A model generated the notes under the pieces. It saw only the letters and a program-made list of their open reading frames with translations. It ran no database searches and was not told where the DNA came from. A DNA stretch of 64,000 nucleotides from Nitrososphaerota archaeon (GTDB taxonomy: Archaea > Thermoproteota > Nitrososphaeria > Conexivisphaerales > DTJL01). The stretch lies in assembly GCA_021324115.1 (NCBI GenBank), contig JAJPJS010000008.1:208160-272159 (forward strand). The letters are read 5' to 3'. This document shows positions 1 through 64,000 of this stretch, in pieces (the first letter of the stretch is position 1; every line of letters starts with the position of its first letter). Made by a program: the position numbers and the translations under genes.

Positions 1-188
1 GACATGCGGAAGAAGCTGCTCTCAAAGCCTTTTCTCGCAAGCTTTTCCATCCTTCCGACATGCTCGCCATACTGCCTGAGCCTAGATATGTGAGTCAAGA
101 GGAAGCGGTTAGATTCGACCCGTCTCTGAGGTCGCTGACCCTTGTCAGGTCAGCATCGGACCTCAGCCGTATGAATGACAAAAAATAA
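1..188 (+). CDS. C-terminal fragment of an unidentified protein
   Basis: An open frame runs from the window edge (first full codon at 3) to TAA at 186-188, giving about 61 residues of a C-terminus. It contains two acidic/aromatic patches and ends in a lysine-rich tail; no domain is recognisable from so short a piece. The upstream part lies outside the window. The stop is followed at once by an A-rich stretch and by the convergent DoxX gene. Confidence 0.5.
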   Translation, partial: HAEEAALKAFSRKLFHPSDMLAILPEPRYVSQEEAVRFDPSLRSLTLVRSASDLSRMNDKK

Positions 189-197
189 AACAAAAAT
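180..197 (-). terminator. T-rich terminator after doxX
   Basis: Read on the minus strand this stretch is a run of T interrupted by single G, A or C, lying 8 bases past the doxX stop codon. Archaeal transcription commonly ends at such T-rich tracts without a hairpin. It overlaps the end of the convergent partial gene, so the assignment is by position and composition only. Confidence 0.4.
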
Positions 198-204
198 GTC
201 GACC

Positions 205-654
205 TTAGATGCCGATCATTGCATCAAGAGAAAATGCGCCTGCGCCCAGGACGAGCAGAACAATGGCCAGCATAAGGTAGAGCGCATCAATTTCGTAACT
301 CGGATTGGCCACATCGATGTACTTTGATTTCATCTTGAATCTCTTCATGATGATTATCGACCCGAAGAATATCACATAGAACAGGGCAACGACAGGAACT
401 ATAAGACCAACTATCATGAAGATGCCACCGAAGAATTCCAATATGGCAGCGGTGCTTACCATCGCTGTGACCGGTCCCTTCTTGTCCTGCATGCCCATCC
501 ATCCGGCCATCATCTGGGCAACCTGCCCGGTCTGGACAACCTTCGGAAATCCATGTATCATCATGTTGGCGCCGAACCATATTCTCATCAGTAGTGCAAG
601 ATATGGCACGTATGGAAGTAGTACATCAAGCAGTGCAGCCAATGTGTACCACAC
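205..654 (-). CDS. doxX: DoxX family membrane protein
   Basis: 149 residues with four hydrophobic segments in the arrangement of the DoxX family: a first helix with an RxxFG-like turn (MRIWFGANMMIHGFPK), then three more helices. DoxX/DoxD proteins are quinone-linked membrane proteins; in Acidianus DoxDA is thiosulfate:quinone oxidoreductase, but many DoxX proteins have no proven substrate. Translation as given starts at GTG 654, which abuts a GGAGG sequence; a TTG at about 640 would sit at better spacing from it, so the start is uncertain by a few codons. It is divergent from an HxlR regulator, a pairing usual for redox- or electrophile-controlled DoxX genes. Confidence 0.85.
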   Translation of the reverse strand: MWYTLAALLDVLLPYVPYLALLMRIWFGANMMIHGFPKVVQTGQVAQMMAGWMGMQDKKGPVTAMVSTAAILEFFGGIFMIVGLIVPVVALFYVIFFGSIIIMKRFKMKSKYIDVANPSYEIDALYLMLAIVLLVLGAGAFSLDAMIGI

Positions 655-680
655 CTCCGGAACATATAGATTTCAATTGC

Positions 681-733
681 ATACTTGGTAACCTTTAGTA
701 ACTTGGCTTCTGGAGGTAACTATTTATACTTAA
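681..733 (+). promoter_or_regulatory. hxlR promoter and candidate HxlR operator
   Basis: A TATA-like box (tatttatac, about 720-729) lies about 27 bases before the GTG start of the HxlR gene, fitting a leaderless transcript. Upstream is TACT (682-685) and AGTA (697-700) separated by 11 bases; HxlR/YodB-type regulators bind TACT/AGTA palindromes, though usually with a shorter spacer. Repeated GGTAAC words are also present at 687-692 and 714-719. The operator assignment is an inference. Confidence 0.4.
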
Positions 734-751
734 CGCCGGAATCTTACTGAC

Positions 752-1114
752 GTGCAGCCCCATCTTGCCGAAGGTTCTGCGGAGGAATTGTGGTGCCCCG
801 TCACGGCAGCGGCTGCGGTTCTCGGAAGAAGATGGCAGCTGGTGCTTGTAGATAGGTTGATGGGTGGCGGAAAGAGATTCAACGAAATAAAGGAGCTGAT
901 ACCGGGTATCTCGAGCAAGGTTCTTTCTGAAACTTTACGGGACATGGAAGAAGATGGCCTTGTCGAGAGAACCGTTACAGCCGGGCCGCCGATCCATGTT
1001 ACCTATTCGCTTACCAGGAAAGGAAGGGAACTGAATCATGTGCTTCGGGATTTCAGGGCTTGGGGAGAAAAATGGATGTCTCACCGGCCGCATAATATCA
1101 CTCAAAAAAGATGA
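752..1114 (+). CDS. HxlR family winged-helix regulator
   Basis: 120 residues with the full HxlR layout: a cysteine just before the first helix (LWCPV), the helix-turn-helix around RFNEIKELIPGISSKVLSETL, and the wing ending in YSLTRKGREL. Family members such as HypR and YodB sense electrophiles or disulfide stress through the N-terminal cysteine, which is kept here (residue 15). The GTG start at 752 is supported by a TATA box about 27 bases upstream. It is divergent from doxX, which it probably controls. Its last 17 bases overlap the end of the convergent membrane gene. Confidence 0.9.
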   Translation: MQPHLAEGSAEELWCPVTAAAAVLGRRWQLVLVDRLMGGGKRFNEIKELIPGISSKVLSETLRDMEEDGLVERTVTAGPPIHVTYSLTRKGRELNHVLRDFRAWGEKWMSHRPHNITQKR

Positions 1115-1685
1115 GCGCCGCCATGATCAGCAACGTAAGCCCGGATACCAGTTTGAAGTACCTGAACCGGCGTATCAGCACCCGCTCAAACCTTTTTCTG
1201 AGCAAAGCTGCCACGGCAAGGCTGAACATAATGCCGAAAGTAGTCGAAATTCCTGCCTCGATTGCGTGGTAAGATAATACAAGTGGCAACACGATCAGCA
1301 TTATCTCAAGCTCTTCCACCATTGTCAGCTGGGTGACTAGGAGAAGACTTCGTGAACTTGTTGCCTTCTTTCTCACCTCATTCAACTCATCGAATATTCG
1401 ATACCCTCCACCCAATGAGGCAATCAGCCAGTAAATGCCTATCGCAACCAGCAGAAAGGCGCTTGCAATCTTGATGTAAGAAAGCACCGGCCCGATCTCA
1501 CCCAAGGCGTAGCGAACCAAGACGAGCAGGATGCCGAGGAGCACCATCCCTGATAGTGCCATTCCTTTCAGTAGATTCGCCCAGCCAAACAGTGTACTGT
1601 ATGAGAGATCTACAAACGCATCCTCGACCATTTCGCTCGAGAGCGCCCACAGGGAGGCTGCGAGTATGGCAAGACTGAATGGCAA
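1098..1685 (-). CDS. Multi-pass membrane protein, possible transporter
   Basis: 195 residues, mostly hydrophobic, with six or seven predicted membrane segments. Acidic residues sit inside the first and fourth segments (SSEMVEDAF and MVEELEIMLIVLPL), a spacing reminiscent of LysE/TerC/GDT1-type cation transporters and of the uncharacterised archaeal COG4280 group. No substrate can be named. A basic loop (RKRFERVLIRRFR) precedes the last helix. The gene converges on hxlR with a 17-base overlap of the two coding ends. Confidence 0.65.
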   Translation of the reverse strand: MPFSLAILAASLWALSSEMVEDAFVDLSYSTLFGWANLLKGMALSGMVLLGILLVLVRYALGEIGPVLSYIKIASAFLLVAIGIYWLIASLGGGYRIFDELNEVRKKATSSRSLLLVTQLTMVEELEIMLIVLPLVLSYHAIEAGISTTFGIMFSLAVAALLRKRFERVLIRRFRYFKLVSGLTLLIMAALIFFE

Positions 1686-1780
1686 GCGAGGTTGCGTGTA
1701 CCACCGTATTGTTAAAGTTTGACGTCGGTGTGGGGATTTTCGTCTGGTCTTCTAGCAAAAGTTTCGCCATCAAAAGGGCG

Positions 1781-1810
1781 GACTATGCGTAATCTGACTA
1801 TGCGTAATCT
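1781..1810. repeat. Tandem 15-base direct repeat
   Basis: The word gactatgcgtaatct occurs twice in direct succession (1781-1795 and 1796-1810) in the divergent intergenic region between the membrane protein gene and the MFS gene. Two adjacent copies could be a regulator binding site or a simple slippage duplication. Confidence 0.7.
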
Positions 1811-1948
1811 GAGTCTAATTTTCGAAGGCAGATCGCTTTAAATACGGGTTGTAAACAATCAGTTTCAAAGTATGGCATTTCATTTTCAGGACATTTATGT
1901 ATACAATATTCGGTGTTCTTGAAACATCTTAATTAGGAGTAGACATTC

Positions 1949-3208
1949 ATGCGTTTCAGGCTCGGAGGAAATCTCTGGCATCATTCCGATTTCATCAGGT
2001 TCTGGACAGGTGATACGGTTACCCAGTTCACAGGCCAGGTCACTTCCTTGGCACTTCCTACAATAGCAGTGCTGACTCTGAATGTCAGCGGGTTCCAGCT
2101 TGGTTTACTTTCAGCTCTGAGCTTCATCGCCTTCCCTGTTCTGGGGCTTTTCGTCGGGGTGTGGATGGACAGGATGAGGAGAAGACCTGTGATGATAGCT
2201 GTCAACCTCGTCAGGCTTGTGACGCTTGCATCCATTCCGCTGGCATTTATAACTGGCGTGCTATCACTTTACCAGCTGTACGTCATCGCTCTTATAATGG
2301 GTATCTGCACTCTCTTCTTCGATGTAGCCTACCAGTCCTATCTGCCGAGTCTCGTGGAAAGGGAAAACGTAGTGGAAGGTAATCAGAAGCTGCAGATAAG
2401 TGCATCCGGAGCCCAGGTCGTCGGCCCTAGCATCGCTAGCCTGCTAATGGGACTGATAGGTGCGGCCATGTCTATCTTGGTGGATGTCATGGGCTTTTTT
2501 GTGTCTGTTGTGATGCTCTTCTCCATAAGGAAACCCGAGCCGGCGCCGAAAGCAGATTCTGCCGATGGCGGTCGACACTTTTTCGGAGAGATGAAAGAGG
2601 GAATAAGGGTGATTACTGGGAATAGCCTGCTCTGGAGTCAGGCCGGGTGTACCGCAACCCAGAATCTAGGGACTAACATGTACTTTGTTGCACTGCTTTT
2701 GTATGCGTACAGAATCCTTGGCATATCCAAGTCTGTCATAGGTTTCGCATTTTCTCTTGGTGCATTAGGTTTCCTGCTCGGTGTTCTTGCCTCCACAGCT
2801 TTGACGAAACGTCTTGGTCTCGGAAGAACGATTGCACTATCCACAGCTCTGAACCTAGGTCTTCTTCTTGTTCTTCTTCCCATGGGCAATCTCTCTCTGC
2901 TCATTATAGGACTGGCCCTCTTCGTGAGTAATGTGGGAATCCCGATTTACAACATAAACCAGGTCAGCTTGCGGCAGATAATAACGCCTGACAGGCTTCA
3001 GGGTAGAATGAATGCCACAATGCGGACAATCGTCTGGGGCACCATTCCAGCAGGTTCACTTATAGGCGGCATTCTCACCACGCTTATTGGAATAATTCCC
3101 ACGCTGTTGGCAGGCGCAATCGTGGGTGGAGGATCGATTCTTTGGATCCTTCTTGGCCCAATAATCAGACTCCGAAAGCAGCCTGAACCCGTCGATGGCG
3201 AAAGTTAA
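1949..3208 (+). CDS. MFS transporter
   Basis: 419 residues with about twelve membrane segments. The loop between segments 2 and 3 has the major-facilitator signature (GVWMDRMRRRPVMI), matching the MFS_3/enterobactin-exporter-like branch of drug and metabolite exporters. An AGGAG about nine bases before ATG 1949 could act as a ribosome site; the 260-base upstream region is AT-rich. The substrate cannot be told from the sequence. Confidence 0.88.
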   Translation: MRFRLGGNLWHHSDFIRFWTGDTVTQFTGQVTSLALPTIAVLTLNVSGFQLGLLSALSFIAFPVLGLFVGVWMDRMRRRPVMIAVNLVRLVTLASIPLAFITGVLSLYQLYVIALIMGICTLFFDVAYQSYLPSLVERENVVEGNQKLQISASGAQVVGPSIASLLMGLIGAAMSILVDVMGFFVSVVMLFSIRKPEPAPKADSADGGRHFFGEMKEGIRVITGNSLLWSQAGCTATQNLGTNMYFVALLLYAYRILGISKSVIGFAFSLGALGFLLGVLASTALTKRLGLGRTIALSTALNLGLLLVLLPMGNLSLLIIGLALFVSNVGIPIYNINQVSLRQIITPDRLQGRMNATMRTIVWGTIPAGSLIGGILTTLIGIIPTLLAGAIVGGGSILWILLGPIIRLRKQPEPVDGES

Positions 3209-3341
3209 CAAATATCCTCTCTTAAATAATGCAACGAGTTCCTCAGAAGGGTGGTCGAAGCGTCTGAACCCTCCGTTTTATTCGCTTTCAAGTTCGCTGC
3301 TAATGCGTTTATTAAATTCTAGATTGCAGCCCATTTCAGAT

Positions 3342-4424
3342 ATGCTGAGCCTACAGTCAAAGCAGGTCAGATTCTTCCTAGTATTTGTTCTACCACTTGT
3401 ATTGTTGGGCGTCATCCTGGGAATACTTCAGGTGAGCACAAAGGCGCTGGTTCCACTCGAGCAGGGAGTAAACGCCGGTTACGGCGTGGCCGTGCTGATA
3501 TGGTTGTCCTTTGTTCTATCAATCATAGCGGACGCGGCTTTAATAGGCATAGCAGCTTTCAACACATTCAACGACAAACCCGTTAACAAGAGGCTGGTAA
3601 GGCTCGGAGTAGCCGGTGGTGTGGCGGCTGTCGTCGTAGTATTCCTGATTATTCAGTTCGGCACCAAAATACTTACCCCACTTGAAAGCGGAATAGCAAG
3701 CGGAGAAGTACCCCTCTCGCTGGCTGGAATAGCTTCGCTCCTTGCGTTGTTTGGGACGGGTGGCGCGTTCTTCTATGCCACAAAATTCAAGGCGATTCCC
3801 TTTGTTCTTCATCCCGACGGTGGCATAAAAACAGAGGAGGTTGTCGTCAGTGTGCCAGATACAGGTGCCACTCAACCCGAGAAGGCTCTGCATTCTTCTG
3901 CTGCAGAGCACCCACCTGACCAGGTGCAGCCTCAGGCAGCACCTGAAAGGCCCGCTCCGATTTTATCAGATGCGCACTCGGCAGAAAGCAGCACAGTACC
4001 CGCATCACCTCAACCTCAACCTCAACCTCAACCTCAACCTCAGGCTTCTCATCCAACCCAGGAACCTTCTCCCGTGGTATCTATTCAGGACCTTAAGCTT
4101 GTAGAATCATTTGTGAGTCGCAGAGATTTCGACCTGCTATCTGGCCAACCCCAATCAGGAGAGGACAGAGACCTTATCCAGACGAAGGCAAATGTCGCAG
4201 AATGGATACTTCTCTCCCTGAAACTGGGGGGCAAGGTTGCGAAAACCAAACTGGAGTCGAGCTTCGAGGAACAGTTCCCGAAGATATACGTCCCCCTCTT
4301 TAATTCAGTGCTATACGACCTCATTTACAAGGGAAAGGTTGATTCCGTAAAGGAAGGAAGCAGAATGATGCTTATGCTGAAAGATGACAGTCAGGAAGGC
4401 GGATCAGGCTCCAGTAAGACATAA
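3342..4424 (+). CDS. Membrane protein with PQ-rich linker and C-terminal winged-helix-like domain
   Basis: Start chosen at ATG 3342 because a TATA-like box (tttattaaa, 3308-3316) lies about 30 bases upstream and the first membrane helix follows directly; the frame is open back to ATG 3195, which would add 49 residues and overlap the MFS gene. From 3342 the product is 360 residues: four hydrophobic segments in two similar pairs (each pair carries a TKxLxPLExG sequence, suggesting an internal duplication), a disordered linker with six Pro-Gln dipeptides, then about 110 charged residues that could be a winged helix. Family not recognised. Confidence 0.7.
   Translation: MLSLQSKQVRFFLVFVLPLVLLGVILGILQVSTKALVPLEQGVNAGYGVAVLIWLSFVLSIIADAALIGIAAFNTFNDKPVNKRLVRLGVAGGVAAVVVVFLIIQFGTKILTPLESGIASGEVPLSLAGIASLLALFGTGGAFFYATKFKAIPFVLHPDGGIKTEEVVVSVPDTGATQPEKALHSSAAEHPPDQVQPQAAPERPAPILSDAHSAESSTVPASPQPQPQPQPQPQASHPTQEPSPVVSIQDLKLVESFVSRRDFDLLSGQPQSGEDRDLIQTKANVAEWILLSLKLGGKVAKTKLESSFEEQFPKIYVPLFNSVLYDLIYKGKVDSVKEGSRMMLMLKDDSQEGGSGSSKT
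4008..4043 (+). repeat. Hexanucleotide microsatellite (cctcaa)x6 inside a gene
   Basis: Five exact cctcaa units followed by cctcag encode six Pro-Gln dipeptides in the linker of the surrounding membrane protein. The repeat keeps the frame whatever the copy number, so slippage would only change linker length. Confidence 0.9.
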
Positions 4425-4450
4425 ATCATCTTAAGGCATAATAAGCTTGT

Positions 4451-4936
4451 TTGACCGAGTCCGATACGAAAGACCAGACGGCTAAAGCGATTGCAGCCAT
4501 ATCCAACTCGATCAAAACCGAAACCCGTGCCAGGATGCTCCTTGCGCTCAAAAAGAGCCCGATGAGACCAAAGGATGTTTTGAGACTTTCCACGGAATCA
4601 CCAAGCACAATCTACAGAGCGGTGGACCAGCTCATTGAAGCCGGTGTCATTTCAAGAGAAGGAGGAGGGGACCAAGTCGTGTGGAGCCTGACCCCACTTG
4701 GTACAAGACTCGTAGATTCGATGGTGAACGTAGTTTCAGGCCCCGGTATTTCTACTTCCGAAGCGGTCTCCTCAAGAAAAAGATATCAGAAATATATCGA
4801 AGCGTTGGCACCCGCGGCACTTTTCGCTTTTGCTGCGGTCAGGGGGGTATTTTCGCACCAGGTTGGATGGGTTATAGGAGGCGCATTGCTCGCCTTGATT
4901 TTATATGTGATGCTCAGATACGTATTTCGACGTTAA
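4451..4936 (+). CDS. Membrane-anchored ArsR-like winged-helix regulator
   Basis: 161 residues starting at TTG 4451. Residues about 15-85 form an ArsR/MarR-like winged helix (IKTETRARMLLALKKSPMRP, then recognition helix region STIYRAVDQLIEAGVISREG). The C-terminus has two hydrophobic segments (about 114-130 and 138-156), so the DNA-binding part would sit on the cytoplasmic face of the membrane. One-component, membrane-tethered regulators of this kind are common in archaea. It follows another protein of membrane plus putative winged-helix type on the same strand by 26 bases, so the two may work together. Confidence 0.75.
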   Translation: MTESDTKDQTAKAIAAISNSIKTETRARMLLALKKSPMRPKDVLRLSTESPSTIYRAVDQLIEAGVISREGGGDQVVWSLTPLGTRLVDSMVNVVSGPGISTSEAVSSRKRYQKYIEALAPAALFAFAAVRGVFSHQVGWVIGGALLALILYVMLRYVFRR

Positions 4937-5057
4937 GAGGTCCATTCATAAAAACCATTAACTTAGGAAGCCAACGTAGCATTATAATTAACCATAAACA
5001 TTTTGCGCTAACCATGAGGACATGTCCTGACGGCCTTCCGTTTCCAGTGGGAGCCGG

Positions 5058-5357
5058 TTAACTCAACTTCTGTCTTGTACAGTAGATTAGGAACATCTTA
5101 AGTTCGGTACTGTAATTCGCGATCTGGTCCAGAGCCTGCAAAATCTTTCTCACCCTCTCGTCTGTAGCAAGGCCAGATTGGGGCAACAAAATCTCTCCGG
5201 TTATGACGCCCTGCGCGTCGATAACAGCCTTTCTGAAGACATCCAATGCGTGATCGAGCGAGCCGAGGTCATACTTTTGTAACGCCCAAGAAAGCAAAAG
5301 CCCCTCGACCTCTCGTTTCTGGGCTTCGCCATCCACATGCCGTCCTTCAGAACTCAT
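5058..5357 (-). CDS. Small hypothetical protein
   Basis: 99 residues from ATG 5357, rich in helix-forming residues with leucine/alanine heptad-like spacing (LLLSWALQKYDLGSLDHALDVF). No signal peptide or membrane segment and no recognised family. It stands alone between two genes on the other strand; its reading frame is the only long one in this stretch. Confidence 0.5.
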   Translation of the reverse strand: MSSEGRHVDGEAQKREVEGLLLSWALQKYDLGSLDHALDVFRKAVIDAQGVITGEILLPQSGLATDERVRKILQALDQIANYSTELKMFLIYCTRQKLS

Positions 5358-5518
5358 GGGTTAGCGAGATATCGGCACGATTTTAGGCAGTTGTTTCAAC
5401 ATTTATTCACTTGCAACTGAAAATTAGTTTCTTTGCGGTCTTGGAATACATTTCTCTCTTGGCCAGTCAAATCAGAAACGCATTTAATCAGGCAACTATA
5501 TTCTAATCGCAGTATACG

Positions 5519-7543
5519 TTGAATCTTACGGATAGACAGAGAAGCACCCTTACCCTCATCTGTGATACGCTTTTCCCTGACGTGGGGGATGGTTCCGACT
5601 TTTACAGGCGCAAGGCTCCAGACATGGGTGTTGACACCGCTCTTGCCCGGGTGATCGAGGAAAGTCTTCAACCAGGCAACTCTAGCGCCATGGCCAGGTT
5701 GCTCGACATACTGGAAAACCCCATACTTGAACTCGCTCTTTCCCGCAAACCGAGGGCTTTTTCAAAAATGAGCCTTCAGGAAAGGACAGAACTGCTGCGC
5801 TCCTGGAGGGACAGCCCGCTGATGGTAAAGAGAACCGCCTTTCAGGCAATTAAGAGGATCGCATGCTTCCTTTCCTACACCGTACAGACGTCGGGCGGCA
5901 TAAACCCAAACTGGAGTGAGATAGGATACCCTGGACCCGATGATTCGGGGAGGGTGCAGCATCCCCAAGAGCTTACGGTTAAGCCATTAATCCCAGAGGA
6001 AGGTTCCAAGCTCGAGGCGGAAGTATGTGTCGTTGGCTCCGGCGCTGGGGGAAGCGTTATTGCGTATGAGCTGAGCAAGGCAGGTCATACAGTGATAGTG
6101 CTCGAGCAGGGCAGTTACGAAACTTCCACGACATTTATTCAGGACGAACTCCAGATGATGCAAAAATTATTCCAGCAGCAGGGTACCGCTTCAACGAGTG
6201 ACCTTTCCTTTACGCTCCTGGCGGGAAGGGGGGCGGGCGGCGGAACAATTGTGAACTGGAACACGTGCCTGAGAACCCCTGAACCGGTTCTCAAGGAGTG
6301 GCAGGAGGATTACGGTATCCAGGACCTCCTCTCCCCCCATTTCAGGGAGCTTGTCGAGCAGGTATGGAGCACCCTGAGGGTAAACACGGGTGAAAGTCAA
6401 AGAAACTCCAACAATCAGGCTTTGTGGGATGGTTGCTTAAAACTGGGATACACGGAAGGTACAGACTTCGAGGTCATAAACAGGAATGCGGTTGGCTGCA
6501 GGGAAAGGTGTGATTTCTGCAACATGGGCTGCATTTACGCCTGCAAGCAGTCCACCATCATGAATTACATTCCCATGGCGTATGCCAACTCTGCAAAATT
6601 CATATTTAACTGCAGGGCTGAAAGAGTGCTTATCGAGGGGGACGAGGCCAAGGGGGTGGCTGCGGTGTACGCCCCAACGCCGGGCAAGACCGTACGATTC
6701 GAAGTGAAGTCAAAGGTCGTTGTAGCGGCCTGCGGAAGCATCGAAACACCTGCACTTCTCCTGCGCTCGGGGGTAAAGGACAGGAACGTAGGGCGAAATC
6801 TCAGACTCCACCCCACAGCAGCACTCTCCGGAATCTTCGAACACCAAATACAGGCGTGGAAGGGTCCGCCGCAGACGGTGGCGGTAAGGAAATTCATTAA
6901 TCGTGATGGAAATTATCACGGGTTTTGGATTGAAGCAGCTCCGGCTCACCCCGGTCTTTTCGCCTTTACGATTCCCTGGAGTGATGGGAAATCTCATAAA
7001 GACTTCATGAAAAAGTACTATACCAGAGCCGCCTCCCCGATCGTACTTGTTCGTGAATGGGGCGGAGGAATCGTATCCATCGACAAACAGGGATTTCCTG
7101 TTGTATTTTATGACCTGGACCAGAGAGACAAAAGCACAATGATGGCAGGGATGGAAGAAATAGCACGGATACTCGTCGCTGCGGGAGCTACAGAAATCTG
7201 GAGCACTCACAACGAACCTGTATCTGTTGGGGATGGAAGCCGGTCGTTGAAGGAAGAGGACCTTGACAGCTTCAATCAGCAACTAAGGCGGAAGGGAATA
7301 GGAAAAAACAGAATGATGCTATTTAGTGCACATATAATGGGTTCCGTAAGAATGAGCCAGGACTCATCTCAGGGTCCCACGAGGCCTACGGGTGAACTGC
7401 ACTCCACACGCAACCTGTACATTGGCGATGCAAGCGTCTTCCCCACGTCTCCAGGGGTGAATCCCATGATCAGCATAATGTCCATGTCAAAGCGTACATC
7501 AGAATTCATAATCAGCTCGCTCTCGTCGGCGCATGCTTCTTGA
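5519..7543 (+). CDS. GMC-family FAD alcohol oxidase/dehydrogenase
   Basis: 674 residues starting at TTG 5519, about 25 bases after a TATA-like box (ctatattc). The first 150 residues resemble the gluconate-2-dehydrogenase subunit-3-like N-terminal part found in long-chain alcohol oxidases. The FAD dinucleotide-binding motif is GSGAGG (173-178) followed by a terminal glutamate of the second strand (VLEQG). GMC signature AGRGAGGGTIVNWN follows, then a cysteine cluster (CRERCDFCNMGCIYAC) as in fatty-alcohol oxidases, and the C-terminal GMC domain with GSVRM, the IGDASVFPTSPGVNPM block. Likely oxidises a long-chain alcohol or related hydroxyl compound; electron acceptor unknown. Confidence 0.85.
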   Translation: MNLTDRQRSTLTLICDTLFPDVGDGSDFYRRKAPDMGVDTALARVIEESLQPGNSSAMARLLDILENPILELALSRKPRAFSKMSLQERTELLRSWRDSPLMVKRTAFQAIKRIACFLSYTVQTSGGINPNWSEIGYPGPDDSGRVQHPQELTVKPLIPEEGSKLEAEVCVVGSGAGGSVIAYELSKAGHTVIVLEQGSYETSTTFIQDELQMMQKLFQQQGTASTSDLSFTLLAGRGAGGGTIVNWNTCLRTPEPVLKEWQEDYGIQDLLSPHFRELVEQVWSTLRVNTGESQRNSNNQALWDGCLKLGYTEGTDFEVINRNAVGCRERCDFCNMGCIYACKQSTIMNYIPMAYANSAKFIFNCRAERVLIEGDEAKGVAAVYAPTPGKTVRFEVKSKVVVAACGSIETPALLLRSGVKDRNVGRNLRLHPTAALSGIFEHQIQAWKGPPQTVAVRKFINRDGNYHGFWIEAAPAHPGLFAFTIPWSDGKSHKDFMKKYYTRAASPIVLVREWGGGIVSIDKQGFPVVFYDLDQRDKSTMMAGMEEIARILVAAGATEIWSTHNEPVSVGDGSRSLKEEDLDSFNQQLRRKGIGKNRMMLFSAHIMGSVRMSQDSSQGPTRPTGELHSTRNLYIGDASVFPTSPGVNPMISIMSMSKRTSEFIISSLSSAHAS

Positions 7544-7553
7544 TCGGATTATA

Positions 7554-9548
7554 TCACGGTAGACTCTTATTCTGCGTCGGAGGTAATCCCATCCTTCTCA
7601 TGAGGTCACGGAATCTTTCTTCTCCCCTGATATTTTCGAACCAGTATTCCAGACCTATGTTTCTGAGATAATGGGAGTGCTCACCGTATGCATTTTCCAG
7701 CCAATCAAGGGCAGATTCCTTGTCACCGAGTATCGCGTACACACCCGCCAGTGCGACCATCGCGGCCTCGGTCTCGGATGCAAGCTTCTTCAGAGCTTCA
7801 AGTATCGCTTCGGCTTCTTCTCTTTTGCCGCATTTTACATACGCGTATGCGAGGTCTGCCTTGCAGAACGGATTCTGCTGGTCCATTTCCACTGCCTTTT
7901 TCAACTCTTCGACACCAAGGTCGAGTTCCCCCTTCATGACGTGGCACATGCCCAGGTTATCCAGCGCAGACTGTTGCTGAGGGTCCAGCTCCAGTGACCT
8001 TTTGTACCTTAGCATTGCTTCATCACACCTTCCAAGATAATAAAACACGGTGCCCGCAATCGTGCGGATTGTTGAAGAAAGGGGGTCCAGCTCCTCTGCA
8101 AGCAGAACTTCGGAAAGTGCCTCATCCACTCGTCCCTCGATAAGCAGCATCAACCCATATCTTGCGTGCGCAAACGCGTAGCTGGTATTCAACTCAAGTG
8201 CCCGCTTGAATTCCTTTTCCGCCGCCTCAAAATTCCATTCATAGGAAGCCTGAACCATCGCCATGGAGAGGTGCGCTTCGGCCAGCATGGGGTCCAGCTC
8301 AAGTGCCTTGGCAGCGTAGGCCTTTGCCTTACCGCCCCCCTGTCTTGTCGGCAGATGTCCGTTTATCACGAGAAACATGTACGCATTTGACAAACCAGCA
8401 TACGCAAGTGCAAAGTTGGGGTCGAGTTCTATCGCCTCTTCGAAGTATTGTATGGCGCTGAGAAAACCATCAGTGCTGCCCCTGAAGAAATGAAACCTTC
8501 CTTTCATGTAAACGTTGTATGCCTCCGCGCTCTGGGGGGCCCTGCTCCTTATCCTTCTCCTCTCACCCGACAGCAGCTGAACCCTCAGCGCCTTTGAGAC
8601 TCTTTCGGCTATGTCTGTCTGTATTGCGAATATATCCTTGAAGGGTCTGTCATATGTTTCAGTCCAGATATATTCTTCTGTGGAGCCGTCGATAAGCTCC
8701 ACCGTCACCCTTACCCTATCGTTGACCTTCCTCACGGTTCCCCCCAGCACCGTTCCGGCCTGCAGCTCTCTCGCTATTTCCCCTATGGATTTCTCACTCC
8801 CCTTGAATTTCATCACGGAGGTTCTTGCTATCACCCTCAACCCTGCTATCTTGGAGATCGAGGCTATCAGCTCCTCTGTGAGTCCATCCGCAAAATATTC
8901 ATCCTTTCCATCCGGTGTTATGTTCCTGAAAGGTAAAATCGCTATTCTTCCCCTTGAGAGAGTTTCTGTTTCAACGATCTTTGGTGTCTCCCAGGGCATA
9001 ACTACCTTGTAAAGTTCTATTGGGAGTTGTACGTTCTTCAATCGCATTTTATCAATCGGTTTGAACGTGAATTCTGTCTTGTTCCAGACTTGGTCGTAAA
9101 CCTGCTGGCTCACACAGATGCCCCCCGGTTCCGCAAATGGTTCGATTCTAGACGCTATATTCACAGCATCACCGTATATGTCACCGGAGCTGTGAATGAC
9201 ATCACCAAGGTGCACACCAAGCCGAACGAAGATCCGGTCTTCCATGGGAACCTGGCCATTCCTCACGTGAAGTTCTCTTTGAATCTCAAAAGCGCAGTTC
9301 ACAGCATCGAGAGTGTTGTTGAACTCGACCACGAATGCATCACCCACGGTCTTGATTTCTTTGCCTCCGAATTTCTGGAATGCGGCTCTCAGTATTTCCC
9401 GGTGTTGCTCAAGAAGCTTCATCGCCAGACTCTCATTCTTTTGAGTGATGGCCGTGTAACCCACGATATCCGTGAACATGATCGTGGCTAGGCGCCTTTC
9501 TTCCTGCTGTGGCTGGCTAGACGGTGTGATATTGCCGGTGGCTCCCAA
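7554..9548 (-). CDS. Class III adenylate/guanylate cyclase with TPR repeats
   Basis: 664 residues. The N-terminal cyclase domain (about 18-190) keeps both metal-binding aspartates (D27 in MFTDIVGYT, D70 in KTVGDAF), a purine-selecting lysine candidate (K66), and the transition-state Asn and Arg (N130, R134 in GDAVNIASRIE), so it should be active and is of the adenylate type. A middle section (about 205-330, RIAILPFRNITPDGKDEYFADG onward in spirit of FlgO/TolB-like domains) is followed by some seven TPR repeats to the end. The same domain order is known from proteobacterial and rhizobial cyclases; in archaea it is rare. No membrane segment, so cytoplasmic. Confidence 0.9.
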   Translation of the reverse strand: MGATGNITPSSQPQQEERRLATIMFTDIVGYTAITQKNESLAMKLLEQHREILRAAFQKFGGKEIKTVGDAFVVEFNNTLDAVNCAFEIQRELHVRNGQVPMEDRIFVRLGVHLGDVIHSSGDIYGDAVNIASRIEPFAEPGGICVSQQVYDQVWNKTEFTFKPIDKMRLKNVQLPIELYKVVMPWETPKIVETETLSRGRIAILPFRNITPDGKDEYFADGLTEELIASISKIAGLRVIARTSVMKFKGSEKSIGEIARELQAGTVLGGTVRKVNDRVRVTVELIDGSTEEYIWTETYDRPFKDIFAIQTDIAERVSKALRVQLLSGERRRIRSRAPQSAEAYNVYMKGRFHFFRGSTDGFLSAIQYFEEAIELDPNFALAYAGLSNAYMFLVINGHLPTRQGGGKAKAYAAKALELDPMLAEAHLSMAMVQASYEWNFEAAEKEFKRALELNTSYAFAHARYGLMLLIEGRVDEALSEVLLAEELDPLSSTIRTIAGTVFYYLGRCDEAMLRYKRSLELDPQQQSALDNLGMCHVMKGELDLGVEELKKAVEMDQQNPFCKADLAYAYVKCGKREEAEAILEALKKLASETEAAMVALAGVYAILGDKESALDWLENAYGEHSHYLRNIGLEYWFENIRGEERFRDLMRRMGLPPTQNKSLP

Positions 9549-9632
9549 ACCCGACCCTTTGCATCCGCCCTGGTGTCGAATAATTAAGGATATACCAGGT
9601 TCGATTCAGTCGATGTTAGATTTTGAATAATA

Positions 9633-11219
9633 TTACTTCAGCCACTCGTTGAGCGTCTGCCGCATCAGACCCCTTGAACCAAGGTCATCACGACTGGCCG
9701 AACCAAACAGATAATCAAATGCTGGTTCGATCTCCCCATCCTTTCTCGCCTTCGATTCCACAAGTACAAATGAATCTGCTGATTTGCCAAAATCCTTCAG
9801 AGGATGCGAAAACATGAAGGCCCCAGTTTTCGATATCACGTAGGTCTTTTCGAAAGGAGCTTCGCCGCTACCCGCCCGCCCAACGAATCTCACGTCAAAT
9901 CCCCTCCCCCTTCCTCTCAATCTTTCAAAATTCTCCTTCATCTTGTCGAGCGATGATCCCTCGCTGCGCCTGACCCCAGTAAGGAGCATGAGATTTGAAT
10001 CCTGTTTCACGTAATTTCTAAGTATTCTTAGGGTTTCTTCATCCACATTTGGGTCCTCCACCTTTACATATTCGCTGTTTGCGCCGAATACCTTCAAAAG
10101 GGCATCGTTAAGCTCGGCTACGTTTCCGGCGTGGACTGTCATGACCGCACCTAACCGCAGCGATTCTTTCAGTACACTTTCTATCCTTTCAGCAACTGCC
10201 GTATTTACCACAATATCCTTCTGTGTCAAGTAAACAATCCCCAGCTTCGCGGCTTGAACGAGGTCTTCTTCTAAAACGTTAGAAACTGATTCTTTCTCAA
10301 GTGCGAAGAAGGGCGTGGAAGTTTGAACAGCCTTGTTTGAAAGAAGCCTCTCGACAAGTCCTAGGTAGTACAGATTTGAGGTTCTATTGTAAAGCTTCTG
10401 CTTGGCGGACTCGAACAGGACGCCGTTCAGCCTTTCTGCGTGTTCCCAAATGAATCGGCTCTGCAGAAGATGTTTGAGGTCGTCATCCACTATGAGAGAC
10501 TCATCCTTTATCTGAACCACGCCTTCACTTACAAGCTGGGAAACCGCCTCTCTGAGATGTTCGGTCGTCAGGTCTGGGAGATTGACTTTCAGGTCCTCCA
10601 TGGTCGGGGGGTTGGGTGAGAAGAGAACGATTGCGACAATGGCGAGGTCTTCAAGGGATTTCAGCTCCCCAAGCTTCGCCTTCTTTGCAAGCAGCTCTTC
10701 CAGAGTCGTGGTTACACTGAAAGGATACCTCCTCAGATAGAACGAAACATAATGATGACCCGCCTGGTCCCACCCATGCTGAAACGCCATTCTGTCGGCT
10801 GCCAGGTCCATACAAACGCTCAGTACTGTAGTGTCTTCAAATTTGTCCACGAATGTGATATCAGCCCTGCCATCGTTGGACCTGACTGCCGCAAGCAGCC
10901 AGGGCAGTCTGAAATCATTCTTTTCAGCCATATCAAACAATTTCTGGCTGTTCACATGTATTGCATCAAGGTAATTTCTCACCTCGAGCGCAGCGCCATC
11001 CCTATGAGAAGGTTCAAGCGAAAGAACGCCGTCCTTCTCGACGATGAACTTTTCTTTTTTCAGCGAATCGATGGCCTCGCTAAGCCTTGATGAGTTGAGA
11101 ACTACGTCAGACTTTCTGGCAGCAAAGAAGCTTTCCACCTTCGCCCGCTGGACGCTTCCAACATTAATCAGAAGGTCTAGTATGTAACTTTTATTATCGT
11201 CAACAGTTACTATTGTCAT
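9633..11219 (-). CDS. Winged-helix protein with degenerate phospholipase-D-like C-terminus
   Basis: 528 residues, no membrane segment. The N-terminus (about 5-70) and a middle part (about 190-260) look like winged helices (EAIDSLKKEKFIVEKDGVL; LREAVSQLVSEGVVQI). Residues about 370-500 resemble the phospholipase-D-like fold used as a sensor or binding domain in archaeal regulators: FEKTYVISKTGAFMFSHPLKDFGK corresponds to the HxK region, but the catalytic histidine is replaced, so hydrolysis is unlikely. Probably a DNA-binding or scaffold protein. A perfect palindrome sits between its TATA box and start codon, suggesting autoregulation. Family not otherwise recognised. Confidence 0.7.
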   Translation of the reverse strand: MTIVTVDDNKSYILDLLINVGSVQRAKVESFFAARKSDVVLNSSRLSEAIDSLKKEKFIVEKDGVLSLEPSHRDGAALEVRNYLDAIHVNSQKLFDMAEKNDFRLPWLLAAVRSNDGRADITFVDKFEDTTVLSVCMDLAADRMAFQHGWDQAGHHYVSFYLRRYPFSVTTTLEELLAKKAKLGELKSLEDLAIVAIVLFSPNPPTMEDLKVNLPDLTTEHLREAVSQLVSEGVVQIKDESLIVDDDLKHLLQSRFIWEHAERLNGVLFESAKQKLYNRTSNLYYLGLVERLLSNKAVQTSTPFFALEKESVSNVLEEDLVQAAKLGIVYLTQKDIVVNTAVAERIESVLKESLRLGAVMTVHAGNVAELNDALLKVFGANSEYVKVEDPNVDEETLRILRNYVKQDSNLMLLTGVRRSEGSSLDKMKENFERLRGRGRGFDVRFVGRAGSGEAPFEKTYVISKTGAFMFSHPLKDFGKSADSFVLVESKARKDGEIEPAFDYLFGSASRDDLGSRGLMRQTLNEWLK

Positions 11220-11223
11220 CTAA

Positions 11224-11239
11224 CAGGACGTGCGTCCTG
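11224..11239. promoter_or_regulatory. Palindromic operator candidate before the winged-helix gene
   Basis: CAGGACG-TG-CGTCCTG is a perfect inverted repeat with a two-base centre, five bases upstream of the ATG at 11219. A T-rich TATA-like box on the minus strand lies at about 11241-11252. A protein bound here would block transcription initiation, the usual position of archaeal repressors. Confidence 0.55.
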
Positions 11240-11323
11240 CATACAAAAATAAGAAGGTTCTGTCACCGAGCAAGCAGACTTGTTCAAAGAGGCAAAATAA
11301 CGTCCAATCGCCTTGGCGACCGA

Positions 11324-11413
11324 TTAATCTGCAGCTTCAACCTGCACACAGTAAGAGCAATCCGCACAGTTGCATAAGCCGCCGCAGCACTCACATCCAA
11401 TTTCAGCCTTCAT
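11324..11413 (-). CDS. Cysteine-rich microprotein, putative metal binder
   Basis: A 29-residue frame from ATG 11413 to TAA 11324. Seven cysteines fall in 16 residues: GCECCGGLCNCADCSYC, giving C7, C9, C10, C14, C16, C19 and C22. Such density of CxC and CxxC pairs is typical of metallothionein-like or cluster-binding peptides. A TATA-like box (cataaatta) on the minus strand lies about 35 bases upstream. It stands alone between the winged-helix gene and deoC, all three on the minus strand. No family is recognised; it is too short to be sure it is translated, but random sequence would rarely give this composition. Confidence 0.55.
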   Translation of the reverse strand: MKAEIGCECCGGLCNCADCSYCVQVEAAD

Positions 11414-11599
11414 GTCGGGGTTAAGCAAAGCCGGCCTTATCGTAATTTATGCGCAACTTGAATAAAACGTTTATGGTGTACTGCTCCAGAAGCATGAATC
11501 TTGGCTCTTCCTCACACCGGAAGATCATTCTGACGTAAACTATCGTTTTGATATGGGTGATTGAAAGTTTCTTCCGTTGGATGTTGCTCTCTGTCAGCG

Positions 11600-12376
11600 C
11601 TAGGCCTTGTTCTGTTGTTTCTCTATCATCTCTCTCACAAGCGATCCGGTTTCGCTCATGCCGAGCCTCACTTTGCTCGGGTCCAGCGGCCTGTTCATCG
11701 CCTCGAGCAGTTCGGACGCATTCGAGTAAGACCGGATTCCCCCGGCCGCCTTTATCCCTATTTTCGAGCCCAGCCTTCTGGCGGTTTCATCCATCAGCCT
11801 CACATTCTCCACAAGCGCTCCAGTACCGCCGTTACCTATGCTAGTTGCAAATTCGCGTTCGGCAAAACCCGTGCTTGTCTTGATGAAATCTGCCCCCGAC
11901 TCACAAATGATCTCATAGAGCTTCGTCTTTTCTGCTCTGGTGGTATACGCATCCTCGGCAATCACCTTTATCAGGATGCCGCTGTCGTGCGCCGAAGTAA
12001 CCACTTCGTGAAGATCCCTTCTCACATTTTCATACATTCCGGAGCGAACGTATCCAATTTGTACCACTATGTCGACTTCATCCACTAGTCCTGCCATCCT
12101 CTTAATGATCGAAACTCTCTGATCTGTGGTAAGCACGCCGAACGGGAAATCCAAAACCGCATCGAGTTTAAGGTCGATTTCGTTGCTTCTGATGTATTTA
12201 TTCGCCCAGCCAACCCAGAGCGGCTGTATGCAAACTGCACGAGTACCCCAGCTCCTTGCTTCTTCGATCAGAACTCCGATTCTTTCTCGTGTAGCATACG
12301 GCTTCAGATAAGTGTGGTCCACCACGTTAAGCAGATCATAAAGCTTGTACTCATGTTTCGGCATATACATTGTCAC
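11600..12376 (-). CDS. deoC: Deoxyribose-phosphate aldolase
   Basis: 258 residues with the DeoC/class I aldolase barrel. VVDHTYLKP opens strand 1; FIKTSTGF carries the Schiff-base lysine; IKAAGGIRS is the phosphate-binding strand. The enzyme cleaves 2-deoxyribose-5-phosphate to glyceraldehyde-3-phosphate and acetaldehyde in nucleoside salvage. The frame starts at GTG 12376; an in-frame ATG at 12370 is better spaced from a GGAG element, so the start may be two codons later. A minus-strand TATA-like box (cttatag) lies near 12410. The C-terminus is lysine/glutamine rich. Confidence 0.9.
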   Translation of the reverse strand: MTMYMPKHEYKLYDLLNVVDHTYLKPYATRERIGVLIEEARSWGTRAVCIQPLWVGWANKYIRSNEIDLKLDAVLDFPFGVLTTDQRVSIIKRMAGLVDEVDIVVQIGYVRSGMYENVRRDLHEVVTSAHDSGILIKVIAEDAYTTRAEKTKLYEIICESGADFIKTSTGFAEREFATSIGNGGTGALVENVRLMDETARRLGSKIGIKAAGGIRSYSNASELLEAMNRPLDPSKVRLGMSETGSLVREMIEKQQNKA

Positions 12377-12485
12377 GTCACTCCTTCCTAGGAATACAGC
12401 AGGAAATCACTATAAGACCCATTGTGTACATCTGCACTCAAAGGTTATCGAAATCGGGAAGGCTGAGCATCCAGATTCAGTATTC

Positions 12486-13937
12486 TCATTGGTTGGCGAT
12501 CTGACTTGCAGGTCCAATAATGGAGATCGTGTATCTTACGTATATTCCGCCCCTTGTGGCAGGTCGAGACGGGGTGGGCTGGGCGATTTGATGAAGTGTT
12601 ATGGTAGAAGTGCCCGGTCGCATCGCCAGAAAGTTGAATTTTTTGATCATTACACCCTGCACTCCCGCATCCACCCAGCTACGGGCGAGTTGGAAAAAGT
12701 TGGGATCGAATTCCGCCACCCAATCGTAGCCCTGCATGAGCTGTTCCTGCAATTCAAAGTACATTCCCGAGTTTACGCTCATGATCTTCTGCCTGGATGA
12801 GTGTACAGCAACGGTTTCAATGGCGGCGGCTTCCCGCATCTGCATCATCCTGAGTACATCGGACCGGGTGATTATGCCTGCAAGCTTCCCCTGCGAATCC
12901 ACCACGATCACCCTCCCCAGCCTCGAAGAATTCATCAAGTGGACGACAACCTGGCCACTTTCATCCATTCCTACGGTTGGAACCTCGGAACGGGGGGTCA
13001 TGACATCCTTAACGAACACATTGCCCCACTCCTCCTTCTTCACTTTCCTGAAATCGTCGATCGTGACGCATCCGACGAGTTGCCCATCTTCTATTACAGG
13101 ATAGCCGTTGTGACCCTGCCTGATTATCATGTCGTGAAGGTCTGAAAGGGTAAGGTTCGGCTGAACCACATCCACCTTTGAGCTCATCATTTCTCTTGCT
13201 GTGGACTTCTTCATTCCTTCTTCAATGATGAGCTGGCTCAGTGATGATCTTGCTCCGCTGGCGATAAACCAGCCTATTAGAAGTAGCCATAGCCCTGTGA
13301 ATATTTCAAGCAAGAATATTAGAAAGAAAGCGCCGATTCCCATTATGACGTATGATATGGCTCTGCCTACAGACGCGGCTGACCTTGTTGACGCGAGCAG
13401 GTCCCCATTCCTCCTCCATATGAGAGAACGGAGCACCCTCCCCCCGTCCATGGGGAACGCCGGGATAAGGTTGAACGCGGCCACCACTTCATTGACCCAT
13501 GCTATGTACTGAAGCGGCGCCTGAATCAGAACACTCGCATTTACAAAAACGGAGAGAAACCATGCCGCGTTAAGGACTCCGGCCAAGGCCAAAGAAGTCA
13601 ATGGGCCAGCAAGGGCCATTTTCAGTTCAAGGTTTGCGGTACTTGGCTCATCGGCGATTTCTGAGACCCCCCCGAAGAGGAAAAGTGTGATTCGCGTGAT
13701 CTTCATACCACTTCGCTTTGCCACAACCGAATGTGCCAATTCATGGATGAGTACAGAAGCGAACAGCGCAAGGGAGGATACGACGCCTATCACAAGTTCA
13801 TCCAAGAATCCGAGACCCGGGTAATTTATGGGCATCAGGTCAAAGCCCACTGTCCACGCAATCAGGAGGAAAATGATGAACCACGAGTAGTCGATCTGTA
13901 TCGGAATGCCATAGATCCTCCCGACAGTCAGGGACAT
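12486..13937 (-). CDS. Site-2 protease family zinc metalloprotease with CBS domains
   Basis: 483 residues. Membrane part: HELAH (65-69) and the second metal motif NLIPAFPMDGGR (D164) are both intact, with six hydrophobic segments as in M50B/S2P proteases of the CBS-containing archaeal branch (Methanocaldococcus S2P type). Two CBS domains follow (about 255-370; VGCVTIDDFRKV and AGIITRSDVLRMM), which bind adenine nucleotides and gate activity. About 100 further residues at the C-terminus have no clear counterpart in the family and end in a proline/threonine-rich stretch. It probably cleaves membrane-bound regulators; candidates exist nearby but none is shown to be a substrate. Confidence 0.9.
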   Translation of the reverse strand: MSLTVGRIYGIPIQIDYSWFIIFLLIAWTVGFDLMPINYPGLGFLDELVIGVVSSLALFASVLIHELAHSVVAKRSGMKITRITLFLFGGVSEIADEPSTANLELKMALAGPLTSLALAGVLNAAWFLSVFVNASVLIQAPLQYIAWVNEVVAAFNLIPAFPMDGGRVLRSLIWRRNGDLLASTRSAASVGRAISYVIMGIGAFFLIFLLEIFTGLWLLLIGWFIASGARSSLSQLIIEEGMKKSTAREMMSSKVDVVQPNLTLSDLHDMIIRQGHNGYPVIEDGQLVGCVTIDDFRKVKKEEWGNVFVKDVMTPRSEVPTVGMDESGQVVVHLMNSSRLGRVIVVDSQGKLAGIITRSDVLRMMQMREAAAIETVAVHSSRQKIMSVNSGMYFELQEQLMQGYDWVAEFDPNFFQLARSWVDAGVQGVMIKKFNFLAMRPGTSTITLHQIAQPTPSRPATRGGIYVRYTISIIGPASQIANQ

Positions 13938-14124
13938 CGCGTTAAACTACACACTGACTACTTCTTTAGTCCTCTGCCAATTTCATCTCAAGGGTCCAGG
14001 ATATTTATCGTCAACACGAACTAGGAGACTGGCTGAATCAAGTGGCATATTCTCAGAATAATTCTCGAATAAGGTCTTCCTTTCAATCTTATATGAATGG
14101 TATGTTTACTGGCGGTTCGCACAA

Positions 14125-14469
14125 TCACGAGTCCTGCGAATCACCGGAGTTCGAAATCAAGTTTATCATATACCTGTCGATGGAGTCGACGTCGTTAGTG
14201 ATTCTCTGAATAGTTATGTCCCTGAATTTTTGGAAAATGTCCTTCAGAGCTTCTTCGTCCAGGTTATTCGCCATTAACGGGTTAGAAAGGAGGGATGCCC
14301 ACCCGATATTACTTTGCTTCATGAATTCTATACACTGCATTATCTTGCTTAGACACTCAAGCCTATCTTTGGGCTGAGATTTCTCGAGCTCTTCCTTCAG
14401 AGCAATTATCGATGTCCTGATCTGTTCAATGTTTCTATTCCACGAACTCATTTCGTATAAGTCAAGCAT
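14125..14469 (-). CDS. Small helical archaeal protein, unknown function
   Basis: 114 residues, soluble, mainly helical. The pattern of an N-terminal tryptophan helix, DRLECLSKIMQCIEF, and a GWxSLLSNPLMANNL segment resembles uncharacterised archaeal families such as DUF2153, but this match is from memory and uncertain. It lies downstream of the ABC-2 exporter pair on the same strand, separated by 118 bases, and may be independent. Confidence 0.55.
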   Translation of the reverse strand: MLDLYEMSSWNRNIEQIRTSIIALKEELEKSQPKDRLECLSKIMQCIEFMKQSNIGWASLLSNPLMANNLDEEALKDIFQKFRDITIQRITNDVDSIDRYMINLISNSGDSQDS

Positions 14470-14587
14470 CTCATATTAAAAAACATTCGGCACAAAACGA
14501 GGAAAATAAGCCACAAAAAGCCCCTACAAAAGATATCTGTGTAAGGAACACGGGAAAGATTAACATGAATCTATCTTTCCAAGTACC

Positions 14588-16033
14588 TCAATCCCTGGAC
14601 CTGACTATTCGAATCGCGAGTAGCACCGGTACGGCCACCCACAGTGCGCCTGTCAAAATCAATGTGACCGGAGTGATGCCAAATTGGGAGGGTTGTATAG
14701 GTATACCAGAAAGAGACCGGAACTGAAGTATCTGCAGCAGGCCGATGAATTGTGAAGGGTTAACAAAGGAAAGGTCCACCTGCAAACGAAGTGCCGAGAG
14801 GGATCCGAAGCTGACACCTGTGGCTGTCACCGCGAGGGCAAGAAGGAGAGACCACAGGAGGTCCAGCACAAGGAACAGACCTATTCCGGAACCGATCAGC
14901 GCACCGGTGGATTTGGTGAACTGGGATACGATGAAGATTATTCCCACAAATGCTGCTATCTCCACGAAAAGGGAACCGACCGATTCGAGTACGAATGTCA
15001 TACCCAGTGCTTCCTTGATTTCATACCACACTATCAGGTCGACTATCAGGATCGTTATTACCGTGGCCAGTGTCACAGCCGCGACTATGGAAACATACCT
15101 CGAAACCAGTACGCCTCGCCTCGTAACAGGTCTGACAAGAACTGATTCCAGTATACCTGTCACTCTGTCTCTACCGTATACAGAGTAGGCACCGATGATT
15201 GCCATCAGCGGAACAAATAGTCCAAGCAGCGATGAGAAAAATGTGGAGGCTAGTTCGTTCGCATTCAACTGGGGGGCAACTGAGAGATATGACTGTACCG
15301 GAGAGCCCTCGCTGATCAATATTGTTCCGTTACTCGTTGCGAGGACGATCCAGAGGAAGTCCGCCGGATTCGCATCTGAGGGAACGGTGATGTAGGCAGA
15401 ACTCACATAATTACTGACCCTTGACAGGGGAGTCATATTGCTCAGAGAAGGGGGAAGGTTCTGAGCGGTTATTTGGTAGTAAATCGAGTCATCGGGTTTC
15501 GTGAAGTTTGGTCCTACTGCGAACACGAATATATCCGTCCTGGAGGAATTATTCGGGTCCGCAACAGTGCCTAGAGTAGCCGGGGGCTCGGGTTGGCCCA
15601 GCTCGATTGAGCCGATCTTGGACGAGGGAGGTAGAAGTTGAATCCCCACGACGTTCGAATTCAGGCTGCTCTGAAGGGTTGCAAGATAACTCGTGGTCGT
15701 GTTCTGATTGGGATAAGGTATAACCATGAAAGCGAACCCGCTAGAATTCGATTTCGTCACCTGTGAAAAAAGTCCAGGAGTGGATGACGTAACGTTCAGG
15801 GTTACACCAGATAGTGGTTGCCCGAAGCTGTTATACACATAGAAAAGAATGTTGAACCCATTCGGTTCGTCGATTACGCTGTAAGCTACCTGTGATATTG
15901 GTGGTGGTAAGGACACCTGTGAGTTCCCTATAAGTGGAATGATCGCAAGGCTGAACACTATGATGAATATCATTACAGCAAGCACTCCCTTGCTGGTGAA
16001 CGCCCTTCTGACATCGTAAAGTAGGGGATTCAT
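14588..16033 (-). CDS. ABC-2 type transporter permease
   Basis: 481 residues. One helix at about 15-35, a large extracellular region of some 230 residues rich in Ser, Thr and Asn with an Ig-like carboxypeptidase-regulatory flavour (YVYNSFGQPLSGVTLNV), then about five to six membrane helices with the ABC-2 coupling segment GRDRVTGILESVLVRPVTRR. It overlaps the ATPase gene by four bases (ATGA type), so the two form one exporter. Substrate unknown; such pairs export drugs, lipids or peptides. Confidence 0.85.
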   Translation of the reverse strand: MNPLLYDVRRAFTSKGVLAVMIFIIVFSLAIIPLIGNSQVSLPPPISQVAYSVIDEPNGFNILFYVYNSFGQPLSGVTLNVTSSTPGLFSQVTKSNSSGFAFMVIPYPNQNTTTSYLATLQSSLNSNVVGIQLLPPSSKIGSIELGQPEPPATLGTVADPNNSSRTDIFVFAVGPNFTKPDDSIYYQITAQNLPPSLSNMTPLSRVSNYVSSAYITVPSDANPADFLWIVLATSNGTILISEGSPVQSYLSVAPQLNANELASTFFSSLLGLFVPLMAIIGAYSVYGRDRVTGILESVLVRPVTRRGVLVSRYVSIVAAVTLATVITILIVDLIVWYEIKEALGMTFVLESVGSLFVEIAAFVGIIFIVSQFTKSTGALIGSGIGLFLVLDLLWSLLLALAVTATGVSFGSLSALRLQVDLSFVNPSQFIGLLQILQFRSLSGIPIQPSQFGITPVTLILTGALWVAVPVLLAIRIVRSRD

Positions 16034-16938
16034 TGTGCTTCGCCAATAAGCTTCAGGAAATATTCCTCAAGGCTGGGGGTATGATACGATATTTCCTTCA
16101 CCGAATAGCCCATCCTTATCACTTCCAAATTCACGGCTGAAGGGTCCCCGGTGTAACCAGACACGGTCACCTTATCATTGTCAACACTGGGCTTTCCAAG
16201 CGTACCAAGATAATCAAGAAGCCTGTCATCAACAACATTCAATCTGAGCACGAGTACGCCGCCTTCCAGAGATGAAAGTTCATTCCTCGTCATGACCTTG
16301 AGCAGTCGCCCCTTGTGTATGAATGCGACCCTGTCGGAGAGTCCCTCCACCTCGGACAAAATATGAGAAGAAAGCAGCACCGCCTTTTTCTCCTGCCTCA
16401 GTTTCACTATCAGATTTCTGAAATAATGAATTCCTTCAGGGTCCAGTCCATTCAGAATTTCGTCGAACAGATAATTCTGGGGGTTGGAAAGCATCGCTGC
16501 CGCGAGGACAAATCTTTTCTTCATCCCCTGGGAGTAGCTCGAAGCCTTCCTCCTTTCGACTCCTTCGAGCCCCGTCTCCTTGAGGAGTCTGAGTGAAGCC
16601 TGTCTAGCCTCTTCCCCATGGATTCCGTAGTAGCCGGCATAATACATCATCAGGTCGATAGCCTTTGCATTCTGCTCGAAGTTAGGCAGCTCCGGGACCC
16701 ATCCAATCCTTCTGGATGCCTCCACCTTTTGTCTTACAATGTCCAAACCATCAATGCTTACGCGGCCCCCACTGGGAAGCGCGACGCCTGCAGCAATTCT
16801 TATCGTTGTAGTCTTTCCGGCTCCATTGAGGCCAACAAAACCAACGACCTCGCCGTCGCGTACCTCGAACGAAACATCCTTTATGGCAGGACCGATCTTC
16901 TTTGAATATATCTTGGTAAGGCCATCGATTGATAGCAA
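16030..16938 (-). CDS. ABC transporter ATP-binding protein (exporter type)
   Basis: 302 residues. Walker A GLNGAGKTT (36-44), signature SYSQGMKKR, Walker B region YLFDEILNGLDP and the switch histidine in LLSSHILSEVE are all present. The nucleotide-binding domain of the CcmA/DrrA type is followed by about 80 C-terminal residues typical of ABC-2 export systems. In the Walker B block the usual DEP is DEI, a small departure. It is translationally coupled to its permease. Confidence 0.92.
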   Translation of the reverse strand: MLSIDGLTKIYSKKIGPAIKDVSFEVRDGEVVGFVGLNGAGKTTTIRIAAGVALPSGGRVSIDGLDIVRQKVEASRRIGWVPELPNFEQNAKAIDLMMYYAGYYGIHGEEARQASLRLLKETGLEGVERRKASSYSQGMKKRFVLAAAMLSNPQNYLFDEILNGLDPEGIHYFRNLIVKLRQEKKAVLLSSHILSEVEGLSDRVAFIHKGRLLKVMTRNELSSLEGGVLVLRLNVVDDRLLDYLGTLGKPSVDNDKVTVSGYTGDPSAVNLEVIRMGYSVKEISYHTPSLEEYFLKLIGEAQ

Positions 16939-17028
16939 GGTTTCTATTCAAAGTCACATCATTTAGGTATATAACAGCATCGTAGCTGATTTTCACAATA
17001 ATCAAAGAGAATAGCCATTGCAGAAGTA

Positions 17029-17394
17029 TCATTCAAACGGCCATACACTTACGCTGCTCGCTGTGAGATAAGCGGCCGCTATATGGAATCCACCAATTTC
17101 TATGCCGCCCCCGGTCACCTCGCCCACAACGTAGACGTTTGCCGTGCCAACGGCAGGCAGCGCGCCGCTCCAGGTCACGTATATGGTTCCGGTTCCGTCA
17201 GATAACACAAACCCCCCACCGAATCTCTGGGTGACGGTACCAAACAGGCTGACCTGCTTCCCCTTGTAGGAAGCCGGGTCGGACATAACTTTGGAAATCT
17301 TCGTTGAATTCAGGATTGGGTATGCTGCGTAGAACGCCAGAATTACGATGATCCCAGCTACCGCGGCCAGCAGAAGGGCATACCTGCCTTTCAT
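17029..17394 (-). CDS. Membrane-anchored OB-fold protein
   Basis: 121 residues with one N-terminal membrane helix (about 6-25) and an outward-facing beta-rich domain of the OB type: SYKGKQVSLFGTVTQRFGGGFVLSDGTGTIYV, then VYVVGEVTGGG. The layout recalls CcmE and other tRNA_anti-like OB domains but lacks a recognisable haem-binding histidine motif. It lies 90 bases upstream of the ABC ATPase gene on the same strand, so it might belong to that exporter unit. Confidence 0.65.
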   Translation of the reverse strand: MKGRYALLLAAVAGIIVILAFYAAYPILNSTKISKVMSDPASYKGKQVSLFGTVTQRFGGGFVLSDGTGTIYVTWSGALPAVGTANVYVVGEVTGGGIEIGGFHIAAAYLTASSVSVWPFE

Positions 17395-17584
17395 ATCTCT
17401 GGGAAACCACTACTGCAAGATAATTTAACGGTTTTGGATTGTATGAAAAGAGTGAGGCAGATAATCGGCACGTTCTTGGTCAGAAAACGGCGATCAATGT
17501 AAGTTTCAAGAAAAATTTTCAACTATTTTCCGTACTTGGCAACACATGGATTTGCTCAACAGGACGAAGGCTTTCATTCAAACA

Positions 17585-17594
17585 CTTATATAAT
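17585..17594 (+). promoter_or_regulatory. TATA box of the riboswitch transcript
   Basis: cTTATATAAT is centred about 26 bases before 17616, the first base of the riboswitch P1 stem, so transcription should begin right at the RNA element. Confidence 0.6.
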
Positions 17595-17613
17595 CAACGG
17601 ATAATCAATCCCA

Positions 17614-17693
17614 TAGGCGATGGAGTCCGCCGGGGCCTGAATGGCCCGAAATGTGCTAATCGCGCTGATGACTCCTACCAGGTTGGGTAGGAG
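17614..17693 (+). promoter_or_regulatory. Fluoride riboswitch (crcB motif) with translational expression platform
   Basis: The 5' part GGCGATGGAGTCCGCC (17616-17631) and the 3' part GCTGATGACTCCTACC (17664-17679) fit the published fluoride-riboswitch consensus. P1 is GGCG (17616-17619) with CGCC (17628-17631); the loop GGAGTC (17622-17627) pairs with GACTCC (17670-17675) as the diagnostic pseudoknot. Between them are two hairpins: GGGCC/GGCCC (17633-17637, 17643-17647) and GTGC/GCGC (17653-17656, 17662-17665). The expression platform is visible: CTCCTACC (17672-17679) can pair perfectly with GGTAGGAG (17686-17693), hiding the GGAG ribosome site; fluoride binding would hold GACTCC in the pseudoknot and free it, giving an ON switch for translation from ATG 17701. 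Confidence 0.9.
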
Positions 17694-17700
17694 AAACAAA

Positions 17701-17778
17701 ATGTTCAGTACTTGCATGGGCCTGTATAATCCAGTCTCCAAGTGGGGGCTCCTAGGGAGTGGTTCTTTTCAGATATGA
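17701..17778 (+). CDS. 25-residue ORF under the fluoride riboswitch
   Basis: ATG 17701 lies seven bases after the GGAG (17690-17693) that the riboswitch hairpin hides, so this is the codon directly controlled. The frame runs 25 codons to TGA 17776-17778. That stop overlaps the ATG of the next gene (ATGA), so translation of the leader should pass on to it. The peptide has one cysteine and a glycine/serine-rich end; no similarity is recognised. It may be a coupling leader rather than a functional peptide. Confidence 0.5.
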   Translation: MFSTCMGLYNPVSKWGLLGSGSFQI

Positions 17779-18077
17779 AATTCAGTTTATACCTAGAAAG
17801 AGATCTGCTGGAGAAGCGGCTTTTAAATGAGGTTGAGATCAATAACCTGATCTTACAATGGTGTGATTACATATTGGCGGAAATGGAGTATGAACAGAAA
17901 CTGAAACAGGCAGAACGCCTTAAGGGTGAAATTCCCAAGCTGAAAGAAGAGCTGGAATATCTGACATCCTTGGAAAACGAATCAGAAAATGACTTGTCTT
18001 GGATGGATAACCGTGTTGACGAACTTGAGATGGAAAACAGAAAACTGCTTGAACATTTGAGGCGAGCCAAGAGATGA
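17775..18077 (+). CDS. Coiled-coil protein, first main gene of the riboswitch operon
   Basis: Start taken at ATG 17775 because it overlaps the stop of the riboswitch-controlled leader; an in-frame GTG at 17742 would add 11 residues. The 100-residue product begins MKFSLYLERDLLEK and from about residue 35 is a continuous Lys/Glu/Leu heptad coiled coil broken by a short SENDLSWMD segment, suggesting a helical hairpin or dimer. No membrane segment and no similarity to CrcB/Fluc or CLC-F fluoride exporters. The next gene overlaps it by four bases. Confidence 0.7.
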   Translation: MKFSLYLERDLLEKRLLNEVEINNLILQWCDYILAEMEYEQKLKQAERLKGEIPKLKEELEYLTSLENESENDLSWMDNRVDELEMENRKLLEHLRRAKR

Positions 18078-18520
18078 AGCCCTTCTTCAATCGTGCGAAG
18101 AACGGAAATTATACGCTTGTACTCGATGAACAGGTAGCAGAGAGGCTGAAAAGAGAAGCGGCCAAGTACGGATTAACACTGGATGACCTTTTGGCGCTGG
18201 CTGCCTCAAAGCTGGTCAACGGGAAACTCGACGTGCACGACCTGCCTTCGAAGAATAAAATTCTGGATGAAGAATTGGAGCGGCTTATTCATGAACACCT
18301 TGGGATATCTTCAAAACTGGCTGCTTTACGTTTCAAACGTTTTTCCACTCATTCTGGTTGCTCCACCGAATCGATTAGACTTCTTGCACTTGAGGCCGAA
18401 AACAGATCTTTGTGCAATGAACTCGGTCTAGCATATGATGATTCTAATTATAAAAAGGCGAAACTGCTCTTTGAGAAGTATCATCAGGAAATGAACACTC
18501 AACTCGAGAAGGGGTACTAG
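18074..18520 (+). CDS. Protein with ribbon-helix-helix-like N-terminus
   Basis: 148 residues, ATG overlapping the preceding stop (ATGA). Residues 13-50 (YTLVLDEQVAERLKREAAKYGLT then DDLLALAASKL) follow the strand-helix-helix pattern of ribbon-helix-helix proteins, so it may bind DNA or serve as an oligomerisation module. The rest is helical and charged. It is translationally coupled to the coiled-coil gene and thus presumably under the fluoride riboswitch. Family not recognised. Confidence 0.65.
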   Translation: MKPFFNRAKNGNYTLVLDEQVAERLKREAAKYGLTLDDLLALAASKLVNGKLDVHDLPSKNKILDEELERLIHEHLGISSKLAALRFKRFSTHSGCSTESIRLLALEAENRSLCNELGLAYDDSNYKKAKLLFEKYHQEMNTQLEKGY

Positions 18521-18646
18521 GATATCTTGTCTTCACGAATATATCATCTTTCTGGGCGAACCGATACACCAAACAGGCTTTCCGGAGCACGCCCGTCCAG
18601 ATTGCTGGTGAATAGCCTTATCAAACCGTAAATCACACTTCCTTCC

Positions 18647-18925
18647 ATGTCTGTTTCCCAAGACGAGCTTGCAAGGTTGAGGGACTCATTAAGGAAGGAT
18701 GTTAGAGATGTGTCCTACATGCTGGCGAAGACAGATAACGAAGTCGAAGAGTTGAAGAAGCAGAACGAATCTGTTCGCGAAGAGATTCATGCACTGAAAG
18801 AAGAAAATGAAAGATTGAACATTCAGAGCCTAGAAATGAAGAAAAAGTTAGAGTATTTTTCAAAGGTGGGAACATTGGCGAAGAGCGCAATTGCAGAAGT
18901 GGAAAGGATCGAGTCCATCAAGTGA
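18647..18925 (+). CDS. Small coiled-coil protein
   Basis: 92 residues, nearly all heptad coiled coil (VEELKKQNESVREEIHALKE). ATG 18647 has a TATA-like element (cttatcaa) about 27 bases upstream, so it may have its own leaderless transcript in addition to any read-through from the riboswitch operon 127 bases before it. No recognised family. It resembles the 17775 product in composition rather than sequence. Confidence 0.6.
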   Translation: MSVSQDELARLRDSLRKDVRDVSYMLAKTDNEVEELKKQNESVREEIHALKEENERLNIQSLEMKKKLEYFSKVGTLAKSAIAEVERIESIK

Positions 18926-19044
18926 GCAACTCCAAAACCTCGGATATCGATGAATTTTATTCACAGAATAGGTTTGGAAGCGATATTCTGCCATTCGTAT
19001 TTCGATTCGATGACGTGTCGCGTTCCGACGGAGATATGATCTGA
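18922..19044 (+). CDS. Possible 40-residue coupled ORF
   Basis: GTG 18922 overlaps the TGA of the coiled-coil gene (GTGA), and the frame runs 40 codons to TGA 19042-19044. The product is acidic, soluble and contains a phenylalanine-rich core (ILPFVFRFDDV). The overlap geometry matches the other junctions in this group, which is the main reason to list it; no similarity is recognised. Confidence 0.35.
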   Translation: MSNSKTSDIDEFYSQNRFGSDILPFVFRFDDVSRSDGDMI

Positions 19045-19088
19045 CAACTTGGTTCGGATTGATTCAGTTTGGCGTAAAGGTCTTGACT

Positions 19089-19508
19089 TCAATGGCTACC
19101 CTCCTCGGCATGTGGAATGTAAATCATCTCCCCCGGATATATCAGGTAGGGGGGAGGGATGGAGTTGACCGCAGCCAAGACTTTCCAGTTCACATGAAAG
19201 CGTAAGCCGATGTTGTACAAAGTATCTCCACTCACCACTTTATAGCAATCGTCAGAGTCATGATTGCCTGCACACAGCGATTTGGGAATGAACAGTACCT
19301 GCCCTGGATAGATTATGTAAGGCGATGTGATGTTGTTCAGCTTGGCAATACTTTGCCAGCTCACATTGAATTTCATCGCTATGAGAATCAGGTAATCACC
19401 CGGTTTGACCGAATAAGTAGTGAATGTATGGGCCTGTATTGGGACTGAAACAAAAGCCAATGATAGCATAGCGGCCACAAATACCATCGCTAGTGCCCTG
19501 GGCAGCAC
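19089..19508 (-). CDS. Secreted protein with two LysM domains
   Basis: 139 residues. An N-terminal signal or anchor segment (about 5-25, ending IQAHT) is followed by two LysM modules: YSVKPGDYLILIAMKFNVSW with YPGQVLFIP, and YKVVSGDTLYNIGLRFHVNW with YPGEMIYIP. LysM normally binds GlcNAc-containing glycans such as peptidoglycan or chitin; an archaeon lacks peptidoglycan, so the ligand here may be a surface glycan or foreign cell wall. Two cysteines between the modules (ca. residues 79 and 87) could form a disulfide. Confidence 0.85.
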   Translation of the reverse strand: MLPRALAMVFVAAMLSLAFVSVPIQAHTFTTYSVKPGDYLILIAMKFNVSWQSIAKLNNITSPYIIYPGQVLFIPKSLCAGNHDSDDCYKVVSGDTLYNIGLRFHVNWKVLAAVNSIPPPYLIYPGEMIYIPHAEEGSH

Positions 19509-19594
19509 AACTCTGCATCGGCAATTCGAGTATAAAAGAACCTCGCTTCACTCGAACACAGGCCGGAAAGTTTCCTTCTGTTGCGTCCTTCCTT

Positions 19595-20623
19595 CTATTC
19601 CAATTTTACCCTTTCCTTTGCTATATACACGACAGAATCGTGATCAACCTGTGCGTTGGATGGAGGGTTTATTCGAAGCCCGCCCGGTCCCCTCAGGGCA
19701 ATCGGCGTTGCGTTGAGATCGAAAAGAAATCTGGCTATCTCACTATAACTCTTTCCCTTAGCCCATTGAGGCAGTCTGTCTTCAAAAATCTCCTCTCCCG
19801 ATTTTGCGGATAGAATCGTTTCCATTATATCTACGGTACCAGGGTCAAGTGCCCCCCTCGAAAGAAGTTTGGCAGATACCTGTCCCCTGACTACCAGTTC
19901 GTCCACTCCGGCAAACTTCGCATTCTCCACACTCTCCGGCTTTAGCAATTCCGCGACGATGTGCACCTGAGGATTGAGCTTTCTCGCATTCATTATGCCC
20001 AGGATCGTCTTGGCATCCACGCCGCTTGACAGTTCTCCTTCCGTTATCGTTTCAGATAGAATTATCACAGATTTTGCACTCCTTATCCCAGCCTTTTCTA
20101 GGTCTCCAAGGTGCAAGCATGTGCCCCTGACAAATTCAACCTCCTCTCGGGGGCTTTTTTCCAGCTGTGCCAGAAGTACAACGGCTGACTTTTCCATAAG
20201 AAGCTCCTGACATAGCGTCTCTGCTATCTGATTCCAGTTGCACACCAATATATGATCATTCATCTTTACGGTTCTTTCCCCCATCCTCCTTGAGACAGAG
20301 TAGTCTATAAGCCGGGCGGCGAAGCTGGCACTGAAGAAGCCCAGCACCCCTATTCCCACAAGCATCAGAAACACTGCATTTACCCTTCCCCAGAAGGAAA
20401 CCACGGGCGTATCACCATACCCGACGGTGGTTATGGTCTGCATCGTGAACCAGAAGCTGTCAAAGAATGACTTTACTCCAGAACCCGCTGCCCCTCGTTC
20501 AAGGAAATACTCCGATATGGTGCCATAGACGACCACCAGAAAAAGCAGGATTGCGAGCTTGAAAAAATTCCTTTTCAGAAGGCGTCTCAAATGGCCTATA
20601 ATTGTGAAGTAAACGGACAACAT
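19595..20623 (-). CDS. Potassium channel with RCK/TrkA domain
   Basis: 342 residues. Two membrane helices flank a pore loop with the selectivity filter TTVGYGD (65-71), then a cytoplasmic RCK/TrkA-N domain (from about 122, DHILVCNWN; the usual GxGxxG is GxW-type here: VCNWNQIAE) and a TrkA-C-like end. The layout is that of MthK-type ligand-gated K+ channels. The atypical nucleotide loop suggests it may not bind NAD. It faces the divergent acyl-CoA synthetase gene. Confidence 0.88.
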   Translation of the reverse strand: MLSVYFTIIGHLRRLLKRNFFKLAILLFLVVVYGTISEYFLERGAAGSGVKSFFDSFWFTMQTITTVGYGDTPVVSFWGRVNAVFLMLVGIGVLGFFSASFAARLIDYSVSRRMGERTVKMNDHILVCNWNQIAETLCQELLMEKSAVVLLAQLEKSPREEVEFVRGTCLHLGDLEKAGIRSAKSVIILSETITEGELSSGVDAKTILGIMNARKLNPQVHIVAELLKPESVENAKFAGVDELVVRGQVSAKLLSRGALDPGTVDIMETILSAKSGEEIFEDRLPQWAKGKSYSEIARFLFDLNATPIALRGPGGLRINPPSNAQVDHDSVVYIAKERVKLE

Positions 20624-20734
20624 CGATCCCCAGGGTTAAGAGGTAAAAATCAATTTTCTGCATTTCAAACTGAACGAGGAGACCTGAAACAGCAGGGCGG
20701 AAATCTTATACGCAACTTCGTATACATTCCATGC

Positions 20735-22390
20735 ATGTCTTATGAATACCCGCTTACCATAAACAGAATACTTTCGAGAACTCTCCACAGAAGAAGCAGG
20801 TCAGAGATAGTTTATCGCGAAAATCGGTACGACTGGACAAAATTCCATGAAAGGGTGAGAAGGCTTGCTTCCGGGCTAGGATCGATCGGCGTAAAGAAAG
20901 GTGTGAGAGTTGGTGTAATGGATTTTGATACTCACAGATACCTCGAAGCATACTACGCGGTTCCCATGATGGGGGCAGTGCTGCACACGGTGAACATAAG
21001 GCTACCACCCGAGCATCTGGCGTATACAGTGGACAACGCAGAAGACGAAGTCCTGCTGGTCAGGGATGATTTTCTTCCCGGCGTGGCGAAAATGCTTCCA
21101 TCACTCAGGAAGGTGAAAACCGTCGTAACGATGAGCGATTCCGGTTCCGCCCCCTCATTTTCCTTTGTTGGTACCAATACGAAGTACTATGAAGACATCC
21201 TGAGTGAAGCAGATCCCGCCTATGAATTCGATGAACCGGATGAAAACGACATGGCTACCTTGTTCTACACCTCCGGTACCACTGGATTCCCAAAGGGAGT
21301 TTGGTTCACGCACAGGCAGGTGGTTCTGCACTCCATGTCATCTCTTGTTGGCTTCACCCTTTCGCCTAGAGAGCATTCACTGCAGGCAGGGGATGTCATC
21401 ATGCCAGTCGTACCGTTCTTCCATGTTCACTGCTGGGGGATACCTTATGACGCAGGATTTTTGGGTTCAAAATTTGTGCTAGTCGGAAAGTACGACCCCG
21501 CGAACATTCTTGAATTGGTCAGAACCGAAAACGTCACATTTTCAGCCATGGTTCCAAGCATACTCAATATGATAGTCAACCTTCCCAACGTAACCGAATA
21601 CAAGGACACCCTGGCCAGATGGAAGATCACTGTAGGGGGTGCCGCGTTGCCAAGGGGGCTCGCGCAAAAAGCACACGCACTCGGGATTCGGGTGATGTCA
21701 GGATATGGTCTTAGTGAAACAGCTCCCGTCCTTACGTTGGCCACACCCACGGAAACCCATACCGGCATGAATGAAACTGAACTTCTTGAGAAGGTCCTGC
21801 TCAAGACGGGTCTGCCTATTCCACTCGTTGAAATCAGGGTTGTGGACGCCGAGATGAAGGACGTACCGAGGGACTCAAGTACGCCGGGTGAAATCGTGGT
21901 TCGTGCGCCCTGGCTCACAAGAGAATATTACAAGGATCAAGAAAAGACGAATACTCTGTGGAAGGGAGGGTGGCTGCATACGGGGGACATGGCTGTAATA
22001 GACGAAGAGGGCTTTGTCACCATTGTGGACAGGCTCAGAGACGCCATCAGAAGTGGCTCGGAGTGGATATCGAGTGTCCTCCTTGAAGATTACCTGAGCA
22101 GGCATCCCGCCGTCTCCGAAGCCGCGGTTATAGGAATGAAAAGTGAAGCCTGGGGGGAAAGACCCCTAGCGATAGTGTCTGCCAAAGGAGCCGTGACCGA
22201 GCAGGATCTCCTGACATACATGAGCAGTTTTGTTGAACAGGGTAAGCTAGCCAAGTTCTGGCTACCAGATAAATTCGTGGTGGTCAACGAACCCCTCCCC
22301 AAGACGAGCACAGGCAAGATAGACAAGAAGCCGCTCAGGGAAAAGTATCGGAACCTTGGAGCTATCGCCCCGGGATCGATGAAGTCATGA
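20735..22390 (+). CDS. Acyl-CoA synthetase (AMP-forming, AlkK-like)
   Basis: Start set at ATG 20735, about 28 bases after a TATA-like box (cttatac, 20705-20711); the open frame extends to 20591 but that part would overlap the divergent channel gene. 551 residues with the adenylate-forming signature FYTSGTTGFPKG, the A5 region SGYGLSETAP, GWLHTGDMAVID, and the C-terminal lysine in KTSTGKIDKK. The AlkK/medium-chain branch activates medium- to long-chain fatty acids or aromatic acids. A second member of this family lies at 40395. Confidence 0.9.
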   Translation: MSYEYPLTINRILSRTLHRRSRSEIVYRENRYDWTKFHERVRRLASGLGSIGVKKGVRVGVMDFDTHRYLEAYYAVPMMGAVLHTVNIRLPPEHLAYTVDNAEDEVLLVRDDFLPGVAKMLPSLRKVKTVVTMSDSGSAPSFSFVGTNTKYYEDILSEADPAYEFDEPDENDMATLFYTSGTTGFPKGVWFTHRQVVLHSMSSLVGFTLSPREHSLQAGDVIMPVVPFFHVHCWGIPYDAGFLGSKFVLVGKYDPANILELVRTENVTFSAMVPSILNMIVNLPNVTEYKDTLARWKITVGGAALPRGLAQKAHALGIRVMSGYGLSETAPVLTLATPTETHTGMNETELLEKVLLKTGLPIPLVEIRVVDAEMKDVPRDSSTPGEIVVRAPWLTREYYKDQEKTNTLWKGGWLHTGDMAVIDEEGFVTIVDRLRDAIRSGSEWISSVLLEDYLSRHPAVSEAAVIGMKSEAWGERPLAIVSAKGAVTEQDLLTYMSSFVEQGKLAKFWLPDKFVVVNEPLPKTSTGKIDKKPLREKYRNLGAIAPGSMKS

Positions 22391-22489
22391 CACCGATGGC
22401 AGCGGACAGCTTATCGACACGCCCAACTTGTATTTTGCCAAAAATTCAAAGAGTTAGTGATAACGATTAATTCAACTTCGACAAAGGAA

Positions 22490-23965
22490 TCAGCTTGCGC
22501 TTCGCGATAGCAGGCTCGATTCGATCTCTATTCTCTCGGCCCTCGTCCAGCTCGGTTTCATTCCAGACGCTATCTTGACTATGCTGAGAATCGTTATGAC
22601 ATCAACAAGCTGCTTGTAGCCAACCACAAAAAACGGAGCATAGAGAAGCAACTTCTTATCCTCCCCGTCCATCTCGATGGCGAGCAGGGAGAGGAAGAAC
22701 TGTAGTAGGAGGAATAGCACGAAGATTTCTGCCAGAAATAACCCCTGTCCTAGGATAATAGCAGCAATCGCCGCGCCCCACACCACCAGACCGGCGAATG
22801 GAACCACGGCCATGGTTATCAGCATGAAAGGAAAGCCCAATTCATACAGGAATCCATATCTGGGATTCGTTATTACATCGGAATGCTTCCTGAATGTCTG
22901 AAAGTTACCGCTGTACCACCTGCTCCTCTGTCTGTAAAAGTCACGAAGCGTTCTCGGCGCCTGTGTGTATGCCAGGGCTTCGGGACTAGCTTGGACGACG
23001 GCTCCAGTTTTCAAAACCTTCAGGGTGGCGTCAAAATCTTCGGTCAACGTATCCCTGTCATAATTTCCTGTCTCCTCAAGTGTCTCCCTCCTGAATGCAC
23101 CCAAGGAGCCGGGCACGACCGTCACACAGCCAAATCTGTCGAGTGCCCTTCTAACGATCTGTATACTTACAATATACTCCAGCGCCTGACACCTTGTCAG
23201 CCAGTTCTGTCTGTTCAGAACCTTCACGTTGCCTGAAACAGCAACAACTTCCCTTCGAATGAAGCATCTGGCCACTTCCTTCAACGACTCCCTGCCTATG
23301 GTGGTGTCCGCATCCACGGCCACGATAATGTCACCGCCTGCATAACGAAGACCATAATTCAGGGCGCTCGACTTTCCACCATTTTCCTTGTGCAGAACTA
23401 GAATGTTCGGGGAGTACCTTTTTGCGACCTCCAGCGTCCCATCACTGCTTCCGTCGTCCACTACAATTACCTGCTTCTTCGGGTAGTCTGCTTCGATCAC
23501 AGATTCTATTGTTCTGGCTATCACCTTTTCCTCATTGAATGCAGGTATAATGACAGAAACGGTGGGGAAATATCCAGGACCGCCTGTACTCTTCGTTTCC
23601 TCGAAACCACTCATCATTGCAAGGGGGACGGTCACGATGTCCACCCAGAATGTCAGCATGAGCCCGATGGCCACCACCACAAGCACAACGGATCCCCAAA
23701 GGACAAATCCCTGAAAGGCTACAAGCACAGAGAAGAACACTGGTGAAATAAGAACGAGCAGCAGAACTACTGGTGGAATCTTCCTTTCTCCTGCCGCTCT
23801 TTCGTTAAACCCTTTCTGCCCCCTCGGCAGCGCAAGTAGATAGAATGAAATCGTGAATGCCAGGATAAGGGAAATTAGCGTCAGGGGTGACTTCATCACA
23901 TATGCCATAATACCGAGTATGACGAATATCGCCACACCCCCGCCCATGATGATTTCAGGTTTCAT
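22490..23965 (-). CDS. Processive family 2 glycosyltransferase
   Basis: 491 residues. Four N-terminal hydrophobic segments, then a GT-A domain with VVDDGSSDGT, the DxD-type AVDADT, the catalytic TEDFD and the QRSRW motif (Q-x-x-R-W) of processive enzymes such as cellulose, chitin and poly-GlcNAc synthases; then about four further membrane segments. It should polymerise a UDP-sugar and pass the chain across the membrane. The zinc-ribbon gene lies 11 bases upstream on the same strand, so they are probably cotranscribed. Confidence 0.9.
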   Translation of the reverse strand: MKPEIIMGGGVAIFVILGIMAYVMKSPLTLISLILAFTISFYLLALPRGQKGFNERAAGERKIPPVVLLLVLISPVFFSVLVAFQGFVLWGSVVLVVVAIGLMLTFWVDIVTVPLAMMSGFEETKSTGGPGYFPTVSVIIPAFNEEKVIARTIESVIEADYPKKQVIVVDDGSSDGTLEVAKRYSPNILVLHKENGGKSSALNYGLRYAGGDIIVAVDADTTIGRESLKEVARCFIRREVVAVSGNVKVLNRQNWLTRCQALEYIVSIQIVRRALDRFGCVTVVPGSLGAFRRETLEETGNYDRDTLTEDFDATLKVLKTGAVVQASPEALAYTQAPRTLRDFYRQRSRWYSGNFQTFRKHSDVITNPRYGFLYELGFPFMLITMAVVPFAGLVVWGAAIAAIILGQGLFLAEIFVLFLLLQFFLSLLAIEMDGEDKKLLLYAPFFVVGYKQLVDVITILSIVKIASGMKPSWTRAERIEIESSLLSRSAS

Positions 23966-23976
23966 CTCGCTATGCT

Positions 23977-25326
23977 TTACCTTTCCTGCGCATCCTCTGC
24001 CTCAGGAAGTTTCTTCAGAAGCTCCTCCAGTCTCTTGAAATCCGACCTAGTCCTCTGCGATATTTGCTTGATCAATTTCAGGGTTTGCTCCTGTTTTCCG
24101 TACATTAACGCAAGAAGGGTATCCTGGTCCGGCTCATTTTCTTTGTCAGCTTCCTTGTCAGCCTCTTCTCCCCGTCTTGTTGCTCCACCCTCTGCCTTGT
24201 CGCCTGATGTCTCCGCCTGTTGAATTGCCGCACGCTGAGCCGAAGCGCCGACCGCCATCCCCGAAAGCTTCGTTTCCTGTCGGAAAATTTCGTCTAGAGC
24301 GGATTCGAACTGTTCTGGTATGCTTGGTATCCCGCTACAGTCCCTGACTATCACTCCTCGGAATTCGGCCAGCTTCTGTGCCTGCTCGGTTGCTCCGTGC
24401 AGCGTCAGAATCACTCCCTTCTTGACCTCAAGGTCATCCATCTTGCTGATGAAAAGCCTAACCGTGTCAACATCCAGGGGGGCCGCTGTCATGGCGAAGT
24501 CCGATATCAGCTCAATTTTCCCTTTATCTCTACCGCCATCGGAAGGCCAGGCAGCCAAATCCACGGTCACCGGAAGCCCGGACCTTCCCGTGATCGTCTG
24601 TTCGAATCCGGCAGAATACCCCCTGTCTTCCAGGGCGTCCCTGATAGCTTCATGGTTCACAAGATATTTTTCAATTCTTTCTTTTGTATCCGGGTTAAAT
24701 CTGTAGACATAATACAGCTCCATCTTTGCATCGCCCTGCTTGAATCTCCTCCTGCATGAGTTGCATGCGAAATGCAACAGCACATCATCGTCGACTTTTC
24801 CACATTCCATACACCTGTAAAGCACCCCTATCTTTCTGTAATCAACTCCAAGTGCTTTCATGCTCTCCTTGCATTTCGGACAAACCAGCCCACGGTCCGT
24901 TACAAATGCGCTCTCAAAATCTTTGTATCCGCAGTGCAGATGCTGAAACCCCTTTGAATTTAAAATGGATTCCGACTCACACGCCCTGCATCTGGCCCTG
25001 GCCTGAAGGTTCTTCGACGAACAGTAGGGACATGAATAGTATGATTCGGCTGGTTCCCTGTTCAGTATACCTTCATCAACTAGAAGCTCCAGCGCCAGCC
25101 GTGTCTGTTCGCTGTCCAGCTCTGTTGCCAGTTGAGCATCCGTATACTGTACGGTCAGGGTCTCTGCATCGAAGTACGGTCTGTACTCTGTCACCGTGCC
25201 TTCCTTGACCCTACGAAGCAGGCGTTGAATGGCAGGGGTTTCGAAGTACTTTATTCTTGAAACCGGCCCAGAATCGGGGTTAGCCCTGCTCACACTCAAG
25301 ATCGAATGTCTCCCCCTGAGAAACAC
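23977..25326 (-). CDS. Multi-zinc-ribbon protein with TackOD1-like and nuclease-like regions
   Basis: 449 residues. After about 90 residues come zinc-binding CxxC pairs: CPYCSS, CRAC, HLHCG, CPKC, CMEC and CNSC (roughly 96-195). This cysteine/histidine order recalls the archaeal TackOD1 output domain, often found near surface glycosyltransferases. Residues about 240-350 (VDLAAWPSDGGRDKGKIELISDF onward) look like a restriction-endonuclease-type alpha/beta fold. The tail has an acidic disordered stretch and a coiled coil. Probable regulator of the neighbouring glycosyltransferase; the activity is not established. Confidence 0.65.
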   Translation of the reverse strand: MFLRGRHSILSVSRANPDSGPVSRIKYFETPAIQRLLRRVKEGTVTEYRPYFDAETLTVQYTDAQLATELDSEQTRLALELLVDEGILNREPAESYYSCPYCSSKNLQARARCRACESESILNSKGFQHLHCGYKDFESAFVTDRGLVCPKCKESMKALGVDYRKIGVLYRCMECGKVDDDVLLHFACNSCRRRFKQGDAKMELYYVYRFNPDTKERIEKYLVNHEAIRDALEDRGYSAGFEQTITGRSGLPVTVDLAAWPSDGGRDKGKIELISDFAMTAAPLDVDTVRLFISKMDDLEVKKGVILTLHGATEQAQKLAEFRGVIVRDCSGIPSIPEQFESALDEIFRQETKLSGMAVGASAQRAAIQQAETSGDKAEGGATRRGEEADKEADKENEPDQDTLLALMYGKQEQTLKLIKQISQRTRSDFKRLEELLKKLPEAEDAQER

Positions 25327-25576
25327 GGATTAAATTCAAACTTCAAACAGATGCCCGAGCCGAACTCGTTTGTCGCGGGATTGGATTTAAGTGTTTGAGA
25401 AGATTTCCTCAGAAAGAAGGCAACACTTTGGTCCATATACAGTATCTATTGAACCTTCACGAATAGAAAATAAACCTTCATTTTCCGTACCCGGTTGTTG
25501 CTTGACGCGTATCATGAACCGAGTGAAATAGCCCTCCAACATACAGGATACGAGAAGCTCAGATTAGAGGATTCGT

Positions 25577-26902
25577 CTAATGGTTCAATGGAACACTCAC
25601 AAATCCCGACATGTAACTGGAGGCAAATATGTAAACATCCGCCCCACGATCGCTGCTCGGGCATATATTCAGTGAGGTCTGAAATATCTGGGAGCCCAAA
25701 TTCGCCATCTGTATTGTTCGCCCCCCAAAAACCACATAAGAGGTGCTAGCAGTCAAATTCGCACCTCTCGGGAATGTTGGCCACGCCGTGATGATCAGCC
25801 TGCAGCCCTCCGTCGCGACACGGGCGTTCACCTGCAATAGGCCCAGAACAGTAAGGAGAAAGAATTGCATTCCGATGTCCTTCACCAGTATGTCTGTTCC
25901 GAATGCCCCGACATGGATCACCCTGCCCTTTCCGAATTGATGCTCATAGATTGCAAGCGTACCGTTGTAACCTTTGAGGTTCCACAGTGCTATCACCCTG
26001 TCCGTCGAGTTTGTAACAAGATTCTCTTCATGCGGGAAGTAGTCATCGAATAGTCTGGGGCCAAAGGCAGTGCTCAATGCCCAGCCGTAAGGGTCTGAGG
26101 CGTTCGCGGTTGCCCCGTAGATGCTGTACCTTTCCGAGGCGTAGAAGAGTGCGTAATTGCTTCCGACCCAGTTTGTATTCTCACGGCTCCACCTCCCAAG
26201 TGGCCCCTTCCATGCCGACACACCGTTGAAGTACCATGTATTGCCTCCAACCAGGGCCACCTTCGAGACACTGGGGTAGTAGGCTACCTGAGCCAAGAAA
26301 GTAGTAGCAGAAAGGATGACAAGTGTGCCGCCGGTAGCAACAAACCTCTCGAACGCCCTGTACTCCGAGGAGGTAACATATTCAGAGAATCCCAAAACGG
26401 CGTAATCATAAAGTCTGCTCCCGTTGGTGGGAGAAAAGAGCTTTCCCTGGTCCACGTCGATATCTGTCAGAATAAAAGCATTATCGCCAACAATAAGCCC
26501 AGCCTGTGAAGCAATCTTGGACCTGAGAAAGAGATACAGTGGGTTGGAATGTCCCCACCCCATCACGACGGTAACATTAAGAAGGTTCAGGTCTGTCGTA
26601 ACATTTTGACCCAAGGGGACCTTCGAATACTTCGCATAGAATTTATAGAACGAGGAGTATGCGGTTGTGGTGAACACAGGTTCCACGAAAGCTATTCGTT
26701 CCGAAGCTGCTCTGGACCTGAAGATGGCAGCCGGGCACTTTTCCTGGGCATTGTGAGTCCCGGAGACCGCAACACAGTTTTCAACGAAATTTGTGTCGAC
26801 AAATGGATATACCGAGGCTACCAACGAAATAATCAGTAGCGAGGCAAATGCGAAGGATGCGATCGCCCAGTGGTGGTGAACTCTGCCAGCGAAACCCTTC
26901 AA
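25577..26902 (-). CDS. Membrane-anchored extracellular protein, unknown function
   Basis: 441 residues with one N-terminal membrane helix (about 12-32) and a large outer domain. The middle (YDYAVLGFSEYVTSSEYRAFE, then GGTLVILSATTF) is like the class I amidotransferase-like fold of the N,N-dimethylformamidase beta subunit and ThuA-type proteins, but no catalytic cysteine context is convincing. Several NxT/NxS sequons fit a glycosylated surface protein. It precedes the zinc-ribbon/glycosyltransferase pair on the same strand after a 250-base gap. Confidence 0.55.
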   Translation of the reverse strand: MKGFAGRVHHHWAIASFAFASLLIISLVASVYPFVDTNFVENCVAVSGTHNAQEKCPAAIFRSRAASERIAFVEPVFTTTAYSSFYKFYAKYSKVPLGQNVTTDLNLLNVTVVMGWGHSNPLYLFLRSKIASQAGLIVGDNAFILTDIDVDQGKLFSPTNGSRLYDYAVLGFSEYVTSSEYRAFERFVATGGTLVILSATTFLAQVAYYPSVSKVALVGGNTWYFNGVSAWKGPLGRWSRENTNWVGSNYALFYASERYSIYGATANASDPYGWALSTAFGPRLFDDYFPHEENLVTNSTDRVIALWNLKGYNGTLAIYEHQFGKGRVIHVGAFGTDILVKDIGMQFFLLTVLGLLQVNARVATEGCRLIITAWPTFPRGANLTASTSYVVFGGRTIQMANLGSQIFQTSLNICPSSDRGADVYIFASSYMSGFVSVPLNH

Positions 26903-26979
26903 CTGGATGCAGGATTCGCGTTCTCCTATTTATCTATGGAGCCGCCGTATCTAGGCTGCCTGAAAACACGTTCCGCAGA

Positions 26980-27540
26980 CTATTCATTCCTGATTTTGCT
27001 CTTCAACCTTTCATAATCATCCTTCGTAATACCCATGAGAACCGCGTCATGAAACCTTCCATTGAAATAGACCGTTTCCCTGAGTGTTCCCTCTATCCTG
27101 TATCCATTCTTCTCGGCTGACCGGATCGCGGCTTTGTTTTCAGCCAGCGTCCATAATTCAACCTTGTGCATGTTGTACTGTTCAAAGGCCAGTCTTGTCA
27201 GAAGATAATTCACCTCTGTTCCCACCCCTTTGCCCCTGTGCTGTTTGTCACCAAGGGCTATTCCTATGTCTGCAGTCGTTGTATGGGGTCCGTGCCATCG
27301 TATTGAAGCCCAGCCTATCGGCCTACCACTTGTATTTTCAACAACTACGAACGTCCTTCGCCTGGGGTCATCGCCCCTCAGTTCGGCCTCGTATTCTCTT
27401 TCCAGGCCCTCCATCGATACCATGTGATCGGGTCTGCTTCTAGCCCATGCCATCACTTCCTCGTCGTTTAGATAGGTATGAAGCAGTCCGAGGTCTTCCT
27501 TTTCCAGTCCCCTGAGATAGACAATCTTACCCCTTATCAT
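26980..27540 (-). CDS. GNAT family N-acetyltransferase
   Basis: Start set at ATG 27540, 27 bases after a TATA box (minus-strand ttatatg); the frame is open to 27606 but those 22 residues are unlike the family. 186 residues of the RimJ/RimL/SpeG-like branch: the acetyl-CoA loop is seen in DKQHRGKGVGTEV, with the final strand ALMGITKDDYE. It may acetylate a protein N-terminus, a polyamine or an amino compound; the target is unknown. Confidence 0.85.
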   Translation of the reverse strand: MIRGKIVYLRGLEKEDLGLLHTYLNDEEVMAWARSRPDHMVSMEGLEREYEAELRGDDPRRRTFVVVENTSGRPIGWASIRWHGPHTTTADIGIALGDKQHRGKGVGTEVNYLLTRLAFEQYNMHKVELWTLAENKAAIRSAEKNGYRIEGTLRETVYFNGRFHDAVLMGITKDDYERLKSKIRNE

Positions 27541-27561
27541 ATCCTGACGCGCCGTCGGTCC

Positions 27562-27572
27562 CTCATATAACC
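27562..27572. promoter_or_regulatory. TATA element shared by two divergent genes
   Basis: The near-symmetrical ctcATATAAcc lies 27 bases from the start codon of the acetyltransferase on one side and about 32 bases from that of the S9 peptidase on the other. No other good TATA box is seen for either gene. Confidence 0.4.
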
Positions 27573-27598
27573 ACTCTGAATTCTTAAAAGCACGTGGA

Positions 27599-29452
27599 AT
27601 GAGCATCTGTCCTCAACCGTATCGGCAAAGGTGTATTTGGGATATGTCAAACGGCTCTGAAAATTCCATAAAGGAGGAGTTGACAAGATACCTCAGTATC
27701 AAAAGTTGTTATGCGCCTGTCTTTTTCAACGAAGACAGATCGCTTGCATTCATTAGCGACCTGACGGGAGTTCCTCTCATTTGGGCGGTTGATATTGGAA
27801 GGAATGACTGGCCTTACCAGCTGACCTTCGGCGACGACCGGGTTTCTTTGCTAAAACCATCGAATTCTGGGAAAATGCTAGCCTACTCATCCGATGTTGG
27901 TGGTAATGAAAGGTTCCAGATCTCGACACTGACGCAGGGAGGAAGAGTGCACAGGCGCCTGACCTCAGAGCCGGATGTAATTCACAATCTGGGATGCTGG
28001 TCGCACGACGACAGCTACATCGCGTACACGTCCAATGAACGGGACAGGAGATTCTATGACCTGTACATAATCGAAGTCGAGAACGCAGCGCGCAACCTGA
28101 TTCTTACGCAGGATGGTAACAACTACGCCCTTGACTGGTCGGGAGATGGCAAGACACTATTGTGTCTTAGAACCGAAGCTCCATTCAACCAAAATCTTTA
28201 CCTGGTGAACGTGAGTAACGGTGAAGTGACCGAACTTCTGCCCCACGAAGAAAATGCTGTTTTCTCACCTGCACAGTTCAACAAGAGTGACGGAGCCATA
28301 TATCTCGTAACAGACTTGGATAGAGATAAGCCTCAGCTTGCTCGACTTCGACCCGGAAGTCATGAGCTCGAATTTTTGACGAATTTTGATTCGGAGGTCG
28401 AAGATATGACTCTTTCGAATGACGGCTCGAGAGTCTGTCTCTCCGTGAACAGAGACGGATACTCTGAACTCTGGATCATGGAGACGAAGAGTCTGGAGAA
28501 GCGCCGTCTTGATCCCCCTTCGGGTGTACTCGGCTCCTTTGCGTGGTCATCTTCAGGCGAAAAACTCGCATTCACGGTATCCGGATCTAGGTTCAATGCA
28601 GATATCTGGGTGTACAGGTTTGACACGAATACATTCACGAGAGTGACGCACAGCTCCACTGCAGGGGTCGACCCGGATTCTTTCGTCGAACCCGAATTGA
28701 TAAGAACCAGTTCCTTCGATGGCACCATCATACCTTCATTTGTTTACAGACCAAATGGCAGGGTCGGACCGAGCCCGACTGTATTTTACATTCATGGAGG
28801 GCCCGAGTCTCAGTTCAGACCTTCCTTCAATCAGCTCGTCCAGTTCATGGTGAACCAGGGACTGACGGTGGTCGCACCCAACTTCAGGGGAAGCACCGGT
28901 TACGGAAGAAAGTTCACTCACCTTGATGATGTATACAACCGCATGGATACGGTAAAGGACGTGCTAGCAGTAGCAGAACACACGAAGAAGCTCGGAATAT
29001 CCGACCCAAATCACATGGCCTTGTATGGTGGTTCTTATGGTGGCTTCATGGTTCTTGCCTGCATGTATCAGAGCCCCGATACGTGGACGGCCGGGGTGGA
29101 TGTAGTGGGCATTGCCAATTTTGTGACGTTTCTGAAAAACACCGGCCCGTGGAGAAGGAAACTCCGAATTGCAGAATATGGAGACCCTGAGAGGGATGCC
29201 GAATTTCTGGCAGGGATATCTCCCGTGACCAATGCGCATAAGATCAAAGCACCATTATTCGTGATTCATGGTAAAAATGATCCCCGAGTTCCACTGAATG
29301 AGACGGAACAGATCGTAAACACACTGAAGGGTCAAAATAAAGAAGTCCATTTCATGGTGTTTGACGACGAGGGACACGGTCTTGTGAAGCTTAAGAACAG
29401 AATACAGGGTTATTCAGCAAGCATGACTTTTCTGATCCAGCATCTAATGTGA
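27599..29452 (+). CDS. Prolyl oligopeptidase family (S9) peptidase
   Basis: 617 residues with an N-terminal beta-propeller (about 30-370, repeated WSxDG-like blades such as LGCWSHDDSYIAYTS and LDWSGDGKTLL) and a C-terminal alpha/beta hydrolase. The catalytic serine is in GGSYGGF, the aspartate in HGKNDPRVP and the histidine in DEGHGL. S9C enzymes are acylaminoacyl- or dipeptidyl-peptidases that degrade short peptides in the cytoplasm. ATG 27599 is about 32 bases after the TATA-like element shared with the divergent acetyltransferase; ATG 27644 is an alternative. Confidence 0.9.
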   Translation: MSICPQPYRQRCIWDMSNGSENSIKEELTRYLSIKSCYAPVFFNEDRSLAFISDLTGVPLIWAVDIGRNDWPYQLTFGDDRVSLLKPSNSGKMLAYSSDVGGNERFQISTLTQGGRVHRRLTSEPDVIHNLGCWSHDDSYIAYTSNERDRRFYDLYIIEVENAARNLILTQDGNNYALDWSGDGKTLLCLRTEAPFNQNLYLVNVSNGEVTELLPHEENAVFSPAQFNKSDGAIYLVTDLDRDKPQLARLRPGSHELEFLTNFDSEVEDMTLSNDGSRVCLSVNRDGYSELWIMETKSLEKRRLDPPSGVLGSFAWSSSGEKLAFTVSGSRFNADIWVYRFDTNTFTRVTHSSTAGVDPDSFVEPELIRTSSFDGTIIPSFVYRPNGRVGPSPTVFYIHGGPESQFRPSFNQLVQFMVNQGLTVVAPNFRGSTGYGRKFTHLDDVYNRMDTVKDVLAVAEHTKKLGISDPNHMALYGGSYGGFMVLACMYQSPDTWTAGVDVVGIANFVTFLKNTGPWRRKLRIAEYGDPERDAEFLAGISPVTNAHKIKAPLFVIHGKNDPRVPLNETEQIVNTLKGQNKEVHFMVFDDEGHGLVKLKNRIQGYSASMTFLIQHLM

Positions 29453-29517
29453 TCAAAATACTAACACTGGATGGCTTTTCAAATAAATGAAATTTCGACT
29501 ATGGCCATTGAACAGAA

Positions 29518-30450
29518 TCAGTATCTGAAGTAGTCGTATGTTGTAGCCTTGCTCTTTATGAAACTTCCATTTCTGAGTTCATCAATCGCTAACTGAAGCT
29601 CATTCTGCGTATTCATCACGATGGGACCATACCATGCGATCGGCTGATTCAGTGGTTTTCCCGCGATGAGCAGAAATCTCGCACCGACATTCCTTGTTCT
29701 GACCTTTACAGAACCACCACCCCTGTCAAAGAGGACGACGCTTCCCGACCTCACAGGAGCCTCCTTTCCATCAAAGTATATCTCCCCCTCCATCAGATAT
29801 GCAAAAGCATTGAAAGACTCAGGCAGCCTGTACTCAAAATTCCCGGAATCCATCATCGTAATGTCGAGGTAGTGCACAGGCACCGACAGGTCAGATACGG
29901 GACCGGTAACCGTACCCGTTCCAGGAACCCTCTCGATCTTCCCGGAGACAAGCCTCACAGATGTGCCATCATCCAAGGCGAGAACAGGCGTCTCGGGCGA
30001 AGACAGGTTGCGGTATTTTGGCTCGGACATTTTGTATTCTGTGGGAAGATTCACCCACAGTTGAAGACCTTTCATCTCTGGATCCTCCACTTCTCTCCCA
30101 TCGGTAATCTTCCTGCCCGGTCTGGGCATCTCGGCATGGAATATACCGCTACCTGCGGTCATCCACTGAATCTCACCACTTTTTATCACACCCTTGGTTC
30201 CTGTGCTGTCCTCGTGGTTGACTTCACCCTTGATGAGGTAGGTTACCGTTTCTATGCCTCTGTGTGGATGCCAAGGAAAGCCTGCTAGGTATTCGTGTGG
30301 AAACCTTGAACCGAAATCATCTAACAGGAGAAATGGGTCGAACAGTTTTCCCATGTCGGGCCCCCCGAATGCTCGTCTTAGTCGAACTCCAGCGCCCTCA
30401 ATCGTGGGCCTGCTTTCAAAGATTCTGAATACTCCTCTAGCATCTGTCAT
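29518..30450 (-). CDS. Pirin family protein
   Basis: 310 residues of a bicupin. The metal-binding loop of the N-terminal cupin is intact: FPWHPHRGIETVTYLIKGE, then GSGIFHAEMP. Bacterial pirins have quercetinase-like activity or modulate metabolic enzymes; in archaea the role is unknown. Stand-alone gene convergent with the S9 peptidase. Confidence 0.9.
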   Translation of the reverse strand: MTDARGVFRIFESRPTIEGAGVRLRRAFGGPDMGKLFDPFLLLDDFGSRFPHEYLAGFPWHPHRGIETVTYLIKGEVNHEDSTGTKGVIKSGEIQWMTAGSGIFHAEMPRPGRKITDGREVEDPEMKGLQLWVNLPTEYKMSEPKYRNLSSPETPVLALDDGTSVRLVSGKIERVPGTGTVTGPVSDLSVPVHYLDITMMDSGNFEYRLPESFNAFAYLMEGEIYFDGKEAPVRSGSVVLFDRGGGSVKVRTRNVGARFLLIAGKPLNQPIAWYGPIVMNTQNELQLAIDELRNGSFIKSKATTYDYFRY

Positions 30451-30618
30451 ACTGTATATTCTCGACTAGTAAATTGAACCTGATTATTCAGCTTTGTCGT
30501 AAAACTTTCTCAAAGCCCATAGAATCCTCTTTACTAATCTACAGTCACCGTCCTCATGAGGTAGCAGATATACTTCGATCTCGGTTGACTAAACAACAAG
30601 TCTCATACGATCCAGAAC

Positions 30619-31422
30619 TTGGTCAGCCGGCTTGATGAGATAGGTAAGGCGACCCGGAATTGCTCGTCGTACCAAATTTCCAAATTATACCTGAAATGGC
30701 AGTTGACCGATGTCTGGCACGATCCAGTGATTGTCGAACAGAATTGCAAAGACTGCAGGGGCCGGCTTCTGTGGAAATCGTTTAAGAAATACATCCTTAT
30801 CGCTTCGTACCTGGCGTTAGGGTTGGAAACCCGTGCGGTCGAGTGGTCGGAGGACCCCGTAGAGTTCGCGATGAATCTCCGAGCGGGCGACCATAGCATA
30901 CTCATCTACCATGATTCATATGATGCAAGAACCATAGAAGCCGCCTTTCTCTTGACCGGACTTCTCAGAGGTGAACATGCGATCTATCTTACCGCTTTTG
31001 AAGACCCCGCCTGGACTTCGAAGTCCCTCGAAGAAGCAGGAGTGCGTGACATCGAAAGATATCACGATCAGGGATTATTGAAAATACTGAAAATCAAAAG
31101 TCCAGCAGATGAGACAGAAGAGTTCACACACGCCTTCGGAGAGCTGTATAAGAAAGTGCTAGCCGGGGTTAAGCCTCCCTATCGACTGGTGGGAAGGCTG
31201 TACAACCTTGTTTTCGAAAAACAGGTCGAACGAAACATTAAGGTGGAAACAACTACCCAAAACATGTCAAAGGTCATTGGTGGCTCGATAATGTGCTCGT
31301 ACGACATGTCAAAAATTTCCGACCAGATGCAGCTTCCCTGGTTCCCGCCTGCGGTGAAAGCGCATCATGCCCTGATCAGTGCTCCGGGTGGCAACAGGGG
31401 CGTAGGATTCTTTATGCGCTGA
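30619..31422 (+). CDS. MEDS-type sensory domain protein
   Basis: The conserved part begins near residue 85 (MNLRAGDHSILIYHDSYDA), and continues as an alpha/beta fold of the MEDS (DcmR sensory) family, distantly related to KaiC-like ATPases, without a Walker A motif. The first 84 residues are unlike the family, so the true start is probably later: TTG 30823 or ATG 30871 are candidates, with TATA-like tttaagaaat at about 30781. MEDS domains sense small molecules in archaeal and methylotroph regulators. The next gene, 79 bases on, may be its output partner. Confidence 0.65.
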   Translation: MVSRLDEIGKATRNCSSYQISKLYLKWQLTDVWHDPVIVEQNCKDCRGRLLWKSFKKYILIASYLALGLETRAVEWSEDPVEFAMNLRAGDHSILIYHDSYDARTIEAAFLLTGLLRGEHAIYLTAFEDPAWTSKSLEEAGVRDIERYHDQGLLKILKIKSPADETEEFTHAFGELYKKVLAGVKPPYRLVGRLYNLVFEKQVERNIKVETTTQNMSKVIGGSIMCSYDMSKISDQMQLPWFPPAVKAHHALISAPGGNRGVGFFMR

Positions 31423-31500
31423 ACGCCCTGATATGCCTGTCTTCCGGTCAGATATGTAAATAACTAAGCTTAAAAGACACAGGTTGAATGATTTTGGAGA

Positions 31501-31842
31501 TTGGATAAAGAAGCTCTGCCAGAGGCCTCCACCGAACTTTCATTTGAGCGGCTGTTTTCCAACTCGCTTTCAGACAGCCTTGTGCATATGCTCGGGGAAA
31601 AGGCGGCCGCTGCGACTGTAAGGGTGCTTAAACTAAAGGAGGTTGAAGAAGATCCAATTCAAACCCTTTCGAAGCTCAGGAGACTGTTCGGGGCGGGGAG
31701 TCAGGTAATAGAAAGGGTAGCCATGAGAGAGTTTTTTATCAAACTTGGTATTCAATGGGACGAAGAGAAAAGTTCAGACACCTCACATATGCTAAAAATG
31801 GCGCGAGAGTCATACTCTAGGCAGTGCGGCTCTCATCAGTAA
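31501..31842 (+). CDS. Small archaeal signalling-output-like protein
   Basis: 113 residues from TTG 31501; a TATA-like box (gcttaaaag) lies about 30 bases upstream. The core (MLGEKAAAATVRVLKL, then DPIQTLSKLRRLFGAGSQVIE) resembles the NitrOD5-type output domain often paired with MEDS sensors in archaea; this assignment is from memory. Soluble, helical. Probably a partner of the preceding MEDS gene. Confidence 0.55.
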   Translation: MDKEALPEASTELSFERLFSNSLSDSLVHMLGEKAAAATVRVLKLKEVEEDPIQTLSKLRRLFGAGSQVIERVAMREFFIKLGIQWDEEKSSDTSHMLKMARESYSRQCGSHQ

Positions 31843-32128
31843 CTTTAGATAAGAAACATTTCTCTTTATCACCGCGCAACTCGATTACTCCACTCACTAG
31901 GTGACTAGCCTTTGGTGTCCTCGATTGGTTGTTGCATCTTGGCGAGAAGGGGCATCGCAGCATGAAAGGTTAGACGTCAGGCTGGACCGGACCTCCTGTA
32001 AACAAGCCATCCTTTCAGATTAACTGATACAATAAACGCGGACAAAGATGATACGAACTCCGGCCTTTAATATTACAAACAAGTCTCAGCCCGGTATTCA
32101 GCGCATACCACTGGGATCATAGCCTCTT

Positions 32129-32617
32129 TTAGGGATAGCCCGCATACACCGAAGGAAAGTCCCTTATCAGCTGAAGATTCAGGTTGAGAACATTCACGTA
32201 CGGTTCTCCCGATATCCATGAGATTGCTACCACGTTTCTCTGAATCAAGTCATCCAAACTGGACACCGGAATCCCGGTGGCACTGTGAATTCTGGGCACC
32301 TGCGCGAGCGCATCTTGAAGCGTTATGTCAGGGTCGACGCCGGATGCGGAGTCGTTCCTTGGATGGAAAAAGATAGGACCAGTGAATGGCTGAGCTATAA
32401 GATTGGAACCCACGATCCGTCCTCCCGCAGAAACAGGTTCGCCGTTTGCCTGATATGGAAGCAGCACTTGCGCCACACCTGTAACCACAAGGGGGAAGAT
32501 GACACCACACACAAGCAACGAAATTATGGCGACCCTCGCCGCCACAAGGTGTCCTCCATGAGCCCTTTGTCCACCCGAATTTTCGTTCTTGGCACTATCT
32601 TCTGTCATATTTATCAC
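32129..32617 (-). CDS. kdpC: Potassium-transporting ATPase subunit C
   Basis: 162 residues: one N-terminal membrane helix (about 28-50, ending in a conserved PLVVTGVAQVLLP) and an outer domain with GSNLIAQPF, FHPRNDSASGVDPDITLQDALAQV and RIHSATGIPVSSLDDLI, all hallmarks of KdpC. It stabilises the KdpAB complex. Its start overlaps the kdpB stop by four bases. KdpF is not recognisable. Confidence 0.95.
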   Translation of the reverse strand: MINMTEDSAKNENSGGQRAHGGHLVAARVAIISLLVCGVIFPLVVTGVAQVLLPYQANGEPVSAGGRIVGSNLIAQPFTGPIFFHPRNDSASGVDPDITLQDALAQVPRIHSATGIPVSSLDDLIQRNVVAISWISGEPYVNVLNLNLQLIRDFPSVYAGYP

Positions 32618-34773
32618 ACCCCGAGCCCGATCAGGTTGATGAGCAGGTCTATCAGCTTGATACCTATGAAAGGAACAAGCACACCACCCACCCCGTAGAT
32701 CAGGACGTTCTTCATGAATATCGTCATCGTGTCTGAAGGCTTGAATCTGACACCACGCATTGCCAGGGGAATGAGTAGAGGGATAATGATTGCATTGAAT
32801 ATAAGGGCAGAAATTACAGCCGTGTGCAACCCGAGCCCAAGGACGTCCAGCTCACGAAGCTGAGGAATCATCACGAACATCACAGGGATAATCGCAAAGT
32901 ACTTTGCCACATCGTTGGCTACACTGAATGCGGTTACGGCTCCTCTGGTCATAAGAAGCTGCTTTCCCAGAAGCACCACATCGATTATCTTCGCCGGATT
33001 CGACTCCAGGTCCACCATGTTGGCCGCTTCCTTTGCGGCCTGAGTTCCTGAATTCATTGCGAGACCGACATCTGCCGCCGCAAGCGCTGGCGCATCATTC
33101 GTACCATCGCCGATCATCGCAACCACTCTCGTCTGGGACTGCTCTTCCAACACTATCCTGTGCTTGTCCTCAGGCTTCGCCTGGGGGACGTAACTGTCTA
33201 TTCCCACTTCACTTGCAATGCTTTTCGCCGTCAGCGGCTGGTCCCCAGTTATCATCAGCGGTCTTATCCCCATCATCTTCAACGACTGTATCTTCTCCCT
33301 GATTCCAGGTTTCAGCATATCCCTCAGTCGAATCAAACCCAGGATCCTTCCCTCCCTGGAAATCGTCATAGCCGTGTCACCGGAAGAGGAGATGGACTCC
33401 ACCAGTCCATCATATTCGGGGGGGATGTCCGTGCATCGACTTTTCATTACATCGGGGGCTCCCTTGATTATCTCTTCCTCTTGAGCCATGTAACGTGGCT
33501 GGTCCACGCTCTCTGCGAACTTCTTTCTGAACCTGAGCCTCTGACCGATTTCCCTGGCTCCCTTGGAGAGTGTCAGGCTTCCACCGATGTACAGTTTCAC
33601 GCCACTGATTCTGGTGCTCGCGGAGAATTCGTATACCTCTGCCAGGGCGAGGGCATTAAGGTCTCTCGGAATATACCCTTTGTCGGAAGCGAGTCTTATT
33701 ATGCTCCTTCCCTCCGGAGTGTCATCATACCATGAGGCAAGAAACGCCGCCTCACCCACATCCCTCTCGGTATATCCGTTCAGTGGGATGAACTCTGTCG
33801 CCTCTCTGCTCCCGACGGTTATCGTGCCTGTTTTGTCCAGAAGTATGGTATCCGTGTCGCCTGCAGTCTCTATTGCCCTTCCGGATTTTGCAATCACCTT
33901 CTTTTCATGCAATCTCGTCATTCCAGAGAGTCCTATGGCCGGCAAGAGCGCTCCGATTGTGGTCGGGAGTAGACAAACGTAAAGTGCGAGCAGAACAGAA
34001 AGGTCGACACCGAGCCCCAGAACCAAAGAAAGGCCGAGCAATGAGATAATAACTATGCTGAAGATTGCGGTGAGTCCCAGAAGTACCACCGTAATTGCCT
34101 GCTCGTTGGGGGTCCTCGGTCTCTTCGACGATTCAACCAGCCTGATCATCTGGTTGATGTACGTCGATTCCGGGTTTGTAGTCACCTTCGCAATCAGCCT
34201 GTCGCTAGTAATCTTCGAGCCACCGATCAGCTGGTCCGACGGCGCCTTCCTGATGGGGGTGGACTCACCAGTCAGAAGAGATTCATCCACCATCGCTATA
34301 CCCTCCAGAACCTCCGAATCTATCGGCACGATGTCCCCCTTCTCAAGAAGGATAATATCTCCTGCCTTGAGTTGGCTAGACGACGTCTGGACCGTCCTGC
34401 TTTCCCATCCCTCTCTGACTACCTTCTTGCACGGAACTTCCTCTTCGAGCTTGCGAAGGCTGTTCGCCGTGTTTCTTGCCTGTCTTTCGGCAATGGAATC
34501 GGAAAGCGTGCTGAACCAGACCGTCAGCAGCAGAATAAATGCGACCAAGGCATAGAAACCCCTTTCGCCAGGATTCGCCACCGGAAGGAATCCCTGAGGA
34601 TAGATCGCCATAAGAAGGACTAGTATGAAGCTCATCTCTACGATGGCCATAACAGGGTTGGAAAGAAGAGATCTGGGGTTCAGCCTCAACACGGACTCGA
34701 TCAGCACCTTCACTGCCCCGTCACCTTCTTGCCGGTCGGTATCTGCATGCACATCAGCCATGAAGCATCCCAC
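32614..34773 (-). CDS. kdpB: Potassium-transporting ATPase subunit B (P-type ATPase)
   Basis: 719 residues. The phosphorylated aspartate is in DKTGT (about 330), the actuator loop in LLTGEST, and the hinge in MIGDGTNDAPALAAADVG; KdpB-specific features include SKRPRTPNEQA and the end of the membrane domain. It drives high-affinity K+ uptake by ATP hydrolysis. The operon order is kdpA-kdpB-kdpC on the minus strand, 12 bases between A and B. A methionine at residue 6 is an alternative start. Confidence 0.97.
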   Translation of the reverse strand: MGCFMADVHADTDRQEGDGAVKVLIESVLRLNPRSLLSNPVMAIVEMSFILVLLMAIYPQGFLPVANPGERGFYALVAFILLLTVWFSTLSDSIAERQARNTANSLRKLEEEVPCKKVVREGWESRTVQTSSSQLKAGDIILLEKGDIVPIDSEVLEGIAMVDESLLTGESTPIRKAPSDQLIGGSKITSDRLIAKVTTNPESTYINQMIRLVESSKRPRTPNEQAITVVLLGLTAIFSIVIISLLGLSLVLGLGVDLSVLLALYVCLLPTTIGALLPAIGLSGMTRLHEKKVIAKSGRAIETAGDTDTILLDKTGTITVGSREATEFIPLNGYTERDVGEAAFLASWYDDTPEGRSIIRLASDKGYIPRDLNALALAEVYEFSASTRISGVKLYIGGSLTLSKGAREIGQRLRFRKKFAESVDQPRYMAQEEEIIKGAPDVMKSRCTDIPPEYDGLVESISSSGDTAMTISREGRILGLIRLRDMLKPGIREKIQSLKMMGIRPLMITGDQPLTAKSIASEVGIDSYVPQAKPEDKHRIVLEEQSQTRVVAMIGDGTNDAPALAAADVGLAMNSGTQAAKEAANMVDLESNPAKIIDVVLLGKQLLMTRGAVTAFSVANDVAKYFAIIPVMFVMIPQLRELDVLGLGLHTAVISALIFNAIIIPLLIPLAMRGVRFKPSDTMTIFMKNVLIYGVGGVLVPFIGIKLIDLLINLIGLGV

Positions 34774-34785
34774 TCTCCTTCATCC

Positions 34786-36450
34786 TTATCCCACCCCCGC
34801 CGCAGTGTGCCCCTGCAGGAAAGAAAGAATCGGACCCAGAGCCAGAACTGGAAAGAATGTAAGCACTACGAGCAGCATGATACTTGCGATGAGCACAGTC
34901 GAAAATGCGACACTACTGGTCTTCAACGCGGTTTCTGAGGTTCTCCTTCTGCTTAACATGGAACCCCCCAAGGCAAGCAGTATTGCCATGGGAGCATATC
35001 TGCCAACAAACATCACCACGGCTGTGGATATGTTGAAGAATGGAGTGTTTGCAAGGCTGCCAAGAAAGTCCGAGCCGTTGTTTGCAGCCGCACTTGTAAA
35101 TTCGTAAAGAATCTGGGTGAAACCGATAGCTCCCGAACTCGTGATCACACTGGTAGCTGCACCTGTCGCGTAGGAAAGAACCGTCGGCACAAGAATGATG
35201 ACAGGATGAACCAGGAACGCTGCCATAACAAGCTTCACGTCCCCACCCGTTATCTTCATTCCCAGGTATTCAGGCGTCCGGCCGGACATCAGTCCCACAA
35301 GAAAAACGGTCATTATGATGTACATCAGCATGTACATCAAACCTACACCATCCCCGCCTGGCGAGGCCTGAACAAGCATTCCTACGAAGCCGGCCAGAAT
35401 GGCAAGCGGATTCATAGAAGACAGAGAAGAGTTGACAGAGCCGGTTGTCATGGCGGTGGTGGTGACCGTCCAGAGCGTGGAAAAGAAACCGCCGATCCTT
35501 GTCTCCATTCCAGCCGAAAGGGCGACTGCGGGAATGAATGCTATCGCGATGTCGAGGGCGTATATCCCGTAGGCCCCGATGAGAATGGGTCTGCTCTCCT
35601 TCCTGTCATTGATGAGTCTGCCGTACACGAATATGAGTGCAGTGGGGATGAGCATCATAAGAAGGAGTTCAAATATATTCGACAGGGGGGTTGGATTCTG
35701 GAAGGGGTATGCTGAATTTGCTCCATAGTACCCGCCACCGTTCGTACCTATCTGCATAATTGAAACAAGGGATGCCACCGGTCCCACAAGTATGGACCTG
35801 GTTGCCCCCTCCACCGTCTTCACCGTCATGTAGCCGTCCAGAGTCTGCGGAACCCCCATCGCGACAAGGATCAGGGAAGCGATGAAGCACAAAGGGATAA
35901 GGACCCTGGTGATCGTTCTAACAAAATCAACGTAGAAATTTCCGATGTCTTTCCTTCCAGAAACAAAACCCCTGACCATAGCCACAGCCACGCTTATTCC
36001 CGTGGCAGCAGATGTGAACTGCAGGAACTGTATGGCAGTCATCTGGCTGAAGTATGAAAGCGTCGTTTCACCTGCATAGTGCTGAAGATTCGTGTTCGTC
36101 GCGAATGAAACCACCGTGTTCAGGGCAAGGTCCCACCTCAGCCCCGGAAACCCCTGAGGATTGAGTGGAAGTACCCCCTGGAACAGCAGTATCAGAAAAG
36201 CGATGGCCATCTGGATTATGTTTATGGAGAAGGCCGAAATGAAATATTCCCGCCATCCCATGCGTCTGGCAGGGTCAATTCCACCAAGCCTGTATATCCA
36301 ACCTTCGACCGGATTGAGTAGTCTGTCCAGCCTTTGGGGTGCTGATGTAAACACTCTGACAAGGTATGGTGAAAGTAGGCGACCCAGTATCAGTGCTGTC
36401 GCAAGTATCGATATAATCGCGATGATCTGCCCAGCATCTATCAAGTGCAC
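34786..36450 (-). CDS. kdpA: Potassium-transporting ATPase subunit A
   Basis: 554 residues from GTG 36450 with about ten membrane helices and the four filter-like loops of the KdpA superfamily (for example SFATNTNLQHY, GTNGGGYYGANS, ASPGGDGVG and TSAAANNGSDF). It forms the K+ path. The first gene of the kdp operon; a TATA-like tatttaata lies at 36494-36502 upstream. No KdpD/E sensor pair is seen in the window, so control may be by another route, perhaps the small Lrp-type gene just upstream. Confidence 0.96.
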   Translation of the reverse strand: MHLIDAGQIIAIISILATALILGRLLSPYLVRVFTSAPQRLDRLLNPVEGWIYRLGGIDPARRMGWREYFISAFSINIIQMAIAFLILLFQGVLPLNPQGFPGLRWDLALNTVVSFATNTNLQHYAGETTLSYFSQMTAIQFLQFTSAATGISVAVAMVRGFVSGRKDIGNFYVDFVRTITRVLIPLCFIASLILVAMGVPQTLDGYMTVKTVEGATRSILVGPVASLVSIMQIGTNGGGYYGANSAYPFQNPTPLSNIFELLLMMLIPTALIFVYGRLINDRKESRPILIGAYGIYALDIAIAFIPAVALSAGMETRIGGFFSTLWTVTTTAMTTGSVNSSLSSMNPLAILAGFVGMLVQASPGGDGVGLMYMLMYIIMTVFLVGLMSGRTPEYLGMKITGGDVKLVMAAFLVHPVIILVPTVLSYATGAATSVITSSGAIGFTQILYEFTSAAANNGSDFLGSLANTPFFNISTAVVMFVGRYAPMAILLALGGSMLSRRRTSETALKTSSVAFSTVLIASIMLLVVLTFFPVLALGPILSFLQGHTAAGVG

Positions 36451-36502
36451 CCGGACCTCTATCTTCGATAAGGTACCTCATTTTCGACTCCGGTATTAAA
36501 TA

Positions 36503-36820
36503 TCAGGCTCTGGATGCGGAATTCTGCCCTTGCTGCTGTGACAACGTGGGAGGCTGGCCGTTCCCGTTTCTTGGCCCTTTGTGGGTATGGAGAACGATGG
36601 AACTCACCGTGCTCTTCACACCCCTTATCTTCATTATCCTGTTCTTCAGTATATCCCTGAATTCCTCGATGTCGCCAGCAGCCACCAGGGTGACTATATC
36701 GAACTCTCCAGTAACTTCGTAGAGTTCCTTTACATTATCGATTTCGTACAGGGACCGTACGACCTGGTCCATGTTTGGCGACTCGACAAATATATCCACG
36801 AACGCGAGAATTTGTGACAT
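36503..36820 (-). CDS. Stand-alone Lrp/AsnC ligand-binding (RAM) domain protein
   Basis: 105 residues with the RAM fold only: ILAFVDIFVESPNMDQVV, YEVTGEFDIVTLVAAGDIEEF, and IRGVKSTVSSIVLHT. There is no DNA-binding half. Such proteins bind amino acids or assemble with full Lrp regulators. A GAGGTG ribosome-site-like element precedes the ATG. It lies 52 bases before kdpA on the same strand and could be cotranscribed. The C-terminal 20 residues are Gln/Asn-rich. Confidence 0.85.
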   Translation of the reverse strand: MSQILAFVDIFVESPNMDQVVRSLYEIDNVKELYEVTGEFDIVTLVAAGDIEEFRDILKNRIMKIRGVKSTVSSIVLHTHKGPRNGNGQPPTLSQQQGQNSASRA

Positions 36821-36958
36821 GGCACCTCATCGTACCTTCTGCGACCTCGCTTTTCGGCTTGTTAATATGCGTTGCGGGAAAGGAGAGCTCAGCGAGGTCC
36901 AAGAACTCATGCATCAGACTGTCTGACGAAGCCGACAGGTTTTCGATCATGTAAGGAG

Positions 36959-37915
36959 CTAGCCCTTGAGAATTTCACGCCTGTTTCTGCCGAACCTGGC
37001 CGGCATAAGCTCAGGAAGTTGCACCAGTCCGCTTCCAGAAAGAATGAAGATCATCCCGAGCCCCATCGAGAGGCTGATCCCTTCGCCGAGGAATAGCCAT
37101 GAGAGCAACGCGATCTGCACCAGCATCGTGTTTTGAAGTATTGACAGTTCAAAAGCCGTAAGTACCTTGAGAGAGACGTTCCAGAGGTAGAACGCAAATG
37201 CTGTGTTCACAAAAGCAAGCCAGGCCAGTATTCCCCAGTCCTCAAGACTCATAGAAACGGCACCTCCGACAAAAGCACCCGATGCCAGCAGCATCAGGCT
37301 ACCTATGCTCATCGTTATCGCAGTAAAACGGAGAGGACCCAGTCTTTCAGATATTCCAGTCGCCCTTAACAGAACTAGGTAAAGAGCCCAGGAAACGGAG
37401 CCGACCAGTACGATAACCACCCCCCCAAGCTCGGCCCTCACCGGTTGTCCGAGTAGAAAAGAGAACAATCCTGCAAACGTAACAGCAAGGCCCACCAGCT
37501 GAACCTTTGATGGTCGATCTCTAACCATTGGGTACGAGATTCCCAGGACAAACACAGGCGTCATATTCTGAAAGAAGGCAGTCGTATCGGTGGAAAGCAA
37601 CCCCAGTCCAAGAAATTGAAAGCCCTGAGCCACAGTGTAACCTGTAACTGCCATAAGCACGAGCACGCCTATGTCCCTTCTGGTGATTCCTTGCGATGGG
37701 CGTCGCTGAAAAGAAGTAGCCAGCAGGAGAACCAGTGAAGCGAGACCGTATCTGTAAGCTGCAAAATCCAGCGGAGGTATCTGAGGAAGCCCATACTTTA
37801 TCAGAATAAACGAAGTTGACCATAGGAAGGTCACGAATATAGCCGCACCTTCTGCGAAGGAAGGTATCCATCTCAACGGTAAGGAGGTGGACTGTTCGGC
37901 ATATATAGTATCCAT
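36959..37915 (-). CDS. DMT/EamA family transporter
   Basis: 318 residues with ten membrane segments in two EamA repeats (first about 25-155, second about 165-300); the segment WSTSFILIKYGL and the end of repeat two PVFVLGISYPMV-type sequences fit the drug/metabolite transporter superfamily. Exports amino acids or metabolites; substrate not predictable. Its own transcription unit. Confidence 0.88.
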   Translation of the reverse strand: MDTIYAEQSTSLPLRWIPSFAEGAAIFVTFLWSTSFILIKYGLPQIPPLDFAAYRYGLASLVLLLATSFQRRPSQGITRRDIGVLVLMAVTGYTVAQGFQFLGLGLLSTDTTAFFQNMTPVFVLGISYPMVRDRPSKVQLVGLAVTFAGLFSFLLGQPVRAELGGVVIVLVGSVSWALYLVLLRATGISERLGPLRFTAITMSIGSLMLLASGAFVGGAVSMSLEDWGILAWLAFVNTAFAFYLWNVSLKVLTAFELSILQNTMLVQIALLSWLFLGEGISLSMGLGMIFILSGSGLVQLPELMPARFGRNRREILKG

Positions 37916-38149
37916 GATTGTGATTTACATCATACTTTGAAACGGATATCTACTGAATCTAGAGTATGAATCATAAGGCAGGGTATGATAGGAAGCGGTC
38001 GGTAAAGGAGCGTCAACCCACATATAGAGTCTGCTCACGTTATGGACTTACGGACGTGTCGGTCAGCCGGAACATATGAATCAGCCCTCCTTCGATCCAA
38101 GCAAAATTCTTGAAATCGTCATGAAACATGGCAAAGCGCACTCGTATCT

Positions 38150-38165
38150 GCTTAAATATTAGAAT
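38150..38165 (+). promoter_or_regulatory. tusA promoter with sulfur-regulon word
   Basis: The TATA-like cttaaatatt (38151-38160) is 30 bases before ATG 38186. The word AATATTAGAAT (38155-38165) overlaps its downstream half; the same word occurs in the promoter regions of the hdr/dsrE and apr genes. A protein bound here would compete with TATA-binding protein. Confidence 0.5.
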
Positions 38166-38185
38166 ATATTAGATTCGGAATCGGA

Positions 38186-38440
38186 ATGACATCAGCTCAA
38201 GTTTCCTCTGATAAGGTATTGGATGCCAGAGGCCTAATGTGTCCAATGCCCGTAGTAAAAACCGGAACCGCCATCAAGGAAATTCAGGTGGGGCAGGTGC
38301 TCGAGGTTCTAGCCACAGACCCGGGTTCGAAACCTGACCTTACTGCCTGGGCCAAGATGACGGGTAACGAACTGCTACTCGTGGAAGAGGTTGAAGGCTC
38401 CCCAAAGGTTTATCGTTTCAAATTCAGGCGCACCAAGTAA
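38186..38440 (+). CDS. tusA: TusA family sulfurtransferase
   Basis: 84 residues with the TusA fold and its CPxP motif (LMCPMPVVK, catalytic C19). TusA proteins carry sulfane sulfur as a persulfide. In sulfur oxidisers they pass sulfur to the DsrE/Hdr machinery; here the same window encodes those partners 4-11 kb away. Leaderless start at ATG 38186 after a clear TATA box. Monocistronic. Confidence 0.93.
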   Translation: MTSAQVSSDKVLDARGLMCPMPVVKTGTAIKEIQVGQVLEVLATDPGSKPDLTAWAKMTGNELLLVEEVEGSPKVYRFKFRRTK

Positions 38441-38699
38441 CCAGCTTTACAGGTCAGTTCACGTATATTTTGCATTTTAAGACGGCGTCGAAGCGTAAGC
38501 CTGCAGGAAGATGTTGCAACGAGCGTCCTCCTCGATGAAGTCGTTTTTGCCCGGATTCTTAAAAATTCCAAACGAACAAGTCAAGAGGCATGTTCGAAAA
38601 AATGAAGGCTACTCGTTGCTCAGTCCTCCCAACTTTGAATTGTTACTGGTCGCTTATTCCAAAGGCGTATAAGCCGGCATCCACCAGTTTTAAGACTGA

Positions 38700-40394
38700 G
38701 TGAAGATGGCCGAATCTCCTTATCCATTTATTTCGGATGCGTATGGTAAAAACCACTTCGAGCTTGACAGACCTTTCAGTTCAATCCTGAAACACTTCAA
38801 TTACAATCACGAACAGACCAGGCTAACATCACTCGGAGAATTCGCGGGTACCGACCTTTACGAGATTGCGGACTACATCGACAAGTTGGGCAGGCCGAAG
38901 CTCATAATGTGGTCAACAGACGGAGAAAGGGTGGACCGGGTCTGGCTCGACCCGGCAGAGAAGGTGGTGCTGGAAAAGCTGATCGGTGAGTATGGAGTAA
39001 ACCGGGGCCCATATATATCCGGCGACTGGTTCCATTACTTTTCTTCTATCTATTTGATAGGAGACCCAGGCATATCCTGCATTCTGACGGTTACGAATCA
39101 GACCGCATACGCAATATACAAGTATGGCGATCCTGTCGTCAAGAAGTTCCTGCCGTCACTCATTGGAGGGGATGAGACTACCCCCCGAAAGGAACTTCGG
39201 TATGGCGCGACCTGGTTCACCGAAATACAGGGTGGAAGCGATTTGGGAGCGAACTTGGTTGAGGCAGTCAATCAAGGCGGTAGATGGATTCTAAACGGCG
39301 ATACAAAGTACTTCTCAAGCAACGCGGGATTGGCGAATCTGGCAATCGTCACCGCCAGACCCCGAGGTGCGAAGGAGGGGGCCAAAGGCATCGCCCTTTT
39401 TCTGGTCCCCGAGTTGAACTCAAGCGGAAAAAGAAATTTCACAGTCAGAAGACTCAAGGAAAAGAGCGGCACGGTTAGCGTTCCGACGGGAGAGGTCGAA
39501 TTTGAAGGTGCCGAAGCCTATCTCCTGGGCGAAGCCGAAAAAGGAATATACTATACGCTGGAAAATCTCATGGTATCGAGACTATCAAACGCAGTAGGAG
39601 CACTCGGCATAGCGAGGAAGGCCTACCTGGAAGCCTACTACTACGCCAAAAAGAGGAAAGCCTTCGGCAAAAGGATCATCGAACATCCCCTCGTTCAAAG
39701 GGACCTTATGGAGATGGAGATCTACATCGAGGGAACCCTGGCCCTGACATTCAGGGCCATCGATGAATTCCAGAAGACTTTCATGGACACCCCGCCGTAC
39801 ACCGATAGATATCATTACGCCAGGCTTCTCACGCATATCTCCAAGAACCTGACGGCCGACATGGCAGCCCATGTGACAAAGCTTGCGATGGAGCTGCACG
39901 GGGGAATAGGCTTTCTCAGCGAATTTCCTGTGGAGAGGTGGCACAGGGAAGCCCTCATTACGCCGATATGGGAGGGTCCAAGCAACATACAGGCGCTCGA
40001 TATGCTGGAGGTCATTGCAAAAAAGGGAGCACATCACACCCTGCTACAGGATCTGGAAAGTGGCAGAAAACAACTCGGACTAAAACAGGAAACCGATCTC
40101 TACGAAATATCACTTACCGACATAAAGAACGAATTTGAACTCCTCAAGGGGCTCGATGAAGAGAACGCGCAGTTTCAGGCAAAGGACATCCTCGAAAGGC
40201 TAGGACACTCTCTGGCAGTGGTTACTCTTGTGCAGATATCAAACAGCCTGAAATCCGAGAGATTTCTCTCGATTGCGAAACTTTACCGTGAAAGGTTCGT
40301 GGAAAGAAAGCCACTCAGAAGGCTTGACAGACTGAAGACAGCCCAAATAATAGAGATCGATAACCTGAAGGAAGAGCTTGTGGTGGGGAAGTAG
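38700..40394 (+). CDS. Acyl-CoA dehydrogenase
   Basis: 564 residues from GTG 38700, about 28 bases after TATA-like gtataag; ATG 38706 is an alternative. Three-domain acyl-CoA dehydrogenase of the long AidB/ACAD10-like group: TWFTEIQGGSDLGANL binds FAD and substrate, FGKRIIEHPLVQRDL and ELHGGIGF with a trailing WEGPSNIQALD complete the FAD site. The C-terminal 120 residues are an added helical domain. It is directly joined to an acyl-CoA ligase, so the pair begins a beta-oxidation-type route. Confidence 0.9.
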   Translation: MKMAESPYPFISDAYGKNHFELDRPFSSILKHFNYNHEQTRLTSLGEFAGTDLYEIADYIDKLGRPKLIMWSTDGERVDRVWLDPAEKVVLEKLIGEYGVNRGPYISGDWFHYFSSIYLIGDPGISCILTVTNQTAYAIYKYGDPVVKKFLPSLIGGDETTPRKELRYGATWFTEIQGGSDLGANLVEAVNQGGRWILNGDTKYFSSNAGLANLAIVTARPRGAKEGAKGIALFLVPELNSSGKRNFTVRRLKEKSGTVSVPTGEVEFEGAEAYLLGEAEKGIYYTLENLMVSRLSNAVGALGIARKAYLEAYYYAKKRKAFGKRIIEHPLVQRDLMEMEIYIEGTLALTFRAIDEFQKTFMDTPPYTDRYHYARLLTHISKNLTADMAAHVTKLAMELHGGIGFLSEFPVERWHREALITPIWEGPSNIQALDMLEVIAKKGAHHTLLQDLESGRKQLGLKQETDLYEISLTDIKNEFELLKGLDEENAQFQAKDILERLGHSLAVVTLVQISNSLKSERFLSIAKLYRERFVERKPLRRLDRLKTAQIIEIDNLKEELVVGK

Positions 40395-41951
40395 GTGACT
40401 GATAAACAAATGAATGCAAGAAGGGGACTGACGGTAATATCACTGCTGGAGAGGGCACGAGACCTGTTCCCGGACCGTGAAATCGTCTCAGAGGGCAGAA
40501 GAATTCGTTTTGAAGACGTTTACAAGGATGTCACGAGAATCGCGACATCCTTATCAAAACTGGGCATAAAGAAGGGGGACATAATCGGAGTGGCTGAATG
40601 GAACAACCTGAGGTTCGTTGAATTGCTTTACGCCGCAGCCATGAAAGGGGCCGTGATCTATCCTGTCAATGTAAGGCTTCCGCCCGAGCAGGTGATATAC
40701 ACAATAAGACACAGTGGTTGCAGCTTCCTTTTTGCATCCGCTGACTTCGCACCCTTTGCAAACAAATCTGGGTTGCCCGAGGAAAGGCTGGTCATGCTCG
40801 ATGGCTCCAGTGGGATGAATTTTCAGAGTCTGCTTAACGAGCAGGAGAACCCAAGTGGAGGAAGCCAGATTCATGAGGATGATGCTTACTCGATACTTTA
40901 CACGTCCGGAACCACAGGGATGCCGAAGGGGGTCATGTACACGAACAGAAAGGTTGTGCTGGGAGCGATGAGCATCGTCCACCAGTTGGGCCTGTTCAAC
41001 GCCTCTGCAAGGCTGAGCAGCGATGACACCATCATGCCATTCATTCCGTTCTTCCACCTGTGGGCGTGGGGAAGCGGATTCCATGCAACCTATCTTGGCT
41101 CAAAGTATGTGCTGGGCGGGAAGTTCTCCGTCGAAAAGGCCGTCGATGCCATCGTGAAGGAAGGTGTCACCTGGATCAACGCAGTTCCCACAATGGTGTA
41201 TGAGTTGTTGAAGAGCGACCGGGCTGGGGAGCTGAAGGGCCTCAAGATACTGATCGGCGGCTCACCCGTTCCCAAGGGTCTGGCAACTATGATGGAAAGA
41301 AACGGCATGAAATATTCCACGATTTACGGTGGAACAGATATGCTGGCGACCGCAATTCAGCTCGAGACTGGCAGAAAGATCCCGGATTCCATACACCCGG
41401 TTCCCTTCGTGGAAGCATCTGTTGTGAAGATGGATGGTAAAACGGCGAAAAAGGGCGAAGGCGAAATGGGTGAACTTCACATAAGGGCTCCATGGCTTCC
41501 TGATGGCTACTACAAAGACCCGGAGAAAAGCAGGGCATCATTCACAGAAGATGGGTGGTTCATCACTGGGGATGTTGCCAGGCTGGCGGAGGATGGTGGC
41601 ATACAGATACTTGACAGGGTCAAGGACGTGATCAAGAGTGGAGGTGAGTGGATACCCACAAGCATACTTGAATCCGTAATTTCAGAAGTGGACGGAGTCT
41701 CGTCCGTGGCTGTCATCGGAAAGGAAGACCCGAAGTGGGGTGAGAGACCCGTTGCAGTAGTAAAGGCTCAGAATGAATCAATAAAGGACAGCATAACAAA
41801 GCATCTTGACGAGGAAGTTCAGAAGGGAAGGATCGTCAATTGGTGGGCACCCGAAGAATTCATATTCGTTCAAGATATTCCCATGACAAGCGTTGGTAAG
41901 ATAGACAAGAAAGTGCTGAAGGATAGGTACACCGCTCGTTTACCCACCTAA
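40395..41951 (+). CDS. Acyl-CoA synthetase (AMP-forming)
   Basis: 518 residues starting at GTG 40395, the base after the dehydrogenase stop, so the two are translationally coupled. Adenylation signature YTSGTTGMPKG, YGGTDMLATA at the A5 position (a departure from the usual YGxTE), GWFITGDVARLAE, and the C-terminal catalytic lysine in TSVGKIDKK. It is homologous to the 20735 synthetase. It should activate a fatty acid that the dehydrogenase then oxidises. Confidence 0.92.
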   Translation: MTDKQMNARRGLTVISLLERARDLFPDREIVSEGRRIRFEDVYKDVTRIATSLSKLGIKKGDIIGVAEWNNLRFVELLYAAAMKGAVIYPVNVRLPPEQVIYTIRHSGCSFLFASADFAPFANKSGLPEERLVMLDGSSGMNFQSLLNEQENPSGGSQIHEDDAYSILYTSGTTGMPKGVMYTNRKVVLGAMSIVHQLGLFNASARLSSDDTIMPFIPFFHLWAWGSGFHATYLGSKYVLGGKFSVEKAVDAIVKEGVTWINAVPTMVYELLKSDRAGELKGLKILIGGSPVPKGLATMMERNGMKYSTIYGGTDMLATAIQLETGRKIPDSIHPVPFVEASVVKMDGKTAKKGEGEMGELHIRAPWLPDGYYKDPEKSRASFTEDGWFITGDVARLAEDGGIQILDRVKDVIKSGGEWIPTSILESVISEVDGVSSVAVIGKEDPKWGERPVAVVKAQNESIKDSITKHLDEEVQKGRIVNWWAPEEFIFVQDIPMTSVGKIDKKVLKDRYTARLPT

Positions 41952-42104
41952 CCTTTTGGGCAGGTCAATTATGTATAACGCTCTGCTTCAGTCAATATGC
42001 AATTTAACTTGTATGTGGCAAACTTGATTCCGTTTCAATAATTTCCAAGCGTTCCGGGTTGTCTGGCTTCACTCGTGTAGCGTTCAATGTCGCTTTTGTA
42101 AATT

Positions 42105-42497
42105 CTAGGTCAGCATCCCCTCAAGTTCACTGACCACTCTTGCAAGTAATTCATCTGCCACGGCGCTCGCCTCAGTTTCGTGGAACACCTTCACTTCCAC
42201 CACCACGCCAACCTCTTCTACTTCTGTGCCTTTTATCCAGAGGTACATGTCTCCCTCTTGACCCACCTGTGCCACGTTTGTGTAAATCTTGTTGCCGTTG
42301 ATCTCAATAGTCTCATCATCATAGCGGGAAGCCAGCGAAGGAGTCAGCCTCCTGATTCTGTCTGTAAGCGTAGAAATCTGTATACCTTCAAAATGCTTGA
42401 CTGAGCCCACATGGTCCTTTCCGAGAAATCTTACTTCTGTCCTGAAAAGAAGGGAATCCTCGGGTAGGCTTCTGCCGGATTTTTCTGATTCCGACAA
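42105..42497 (-). CDS. Small soluble protein at the end of the sHdr operon
   Basis: 130 residues, mixed alpha/beta, with strands such as TEVRFLGKDHVGSVKHFEG and GVVVEVKVFHETEAS. No cysteine and no recognised family. It starts seven bases after the stop of the membrane subunit gene on the same strand, so it is most likely the last gene of the hdr operon. Confidence 0.6.
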   Translation of the reverse strand: MSESEKSGRSLPEDSLLFRTEVRFLGKDHVGSVKHFEGIQISTLTDRIRRLTPSLASRYDDETIEINGNKIYTNVAQVGQEGDMYLWIKGTEVEEVGVVVEVKVFHETEASAVADELLARVVSELEGMLT

Positions 42498-42503
42498 CGA
42501 GGC

Positions 42504-43283
42504 TCATTTCCCCAGCTGGGGCTGCGGGGCTATTTCCCTGCCCTTTCCTGACTCTGACTGTAGTGTTTCCTGCATGAGCAGAGACCCCTTCCACACAAGG
42601 AAGGTCAGTTCACTGAACGGGGCATACAAAAAGAAGATCACTATAGAGGCTATATTGACAAGAAAAGCCACCTGCGCACCTGCAAGAAAACCCCCTATCG
42701 AAAGCAGGTCTGCGGTTGCACCTGACGCTCCCAGAACAAGCAGCACTAACTGCAGGGCCCATGTGTTCCTGTCCGTGGATATCCTTAGGTTGTGTCTGGA
42801 TAATCGTCTCAGCAGCAGAATTGCGGCTCCCAGCGCAATCATCCCCTGGAAGACATCACCCAGCAGCATGACAGGCAAAACGGCAGAATCTGGCGCACCA
42901 AGCGGATCAATCAGGAATCCCACAACTGTCGCCAGGGCCAGAAGGACGAATCCCCATAACACCAGCCCTCTTCCCAATGTATGAATCCTTTCTTCACACC
43001 ATGCCCCGGCACGCTCAAGAAGAAATATGTCATGAAAAGTCGATTTCCCGGCGGTGCTCGCACGGGCGCCGAATCCCTGGTTCTTTCCCCCACTTCCTTT
43101 GGAAAAAAGAACTGCCGAGAGTACGGAAGCAGGGGTGAAAGGAACCTTCCAGCTCCTGATCCTCATATATGAGGCAAGAACAGCGAATATGGCCAGAATC
43201 AACACGAGCCCCACAATGTACTGATGAGGCAGAATGTTTCCTGGAGGCATATAGTAAAATATGGATGGAAACATTGCTTCCAT
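42504..43283 (-). CDS. sHdr-associated membrane subunit (HdrE/QmoC-like)
   Basis: 259 residues, six membrane helices at about 20-40, 104-126, 132-157, 175-195, 203-227 and near 230-245. The helix beginning ERIHTLGRGLVLWGFVLLAL has the histidine-then-WGFVL pattern of cytochrome-b-like subunits (HdrE, DsrM, NarI, QmoC membrane half). The C-terminal APFSELTFLVWKG aligns with GPWTKFPHMFYKG of the apr-linked protein at 54708 but lacks its histidine. It shares a base with the upstream hdrC gene (stop/start overlap). It may connect the cytoplasmic Hdr complex to the quinone pool. Confidence 0.75.
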   Translation of the reverse strand: MEAMFPSIFYYMPPGNILPHQYIVGLVLILAIFAVLASYMRIRSWKVPFTPASVLSAVLFSKGSGGKNQGFGARASTAGKSTFHDIFLLERAGAWCEERIHTLGRGLVLWGFVLLALATVVGFLIDPLGAPDSAVLPVMLLGDVFQGMIALGAAILLLRRLSRHNLRISTDRNTWALQLVLLVLGASGATADLLSIGGFLAGAQVAFLVNIASIVIFFLYAPFSELTFLVWKGSLLMQETLQSESGKGREIAPQPQLGK

Positions 43284-43780
43284 TATTCGGTCAACTCACT
43301 CTCGTGCGCCTTGAAGGCGATGCTCATTGCGATCATCACCCCCTGAGGGTCGACACCCTTCGGGCAGGCCGCACTGCAGAGGCCACATCCGGAACAAAGG
43401 TAGACTGCCTCGTGATGCTTTTTGATCTCCGATGTGTAGCCCATCTTCACTATATGTATAAGATATCTGGGGTTAAATTCAGAGTGCGCATGAGCGACGG
43501 GGCAAACCGCGGTGCAGTTGCCGCACTGCCAGCATTTCCCTATATTCCCGCCTCTGGGTAGCTTCTCGACGTCCCTGTAAATTTCTGTGTCAAAATCCTC
43601 GAGGGTCCTGGGCAGGACAAGAGTACCCCACCTGCCGGACATGTCAATCCCTCCCAGTTCCAGCTTCTTCGGCTCGATGATTCTTGAATCGTCCACGTAC
43701 CTTCTTTCTATGATGAATTTACCCTTCTCTTCCCCTGCCGAAGACTCCTTCTCTTTTCTTTTCTTTTCTTCTTCACTCAT
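43283..43780 (-). CDS. hdrC: HdrC-like iron-sulfur subunit
   Basis: 165 residues. Two 4Fe-4S motifs: C83, C86, C89, C93 (CWQCGNCTAVCP) and C129, C132, C135, C139 (CSGCGLCSAACP). The first 80 residues are charged and low in complexity. With the following membrane gene it matches a QmoC protein split in two (ferredoxin half plus cytochrome-b half). It transfers electrons between HdrA and the membrane subunit or HdrB. Confidence 0.9.
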   Translation of the reverse strand: MSEEEKKRKEKESSAGEEKGKFIIERRYVDDSRIIEPKKLELGGIDMSGRWGTLVLPRTLEDFDTEIYRDVEKLPRGGNIGKCWQCGNCTAVCPVAHAHSEFNPRYLIHIVKMGYTSEIKKHHEAVYLCSGCGLCSAACPKGVDPQGVMIAMSIAFKAHESELTE

Positions 43781-43783
43781 CTG

Positions 43784-44845
43784 CTACACCGGAACCTTCT
43801 GCATGAGCCTGCTGCCGAGCTTGACAGCCTGCATGGCAGCCGCAGAACCTTCCGAGAGCGCCTCTTCTACGGACATGGGAGCCACGCACGCCCCCGCCAG
43901 AAATATACCCTCCTTCCCAGAATCAAAATGGACGTTGGGAATCTTTGGCGCGAGGAATCCGTATTCATTTAATGAAAGTGATAGCGCACCTGCCGCCTGT
44001 TTTGTTCCGGGTCCGGGCTCGATACCAACCGCGAGCACCACCATATCGAAGAGAACTTCGAACGGTCCGCGAACCAGGGTGTCCTCTCCCTTTACGAGGA
44101 GCTTTTCACCCGTATAGTACACTTCGCCAACCCTTCCCCTGATGAAGTTTATACCATACTTCTCCATGCTTTCCCAGTAAAGCTTCTCCCAGAGACCTAT
44201 CGTGCGGATGTCCATGTAAATCATGTACACCTGCGAGTCCGGTAGTAGCTGCTTCACCTCGATCCCCTGCTTTATGCTCACACCACAGCACACGGTGCAG
44301 CACCAGGGGTTGGTCGACCTGTCCCTCGAACCGACGCAGAATATGAACGCTACCCTCTTAGGAGGCTTGCCATCATGCCCCACGACCCTCCCCTGCTTCA
44401 GCATTATCTCCAGCTCGTTTATCCCTATGACGTTGGGCATTCTTCCATACCCGTACCTCGGGTCCACCCTTGCGTCGAAATGCTCGAAGCCGGTGGCCAC
44501 TATGATCGAAGATACCACCTTTTCTGTGATATTCTTCGTGGTTTCATCCTTGATCCTGACGTGGAAGTCGCCAGGTCTGCCACTGTAGCCATCCACGATG
44601 CAACCCTTCATCACCGTGACATTCTTGTTGCTCTGACAGAAATCGATCAGAGGTCCCATAACCTCTTCGGTAGGCCTGAAATCTGGCGCGAGTGTGTGAT
44701 AACTCCATCTGATGGGTGCACCGCCTAGTTCCTTTCTTCTCTCGACAAGCAGCACAGGAACCCCGAATTCAGCCACGTCCTTTGCGGCCTGAAGACCGGC
44801 CGGTCCGGCACCGATGACGAGTACAGGATTGTCGGGCGCTTTCAT
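43784..44845 (-). CDS. hdrA: HdrA-like flavoprotein of the sHdr type
   Basis: 353 residues, the short form of HdrA seen in sulfur-oxidising sHdr and Qmo complexes. FAD site GAGPAGLQAA (8-17) with LVERRKELGG; a cysteine group CVGSRDRSTNPWCCTVCCG (about 178-197) that probably holds an iron-sulfur cluster; and a C-terminal second FAD motif FLAGACVAPMSVEEAL. It is the central flavin subunit for oxidation of sulfane sulfur. Two bases separate it from hdrB and three from hdrC. Confidence 0.92.
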   Translation of the reverse strand: MKAPDNPVLVIGAGPAGLQAAKDVAEFGVPVLLVERRKELGGAPIRWSYHTLAPDFRPTEEVMGPLIDFCQSNKNVTVMKGCIVDGYSGRPGDFHVRIKDETTKNITEKVVSSIIVATGFEHFDARVDPRYGYGRMPNVIGINELEIMLKQGRVVGHDGKPPKRVAFIFCVGSRDRSTNPWCCTVCCGVSIKQGIEVKQLLPDSQVYMIYMDIRTIGLWEKLYWESMEKYGINFIRGRVGEVYYTGEKLLVKGEDTLVRGPFEVLFDMVVLAVGIEPGPGTKQAAGALSLSLNEYGFLAPKIPNVHFDSGKEGIFLAGACVAPMSVEEALSEGSAAAMQAVKLGSRLMQKVPV

Positions 44846-44847
44846 GT

Positions 44848-46158
44848 CTATGACATCACCGGTTCATCCACCCTGAACGCCTTGGTATGTGGCCTTGGTT
44901 GAAGATGTCGGGGGGGTGAACGTATGAATGCAGGCTTCATCCCCCCCTTGACCTTATCAAGGTAGCTCTTGTATTCTTCATATGCCGCCTGCCAGTCAAT
45001 ACCCATCTTTGCGAGTAAAGGCTTCCAGTCAGCAATATGCCACTGAAGCTGGCATACGATAAACGGGTGAGCACCCATCGCCAAGGCCGCGAACTGCGAA
45101 TCCGATATGACAGGTATGGTTTCCCTGTAACCCTGCGCAAGCGGGACCACCTGACTCTTGTCAAGTGTCGTGACGCATCCTGTGTCATGGGTGATAAGAA
45201 CGTCAGCATGGGTCTCCCTGACGATCGGCCTGATCTTCCTGAAATAAGCAAACGATCTGGCAATCTCCCTCTCCGTCAGTATATGCCTGAACCCAAATCC
45301 GCAGCAGTCATACCAGTTGCTGTAGTCGAGAAGTTGCGAACCCAGGGCAAGTGCGATGCTTGATGTGGGGGCAGGCCTCCTTCCCCCCAGTATATTTTCG
45401 TCATATGTGTAATCTTCAGCCATCAGCTTGTACGTGTGGCATGCTGCATGGACAGCAACCTTCACGCCGGACATGTCAAACTTTCTTCGGGCAGCCACTT
45501 CCTGCCTCATGACGTGAAGCCATTCGCTGTAATGGACAAGCTCCTCAGGGATGACAAGTTCCCTGTCCACCTTCTTCAGTATCGCCCTCACCCTTTCTCT
45601 GATGTCCCGATTCATAACGACAAGATACCTGCATTCTTTGTAATCCCCATAACTCGTTCCGCAGTGGATAAGGGGGTAAGCATTCCTCTCGTAAGCCGCG
45701 TGCATGTTCCTCAGAAACACCGCGGAAAGGGCCACCGGGTTAGATGTCCCAGAACCATAGTAGTTCCACGCGGTGCAGGATGTCTGGTTGGTGTCGTCCA
45801 CGTATGAAACACCTAGTTCTGACATTATCCAGTAGAACGCGGATATGTACCCTGGAATGTGCCCGCACTGTCCGCAGGACTTGTGCTGCCAGGTCTCTCT
45901 GGTCGGGATCTTCTTGACGCGTCCGCTCAGCGTTCTAACACCCACAGGGTCGTAATCGTCTGTAACATGGTGGACTATGATTTCACCCTTCTTCTCCAAT
46001 TCCTTCATCCTTTCCAGCATCTTCAGATAATCTTCTGTGGTTCCGAAAGCGAACTTCGCCTTTCTCTGGCTTGACAGAGTCTCGAGAAGCTTCGCATCCT
46101 CCTTCCCCAGCTCCAGCTCCTCGTCCTTTCCGAGTTGCACAACACCACCGTCTGCCAA
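44848..46158 (-). CDS. hdrB: HdrB-like subunit with divergent CCG motifs
   Basis: 436 residues. The C-terminal CCG block is present (ACHTYK, YDCCGFGFRH, TGCVTTLD) but its last CxxC is CVTT. The N-terminal block is changed: CGQCG, TSCTAW and HCGTSYGDYKEC rather than a CCG pair. In methanogens two CCG blocks bind two noncubane 4Fe-4S clusters; here only one may remain. Such degenerate HdrB proteins are known from sHdr systems. Only one HdrB is encoded in this operon, whereas typical sHdr clusters have two. Confidence 0.88.
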   Translation of the reverse strand: MADGGVVQLGKDEELELGKEDAKLLETLSSQRKAKFAFGTTEDYLKMLERMKELEKKGEIIVHHVTDDYDPVGVRTLSGRVKKIPTRETWQHKSCGQCGHIPGYISAFYWIMSELGVSYVDDTNQTSCTAWNYYGSGTSNPVALSAVFLRNMHAAYERNAYPLIHCGTSYGDYKECRYLVVMNRDIRERVRAILKKVDRELVIPEELVHYSEWLHVMRQEVAARRKFDMSGVKVAVHAACHTYKLMAEDYTYDENILGGRRPAPTSSIALALGSQLLDYSNWYDCCGFGFRHILTEREIARSFAYFRKIRPIVRETHADVLITHDTGCVTTLDKSQVVPLAQGYRETIPVISDSQFAALAMGAHPFIVCQLQWHIADWKPLLAKMGIDWQAAYEEYKSYLDKVKGGMKPAFIRSPPRHLQPRPHTKAFRVDEPVMS

Positions 46159-46160
46159 AT

Positions 46161-46934
46161 TTATTCCGCCCCCGCCTCCTTGGCCGTGTCGTCCACCATG
46201 TCCGCCACATCTTTCAGTGTGTGGCTCACGGCGTCCACAACACCAGCCTCCTTCTGAATCACCATCAACTCTCTCATCGTATCTTTCTCAACGCGCCAGG
46301 ACCTGTCCATTACCCCCGCCATCGATTCGACGGGAACGGCCGCTCTTTCCACCCGGATGTCCTTGGCGAGCTCTGCCTTGTGCGGCCCCCAATCCTTGAA
46401 CAGCGCAATTGTGGTGTGCATGTCCGGCGTTATCTGGGTACCCGTAGTCATTATCTTGTACAGTATCTTGCTGTACGGCTCGAGCGCCTTCTTCGTCGAC
46501 TGCAAACCATGCCTTACCGCGATTTCCTTCAGGATCGCGACGAGCCCCCCCGGGTTGTTGTGAGCGGGGCATACCTCCCAGCATGAATAGCACTGGAAGC
46601 AGGACCAGATATACTGATCCATCATCTGGTAAAGCAGTTCGGGCTCATCCTTCGAATGCATCACCTTCTGCACGACTATCCTCGGCTCAAAATCCACGAG
46701 CCTGAAAGGCGGGCACATCGAAGTGCAGTTGCCACAGTTTATGCATGCATGATAAAATTCCTCGAACCTCACATCATTCCTCAGCTCCTCCACCACCTGT
46801 AGCATCGTTTTCCTGTCCCCTTCCCTTGCATTTTCCGCCTCCCACTGCAGACCCGGCAGACCACCGTAATGCCACCCATCTTCACCGAGCCTGGAAAGAA
46901 GTTTTGCAGCATATCGGCTGTCCATTGGTATCAC
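46161..46934 (-). CDS. hdrC: HdrC-like subunit, first gene of the sHdr operon
   Basis: 257 residues with two 4Fe-4S motifs: C64, C67, C70, C74 (CINCGNCTSMCP) and C112, C115, C118, C122 (CFQCYSCWEVCP), followed by a helical C-terminus with a VDxxSHTLKDVADMVDD tail. It heads the operon hdrC-hdrB-hdrA-hdrC-membrane subunit-unknown. The start is ATG 46934, or the methionine at residue 4. It is divergent from dsrE with 132 bases between. Confidence 0.9.
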   Translation of the reverse strand: MIPMDSRYAAKLLSRLGEDGWHYGGLPGLQWEAENAREGDRKTMLQVVEELRNDVRFEEFYHACINCGNCTSMCPPFRLVDFEPRIVVQKVMHSKDEPELLYQMMDQYIWSCFQCYSCWEVCPAHNNPGGLVAILKEIAVRHGLQSTKKALEPYSKILYKIMTTGTQITPDMHTTIALFKDWGPHKAELAKDIRVERAAVPVESMAGVMDRSWRVEKDTMRELMVIQKEAGVVDAVSHTLKDVADMVDDTAKEAGAE

Positions 46935-47014
46935 CAGGTGAAAATGCTCGGACTCTCTTGGTATGCGGAAGCAGCGGGAAGGTCACGTCGCTGTCCGTAG
47001 AAACACATTATGAA

Positions 47015-47027
47015 ATTCTAATATTCG
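47015..47027. promoter_or_regulatory. Sulfur-regulon word in the hdr/dsrE divergent promoter
   Basis: ATTCTAATATTCG (47015-47027) is the exact reverse complement of CGAATATTAGAAT at 54644-54656 upstream of the apr operon; its 11-base core also lies in the tusA promoter. It sits just upstream of the dsrE TATA box (ttataaata, 47034-47042). Confidence 0.5.
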
Positions 47028-47033
47028 AAGGCG

Positions 47034-47066
47034 TTATAAATACCTTTTGGGGCCACACGTAGTGGC
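47034..47066 (+). promoter_or_regulatory. dsrE promoter with inverted repeat
   Basis: TATA box ttataaata (47034-47042) is 29 bases before the GTG at 47067. Between them GCCAC (47052-47056) and GTGGC (47062-47066) form an inverted repeat with a 5-base centre that abuts the start codon, a likely repressor site or, if transcribed, a short hairpin. Confidence 0.45.
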
Positions 47067-47444
47067 GTGGAACAAAAGAAAAAGTTCCTGTTCGTCGTCA
47101 GCACGGGCAAGAATGAGCCGAAAAAGGCGTTCACCCCGTTCTACTATGCCGCCGCGAGCGCTTCGATGGGGTTCGATACATACCTCTTCTTTCTTGCCGA
47201 AGGTCCTTCCCTTCTGATGAAGGGGGTTCCAGAATCCCTGAAGACAACCGAGGATGGGGAACCGCTGAAAAAGGTGATAGACCTCGCACTGAGAAATGGT
47301 GTGAAGATGCTCTGCTGCAGCACATCGGCCAAGGTGATCTGGAAGATGGGGGATGGTGACCTTCCTTCAGGTGCAGAATATGCTGGAGCTGTCACACTCA
47401 TCGAAATGGCTTCCGACCCTGAAACCGCCGTATTCTACTTTTAG
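47067..47444 (+). CDS. DsrE-like sulfur carrier
   Basis: 125 residues, GTG start. DsrE/F-like fold with strands KKFLFVVSTGK and DTYLFFLAEGPSLL and the reactive cysteines C83/C84 in MLCCSTSAK at the position of the persulfide-forming cysteine of DsrE2/DsrE3-type proteins. It ends with the family's EMASDPETAVFYF pattern. First gene of the dsrE-lbpA-lplA set, divergent from hdr; it likely hands sulfur to the Hdr/LbpA machinery. Confidence 0.85.
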   Translation: MEQKKKFLFVVSTGKNEPKKAFTPFYYAAASASMGFDTYLFFLAEGPSLLMKGVPESLKTTEDGEPLKKVIDLALRNGVKMLCCSTSAKVIWKMGDGDLPSGAEYAGAVTLIEMASDPETAVFYF

Positions 47445-47449
47445 GTGAC

Positions 47450-47887
47450 ATGGATATGTCTTACAAGGGTTGCGTGATTCCGGAGGACCTGCTCTATGAC
47501 CTGGAGTATCACGTGTGGGTCAGAATTGATTCTGGTATAGCGGTTGTAGGCGCCACCTCACCGGGTCAGGCCTACGCAGGCGAAATGATCTTCATCAAGG
47601 TGAAAGATATCGGTACAAAGGTGGAGCGGGGAGCGATACTGGCCACGGTCGAAAGTGCGAAATACATGGGTCCGATGAGAGCACCTGTTTCGGGAACACT
47701 CGTGGACGTGAACGCGGAGGTCAAGGCGAACCCCACACTGGTCAACAAGGAACCTTACAAAAACTGGGTTCTGAAGATACAGCCTGATAAACTCGATGAG
47801 CAACTGAAGCTGCTCACCCCCGGTAAGGAAGCGGTGGAAAAGTACAAACCCATAATAGATGAATGGGGTATCGAGTGCACCAGCTGA
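47450..47887 (+). CDS. lbpA: Lipoate-binding protein of the sHdr system (GcvH-like)
   Basis: 145 residues with the GcvH fold. The lipoyl-bearing lysine is K71 in VESAKYMGP, preceded by the usual hairpin VGATSPGQAYAGEMIFI. In sHdr organisms this dedicated protein, not the glycine cleavage H protein, carries sulfur bound to lipoate to the Hdr complex. No other glycine cleavage gene is present here, and the neighbours are dsrE and a lipoate ligase, so the sHdr role is well supported. Confidence 0.92.
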   Translation: MDMSYKGCVIPEDLLYDLEYHVWVRIDSGIAVVGATSPGQAYAGEMIFIKVKDIGTKVERGAILATVESAKYMGPMRAPVSGTLVDVNAEVKANPTLVNKEPYKNWVLKIQPDKLDEQLKLLTPGKEAVEKYKPIIDEWGIECTS

Positions 47888-48560
47888 TTTGAACGAAGCT
47901 TCTGTTGATTTATTGTTCAACACCCCCGCAAAGGAAATTAGAGTAGTGCATGAAGTCAGCACCGACCCCTTATACAACCTTTCAGTCGAAGAGGCGACCT
48001 TCCAAAGTCTGGAGGAAGGTAGGCTCGGTAACACATTAAGGTTCTGGGTGAACGACATGTGTCTAGTCAGAGGAAGGGCGAGAACACCCAAGTACGGCTG
48101 GTACAGGGAGGAGGAAGCAAAGAGACTGGCAGTGCCGGTTTATGAGCGGAGCACGGGGGGAGGTGTAGTTTATCATGACCACGGAAACCTCAACTGGAGT
48201 TTCTTCATCAGGGTCCCGGGCAAGCTCCTTTCACCCGAACGTGTTTTCAAAGATGGTTCTGCATTCGTGGTGGAAGCGCTCAGAAGAAACAGTATAGATG
48301 CTTACTTCGCCTCACCAAATCGGATAGAAGTAGCGGGTTACAAGATTTCCGGAATGGCCGCCCGTTCAACCATACACACACTCCTTGTACACGGAACCCT
48401 GCTGCTTGATTCCAACCTGGAAATGCTCAACATGCTGTGCATCCCGCCTCAGGGTTGCCCACCGGTTCAAAACATCATTAACTGGAGAAATTTGCAAGTT
48501 GCAGAAATCATAGATTCCGTCAAAGCGGTTTTGGAGGACAAGGGTTACAAAATTATGTAA
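47859..48560 (+). CDS. lplA: Lipoate-protein ligase
   Basis: 233 residues. The lipoyl-AMP site is conserved: RSTGGGVVYHDHGNLNWS (98-115) and the catalytic lysine K162 in GYKISGMA. It attaches lipoate or octanoate to the LbpA lysine. It lacks the C-terminal accessory domain of E. coli LplA. ATG 47859 overlaps lbpA by 29 bases; TTG 47889 just past the lbpA stop is an alternative start. Confidence 0.9.
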   Translation: MNGVSSAPADLNEASVDLLFNTPAKEIRVVHEVSTDPLYNLSVEEATFQSLEEGRLGNTLRFWVNDMCLVRGRARTPKYGWYREEEAKRLAVPVYERSTGGGVVYHDHGNLNWSFFIRVPGKLLSPERVFKDGSAFVVEALRRNSIDAYFASPNRIEVAGYKISGMAARSTIHTLLVHGTLLLDSNLEMLNMLCIPPQGCPPVQNIINWRNLQVAEIIDSVKAVLEDKGYKIM

Positions 48561-48626
48561 GTGGCTGGTCCGCGCTTCGCACATGCATGCAAGGACAAAA
48601 ACGGTAAAATCTCGATTGTCACTGAC

Positions 48627-49061
48627 TCATATGAAAAGAGCAAGTGCTTCGGGATGAGACGCAAGCTCCAGGAAGGTCGAGGCTCCTATTACATCGTCAC
48701 AGACGCCATCTGCCAGGTCCTTTTCAGTCATTCCGTACAGATTCATCGTCGGGGAGCAGGCGTGAATGTGAACGCCCTGTGATTTAGCGGCCATCAGCAT
48801 GTCCCTGAGGGTCGGCATTCCGCCCTTCTGAAGAAGACCGGAAAGCTGCTCCGCTGACAGACCCAGGTCAGTAGATGGCTTGATCATTTCTGCCTGGCCT
48901 TTGGTCACCAGTTTCATTCCTCCGAATGTGAAGTATATGTCAACCTGCATCCCCTGGGCCGCGGCAGTTGTTGCAAGAATGAGGGCAGGATAGAGTGCAT
49001 CGGCTGTTCCTTTGCTTGCGACTAACACCAACCTCTTTTTACCTTGTAGTTTTTCTTCCAA
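48627..49061 (-). CDS. DsrE3-like peroxiredoxin-family protein
   Basis: 144 residues, start TTG 49061 with TATA-like atttaaatatt on the minus strand about 28 bases upstream. The DsrE/DsrF/DsrH-like family of the DsrE3/YeiE-type: IHACSPTMNLYGM holds the reactive cysteine C102, with a second at C121. Strand LVLVASKGTADALYP opens the fold. It converges on lplA with 66 bases between. Probably a second sulfur carrier of the same pathway. Confidence 0.88.
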   Translation of the reverse strand: MEEKLQGKKRLVLVASKGTADALYPALILATTAAAQGMQVDIYFTFGGMKLVTKGQAEMIKPSTDLGLSAEQLSGLLQKGGMPTLRDMLMAAKSQGVHIHACSPTMNLYGMTEKDLADGVCDDVIGASTFLELASHPEALALFI

Positions 49062-49336
49062 GGCAGGAATAACATAACATTACAATATTTAAATGTTAAT
49101 ATGTGTCTGATGTGCCGAAGTCCTTTCAAATGATTTTAAAAGGGTCCTCAGCATTTTGGATTTTGTACGATGCTGATACGGCGGAGTGAAACCTTTGATC
49201 ATCCCTGAATCCTGGGTTGCACCCCGTCAGTCCGAACGAGGTGGCCACCGAAAATTGAACTTGAGGCCGCTGGGAGTGGGTATCCCTTGAAACAGGAAAC
49301 CCAAAACTTAAACAAGCCCCTTTCCTCAAAATAATT

Positions 49337-49720
49337 GTGACACAGTCACCCACAAGCGATGAAATGAGTCAGATGAGAAGATTCACGGCCATGCGCAGAG
49401 CTTATGGGCTGGCAGCTGGGGCAAGCCTGTCCTTCTTTTTGGTGGTCATTGCAGAGGCAGATCATATGTTTTACATCGTAGATGATGCTGTAGTTGGAGT
49501 GCTAGGGCTTGTGGTTTTGCTGATTCTGCTTGCTAAAAGGAACGAATCAAAACTTTCATCATTAAGGAGCCAATCAAACCTGTTTGCTGTACTTTTACTA
49601 ATCGGTTACTTGGTCAAGCTTGCATGGGTTGCTGTCGAAATCCATGACCCTGACGCGGTGGGGGACGACTTTTCGTCCATCGTATTCCTCATAGTTCTGC
49701 TGGCTAACCGATTTCTATAG
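49337..49720 (+). CDS. Small membrane protein, unknown function
   Basis: 127 residues from GTG 49337, with four hydrophobic segments at about 23-40, 47-65, 81-97 and 109-125. A TATA-like acttaaac lies about 30 bases upstream. A conserved-looking HMFYIVDDAVV loop lies between helices. No family recognised. Confidence 0.6.
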   Translation: MTQSPTSDEMSQMRRFTAMRRAYGLAAGASLSFFLVVIAEADHMFYIVDDAVVGVLGLVVLLILLAKRNESKLSSLRSQSNLFAVLLLIGYLVKLAWVAVEIHDPDAVGDDFSSIVFLIVLLANRFL

Positions 49721-49761
49721 GCGAAGGTTTCATGGGGTGCCGGACAAAAACCAACACTTAC

Positions 49762-52251
49762 TTAAATCAAAAATTCACAAAAATCTTTCCACTCGGCACG
49801 GTCCAGGTTATGCAGGCAGCTTTCTATCCGTTCAGCGAGCCTGTCGCACTTCATCCCGACTAGCGCATCCCATGACTGGTTCAATGCCTGTCGAGCAGAG
49901 GACTTTCTTCCCTGCAGAGCTCTCATGGCACCGAGCCATGCTGACACTCTTGCATCAGACACCCTGTCCTGAGAGAGCAATTCTTTCGCCCTTTCAAAGC
50001 TCCTTTCGCTTTCTGTGAAATCATGTTTGGCGGTGTGTATTATGGCCCTTGCCAGCTCAACCGTTCCCAGTACATCCCTGTCCTGCACATTTGCCGACAA
50101 CGATATTGCCTCACCCACATCTGAGGCGGCCCGTTCAGCCAAATCCATTCTTGAGTACAGTATCGCTCTTTCCGCATAGGAATAAGCCAGCATAAATGTG
50201 AAGCCCGAAGATCTGTACCCTTCGATCGCCAAATCCAAATGTTCAAGGGCATCTTCGAATCTTCCCATCGCTTCAAGCACGTAGGCGATATGCAGATCAC
50301 AGTAACCGCGAAGCGACTTCAGTCCTATCCTACTAAGTTCCTTTCTTGCCTCATTCAGGTCACTCAGGGCAGCCTGGTAATCCCCCTTTAGAAATTTGAT
50401 ATAGTCTATGTTGAGCTTGCTCACATAAAATCCCCTTAAGTCATGAAACTTTTCGTCAATCTTCATGCTCCTTTGCATCAGCTCACACGCATCATCCAGC
50501 CGTCCGTCCTCCAAATACGCTTCGGCTGCATTATACATTATTCGCGCCTTTGACTGAACATCAAGACCCCGTGTTTTGATCGCCTCATCATAAAACTCAT
50601 GAGCTCTGCTCAGCCTTCCCAGTTCTTTTGAGATGATTCCAAGGCCGCTGAGTGCAGAAGCTTCGGCAGCACCGTCATGAACTCCCCTCGCACACTTGAG
50701 TGCACGATCGTAATTTTCCTCTGCTGCTTTCAAGTCTCCCTGCAGCGAGCGGATGATATTCGCCTGTGCCAGAAGTGCCCATGATGCAAGACGTTCATCC
50801 TTGAATGGAGACAATTCTTGCAGCATGCTGAGAAGTACATTACCGTACCCCTCATCCACATAGAATGCCTGCTTCTTGAGCACTTCAATCGCTGCATTCG
50901 TTTCCTCACCCAGAATGAAGTGGTAAAGCGCTTCGATTTTATTCTGGGTATCGGCCTTGGCCAAATAATATCCCCCTGCTCTTCGGTGAAGCTCCTGTTT
51001 TGACGCCAGGAGCGTGTAGGCCGCTTCTCTGACAAGCGGGTGCAGCTCAAATTCTTCTCCTATAAATTTCAAAATTCCGATTTTTTCCATGGACATCAGA
51101 AAGTTGAGTATGGCCCCTTTGCCGGCTCCAACAACCACCGAATCTATGGCCGAGCGACTGATCCTTGCCCTGAATATCGAAGTTGACAAAAGTATCGAAA
51201 GCTGCTCTTCCTCAAGGTTTGAAAATATCGTGTCCTTGATGAAATCATTCACAGTGTTTTTGAAATCATTTACATCCACATTCTTGAGTTCGGAAACCAA
51301 TTTCAGCAAGAGTGGGTGACCACTACTCTTTTTGATGAAATCCAGCATGAATTCAGTTTCCGGACCTCCGAGGTCGATTAACTGCCTGGCTTCGTCATCC
51401 GTGAGGCCCTCCACCTTCATCATTTTAGCATGCGACAGTGGAATTCTGCTTCTCGAGATAACAATGCAACGAGGCGCACCTTTTTCCGCGATCGAATCGA
51501 CCAGATGCGCAATCCCTATGTCTCTGCATCTGTGGAAGTCGTCTAGGACGATAAGTGTCCTGCTTGCGGACAGTTTCTTAACTGCTGAATCCACAAGAAT
51601 TCTTTCATCCCTCACTCCTTGATCGATGAGGTCCAGAAGCTCTCTGTCTCCTAGAATGTTGAGGTACACAGCGAGCTTTGTTATGAAATACTGAAAGCTA
51701 TCCACCTGCGAGACCTGGTGCCAGAATACGGAAACCTCGGCGAGGATACTCCTGGCGAATTGTGATACCAGTGTTGTTTTGCCCATGCCGGGCATACCCC
51801 AGACGACGATGGTCCCGTCCAAGTTTTTCAGCATACCCAGTTCTCTGGTTCGACCAACAAACCTGGTAGACCTGGGTATTTCGGATCTATAGTACGGCAG
51901 GGTGAGGTCCACGTTCTTCTTATCTCGCATTCCGATTTTTATTTCGACCCCGCCTGGATTGAACTCGAGGACGACGTTATGTGCATCGAAGTAGTACTGC
52001 TTCACATTCTTGAAACCGTCTGACGTATGTATTCTTTCCCATCTGTCAAACACCAATCCAGCCGACCTCAGCCTGCCAAGTCTCTCTGAAACATGCGATT
52101 CCCTCGCACCCACCAGCTTTGCCAGCTTTCTTGGGTAGGATGGGCCGGTCTTGAGCAGGCATAACAGCTCAATGTTGACCCTGTCAAAAAGTGTGGGAAA
52201 AGACTCTTTCTTTGAACGTTTACGAAGTGTCTGCTCTGCCCCTACCCTCAT
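49762..52251 (-). CDS. STAND ATPase: winged helix, NB-ARC-like domain and TPR repeats
   Basis: 829 residues. N-terminal winged helix (about 15-75, LVGARESHVSERLGRLRSAGL), then a nucleotide-binding domain with Walker A GMPGMGKTT (about 156-164) and Walker B TLIVLDDFHR, and then some ten TPR-like helices to the C-terminus. This order is that of signal-transducing STAND ATPases such as MalT- and AfsR-like regulators: the TPR part senses an inducer and the winged helix binds DNA. It lies opposite the beta-helix surface gene; the two starts are 222 bases apart. Confidence 0.88.
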   Translation of the reverse strand: MRVGAEQTLRKRSKKESFPTLFDRVNIELLCLLKTGPSYPRKLAKLVGARESHVSERLGRLRSAGLVFDRWERIHTSDGFKNVKQYYFDAHNVVLEFNPGGVEIKIGMRDKKNVDLTLPYYRSEIPRSTRFVGRTRELGMLKNLDGTIVVWGMPGMGKTTLVSQFARSILAEVSVFWHQVSQVDSFQYFITKLAVYLNILGDRELLDLIDQGVRDERILVDSAVKKLSASRTLIVLDDFHRCRDIGIAHLVDSIAEKGAPRCIVISRSRIPLSHAKMMKVEGLTDDEARQLIDLGGPETEFMLDFIKKSSGHPLLLKLVSELKNVDVNDFKNTVNDFIKDTIFSNLEEEQLSILLSTSIFRARISRSAIDSVVVGAGKGAILNFLMSMEKIGILKFIGEEFELHPLVREAAYTLLASKQELHRRAGGYYLAKADTQNKIEALYHFILGEETNAAIEVLKKQAFYVDEGYGNVLLSMLQELSPFKDERLASWALLAQANIIRSLQGDLKAAEENYDRALKCARGVHDGAAEASALSGLGIISKELGRLSRAHEFYDEAIKTRGLDVQSKARIMYNAAEAYLEDGRLDDACELMQRSMKIDEKFHDLRGFYVSKLNIDYIKFLKGDYQAALSDLNEARKELSRIGLKSLRGYCDLHIAYVLEAMGRFEDALEHLDLAIEGYRSSGFTFMLAYSYAERAILYSRMDLAERAASDVGEAISLSANVQDRDVLGTVELARAIIHTAKHDFTESERSFERAKELLSQDRVSDARVSAWLGAMRALQGRKSSARQALNQSWDALVGMKCDRLAERIESCLHNLDRAEWKDFCEFLI

Positions 52252-52473
52252 CCATTTTCCTCTTCTATCCCCTATCCAAAGTACGCCGATTTATATTTTG
52301 GCATGAGTGTTCCAGCGTTACGCGATGTCTTGATACGGGGGATATCCAGGTCATATTGTCCCGAGATATTTCATAAACCAGAGGTTGAATCGAGTCTATC
52401 AGGATTAGACTTCTGGCTTTCCCTTTATGATGGAAACCCAAACTTTAACCCCACCACCGAAAGGAACACCGCG

Positions 52474-53934
52474 ATGAATAGACAATCAAAGATCGGCTCA
52501 ATGCTGATCATGTTCACACTGGTCATCTTCCTAGGTCCTTTGGCTGGATATCAGCCGGCCACTCATGCTCAGACATCTCCTCCGGTCCTGCTTTACGTAA
52601 GTACTTCCGGCAGCGACTCCTCGGGCAATGGGTCGTTAGGCAACCCATATGCCACTATTTCTCACGCGGTGAGCGTAGCACCTCCCCATGCCATCGTCAT
52701 AGTACAACCTGGTGTTTACAGTGAGATGGTCAATATCACAAAAACATTGACGATCGAGTCCGCCTCATCTTCACCATCCGATACAGTCATCAACGCTTTC
52801 GGTCAGGTGTTTGGTGTAGAAGTAATTGGCAGTGCAGCGAGTGGGACAGTCATTCAGGGTTTCACAGTTGAACATGCAAACAATCATGGAATATTCGTAC
52901 AAAATGCGAATGATGTCACCATAGAGCATAATGATGTAGTCAGCAACGGCCTAAATGCTTCGAGTGCAATACAGGAAAACAAGGGCATCGAACTTTCCGG
53001 GACTTCCTTCTCGACTGTCGTAAACAATTACGTAGCCAACAACATGGCTGACGGGGGTATTGGAGTAAGCGACGAAGGTCAGATCAACCCAGGTGGAATG
53101 TCGCCGGGTATCCCCGCACCAGCCGTTGGGAATGTGGTCGCAGGTAACGTCATCGTTGGAAACACGGTGGGTTGCGGAATCGTGGTAGCAGCATACGATC
53201 CAGGTGAGGGCGTGATGAACAACATTGTAAGTGGCAATTACATATTCAACGGTCTTCCAGGCGGAATCGTGGTAGCCGCGGATGTGCCCCATACCGTTGC
53301 AGTGAACAACACGGTGATCTACAACACAGTCCTCAACAATCTGATTCCGGGTATAATCGTTCACAGCAACACACCAGGTGATGTGGTGACTGGCACAAGA
53401 ATACTGGACAACGTCGTTGGAGGCAATGGAGGCTTCGGACCCAAACCGACGGGCATCATCCTCATAGGTAATATCGCCGGTCAGACCGTGGTGAATGATA
53501 CACTGATATCTGGCAACGTTCTCCACAATGAATACTTTGGAATACTGGTTGCGAATTCGACCAATTCACAGATACTTGCAGATAACAGCTTTGATTCGAC
53601 CGTAACTGCCCCTGTGGTAGGAGCGACAGTTTCAACTCTTTCATTATCTTCCCTGGGCGCAGAAGTTTCAGGAATCCAGTCATCCATCGCAGGACTGAAT
53701 TCTGCACTTTCCGGAAACGTTAGCAGCCTCCAGAACTCGTTCACGTCATTGAATACCCAGTACAACACTCTAAACGGTCAGTTGAGCAACCTTCAATCAA
53801 CGGCAGCAAGCAAAACAGACCTGAATAACCTGAGCGGGCAACTGGGCACGGTATCTGATATCTCTTATGCCGCTCTTGGCGTTGCACTGGTCCTGGGAAT
53901 CCTCGCTATCGCACTTTCACTCAGAAAGAAGTAG
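52474..53934 (+). CDS. Secreted parallel beta-helix surface protein
   Basis: Start set at ATG 52474, followed at once by a signal peptide (IGSMLIMFTLVIFLGPLAG); the frame is open to 52303, but that part lacks a signal and would place the hydrophobic stretch inside. 486 residues: NosD-like parallel beta-helix with repeated NxV/NxI turns (about 40-390), a Ser/Asn-rich coiled coil of spaced LxxL/LNxxL units, and a C-terminal membrane helix ending in LRKK. Archaeal surface proteins of this build bind or cleave polysaccharides or form appendages. Confidence 0.8.
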   Translation: MNRQSKIGSMLIMFTLVIFLGPLAGYQPATHAQTSPPVLLYVSTSGSDSSGNGSLGNPYATISHAVSVAPPHAIVIVQPGVYSEMVNITKTLTIESASSSPSDTVINAFGQVFGVEVIGSAASGTVIQGFTVEHANNHGIFVQNANDVTIEHNDVVSNGLNASSAIQENKGIELSGTSFSTVVNNYVANNMADGGIGVSDEGQINPGGMSPGIPAPAVGNVVAGNVIVGNTVGCGIVVAAYDPGEGVMNNIVSGNYIFNGLPGGIVVAADVPHTVAVNNTVIYNTVLNNLIPGIIVHSNTPGDVVTGTRILDNVVGGNGGFGPKPTGIILIGNIAGQTVVNDTLISGNVLHNEYFGILVANSTNSQILADNSFDSTVTAPVVGATVSTLSLSSLGAEVSGIQSSIAGLNSALSGNVSSLQNSFTSLNTQYNTLNGQLSNLQSTAASKTDLNNLSGQLGTVSDISYAALGVALVLGILAIALSLRKK

Positions 53935-53970
53935 AGATCGAGTCCCTCATCCCGTTTCAACTATTACCCC

Positions 53971-53980
53971 TTTTTTATTT
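53971..53980 (+). terminator. T-rich terminator after the beta-helix gene
   Basis: The run ttttttattt begins 37 bases after the stop at 53934, preceded by a C-rich tract. It fits the simple poly-T terminators of archaea. Confidence 0.5.
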
Positions 53981-54217
53981 AGCTCATCAAGGGACCCAGT
54001 CGTCTTCATGCTGAACCTGTTCGCGCCGCTTTCCGTTCTTTGATCGTAGTATCAAGATGTATACGCAACGACATTTTCTTTTGCCTTCTTTTCAGGTTAA
54101 GATCCAACGCGTTTGCGTCGAATCATGAAGGTGAACCTGTCCTGAAATGCGTATTTTGGATGAGCATCCACAGAAAAATTTCACCCATTCAGCCTGCATC
54201 CAAAGCAAAGGTTAATA

Positions 54218-54228
54218 TCCTATATTCG
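54218..54228 (+). promoter_or_regulatory. Near match to the sulfur word before the ArsR gene
   Basis: TCCTATATTCG differs at two of eleven positions from TCTAATATTCG, the corresponding part of the hdr/dsrE and apr sites. It lies between the TATA-like gttaatatc and the ATG at 54244, where it could give autoregulation. Confidence 0.35.
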
Positions 54229-54243
54229 CAAGGAAGACCGGAC

Positions 54244-54582
54244 ATGCCAGCAAGACAGATGAAGGCTTACGAGATGCATGCAGAATTCTGCAAGATCTTC
54301 TCACATCCTATACGGCTGGCAATGCTGGACGCCTTCAGGCATGGAGAGAAAACTGTCACACAGCTTCAGAAGGAGCTGGGGACAAAGCAGTCCACCGTTT
54401 CTCAGCACCTTTCCCTTCTTCGAAGGATGGGAATAGTGATGACTCGAAAGGAGGGAAGGCAGGTCTTCTACTCCATCGTTGATGATAGAATTCTTGCAGC
54501 CTACGATCTGGTGGACCGAGTGGTCAGCGAAAGAAGAAGGGAAGAAGCAAAGATACTCACCATTAAAGCAAGGTCTTCCTGA
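54244..54582 (+). CDS. ArsR family regulator, probable sulfur regulator
   Basis: Start set at ATG 54244, about 30 bases after a TATA-like box. 112 residues: a compact ArsR winged helix (FSHPIRLAMLDAFRHGEKTV, recognition segment KQSTVSQHLSLLRRMGIV, wing TRKEGRQVFYSI). One cysteine lies in helix 1 (EFCKIF). In Hyphomicrobium an ArsR-type repressor, sHdrR, controls the sHdr genes through cysteines; this gene lies immediately upstream of the apr operon and is a good candidate for an equivalent. Confidence 0.85.
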   Translation: MPARQMKAYEMHAEFCKIFSHPIRLAMLDAFRHGEKTVTQLQKELGTKQSTVSQHLSLLRRMGIVMTRKEGRQVFYSIVDDRILAAYDLVDRVVSERRREEAKILTIKARSS

Positions 54583-54608
54583 GGCATATCTTCTCCTGAA
54601 TCGATCGC

Positions 54609-54656
54609 TGCATTGTCATAATGCAACCATATATTATAAATGACGAATATTAGAAT
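54609..54656 (+). promoter_or_regulatory. Regulatory region of the apr operon
   Basis: TGCATT-GTCAT-AATGCA (54609-54625) is a perfect 6-base inverted repeat. CGAATATTAGAAT (54644-54656) is the exact reverse complement of the word at 47015-47027. A TATA-like aatacttaat follows at 54671-54680, about 32 bases before TTG 54708. Both elements therefore sit upstream of the promoter. Confidence 0.5.
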
Positions 54657-54707
54657 TAATCGCAACCAGAAATACTTAATAGTGTTGAACCATCTGCATA
54701 TGCTAAT

Positions 54708-55472
54708 TTGTCCGAAGCATTGCTGGCTTTGGCTTTGACGTTCCCGAACCTGTATCTGCAGGGATACACACTCGTAATATTCCTGGTTCTCCTTCTGGGA
54801 ATGGTGTATGACTTCATAATAAAGAAAAAGCTCGCCTTCACCCGTGAAGAAAGACAGGCCAAATCACAACTGTACTCGGAGAAGACTACAACAGGTTCAA
54901 GCCGAGGCTCTGCAAATGTGGTTGCTAGCGCCATCATAGTGGATGTGCTCTCTTCAAGAATACTCGGAAAGTGCAGCTTGGCAAGGAGACTTTCCCATAT
55001 TCTGATGCTCTGGGGCTTCGTCCTCTCCGCCCTGGGCCTTCTGGTGACGGATTTCGTTTCCGGAGGAACCGTGACCCTGAATCCCACCAGCCCTCTGGTC
55101 TACTTGGGGATTCCGGGCAACTTGATGCTCCTTCTCGGGAGTCTCTGGTACCTACCTCAGAGGGTCAACGTCAGTCACGAAGGGGACAGTTCGCTCAAGG
55201 TCGTACCTGCCGACGCCTTCATCCTCAACCTTCTGATCGCTGCAGTTCTTGGCATTGCTTATGGCACACTTTCGATTTATGGCTACGCAGCAGCATCGGA
55301 GGCCGCACTTGTGGGATACTTCGCCGCAATAACCGTGCTGATCGTATTTGGTCCGTGGACCAAGTTTCCTCACATGTTTTACAAGGGGGGCGTGATCATC
55401 CTGGATAAGGTGGATGAATCAAAGGGGATTACCCCACTTCCAACAGATTCAGATCAGGGAGGAGTGAGTTGA
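54708..55472 (+). CDS. AprM/HdrE-like membrane subunit
   Basis: 254 residues, TTG start, leaderless. About six membrane segments; the helix RLSHILMLWGFVLSALGLL and the ending GPWTKFPHMFYKG hold two histidines that could bind haem b, as in the membrane part of QmoC, DsrM or HdrE. It is a paralogue-like relative of the hdr-linked subunit at 42504. First gene of the operon with aprB, aprA and sat; it likely passes electrons from APS reductase to quinone. Confidence 0.78.
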   Translation: MSEALLALALTFPNLYLQGYTLVIFLVLLLGMVYDFIIKKKLAFTREERQAKSQLYSEKTTTGSSRGSANVVASAIIVDVLSSRILGKCSLARRLSHILMLWGFVLSALGLLVTDFVSGGTVTLNPTSPLVYLGIPGNLMLLLGSLWYLPQRVNVSHEGDSSLKVVPADAFILNLLIAAVLGIAYGTLSIYGYAAASEAALVGYFAAITVLIVFGPWTKFPHMFYKGGVIILDKVDESKGITPLPTDSDQGGVS

Positions 55473-55475
55473 ACA

Positions 55476-55943
55476 ATGCCTACCTATGTAAATATGTCCG
55501 CCTGCGACGGGTGCGGGAAATGTGTGGATATCTGTCCGAGTGACATAATGCACATAGACAAGAAAATGAGAAGGGCCTACAACATAGAACCCGATTACTG
55601 CTGGGAGTGCTATTCTTGTGTTAAGGCCTGCCCCCAGCACGCGATCGACATGAGGGGTTACGCGGACTTCTGTCCGCTAGGTCATGCACTCACCGTGCTA
55701 AGGGAACCTGAAAAGGGACAGGTCTCCTGGAAGGTTCAGTACAGGAACGGAACCGTCAAACAGTTCACCTTTCCGATGCGCAGCACAAAGGAGGGCTCCA
55801 TCAAGCCCCCTCAAGAGGTAGTCCCCCCACCATCCACCGAAGGACTTCGCTCCCAGCTTCTTTCTCACGAACCTGAATACCTCAAAGTACTTTCTCTCCC
55901 GATGCCCGGTTCAAATGTGAAAACAGGGGGTGCACAGGGTTGA
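55476..55943 (+). CDS. aprB: Adenylylsulfate reductase beta subunit
   Basis: 155 residues. Two 4Fe-4S sites: C10, C13, C16, C20 (CDGCGKCVDIC) and C42, C45, C48, C52 (CWECYSCVKAC), then the tail that wraps the alpha subunit in known structures. It moves electrons between the FAD of AprA and the membrane partner. It ends with a four-base overlap with aprA and begins three bases after the membrane subunit gene. Confidence 0.95.
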   Translation: MPTYVNMSACDGCGKCVDICPSDIMHIDKKMRRAYNIEPDYCWECYSCVKACPQHAIDMRGYADFCPLGHALTVLREPEKGQVSWKVQYRNGTVKQFTFPMRSTKEGSIKPPQEVVPPPSTEGLRSQLLSHEPEYLKVLSLPMPGSNVKTGGAQG

Positions 55944-57784
55944 GCACGAGGTCATCAAAGGGAACAAAATTTGTGGACTGTGATGTGCTTATCGTGGGTG
56001 GCGGCATGGCAGGGTGTGGCGCCGCATATGAAGCGCGACACTGGGGAAGGAAGCTGAAGATAGTCATCGTGGAAAAAGCACACATCGACAGAAGCGGTGC
56101 CGTGGCAATGGGCCTTTCCGCAATAAACTGTTACATGGGAATGAGGTGGAATGAAAACACACCCGAGGATTTTGTCAGGTATGTCAGAAACGACCTCATG
56201 GGAATAGCGAGGGAAGATCTTGTCTACGACATCGCAAGACATGTGGACTCCACAGTTCACCTCTTCGAAGAATGGGGCCTTCCGATAATTTACGACAAAC
56301 AGACTGGCCACTACAAGCGGGAGGGAAGATGGCAGATACTCATCCACGGAGAATCATACAAGCCAATAGTTGCTGAAGCGGCGAAGAAATCTGCATCTGA
56401 GGTGTACAACAGGATAATGGTCACTCACCTTCTCAGGGATTCCACAAGGAAGAACAGGATAGCCGGCGCGGCCGGCTTCGATGTAAGAAACGGAACATTC
56501 TACGTATTCAGGGCCAGGACGGTGATCGTTTCTGCAGGGGGCGCCACCCACGTGTACAGACCCAGGGCGGTGGGGGAGGGTGCCGGAAGGACCTGGTACG
56601 CCCCCTGGAGCACGGGATCCGCATATGCACTGGTAATTCAGGCTGGGGCGAAGATGACGCAGATGGAGAACAGACTGGTGGTGACGAGGTTCAAGGATGG
56701 TTATGGGCCGGTTGGTGCCTGGTTCCTTGCCCTGAAGGCGATCGCGACCAACGTGTACGGCGAAGAATATGAAAGGAAATATGTCGAAGAGCAGAGGAAG
56801 CTTTACGGAAACTATGTGGATGCCAAACCCTTCCCCACCTGTCTGAGAAACGACGCCATGCTAAGGGAGATCAGAGATGGCAGGGGCCCGGTTCTTATAC
56901 ACACGGAACGGGTGCTCGATACAAGGGAAAAGGAAGAGCTAGGCTGGGAGGACTTCCTGGACATGACGATGAGTCAGTCGATCGCGTGGGCGTCATTGAA
57001 CATAGACCCCAAGACGACCCCATCGGAGCTTCAGACGTCTGAACCCTACGTGATGGGCTCCCATGCCACCTGCTCGGGGGCCTGGGCCAGCGGTCCATCG
57101 GACATATCCCCGCCCGGTTACCACTGGGGGTACAACAGGATGACGACCGTGGAGGGCCTATTCGGGGCGGGAGACACGGTGGGTGGCTCAGCCCACAAGT
57201 TTTCATCAGGCTCCTTCACCGAAGGCAGGCTTGCAGCAAAGGCTGCGGTGGCATTCATCGAAGACCATCCCGATGAAAGGCCAGAAGTCGACGATTCATA
57301 CATCCGCAGCCTGAAGGAGGAAGTGTTCAAGCCTCTAGAAACCTTCGAAGTAAGACGGAACCAGATTGTGGCAGGCACTGTCTCCCCTCTCTACATCTAC
57401 GCAAGGCAGGGTGTGGTGAGGCTCGAGAAGATAATGGATGAATACTGTGCAGGGTGGGGACAGATGTACACCACGAATGAGTATCAACTGACGAGGGGTC
57501 TGGAACTCCTCCTGATGCTGAAAGTAGACCTGCAGAATCTGGCTGCCGAAGACCTGCACCAGCTCCAAAGGGCTTGGGAGCTGCACCACCGTGTGTGGAC
57601 GGCTGAAGCAGTGGTCAGACATACACTTTACAGGAAGGAGACCAGGTGGCCTGGGTACTACTACAGGGCGGACTATCCAAAGCTGGACGAGGTGAACTGG
57701 CATGTGTTCGTGAACTCAAGGTACGACCCCGATACTCAGACGTGGACCATGTCATCTGAACCAGTTCACCAGCTTGTCCCCTGA
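55940..57784 (+). CDS. aprA: Adenylylsulfate reductase alpha subunit
   Basis: 614 residues of the succinate-dehydrogenase/fumarate-reductase flavoprotein family. FAD site GGGMAGCGAA (20-29); RSGAVAMGLSAINCYMG binds the flavin; substrate-site elements include RLVVTRFKDGYGPVG and GSHATCSGAW, with the histidine expected for APS binding. The C-terminal helical domain is complete. In sulfur oxidisers it runs in reverse: sulfite and AMP form APS with release of two electrons. Start is TTG 55940 overlapping aprB. Confidence 0.96.
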   Translation: MSTRSSKGTKFVDCDVLIVGGGMAGCGAAYEARHWGRKLKIVIVEKAHIDRSGAVAMGLSAINCYMGMRWNENTPEDFVRYVRNDLMGIAREDLVYDIARHVDSTVHLFEEWGLPIIYDKQTGHYKREGRWQILIHGESYKPIVAEAAKKSASEVYNRIMVTHLLRDSTRKNRIAGAAGFDVRNGTFYVFRARTVIVSAGGATHVYRPRAVGEGAGRTWYAPWSTGSAYALVIQAGAKMTQMENRLVVTRFKDGYGPVGAWFLALKAIATNVYGEEYERKYVEEQRKLYGNYVDAKPFPTCLRNDAMLREIRDGRGPVLIHTERVLDTREKEELGWEDFLDMTMSQSIAWASLNIDPKTTPSELQTSEPYVMGSHATCSGAWASGPSDISPPGYHWGYNRMTTVEGLFGAGDTVGGSAHKFSSGSFTEGRLAAKAAVAFIEDHPDERPEVDDSYIRSLKEEVFKPLETFEVRRNQIVAGTVSPLYIYARQGVVRLEKIMDEYCAGWGQMYTTNEYQLTRGLELLLMLKVDLQNLAAEDLHQLQRAWELHHRVWTAEAVVRHTLYRKETRWPGYYYRADYPKLDEVNWHVFVNSRYDPDTQTWTMSSEPVHQLVP

Positions 57785-57810
57785 TCTGGACGGAAGAGTG
57801 ACAGAGTCAC

Positions 57811-58965
57811 TTGGCAGGCCTGATTGAACCTTATGGCGGACGCCTTGTGAACCGAATGGTGGGGCAAGAGGAGGCAGAGAGGACTGAAAAAGAAACGGAT
57901 GACCTGCCCCATATTCATACGATTTTGGACCAGGTGTATGATGCTGAGAAGATAGGGATAGGAGCGTACAGCCCGCTCGAGGGTTTCATGAGCTCCTCGG
58001 ACTACGAAAATGTCCTTTCCAGGGGTGTACTTTCAAACGGCCTCCCGTGGAGCATGCCCATAATCCTGACGCCGACATCCACAGAACCTGCATTCGGGGT
58101 CGGGGACAGGGTGGCCCTGACAGATGTAGACGGCCAGGTTTTTGCGACGGTCGATGTCGAGGAAATTTTCCCCATAGACAAGAAAAAACTCGCACAGAAC
58201 GTATACGGTACGACTGACACCTCACATCCGAACGTAGCGGAACTTCCCCTCCTGGGTGACAGGTCGATCGGTGGGCGGCTCAGGCTCCTGAGAAGGCTCA
58301 GGCTCCCATCCGTGAAGCATGAACTGACACCGAATGAAACCCGGGAGTACTTTAGCAGCAAGGGGTGGCAACGGGTCGCCGGGTACCAGGCAAGGAACCC
58401 ACCCCACACGGCCCATGAATACATCCAGCGAGTGACTCTGGAGCGGGAGGATATCGATGGGCTTTTCATACAGCCCATCGTGGGCAAACTGAAGAAGGGA
58501 GACTACAAGCCGGAGATAATTATGCGTGCATACGAAGCCTTCACATCAAACTATTACACGACTGAAAGGGTTCTTCTGGGCTCCCTTTCCATCGCGATGC
58601 GTTATGCGGGCCCAAAGGCTGTCCTTTTCTATGCCATAATCAGGAGGAACTATGGTTGCTCACACTATATCGTGGGAAGGGACCAGGCAGGAGTGGGAAG
58701 CTTCTACGACCCGTACGCTGCCCACAGAATATTCGACCAGTTCGACGTAGGTGTAACACCACTGAGATACAAAGAAAGCTTCTACTGCCTCAAGTGCGGC
58801 ACGATGGCCTCCTCAAAAGTATGCCCACATAAAGAAGAGGACAGGCTGAACGTCAGCCAGACGAAGATCAGGCGCATGCTTGCCGGAGGAGAAAAGATTC
58901 CATCCGAAATTCTCAGGCCGGAGGTCGCGAAAATACTTTCGGAGCCTGATGTATTCGTACAGTAA
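57811..58965 (+). CDS. sat: Sulfate adenylyltransferase (ATP sulfurylase)
   Basis: 384 residues from TTG 57811. The nucleotide site QARNPPHTAH (193-202), the GRDQAGVG loop (289-296), and a zinc site C326, C329, C338, H340 identify the dissimilatory Sat form. In oxidation it turns APS and pyrophosphate into ATP and sulfate. It is 26 bases after aprA, so the operon membrane subunit-aprB-aprA-sat is compact. No APS kinase domain is fused. Confidence 0.95.
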   Translation: MAGLIEPYGGRLVNRMVGQEEAERTEKETDDLPHIHTILDQVYDAEKIGIGAYSPLEGFMSSSDYENVLSRGVLSNGLPWSMPIILTPTSTEPAFGVGDRVALTDVDGQVFATVDVEEIFPIDKKKLAQNVYGTTDTSHPNVAELPLLGDRSIGGRLRLLRRLRLPSVKHELTPNETREYFSSKGWQRVAGYQARNPPHTAHEYIQRVTLEREDIDGLFIQPIVGKLKKGDYKPEIIMRAYEAFTSNYYTTERVLLGSLSIAMRYAGPKAVLFYAIIRRNYGCSHYIVGRDQAGVGSFYDPYAAHRIFDQFDVGVTPLRYKESFYCLKCGTMASSKVCPHKEEDRLNVSQTKIRRMLAGGEKIPSEILRPEVAKILSEPDVFVQ

Positions 58966-58993
58966 ATAACTGTACCTTATGCATTAATTTCCT

Positions 58994-59200
58994 CTATCTG
59001 CCTGCCGGCTCGTAGAAGTCCACCTTCCCGCACTGTGCGCATCTGTATAGGGTGAAGGTCTGCGTCTGTTCAGCCAGTTGATTCCATCCGCCCAGAAACA
59101 TACCACCCACACCCGAATATCCACCCACCCTGAACTTCATGTCACCCATGAGGACCATTTCTCCACCACAGTTGGAACATTTGTTTACCATGCCTTTCAT
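58994..59200 (-). CDS. Small zinc-ribbon protein
   Basis: 68 residues. Two zinc knuckles, CSNCG near the N-terminus and CAQCG near the C-terminus, enclose a glycine-rich strand region (GGYSGVGGMFLGG). Start at ATG 59200 is chosen because GGGAGG ends five bases upstream; this is one of few genes here with a clear ribosome site. An in-frame TTG one codon earlier also exists. Convergent with sat. Function unknown. Confidence 0.75.
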   Translation of the reverse strand: MKGMVNKCSNCGGEMVLMGDMKFRVGGYSGVGGMFLGGWNQLAEQTQTFTLYRCAQCGKVDFYEPAGR

Positions 59201-59766
59201 CAAAGCCTCCCTGCTGATATCTTTTCCTCTGCTGGCTTCCTCAGTTTACCGGAGCCTGTACAACTCGGTCTGTCCCAGTAATCAGTTTCAAATAATCCGC
59301 CTAGTAGAACTTCAACGATTCTTTGTCCACGTCAGGCAAGCAAATGAGGCGCAGGTACACTGTGCTCCTGACCGTTCCGCAAGACATCCTATTCTATTTC
59401 CTTTCCAGTGGTTCAATAATATGGTATTAAGGCACTCATAAATGCGCCAGCATGGGACCAGTTGCTGCATCGGTTTACGAGCCTCCTGAAAGTGCTACAA
59501 TAAAAATGGGCGACACAAAATTAGATGCTCTGTAGATCCAGAAGGCGGTTTCCACCTAACCTGCAGCCCATCTACTCCAATCCTTGTGAAACAGATCAGA
59601 GTTGCTGACTGCTGTAAAATCAGAACAAGCATTCACGGATACTTGGCTGTTACGAATCCGTCCAATCATGACCGCACCTGTTTTGATTGAACCTGTTCAG
59701 TTTCCGACTGGATATCGTAGAATCCTCCCGAAAGGTTTTTTGTGCATGATACTCAGCCCGTTCCTC
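59201..59766. other. Intergenic region of about 560 bases
   Basis: No gene, RNA or repeat is recognised. The open frame that begins at 59602 belongs to the LLM gene but is not typical of that family before about 59746. A T-rich element (gttttttg, 59734-59741) may be part of the LLM promoter. Confidence 0.5.
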
Positions 59767-60681
59767 ATGAATCTTCTCGAAAGATGCGGCTTGATGCTCG
59801 AGCCACAGGAAGGGCTGATGGCCGGTGATGTCGTGAAGGCAGCAAGGCTCGCGGAAAAGCTCGGCTTCGGCTACATTTTCAGGTCCGACCACCTCCTCCC
59901 CACGTCGGGCCGACGGGGCATTCCATCTGCAGAGTGCTGGACGACGCTGGGCGCAATAGCCGTATCGACCGACAGGGTCAGGTTCGGTCCGCTTGTCTCT
60001 CCGATTGGATTCAGGAATCCGGCGTTGCTGGCCCGCATGGCTTCGACAGTCAACTCCTTGTCCAAGGGGCGACTTCAACTTGGCATAGGAGCTGGCTGGT
60101 ACGAGGATGAGTACAAGGCCTACGGATTCCCCTTCCCAGACTTCCGCAAAAGGAGGGAGCAGTTCCTTGAGGGGGTCAGGATCATACGCGCCCTTGTTCG
60201 TGATGGCCGTGTAGACTTCGCCGGCAAATGGTTCTCTGCTCATGTGGAAACCCAGCTGGACATCCGGGATTTGCATATTATAATAGGAGGAAAGGCTCCG
60301 AGCATAGTCAGGGCGGCTTCGGTATATGCCGATGAGTGGAACCTTTTTGCACCGGAGAAGGAAGAATTTCTCAAATTGAAGCAAAATCTCAGGCCCCAAA
60401 TCGAAGTGTCCCAGATGAGTCCGTTTTTCATCGCAGAAACTGCCGAAGAGCTACAGGAAAAGATCAAACGAAGAATGAAATCCATGGGTTCGACTCTGAC
60501 ATACGATGAATACTATAAGAGACTGAAGTCGCGGAACGCGATTGTCGGAATCCCCAGGGAGGTTGTCAGCCAGCTCAACGAAAGGATCGAATGGGGAATT
60601 AACAAATTCTACATGCAGACGCTCGAGCCTGAGGATGAAGGATCTGTCACCCTTCTAGCCGAGACTCTGAAGTCAGCCTGA
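59767..60681 (+). CDS. LLM-class (F420-dependent type) oxidoreductase
   Basis: 304 residues starting at ATG 59767, which puts the first barrel strand (CGLMLEPQEG) at the usual place; the frame is open to 59602, with ATG 59746 as an alternative. Luciferase-like TIM barrel: GFGYIFRSDHLL, VRFGPLVSPIGFRNPALLAR, LSKGRLQLGIGAGWYEDEYKAYGFPFP. Archaeal members generally use coenzyme F420 for hydride transfer; substrate unknown. Confidence 0.87.
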   Translation: MNLLERCGLMLEPQEGLMAGDVVKAARLAEKLGFGYIFRSDHLLPTSGRRGIPSAECWTTLGAIAVSTDRVRFGPLVSPIGFRNPALLARMASTVNSLSKGRLQLGIGAGWYEDEYKAYGFPFPDFRKRREQFLEGVRIIRALVRDGRVDFAGKWFSAHVETQLDIRDLHIIIGGKAPSIVRAASVYADEWNLFAPEKEEFLKLKQNLRPQIEVSQMSPFFIAETAEELQEKIKRRMKSMGSTLTYDEYYKRLKSRNAIVGIPREVVSQLNERIEWGINKFYMQTLEPEDEGSVTLLAETLKSA

Positions 60682-60706
60682 GGACCATCAGAACTTCTCT
60701 TTCCAA

Positions 60707-62500
60707 CTAACCCTTGACCCCGCCCGAGTACAGACCCTTGAGCAGGTAACCCTGAGCTATCAGCGACAGGACTATGACGGGAAGCGCCAGAATTATCCCT
60801 GAATCCGCAAGCTGAACCCAAACGTTGTTGGAAAGTGTTCCCCCGGTGCTGTCCGGGTCAAACATGATGGCGAATGTGGTGACCGTGTTCGAACCCACCG
60901 GTGGAAAGGTGAATGAAAATGGGGTCTGAGACAGCACGAGCGGAAACAGCAAAAGATGCCAGGCGAATATGAATGCGACCATTCCTGCAGCAATGAGACC
61001 AGGTCTTGCCAGGGGCATCACTATCTGAAAGAAGGACCTGATCCTAGAATACCCATCGACAAGTGCAGCTTCTTCGTAATGTTTTGGAAGGGAGTTGTAG
61101 AAGTTTGACATCGTCCAGATAACGAACGGGACGGTGAAGAGGGGCTCTGTGAGTATCAGGCCCCACCATGTGTTGAGAAGGTTCAACCTTGAGATGATGT
61201 AGAACGTCCCGAATACAAATGCTATCGAAGGAATGGAAAACACGTATATCATCAGGCCAAGAAGTGACCTGCGTCCATCCCTGGCTATCGTATATGCGGC
61301 AGGAGCAGCGAGCAGAATCGTCAGAAGTGTAACCGCACCTGCAACCACCAGAGTGGTCACTATTTCGGGGGTCGCCTGGTACACCGTTGAAACGAAAACG
61401 TCGGTTATTATCTTGGTCGGATAGATGATCGGGGGCAGCAGGTAGTCAAGTGACTGGGGCCGGAACGCCAGAAGGAACATCCAGTAGATGGGAAACAGAA
61501 TGAACACGGAAAGCAACCCGCAGATGACGTAGATGAAATAACGGAATGGCGCATCCGGGAGGCGGGGCATGTGCAGGCGGACAGAAGGAAGGTGAATCGT
61601 GGGCAAGCGTAGTCTTCTTCTTCTGCTGCCTTCCTTTCCCCCCTCACCCTTGATCGGCGAGCTTCCCAGGGTCACCTTGACGAGCAAAAGGCCGGGTATG
61701 CTCACAAGCAGGGCCAGCACCATTGCTGTAGCCAGCCCCTGGGAAGTGAGGTTTTCATAGAACATTTCTGCATATGCGAATACGACGAGCGTGGCCATCG
61801 TCACGGGTGGCACGCCTCCCGCCCCGCTCAGTATGAAGGGCAGGTCGAAATCACCGAATGCTAGTATCATAGTCATCAGGAAGGCGGTGATTATTGCTCC
61901 CTTTGCCAGTGGCAGAGCGATTGAAGAGTAGTAGTCCCACATCCCCATCGAATCCACAGAAGCCGCTTCCTTCACCTGTTTCGGGACAGATGTAAGACCC
62001 GCAAGAATTATCAGAAAGGCAAGGGGCATCGCAGCCCAGATTCCCACTATCGTCAGAGAGTACAGCTGGAGCGATGGCCCTAACCAGTTCACCTGAGGAA
62101 GGCCAACAGCCTGAAGAATCGGGTCGATGGGTCCGTATCCCGGGTTGAAAAGGGTGGCCCAGACGAGCGCACTGGCGGTAAACGGTATCATGTAGGGGAG
62201 GTACGCGATGAGAGAAATCGCCCTCTTACCCCTCCTCCTGCTGTCCACGAGTATTGCAAACGCCATCCCGATCAGGACAGAAAACACCGCAGAGCCAACG
62301 GAAAACACGAGCGTATTGTAAAGCACCCTCGCAAAGTCAGTCAGCTGGAAGAGCCTGACGTAGGAACCCAGGTCGCTGCTCGGCGCCGAGAGATATATCG
62401 AAATCCCCAGTGGTACCAGCGCAAAGAATACCAGGTATACTACCGCGGGGATGTAGAATATCCTCCTGGAAAGACCTTCCATCAGGTTTGATTTAAACAA
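60707..62500 (-). CDS. Fused sugar ABC transporter permease (MalF-MalG type)
   Basis: 597 residues, about twelve membrane helices. Two permease halves are joined in one chain, each with an EAA loop: EAASVDSMGMWDYYSSIALP in the first half and EAALVDGYSRIRSFFQIVMP in the second. The second matches MalG-type permeases of carbohydrate importers. Normally these are two genes. Between them is a basic cytoplasmic linker (RRRRLRLP near residue 300). It lies 12 bases after the ATPase gene. Confidence 0.88.
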   Translation of the reverse strand: MFKSNLMEGLSRRIFYIPAVVYLVFFALVPLGISIYLSAPSSDLGSYVRLFQLTDFARVLYNTLVFSVGSAVFSVLIGMAFAILVDSRRRGKRAISLIAYLPYMIPFTASALVWATLFNPGYGPIDPILQAVGLPQVNWLGPSLQLYSLTIVGIWAAMPLAFLIILAGLTSVPKQVKEAASVDSMGMWDYYSSIALPLAKGAIITAFLMTMILAFGDFDLPFILSGAGGVPPVTMATLVVFAYAEMFYENLTSQGLATAMVLALLVSIPGLLLVKVTLGSSPIKGEGGKEGSRRRRLRLPTIHLPSVRLHMPRLPDAPFRYFIYVICGLLSVFILFPIYWMFLLAFRPQSLDYLLPPIIYPTKIITDVFVSTVYQATPEIVTTLVVAGAVTLLTILLAAPAAYTIARDGRRSLLGLMIYVFSIPSIAFVFGTFYIISRLNLLNTWWGLILTEPLFTVPFVIWTMSNFYNSLPKHYEEAALVDGYSRIRSFFQIVMPLARPGLIAAGMVAFIFAWHLLLFPLVLSQTPFSFTFPPVGSNTVTTFAIMFDPDSTGGTLSNNVWVQLADSGIILALPVIVLSLIAQGYLLKGLYSGGVKG

Positions 62501-62512
62501 ATCACTTCACTC

Positions 62513-63571
62513 TCAATCAAGTATGTGAACCCCGCCTTTCTGCACATCGAATGAAACCTTCTGTCCAGTCTTCAGACCCGACGCATCGAACACGATCGAC
62601 CTGAGCTCAATATCACCCACCTTCAGGTAGACGATCGTTTCCCTTCCTGCATACTCGAAATCCGTGATCGTTGCCTCGTTCGGTCCGGAGCCTATCGATA
62701 TGTTCTCTGGCCTTATCCCCACCCTATGTTCCCCTTCGGCCACTCCGTCCATATGGAGCTGAATCGGGGAGGAGGTACCGTTGCTGAACTTCATATTCAG
62801 GACATTCAGCGGAGGGCTGCCTATGAAGGTCGCCGTGAATTCGTCCGCCGGAGAGGAGTATATCTCCTTGGGTGCACCCACCTGGTGTATCACACCATTG
62901 CCCATCACGGCGACCCTGTCGGATATCGAGAGGGCTTCGGACTGGTCGTGGGTGACGTATATCGTGGTTATCCCGAACTCCCTCTGAACTTCCTTCAGGA
63001 ACTTCCTTGCCGAGAACCTGAGCTGTGCATCCAGGTTCGAAAAGGGTTCATCGAGCAGGAACACGTCGGGGTGCTTGATCAGCGCCCTGGCCAGGGCAAC
63101 CCTCTGCTGCTGTCCCCCTGAAATCTGCCCCGGCTTTCTGTCAAGCGTTTCACCTATGCCGAGCCTTTTCGCCATCTCCTCCGCCTCACTCATCGCTTCC
63201 TGCTTCTTCACCCCCTTGACGATGAGTGGGGACATTATGTTCTCTATCACGGTCTTGTTGGGATACAGGGCATAGTCCTGAAACACCATCCCGATGTTTC
63301 TTTTTGCAGGACCCAGCCTGTCAACCATGTTTGACCCGATGTACACGTGCCCGGAATCCTGCACCTCAAGGCCGGCTATTATTCTCAGCAGTGTGGTCTT
63401 TCCCGACCCTGAGGGCCCGACCAGCGAAAACAGCTCTCCGTCCTGGATTTTCAGGTTCACGTCGTTAAAAACGGTCAGCCTTCCGAACTTCTTTGAAACA
63501 TTCTCCAGTCTAACCCCGGTCGGCTGACCGCCGGTATCTGATGAATTAGAAAAAACTGATGAAGAGGACAC
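62513..63571 (-). CDS. Sugar ABC transporter ATP-binding protein (MalK/UgpC type)
   Basis: 352 residues. Walker A GPSGSGKTT (52-60), Q-loop VFQDYALYP, signature ISGGQQQR, Walker B VFLLDEPFSNLD, and switch histidine in YVTHDQSEA, then an OB-fold regulatory end (VGIRPENISIG) as in MalK, UgpC and FbpC. It powers the neighbouring fused permease. Confidence 0.93.
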   Translation of the reverse strand: MSSSSVFSNSSDTGGQPTGVRLENVSKKFGRLTVFNDVNLKIQDGELFSLVGPSGSGKTTLLRIIAGLEVQDSGHVYIGSNMVDRLGPAKRNIGMVFQDYALYPNKTVIENIMSPLIVKGVKKQEAMSEAEEMAKRLGIGETLDRKPGQISGGQQQRVALARALIKHPDVFLLDEPFSNLDAQLRFSARKFLKEVQREFGITTIYVTHDQSEALSISDRVAVMGNGVIHQVGAPKEIYSSPADEFTATFIGSPPLNVLNMKFSNGTSSPIQLHMDGVAEGEHRVGIRPENISIGSGPNEATITDFEYAGRETIVYLKVGDIELRSIVFDASGLKTGQKVSFDVQKGGVHILD

Positions 63572-63578
63572 CCTTGAT

Positions 63579-64000
63579 TCAACCTACGGCTTTGATCCAT
63601 GCTGCCGCTGCCGTGTTGAGCACAGTCTGCGCCGCGGAAGTGCTGTTCGTGTTACCGGTCAGGAATCCATAGATCGGTACGTTAAAGGCAGGAATCAGTG
63701 TCGAGGAAGTTATCGGCAGGTTTGGAGGGTTCGCCCATCCTACACTGGCTGTGTTGAATACTTCCTGTATCACGTTCCTTGCAGACTGTGGAATAGAGGA
63801 GTTGGCTTCCAGCAGGGCAACCGCAGCCTTCGAAATCGGAAACTCACCCGCCTGGTAGTATATCTTTGCGTTTACGGATGGGGAGATCAGGTACTGGATG
63901 AATTCGGCTGCCAGAGCCTTGTTGTTCGAATACTGGTTTATTGCGTAGAAGTCTGTGCCAGTCTCCGCATAGCCTCCTGGGAGGGTGGTCACGCCTATCT
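63579..64000 (-). CDS. Solute-binding protein of the sugar ABC transporter (partial)
   Basis: The C-terminal 140 residues; the frame continues past the window edge (isoleucine-glycine precede the GTG at 63992). The motif LPGGYAETGTDFYAINQYSNNKALAAEFIQYL is the hallmark of the end of family 1 extracellular sugar-binding proteins. Ser/Thr/Asn-rich as expected for an outer surface protein. It is the first gene of the transport operon. Confidence 0.85.
   Translation of the reverse strand, partial: IGVTTLPGGYAETGTDFYAINQYSNNKALAAEFIQYLISPSVNAKIYYQAGEFPISKAAVALLEANSSIPQSARNVIQEVFNTASVGWANPPNLPITSSTLIPAFNVPIYGFLTGNTNSTSAAQTVLNTAAAAWIKAVG

Follow-up and report, generated by a model that had tools for sequence, protein, structure and literature searches.

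The window analysed in this study is the whole stretch of 64,000 nucleotides from an uncultured Nitrososphaerota archaeon, and all coordinates refer to it. On the forward strand, a TATA-like box TTATATAA (17587-17594) is followed by a fluoride (crcB) aptamer of the Rfam family RF01734 (17607-17684, delimited by the covariance model), a hairpin that is the predicted expression platform (17672-17693), a leader open reading frame (17701-17778) and two small genes. Gene 1 (17775-18077) encodes a 100-aa coiled-coil protein of no known family, with homologues that are confined, within the order, to the taxonomic family of the window. Gene 2 (18074-18520) encodes a 148-aa protein with a predicted ribbon-helix-helix N-terminus and a long coiled coil, and its start codon overlaps the stop codon of gene 1 in the sequence ATGA (18074-18077). 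A 92-aa coiled-coil ORF lies just 3′ of the pair (18647-18925, forward strand); it is absent from the loci of the relatives and was excluded from the unit. On the reverse strand, 19092-19508 encodes a secreted protein that carries two LysM domains, here in an archaeal genome.

Searching the window with the Rfam covariance model gave a match to RF01734 at 17607-17684 on the forward strand, which scored 45 bits (gathering score 34; E = 3e-9); the earlier note, made from the letters of the sequence, had anticipated a significant match at about 17614-17680. The match spans the full model (positions 1-64), and the 2.14-Mb, 95% complete genome holds no second copy. P1 (17616-17631) is formed by GGCG at 17616-17619 and CGCC at 17628-17631, and its loop bears the 5′ pseudoknot strand GGAGTC (17622-17627), all six bases of which form Watson-Crick pairs with the 3′ strand GACTCC (17670-17675). 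Both P1 and this perfect pseudoknot were found where the earlier note had placed them. An optional hairpin, GGGCC/GGCCC (17633-17647), occupies a variable insertion of the aptamer according to folding and the Rfam alignment, and P3 (GTGC/GCGC, 17653-17665) was located by the Rfam match and by folding. The consensus residues AUGG and CUGAUGACUCCUAC are intact in the Rfam alignment. The aptamer is placed in a 5′ leader, with the TATA-like box 26 nt 5′ of P1 and a start codon 16 nt 3′ of the aptamer.

For the covariation and promoter tests, 79 fluoride aptamers were extracted from archaea of the window's class. In this set 472 of 474 pseudoknot cells (99.6%) are paired, against a mean of 393 and a maximum of 407 with shuffled 3′ strands. 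Several pair types occur at five of the six pseudoknot positions, with compensatory changes on both sides; the change from GGAGTC/GACTCC to GGATTC/GAATCC alters both strands and keeps the pairing. The aptamer of one member of the window's family (G006) has one pseudoknot mismatch and scores slightly under the gathering score. An RF01734 match of 22 bits in another genome (G010:C1) lies inside a coding frame and was rejected as spurious. Because the Rfam score is well over the curated threshold and the pseudoknot covaries in the 79 relatives, the identification of the window RNA as a fluoride riboswitch of the known class is supported, and the RNA would be expected to bind fluoride. The AT fraction ahead of the 79 archaeal aptamers is 0.89-0.95 at −30 to −27 from P1, within an AT-rich stretch that spans −30 to −26, and about 0.6 elsewhere; the centre of the window's own TATA-like box precedes the first P1 base by about 26 nt. 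Since the AT peak sits where a TATA box is expected across the aptamer population, the transcript probably starts at about P1, which supports the previous suggestion that the TATA box sets the start at the first base of the element.

The 3′ part of the aptamer overlaps a hairpin in which CTCCTACC (17672-17679) and GGTAGGAG (17686-17693) form eight Watson-Crick pairs around the loop AGGTTG. This hairpin buries a Shine-Dalgarno-like GGAG (17690-17693) that lies 7 nt (AAACAAA) ahead of ATG 17701, and the coordinates previously reported for it were all confirmed. The hairpin region folds at -13.8 kcal/mol, an energy reached by 0.55% of its dinucleotide shuffles, and none of 100 shuffles of the window contains a match to the hairpin pattern. 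Bases 17672-17675 (CTCC) belong both to the 3′ pseudoknot strand and to the anti-Shine-Dalgarno arm, so that the bound aptamer and the closed hairpin are mutually exclusive, as had been correctly recognised. When the pseudoknot strand was held out, opening the start region cost 7.1 instead of 10.1 kcal/mol in the window and 2.5 instead of 3.9 kcal/mol in a relative, G007; in G006 and G008, folding showed a start region no easier to open. The hairpin as such is not conserved in the three closest relatives, and a comparable effect was found in just one of them (G007). Outside the window's family, occlusion was tested in those 56 relatives whose start codon lies no more than 60 nt away, and in about 23 of these the pairing of the start region by the pseudoknot strand exceeded that in 95% of shuffles. 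In many relatives of the class the start codon lies 8-40 nt past the aptamer and is similarly occluded.

A translational switch turned on by fluoride is the best reading of the platform, because the exclusive pairing buries GGAG, no T run follows the hairpin and many relatives in the class occlude their starts likewise. The prediction is well supported computationally; the exclusive pairing in the window and the many class relatives speak for the previous proposal that fluoride turns translation on, whereas the hairpin itself is not shared by the three closest relatives. Translational regulation is also presumed for the archaeal fluoride riboswitch of Speed et al. (2018), as far as its citation in PMC8241225 goes. 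Control by transcription termination, as in bacteria, where fluoride riboswitches (for example in B. cereus) work via terminator formation (PMC11077080, PMC13273304), is very improbable here, as the hairpin at 17672-17693 is followed by AAACAAAATG, buries a Shine-Dalgarno-like sequence and has counterparts in the occlusion of nearby start codons across the class.

The CrcB/Fluc or CLC-F gene named in the earlier note as the usual target was not found beside the window riboswitch, where an uncharacterised gene pair stands instead. CrcB/Fluc or CLC-F is a common companion of the RF01734 RNA family and does not enter into its definition. No CrcB (PF02537) was found above cut-off in the window's genome or in any of the 20 genomes of the order; the sole sub-threshold match (21 bits) runs antisense to a thiolase-like gene, contains stop codons and was rejected. 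The neighbours of the riboswitch include no CLC domain, and two CLC proteins are encoded elsewhere in the genome, not adjoining it; inspection of their filter residues gave no assignment to the fluoride type. Among the 79 class aptamers, the commonest target, in about 33 cases, is a CrcB-like gene, frequently with a DUF190-like gene after it, as assigned by sequence pattern and by eye; Na+/H+ exchanger genes (7, with PF00999 checked in one), MutS-like ATPase genes (4, one checked) and genes for a NuoH/formate-hydrogen-lyase-like subunit (3) were also found. Other families of the order have a riboswitch before a 493-497 aa protein (L003, L004, L005 and L006), and the one tested, that of L003, matches the MutS ATPase domain.

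The arrangement of aptamer, short ORF, coiled-coil gene and second gene was found in all four family genomes examined, which belong to three genera, and both pair proteins are about 29-57% identical across these genomes. Besides the riboswitch, the neighbourhoods of the four loci have only the two genes in common. A riboswitch left after the loss of crcB, by chance ahead of unrelated genes, would fit the absence of CrcB from a genome and order whose class most often places the riboswitch before a CrcB-like plus DUF190-like pair. We nevertheless consider such a relic improbable, as the unit is kept across the three genera at this level of identity among otherwise unrelated neighbours, and as a pseudoknot changed on both sides still pairs.

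Searches of Pfam, NCBIfam and PADLOC gave no convincing known family for either pair protein, nor did the PDB yield a convincing match by sequence or fold; PHROG gave a single match under E 0.001, to a family without known function. In the genome contigs, a single-sequence search with gene 1 gave no match, and an alignment search with gene 2 recovered only two already known relatives; JARVJU010000002.1 carries a relative from the window's family. No relatives of the pair were found in viral contigs and phage records. The novelty lies in the target of the riboswitch and in its setting: in an order that lacks CrcB, the riboswitch, an overlapping leader ORF and an uncharacterised gene pair are conserved together as one unit.

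Start codon ATG 17701, to which the earlier note had drawn attention, does stand 7 nt after GGAG, but it opens no long gene. The ORF that begins there, MFSTCMGLYNPVSKWGLLGSGSFQI, has 25 codons, and its stop codon (17776-17778) overlaps the next start in a further ATGA (17775-17778). The genes common to the relatives begin at 17775 and 18074, not at 17701. A short ORF of 20-45 codons follows the aptamer in each of the four family genomes, and its stop overlaps the next start in every one of them (shuffle product 0.002, for a feature picked post hoc). The sequence of the leader peptide is not conserved among the four genomes, unlike both downstream proteins. This arrangement is most simply explained by a leader whose translation links the switch to the gene pair, with the coupling itself suggested by the overlaps. 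The riboswitch might instead control the leader ORF only, as a fluoride-induced micropeptide, while the pair uses translation signals of its own; the occluded GGAG directly precedes ATG 17701 and not 17775, and some members have GGGAG and GGAGG-like sequences 10-15 nt ahead of gene 1. This is unlikely, as it is the two downstream proteins that are conserved and not the peptide, and the overlap of stop and start in all four genomes points to coupling.

The AlphaFold2 model of the gene 2 protein, built from six sequences (mean pLDDT 75), shows a strand and two helices at residues 13-48, then a helix of 64 residues and a final helix; a model from four sequences (pLDDT 58) was discarded as too poor. 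In the Foldseek search with this protein, the ribbon-helix-helix DNA-binding proteins FitA, NikA and CdbA ranked high with non-significant scores (E above 1). The gene 2 profile matched CopG weakly (E 0.1) and also matched short CcdA/CopG-like proteins in other archaea, and Pfam RHH_1 matched one gene 2 member weakly (E 0.12). From these several weak signals, a ribbon-helix-helix layout is predicted for the N-terminus. The protein thus predicted resembles those of the CopG/Arc/NikA type in its strand-helix-helix N-terminus, but no sequence or fold score to them is significant, and it differs in adding the 64-residue coiled coil and in always being paired with a second coiled-coil protein.

A DNA-binding regulator is the likeliest role of the pair, and a coiled-coil scaffold is the main rival. 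In two further archaea of the class, fluoride riboswitches stand ahead of TFIIB-family genes, which makes a cascade from fluoride to a transcription factor plausible. The rival reading takes the pair as a structural or protective coiled-coil complex, a direct fluoride-induced effector and not a DNA-binding regulator. It deserves serious consideration while falling short of probable: both proteins are largely coiled coil, Pfam gave no significant match to a DNA-binding domain in either, and the strongest conserved motif, H..SSK.ASLRF.Y, falls in the coiled coil, whereas the N-terminal strand-helix-helix and the weak yet repeated ribbon-helix-helix matches argue for the regulator.

A search of the phylum identified both genes as neighbours in G419 and G440, two genomes of another class, where no fluoride riboswitch accompanies them; the profile-profile P values were 8.6e-8 and 1e-8. 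The occurrence of the pair without the riboswitch in another class suggests that it is older than its fluoride control and has a basic role independent of fluoride. An inverted repeat with 16-nt arms lies at the promoter upstream of the G419 copy (L117:1944-1979); it is possibly an operator, which would suit autoregulation. At another place, G419 also carries a fluoride riboswitch of 46.6 bits (L119, G419:C30), before the gene for a 285-aa protein that resembles, by eye, a prenyltransferase beta subunit.

Weinberg et al. (2010, PMC2864571) already reported the crcB motif in archaea, as well as ahead of mutS and of genes for K+/Cl- transport and formate hydrogen lyase. The window element shares with that motif the aptamer consensus, P1, P3, the pseudoknot, the position in a 5′ leader and the expected gene activation, and differs in its target, the short leader ORF and coiled-coil pair being outside the classes listed there. 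In Thermococcus kodakarensis, the fluoride riboswitch (Speed et al. 2018, as cited in PMC8241225; its transcript was mapped in PMC4247193) is, as far as the cited passages go, likewise archaeal and presumed translational, and likewise precedes a non-crcB gene, TK0513. TK0513 adjoins crcB in these accounts, whereas crcB is absent from the order of the window, where the riboswitch targets other genes, the pair described here. Units of riboswitch, crcB and a DUF190-like gene in other Nitrososphaeria (L065, L071, L086 and others) are alike in the aptamer, the TATA spacing and, in many, the occlusion of the start; they target the fluoride channel, in contrast to the family of the window, which has replaced this arrangement or never had it. 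No paper on fluoride riboswitches in Thaumarchaeota/Nitrososphaeria was found among those that the literature search covered.

In the model that we propose, transcription would start at about P1. Without fluoride, CTCCTACC, which carries the 3′ pseudoknot bases, would pair with GGTAGGAG and hide the GGAG to which ribosomes bind ahead of ATG 17701; when fluoride is present, the aptamer would lock the pseudoknot, withdraw CTCC and free GGAG. Ribosomes would then translate the 25-codon leader and enter both small genes via the two ATGA overlaps, and the two proteins would form a DNA-binding regulator that mounts the fluoride response in an order without CrcB. Taken as a whole, from the translational switch through the coupled leader to the regulator pair, we regard this model as reasonably probable. 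A wider proposal is offered tentatively and is rather doubtful: a two-tier circuit in a lineage lacking CrcB, in which fluoride, through the coupled leader, would induce a heteromeric ribbon-helix-helix/coiled-coil regulator of a fluoride regulon, an ancient pair that is used elsewhere without a riboswitch having been recruited for it. How cells withstand fluoride is learnt mainly from the genes that remain under fluoride riboswitches, and here, in an order seemingly without CrcB, one family keeps the riboswitch strictly on two uncharacterised proteins. This leads to the specific and testable claim that fluoride tolerance may extend beyond export, possibly via a transcription regulator, and the locus is predicted to offer a clean model system in which an archaeal riboswitch acts on translation through a coupled leader ORF.

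Elsewhere in the class, fluoride riboswitches were observed to cluster in two archaea of one genus, 6 and 8 of them in stretches of about 20 kb (G086:C37 at 54-74 kb and G185:C57 at 26-48 kb; L059-L062). The riboswitches in these apparent fluoride regulon islands precede genes for TFIIB-family proteins, NuoH-like subunits, secreted proteins, a TIR-like protein and a transporter. In many genomes of the same genus, the fluoride riboswitch also stands before genes for secreted proteins of 340-510 aa (L066, L069, L077, L083, L084, L091 and others), an unusual target, and one such protein has a plastocyanin-like copper-binding domain.
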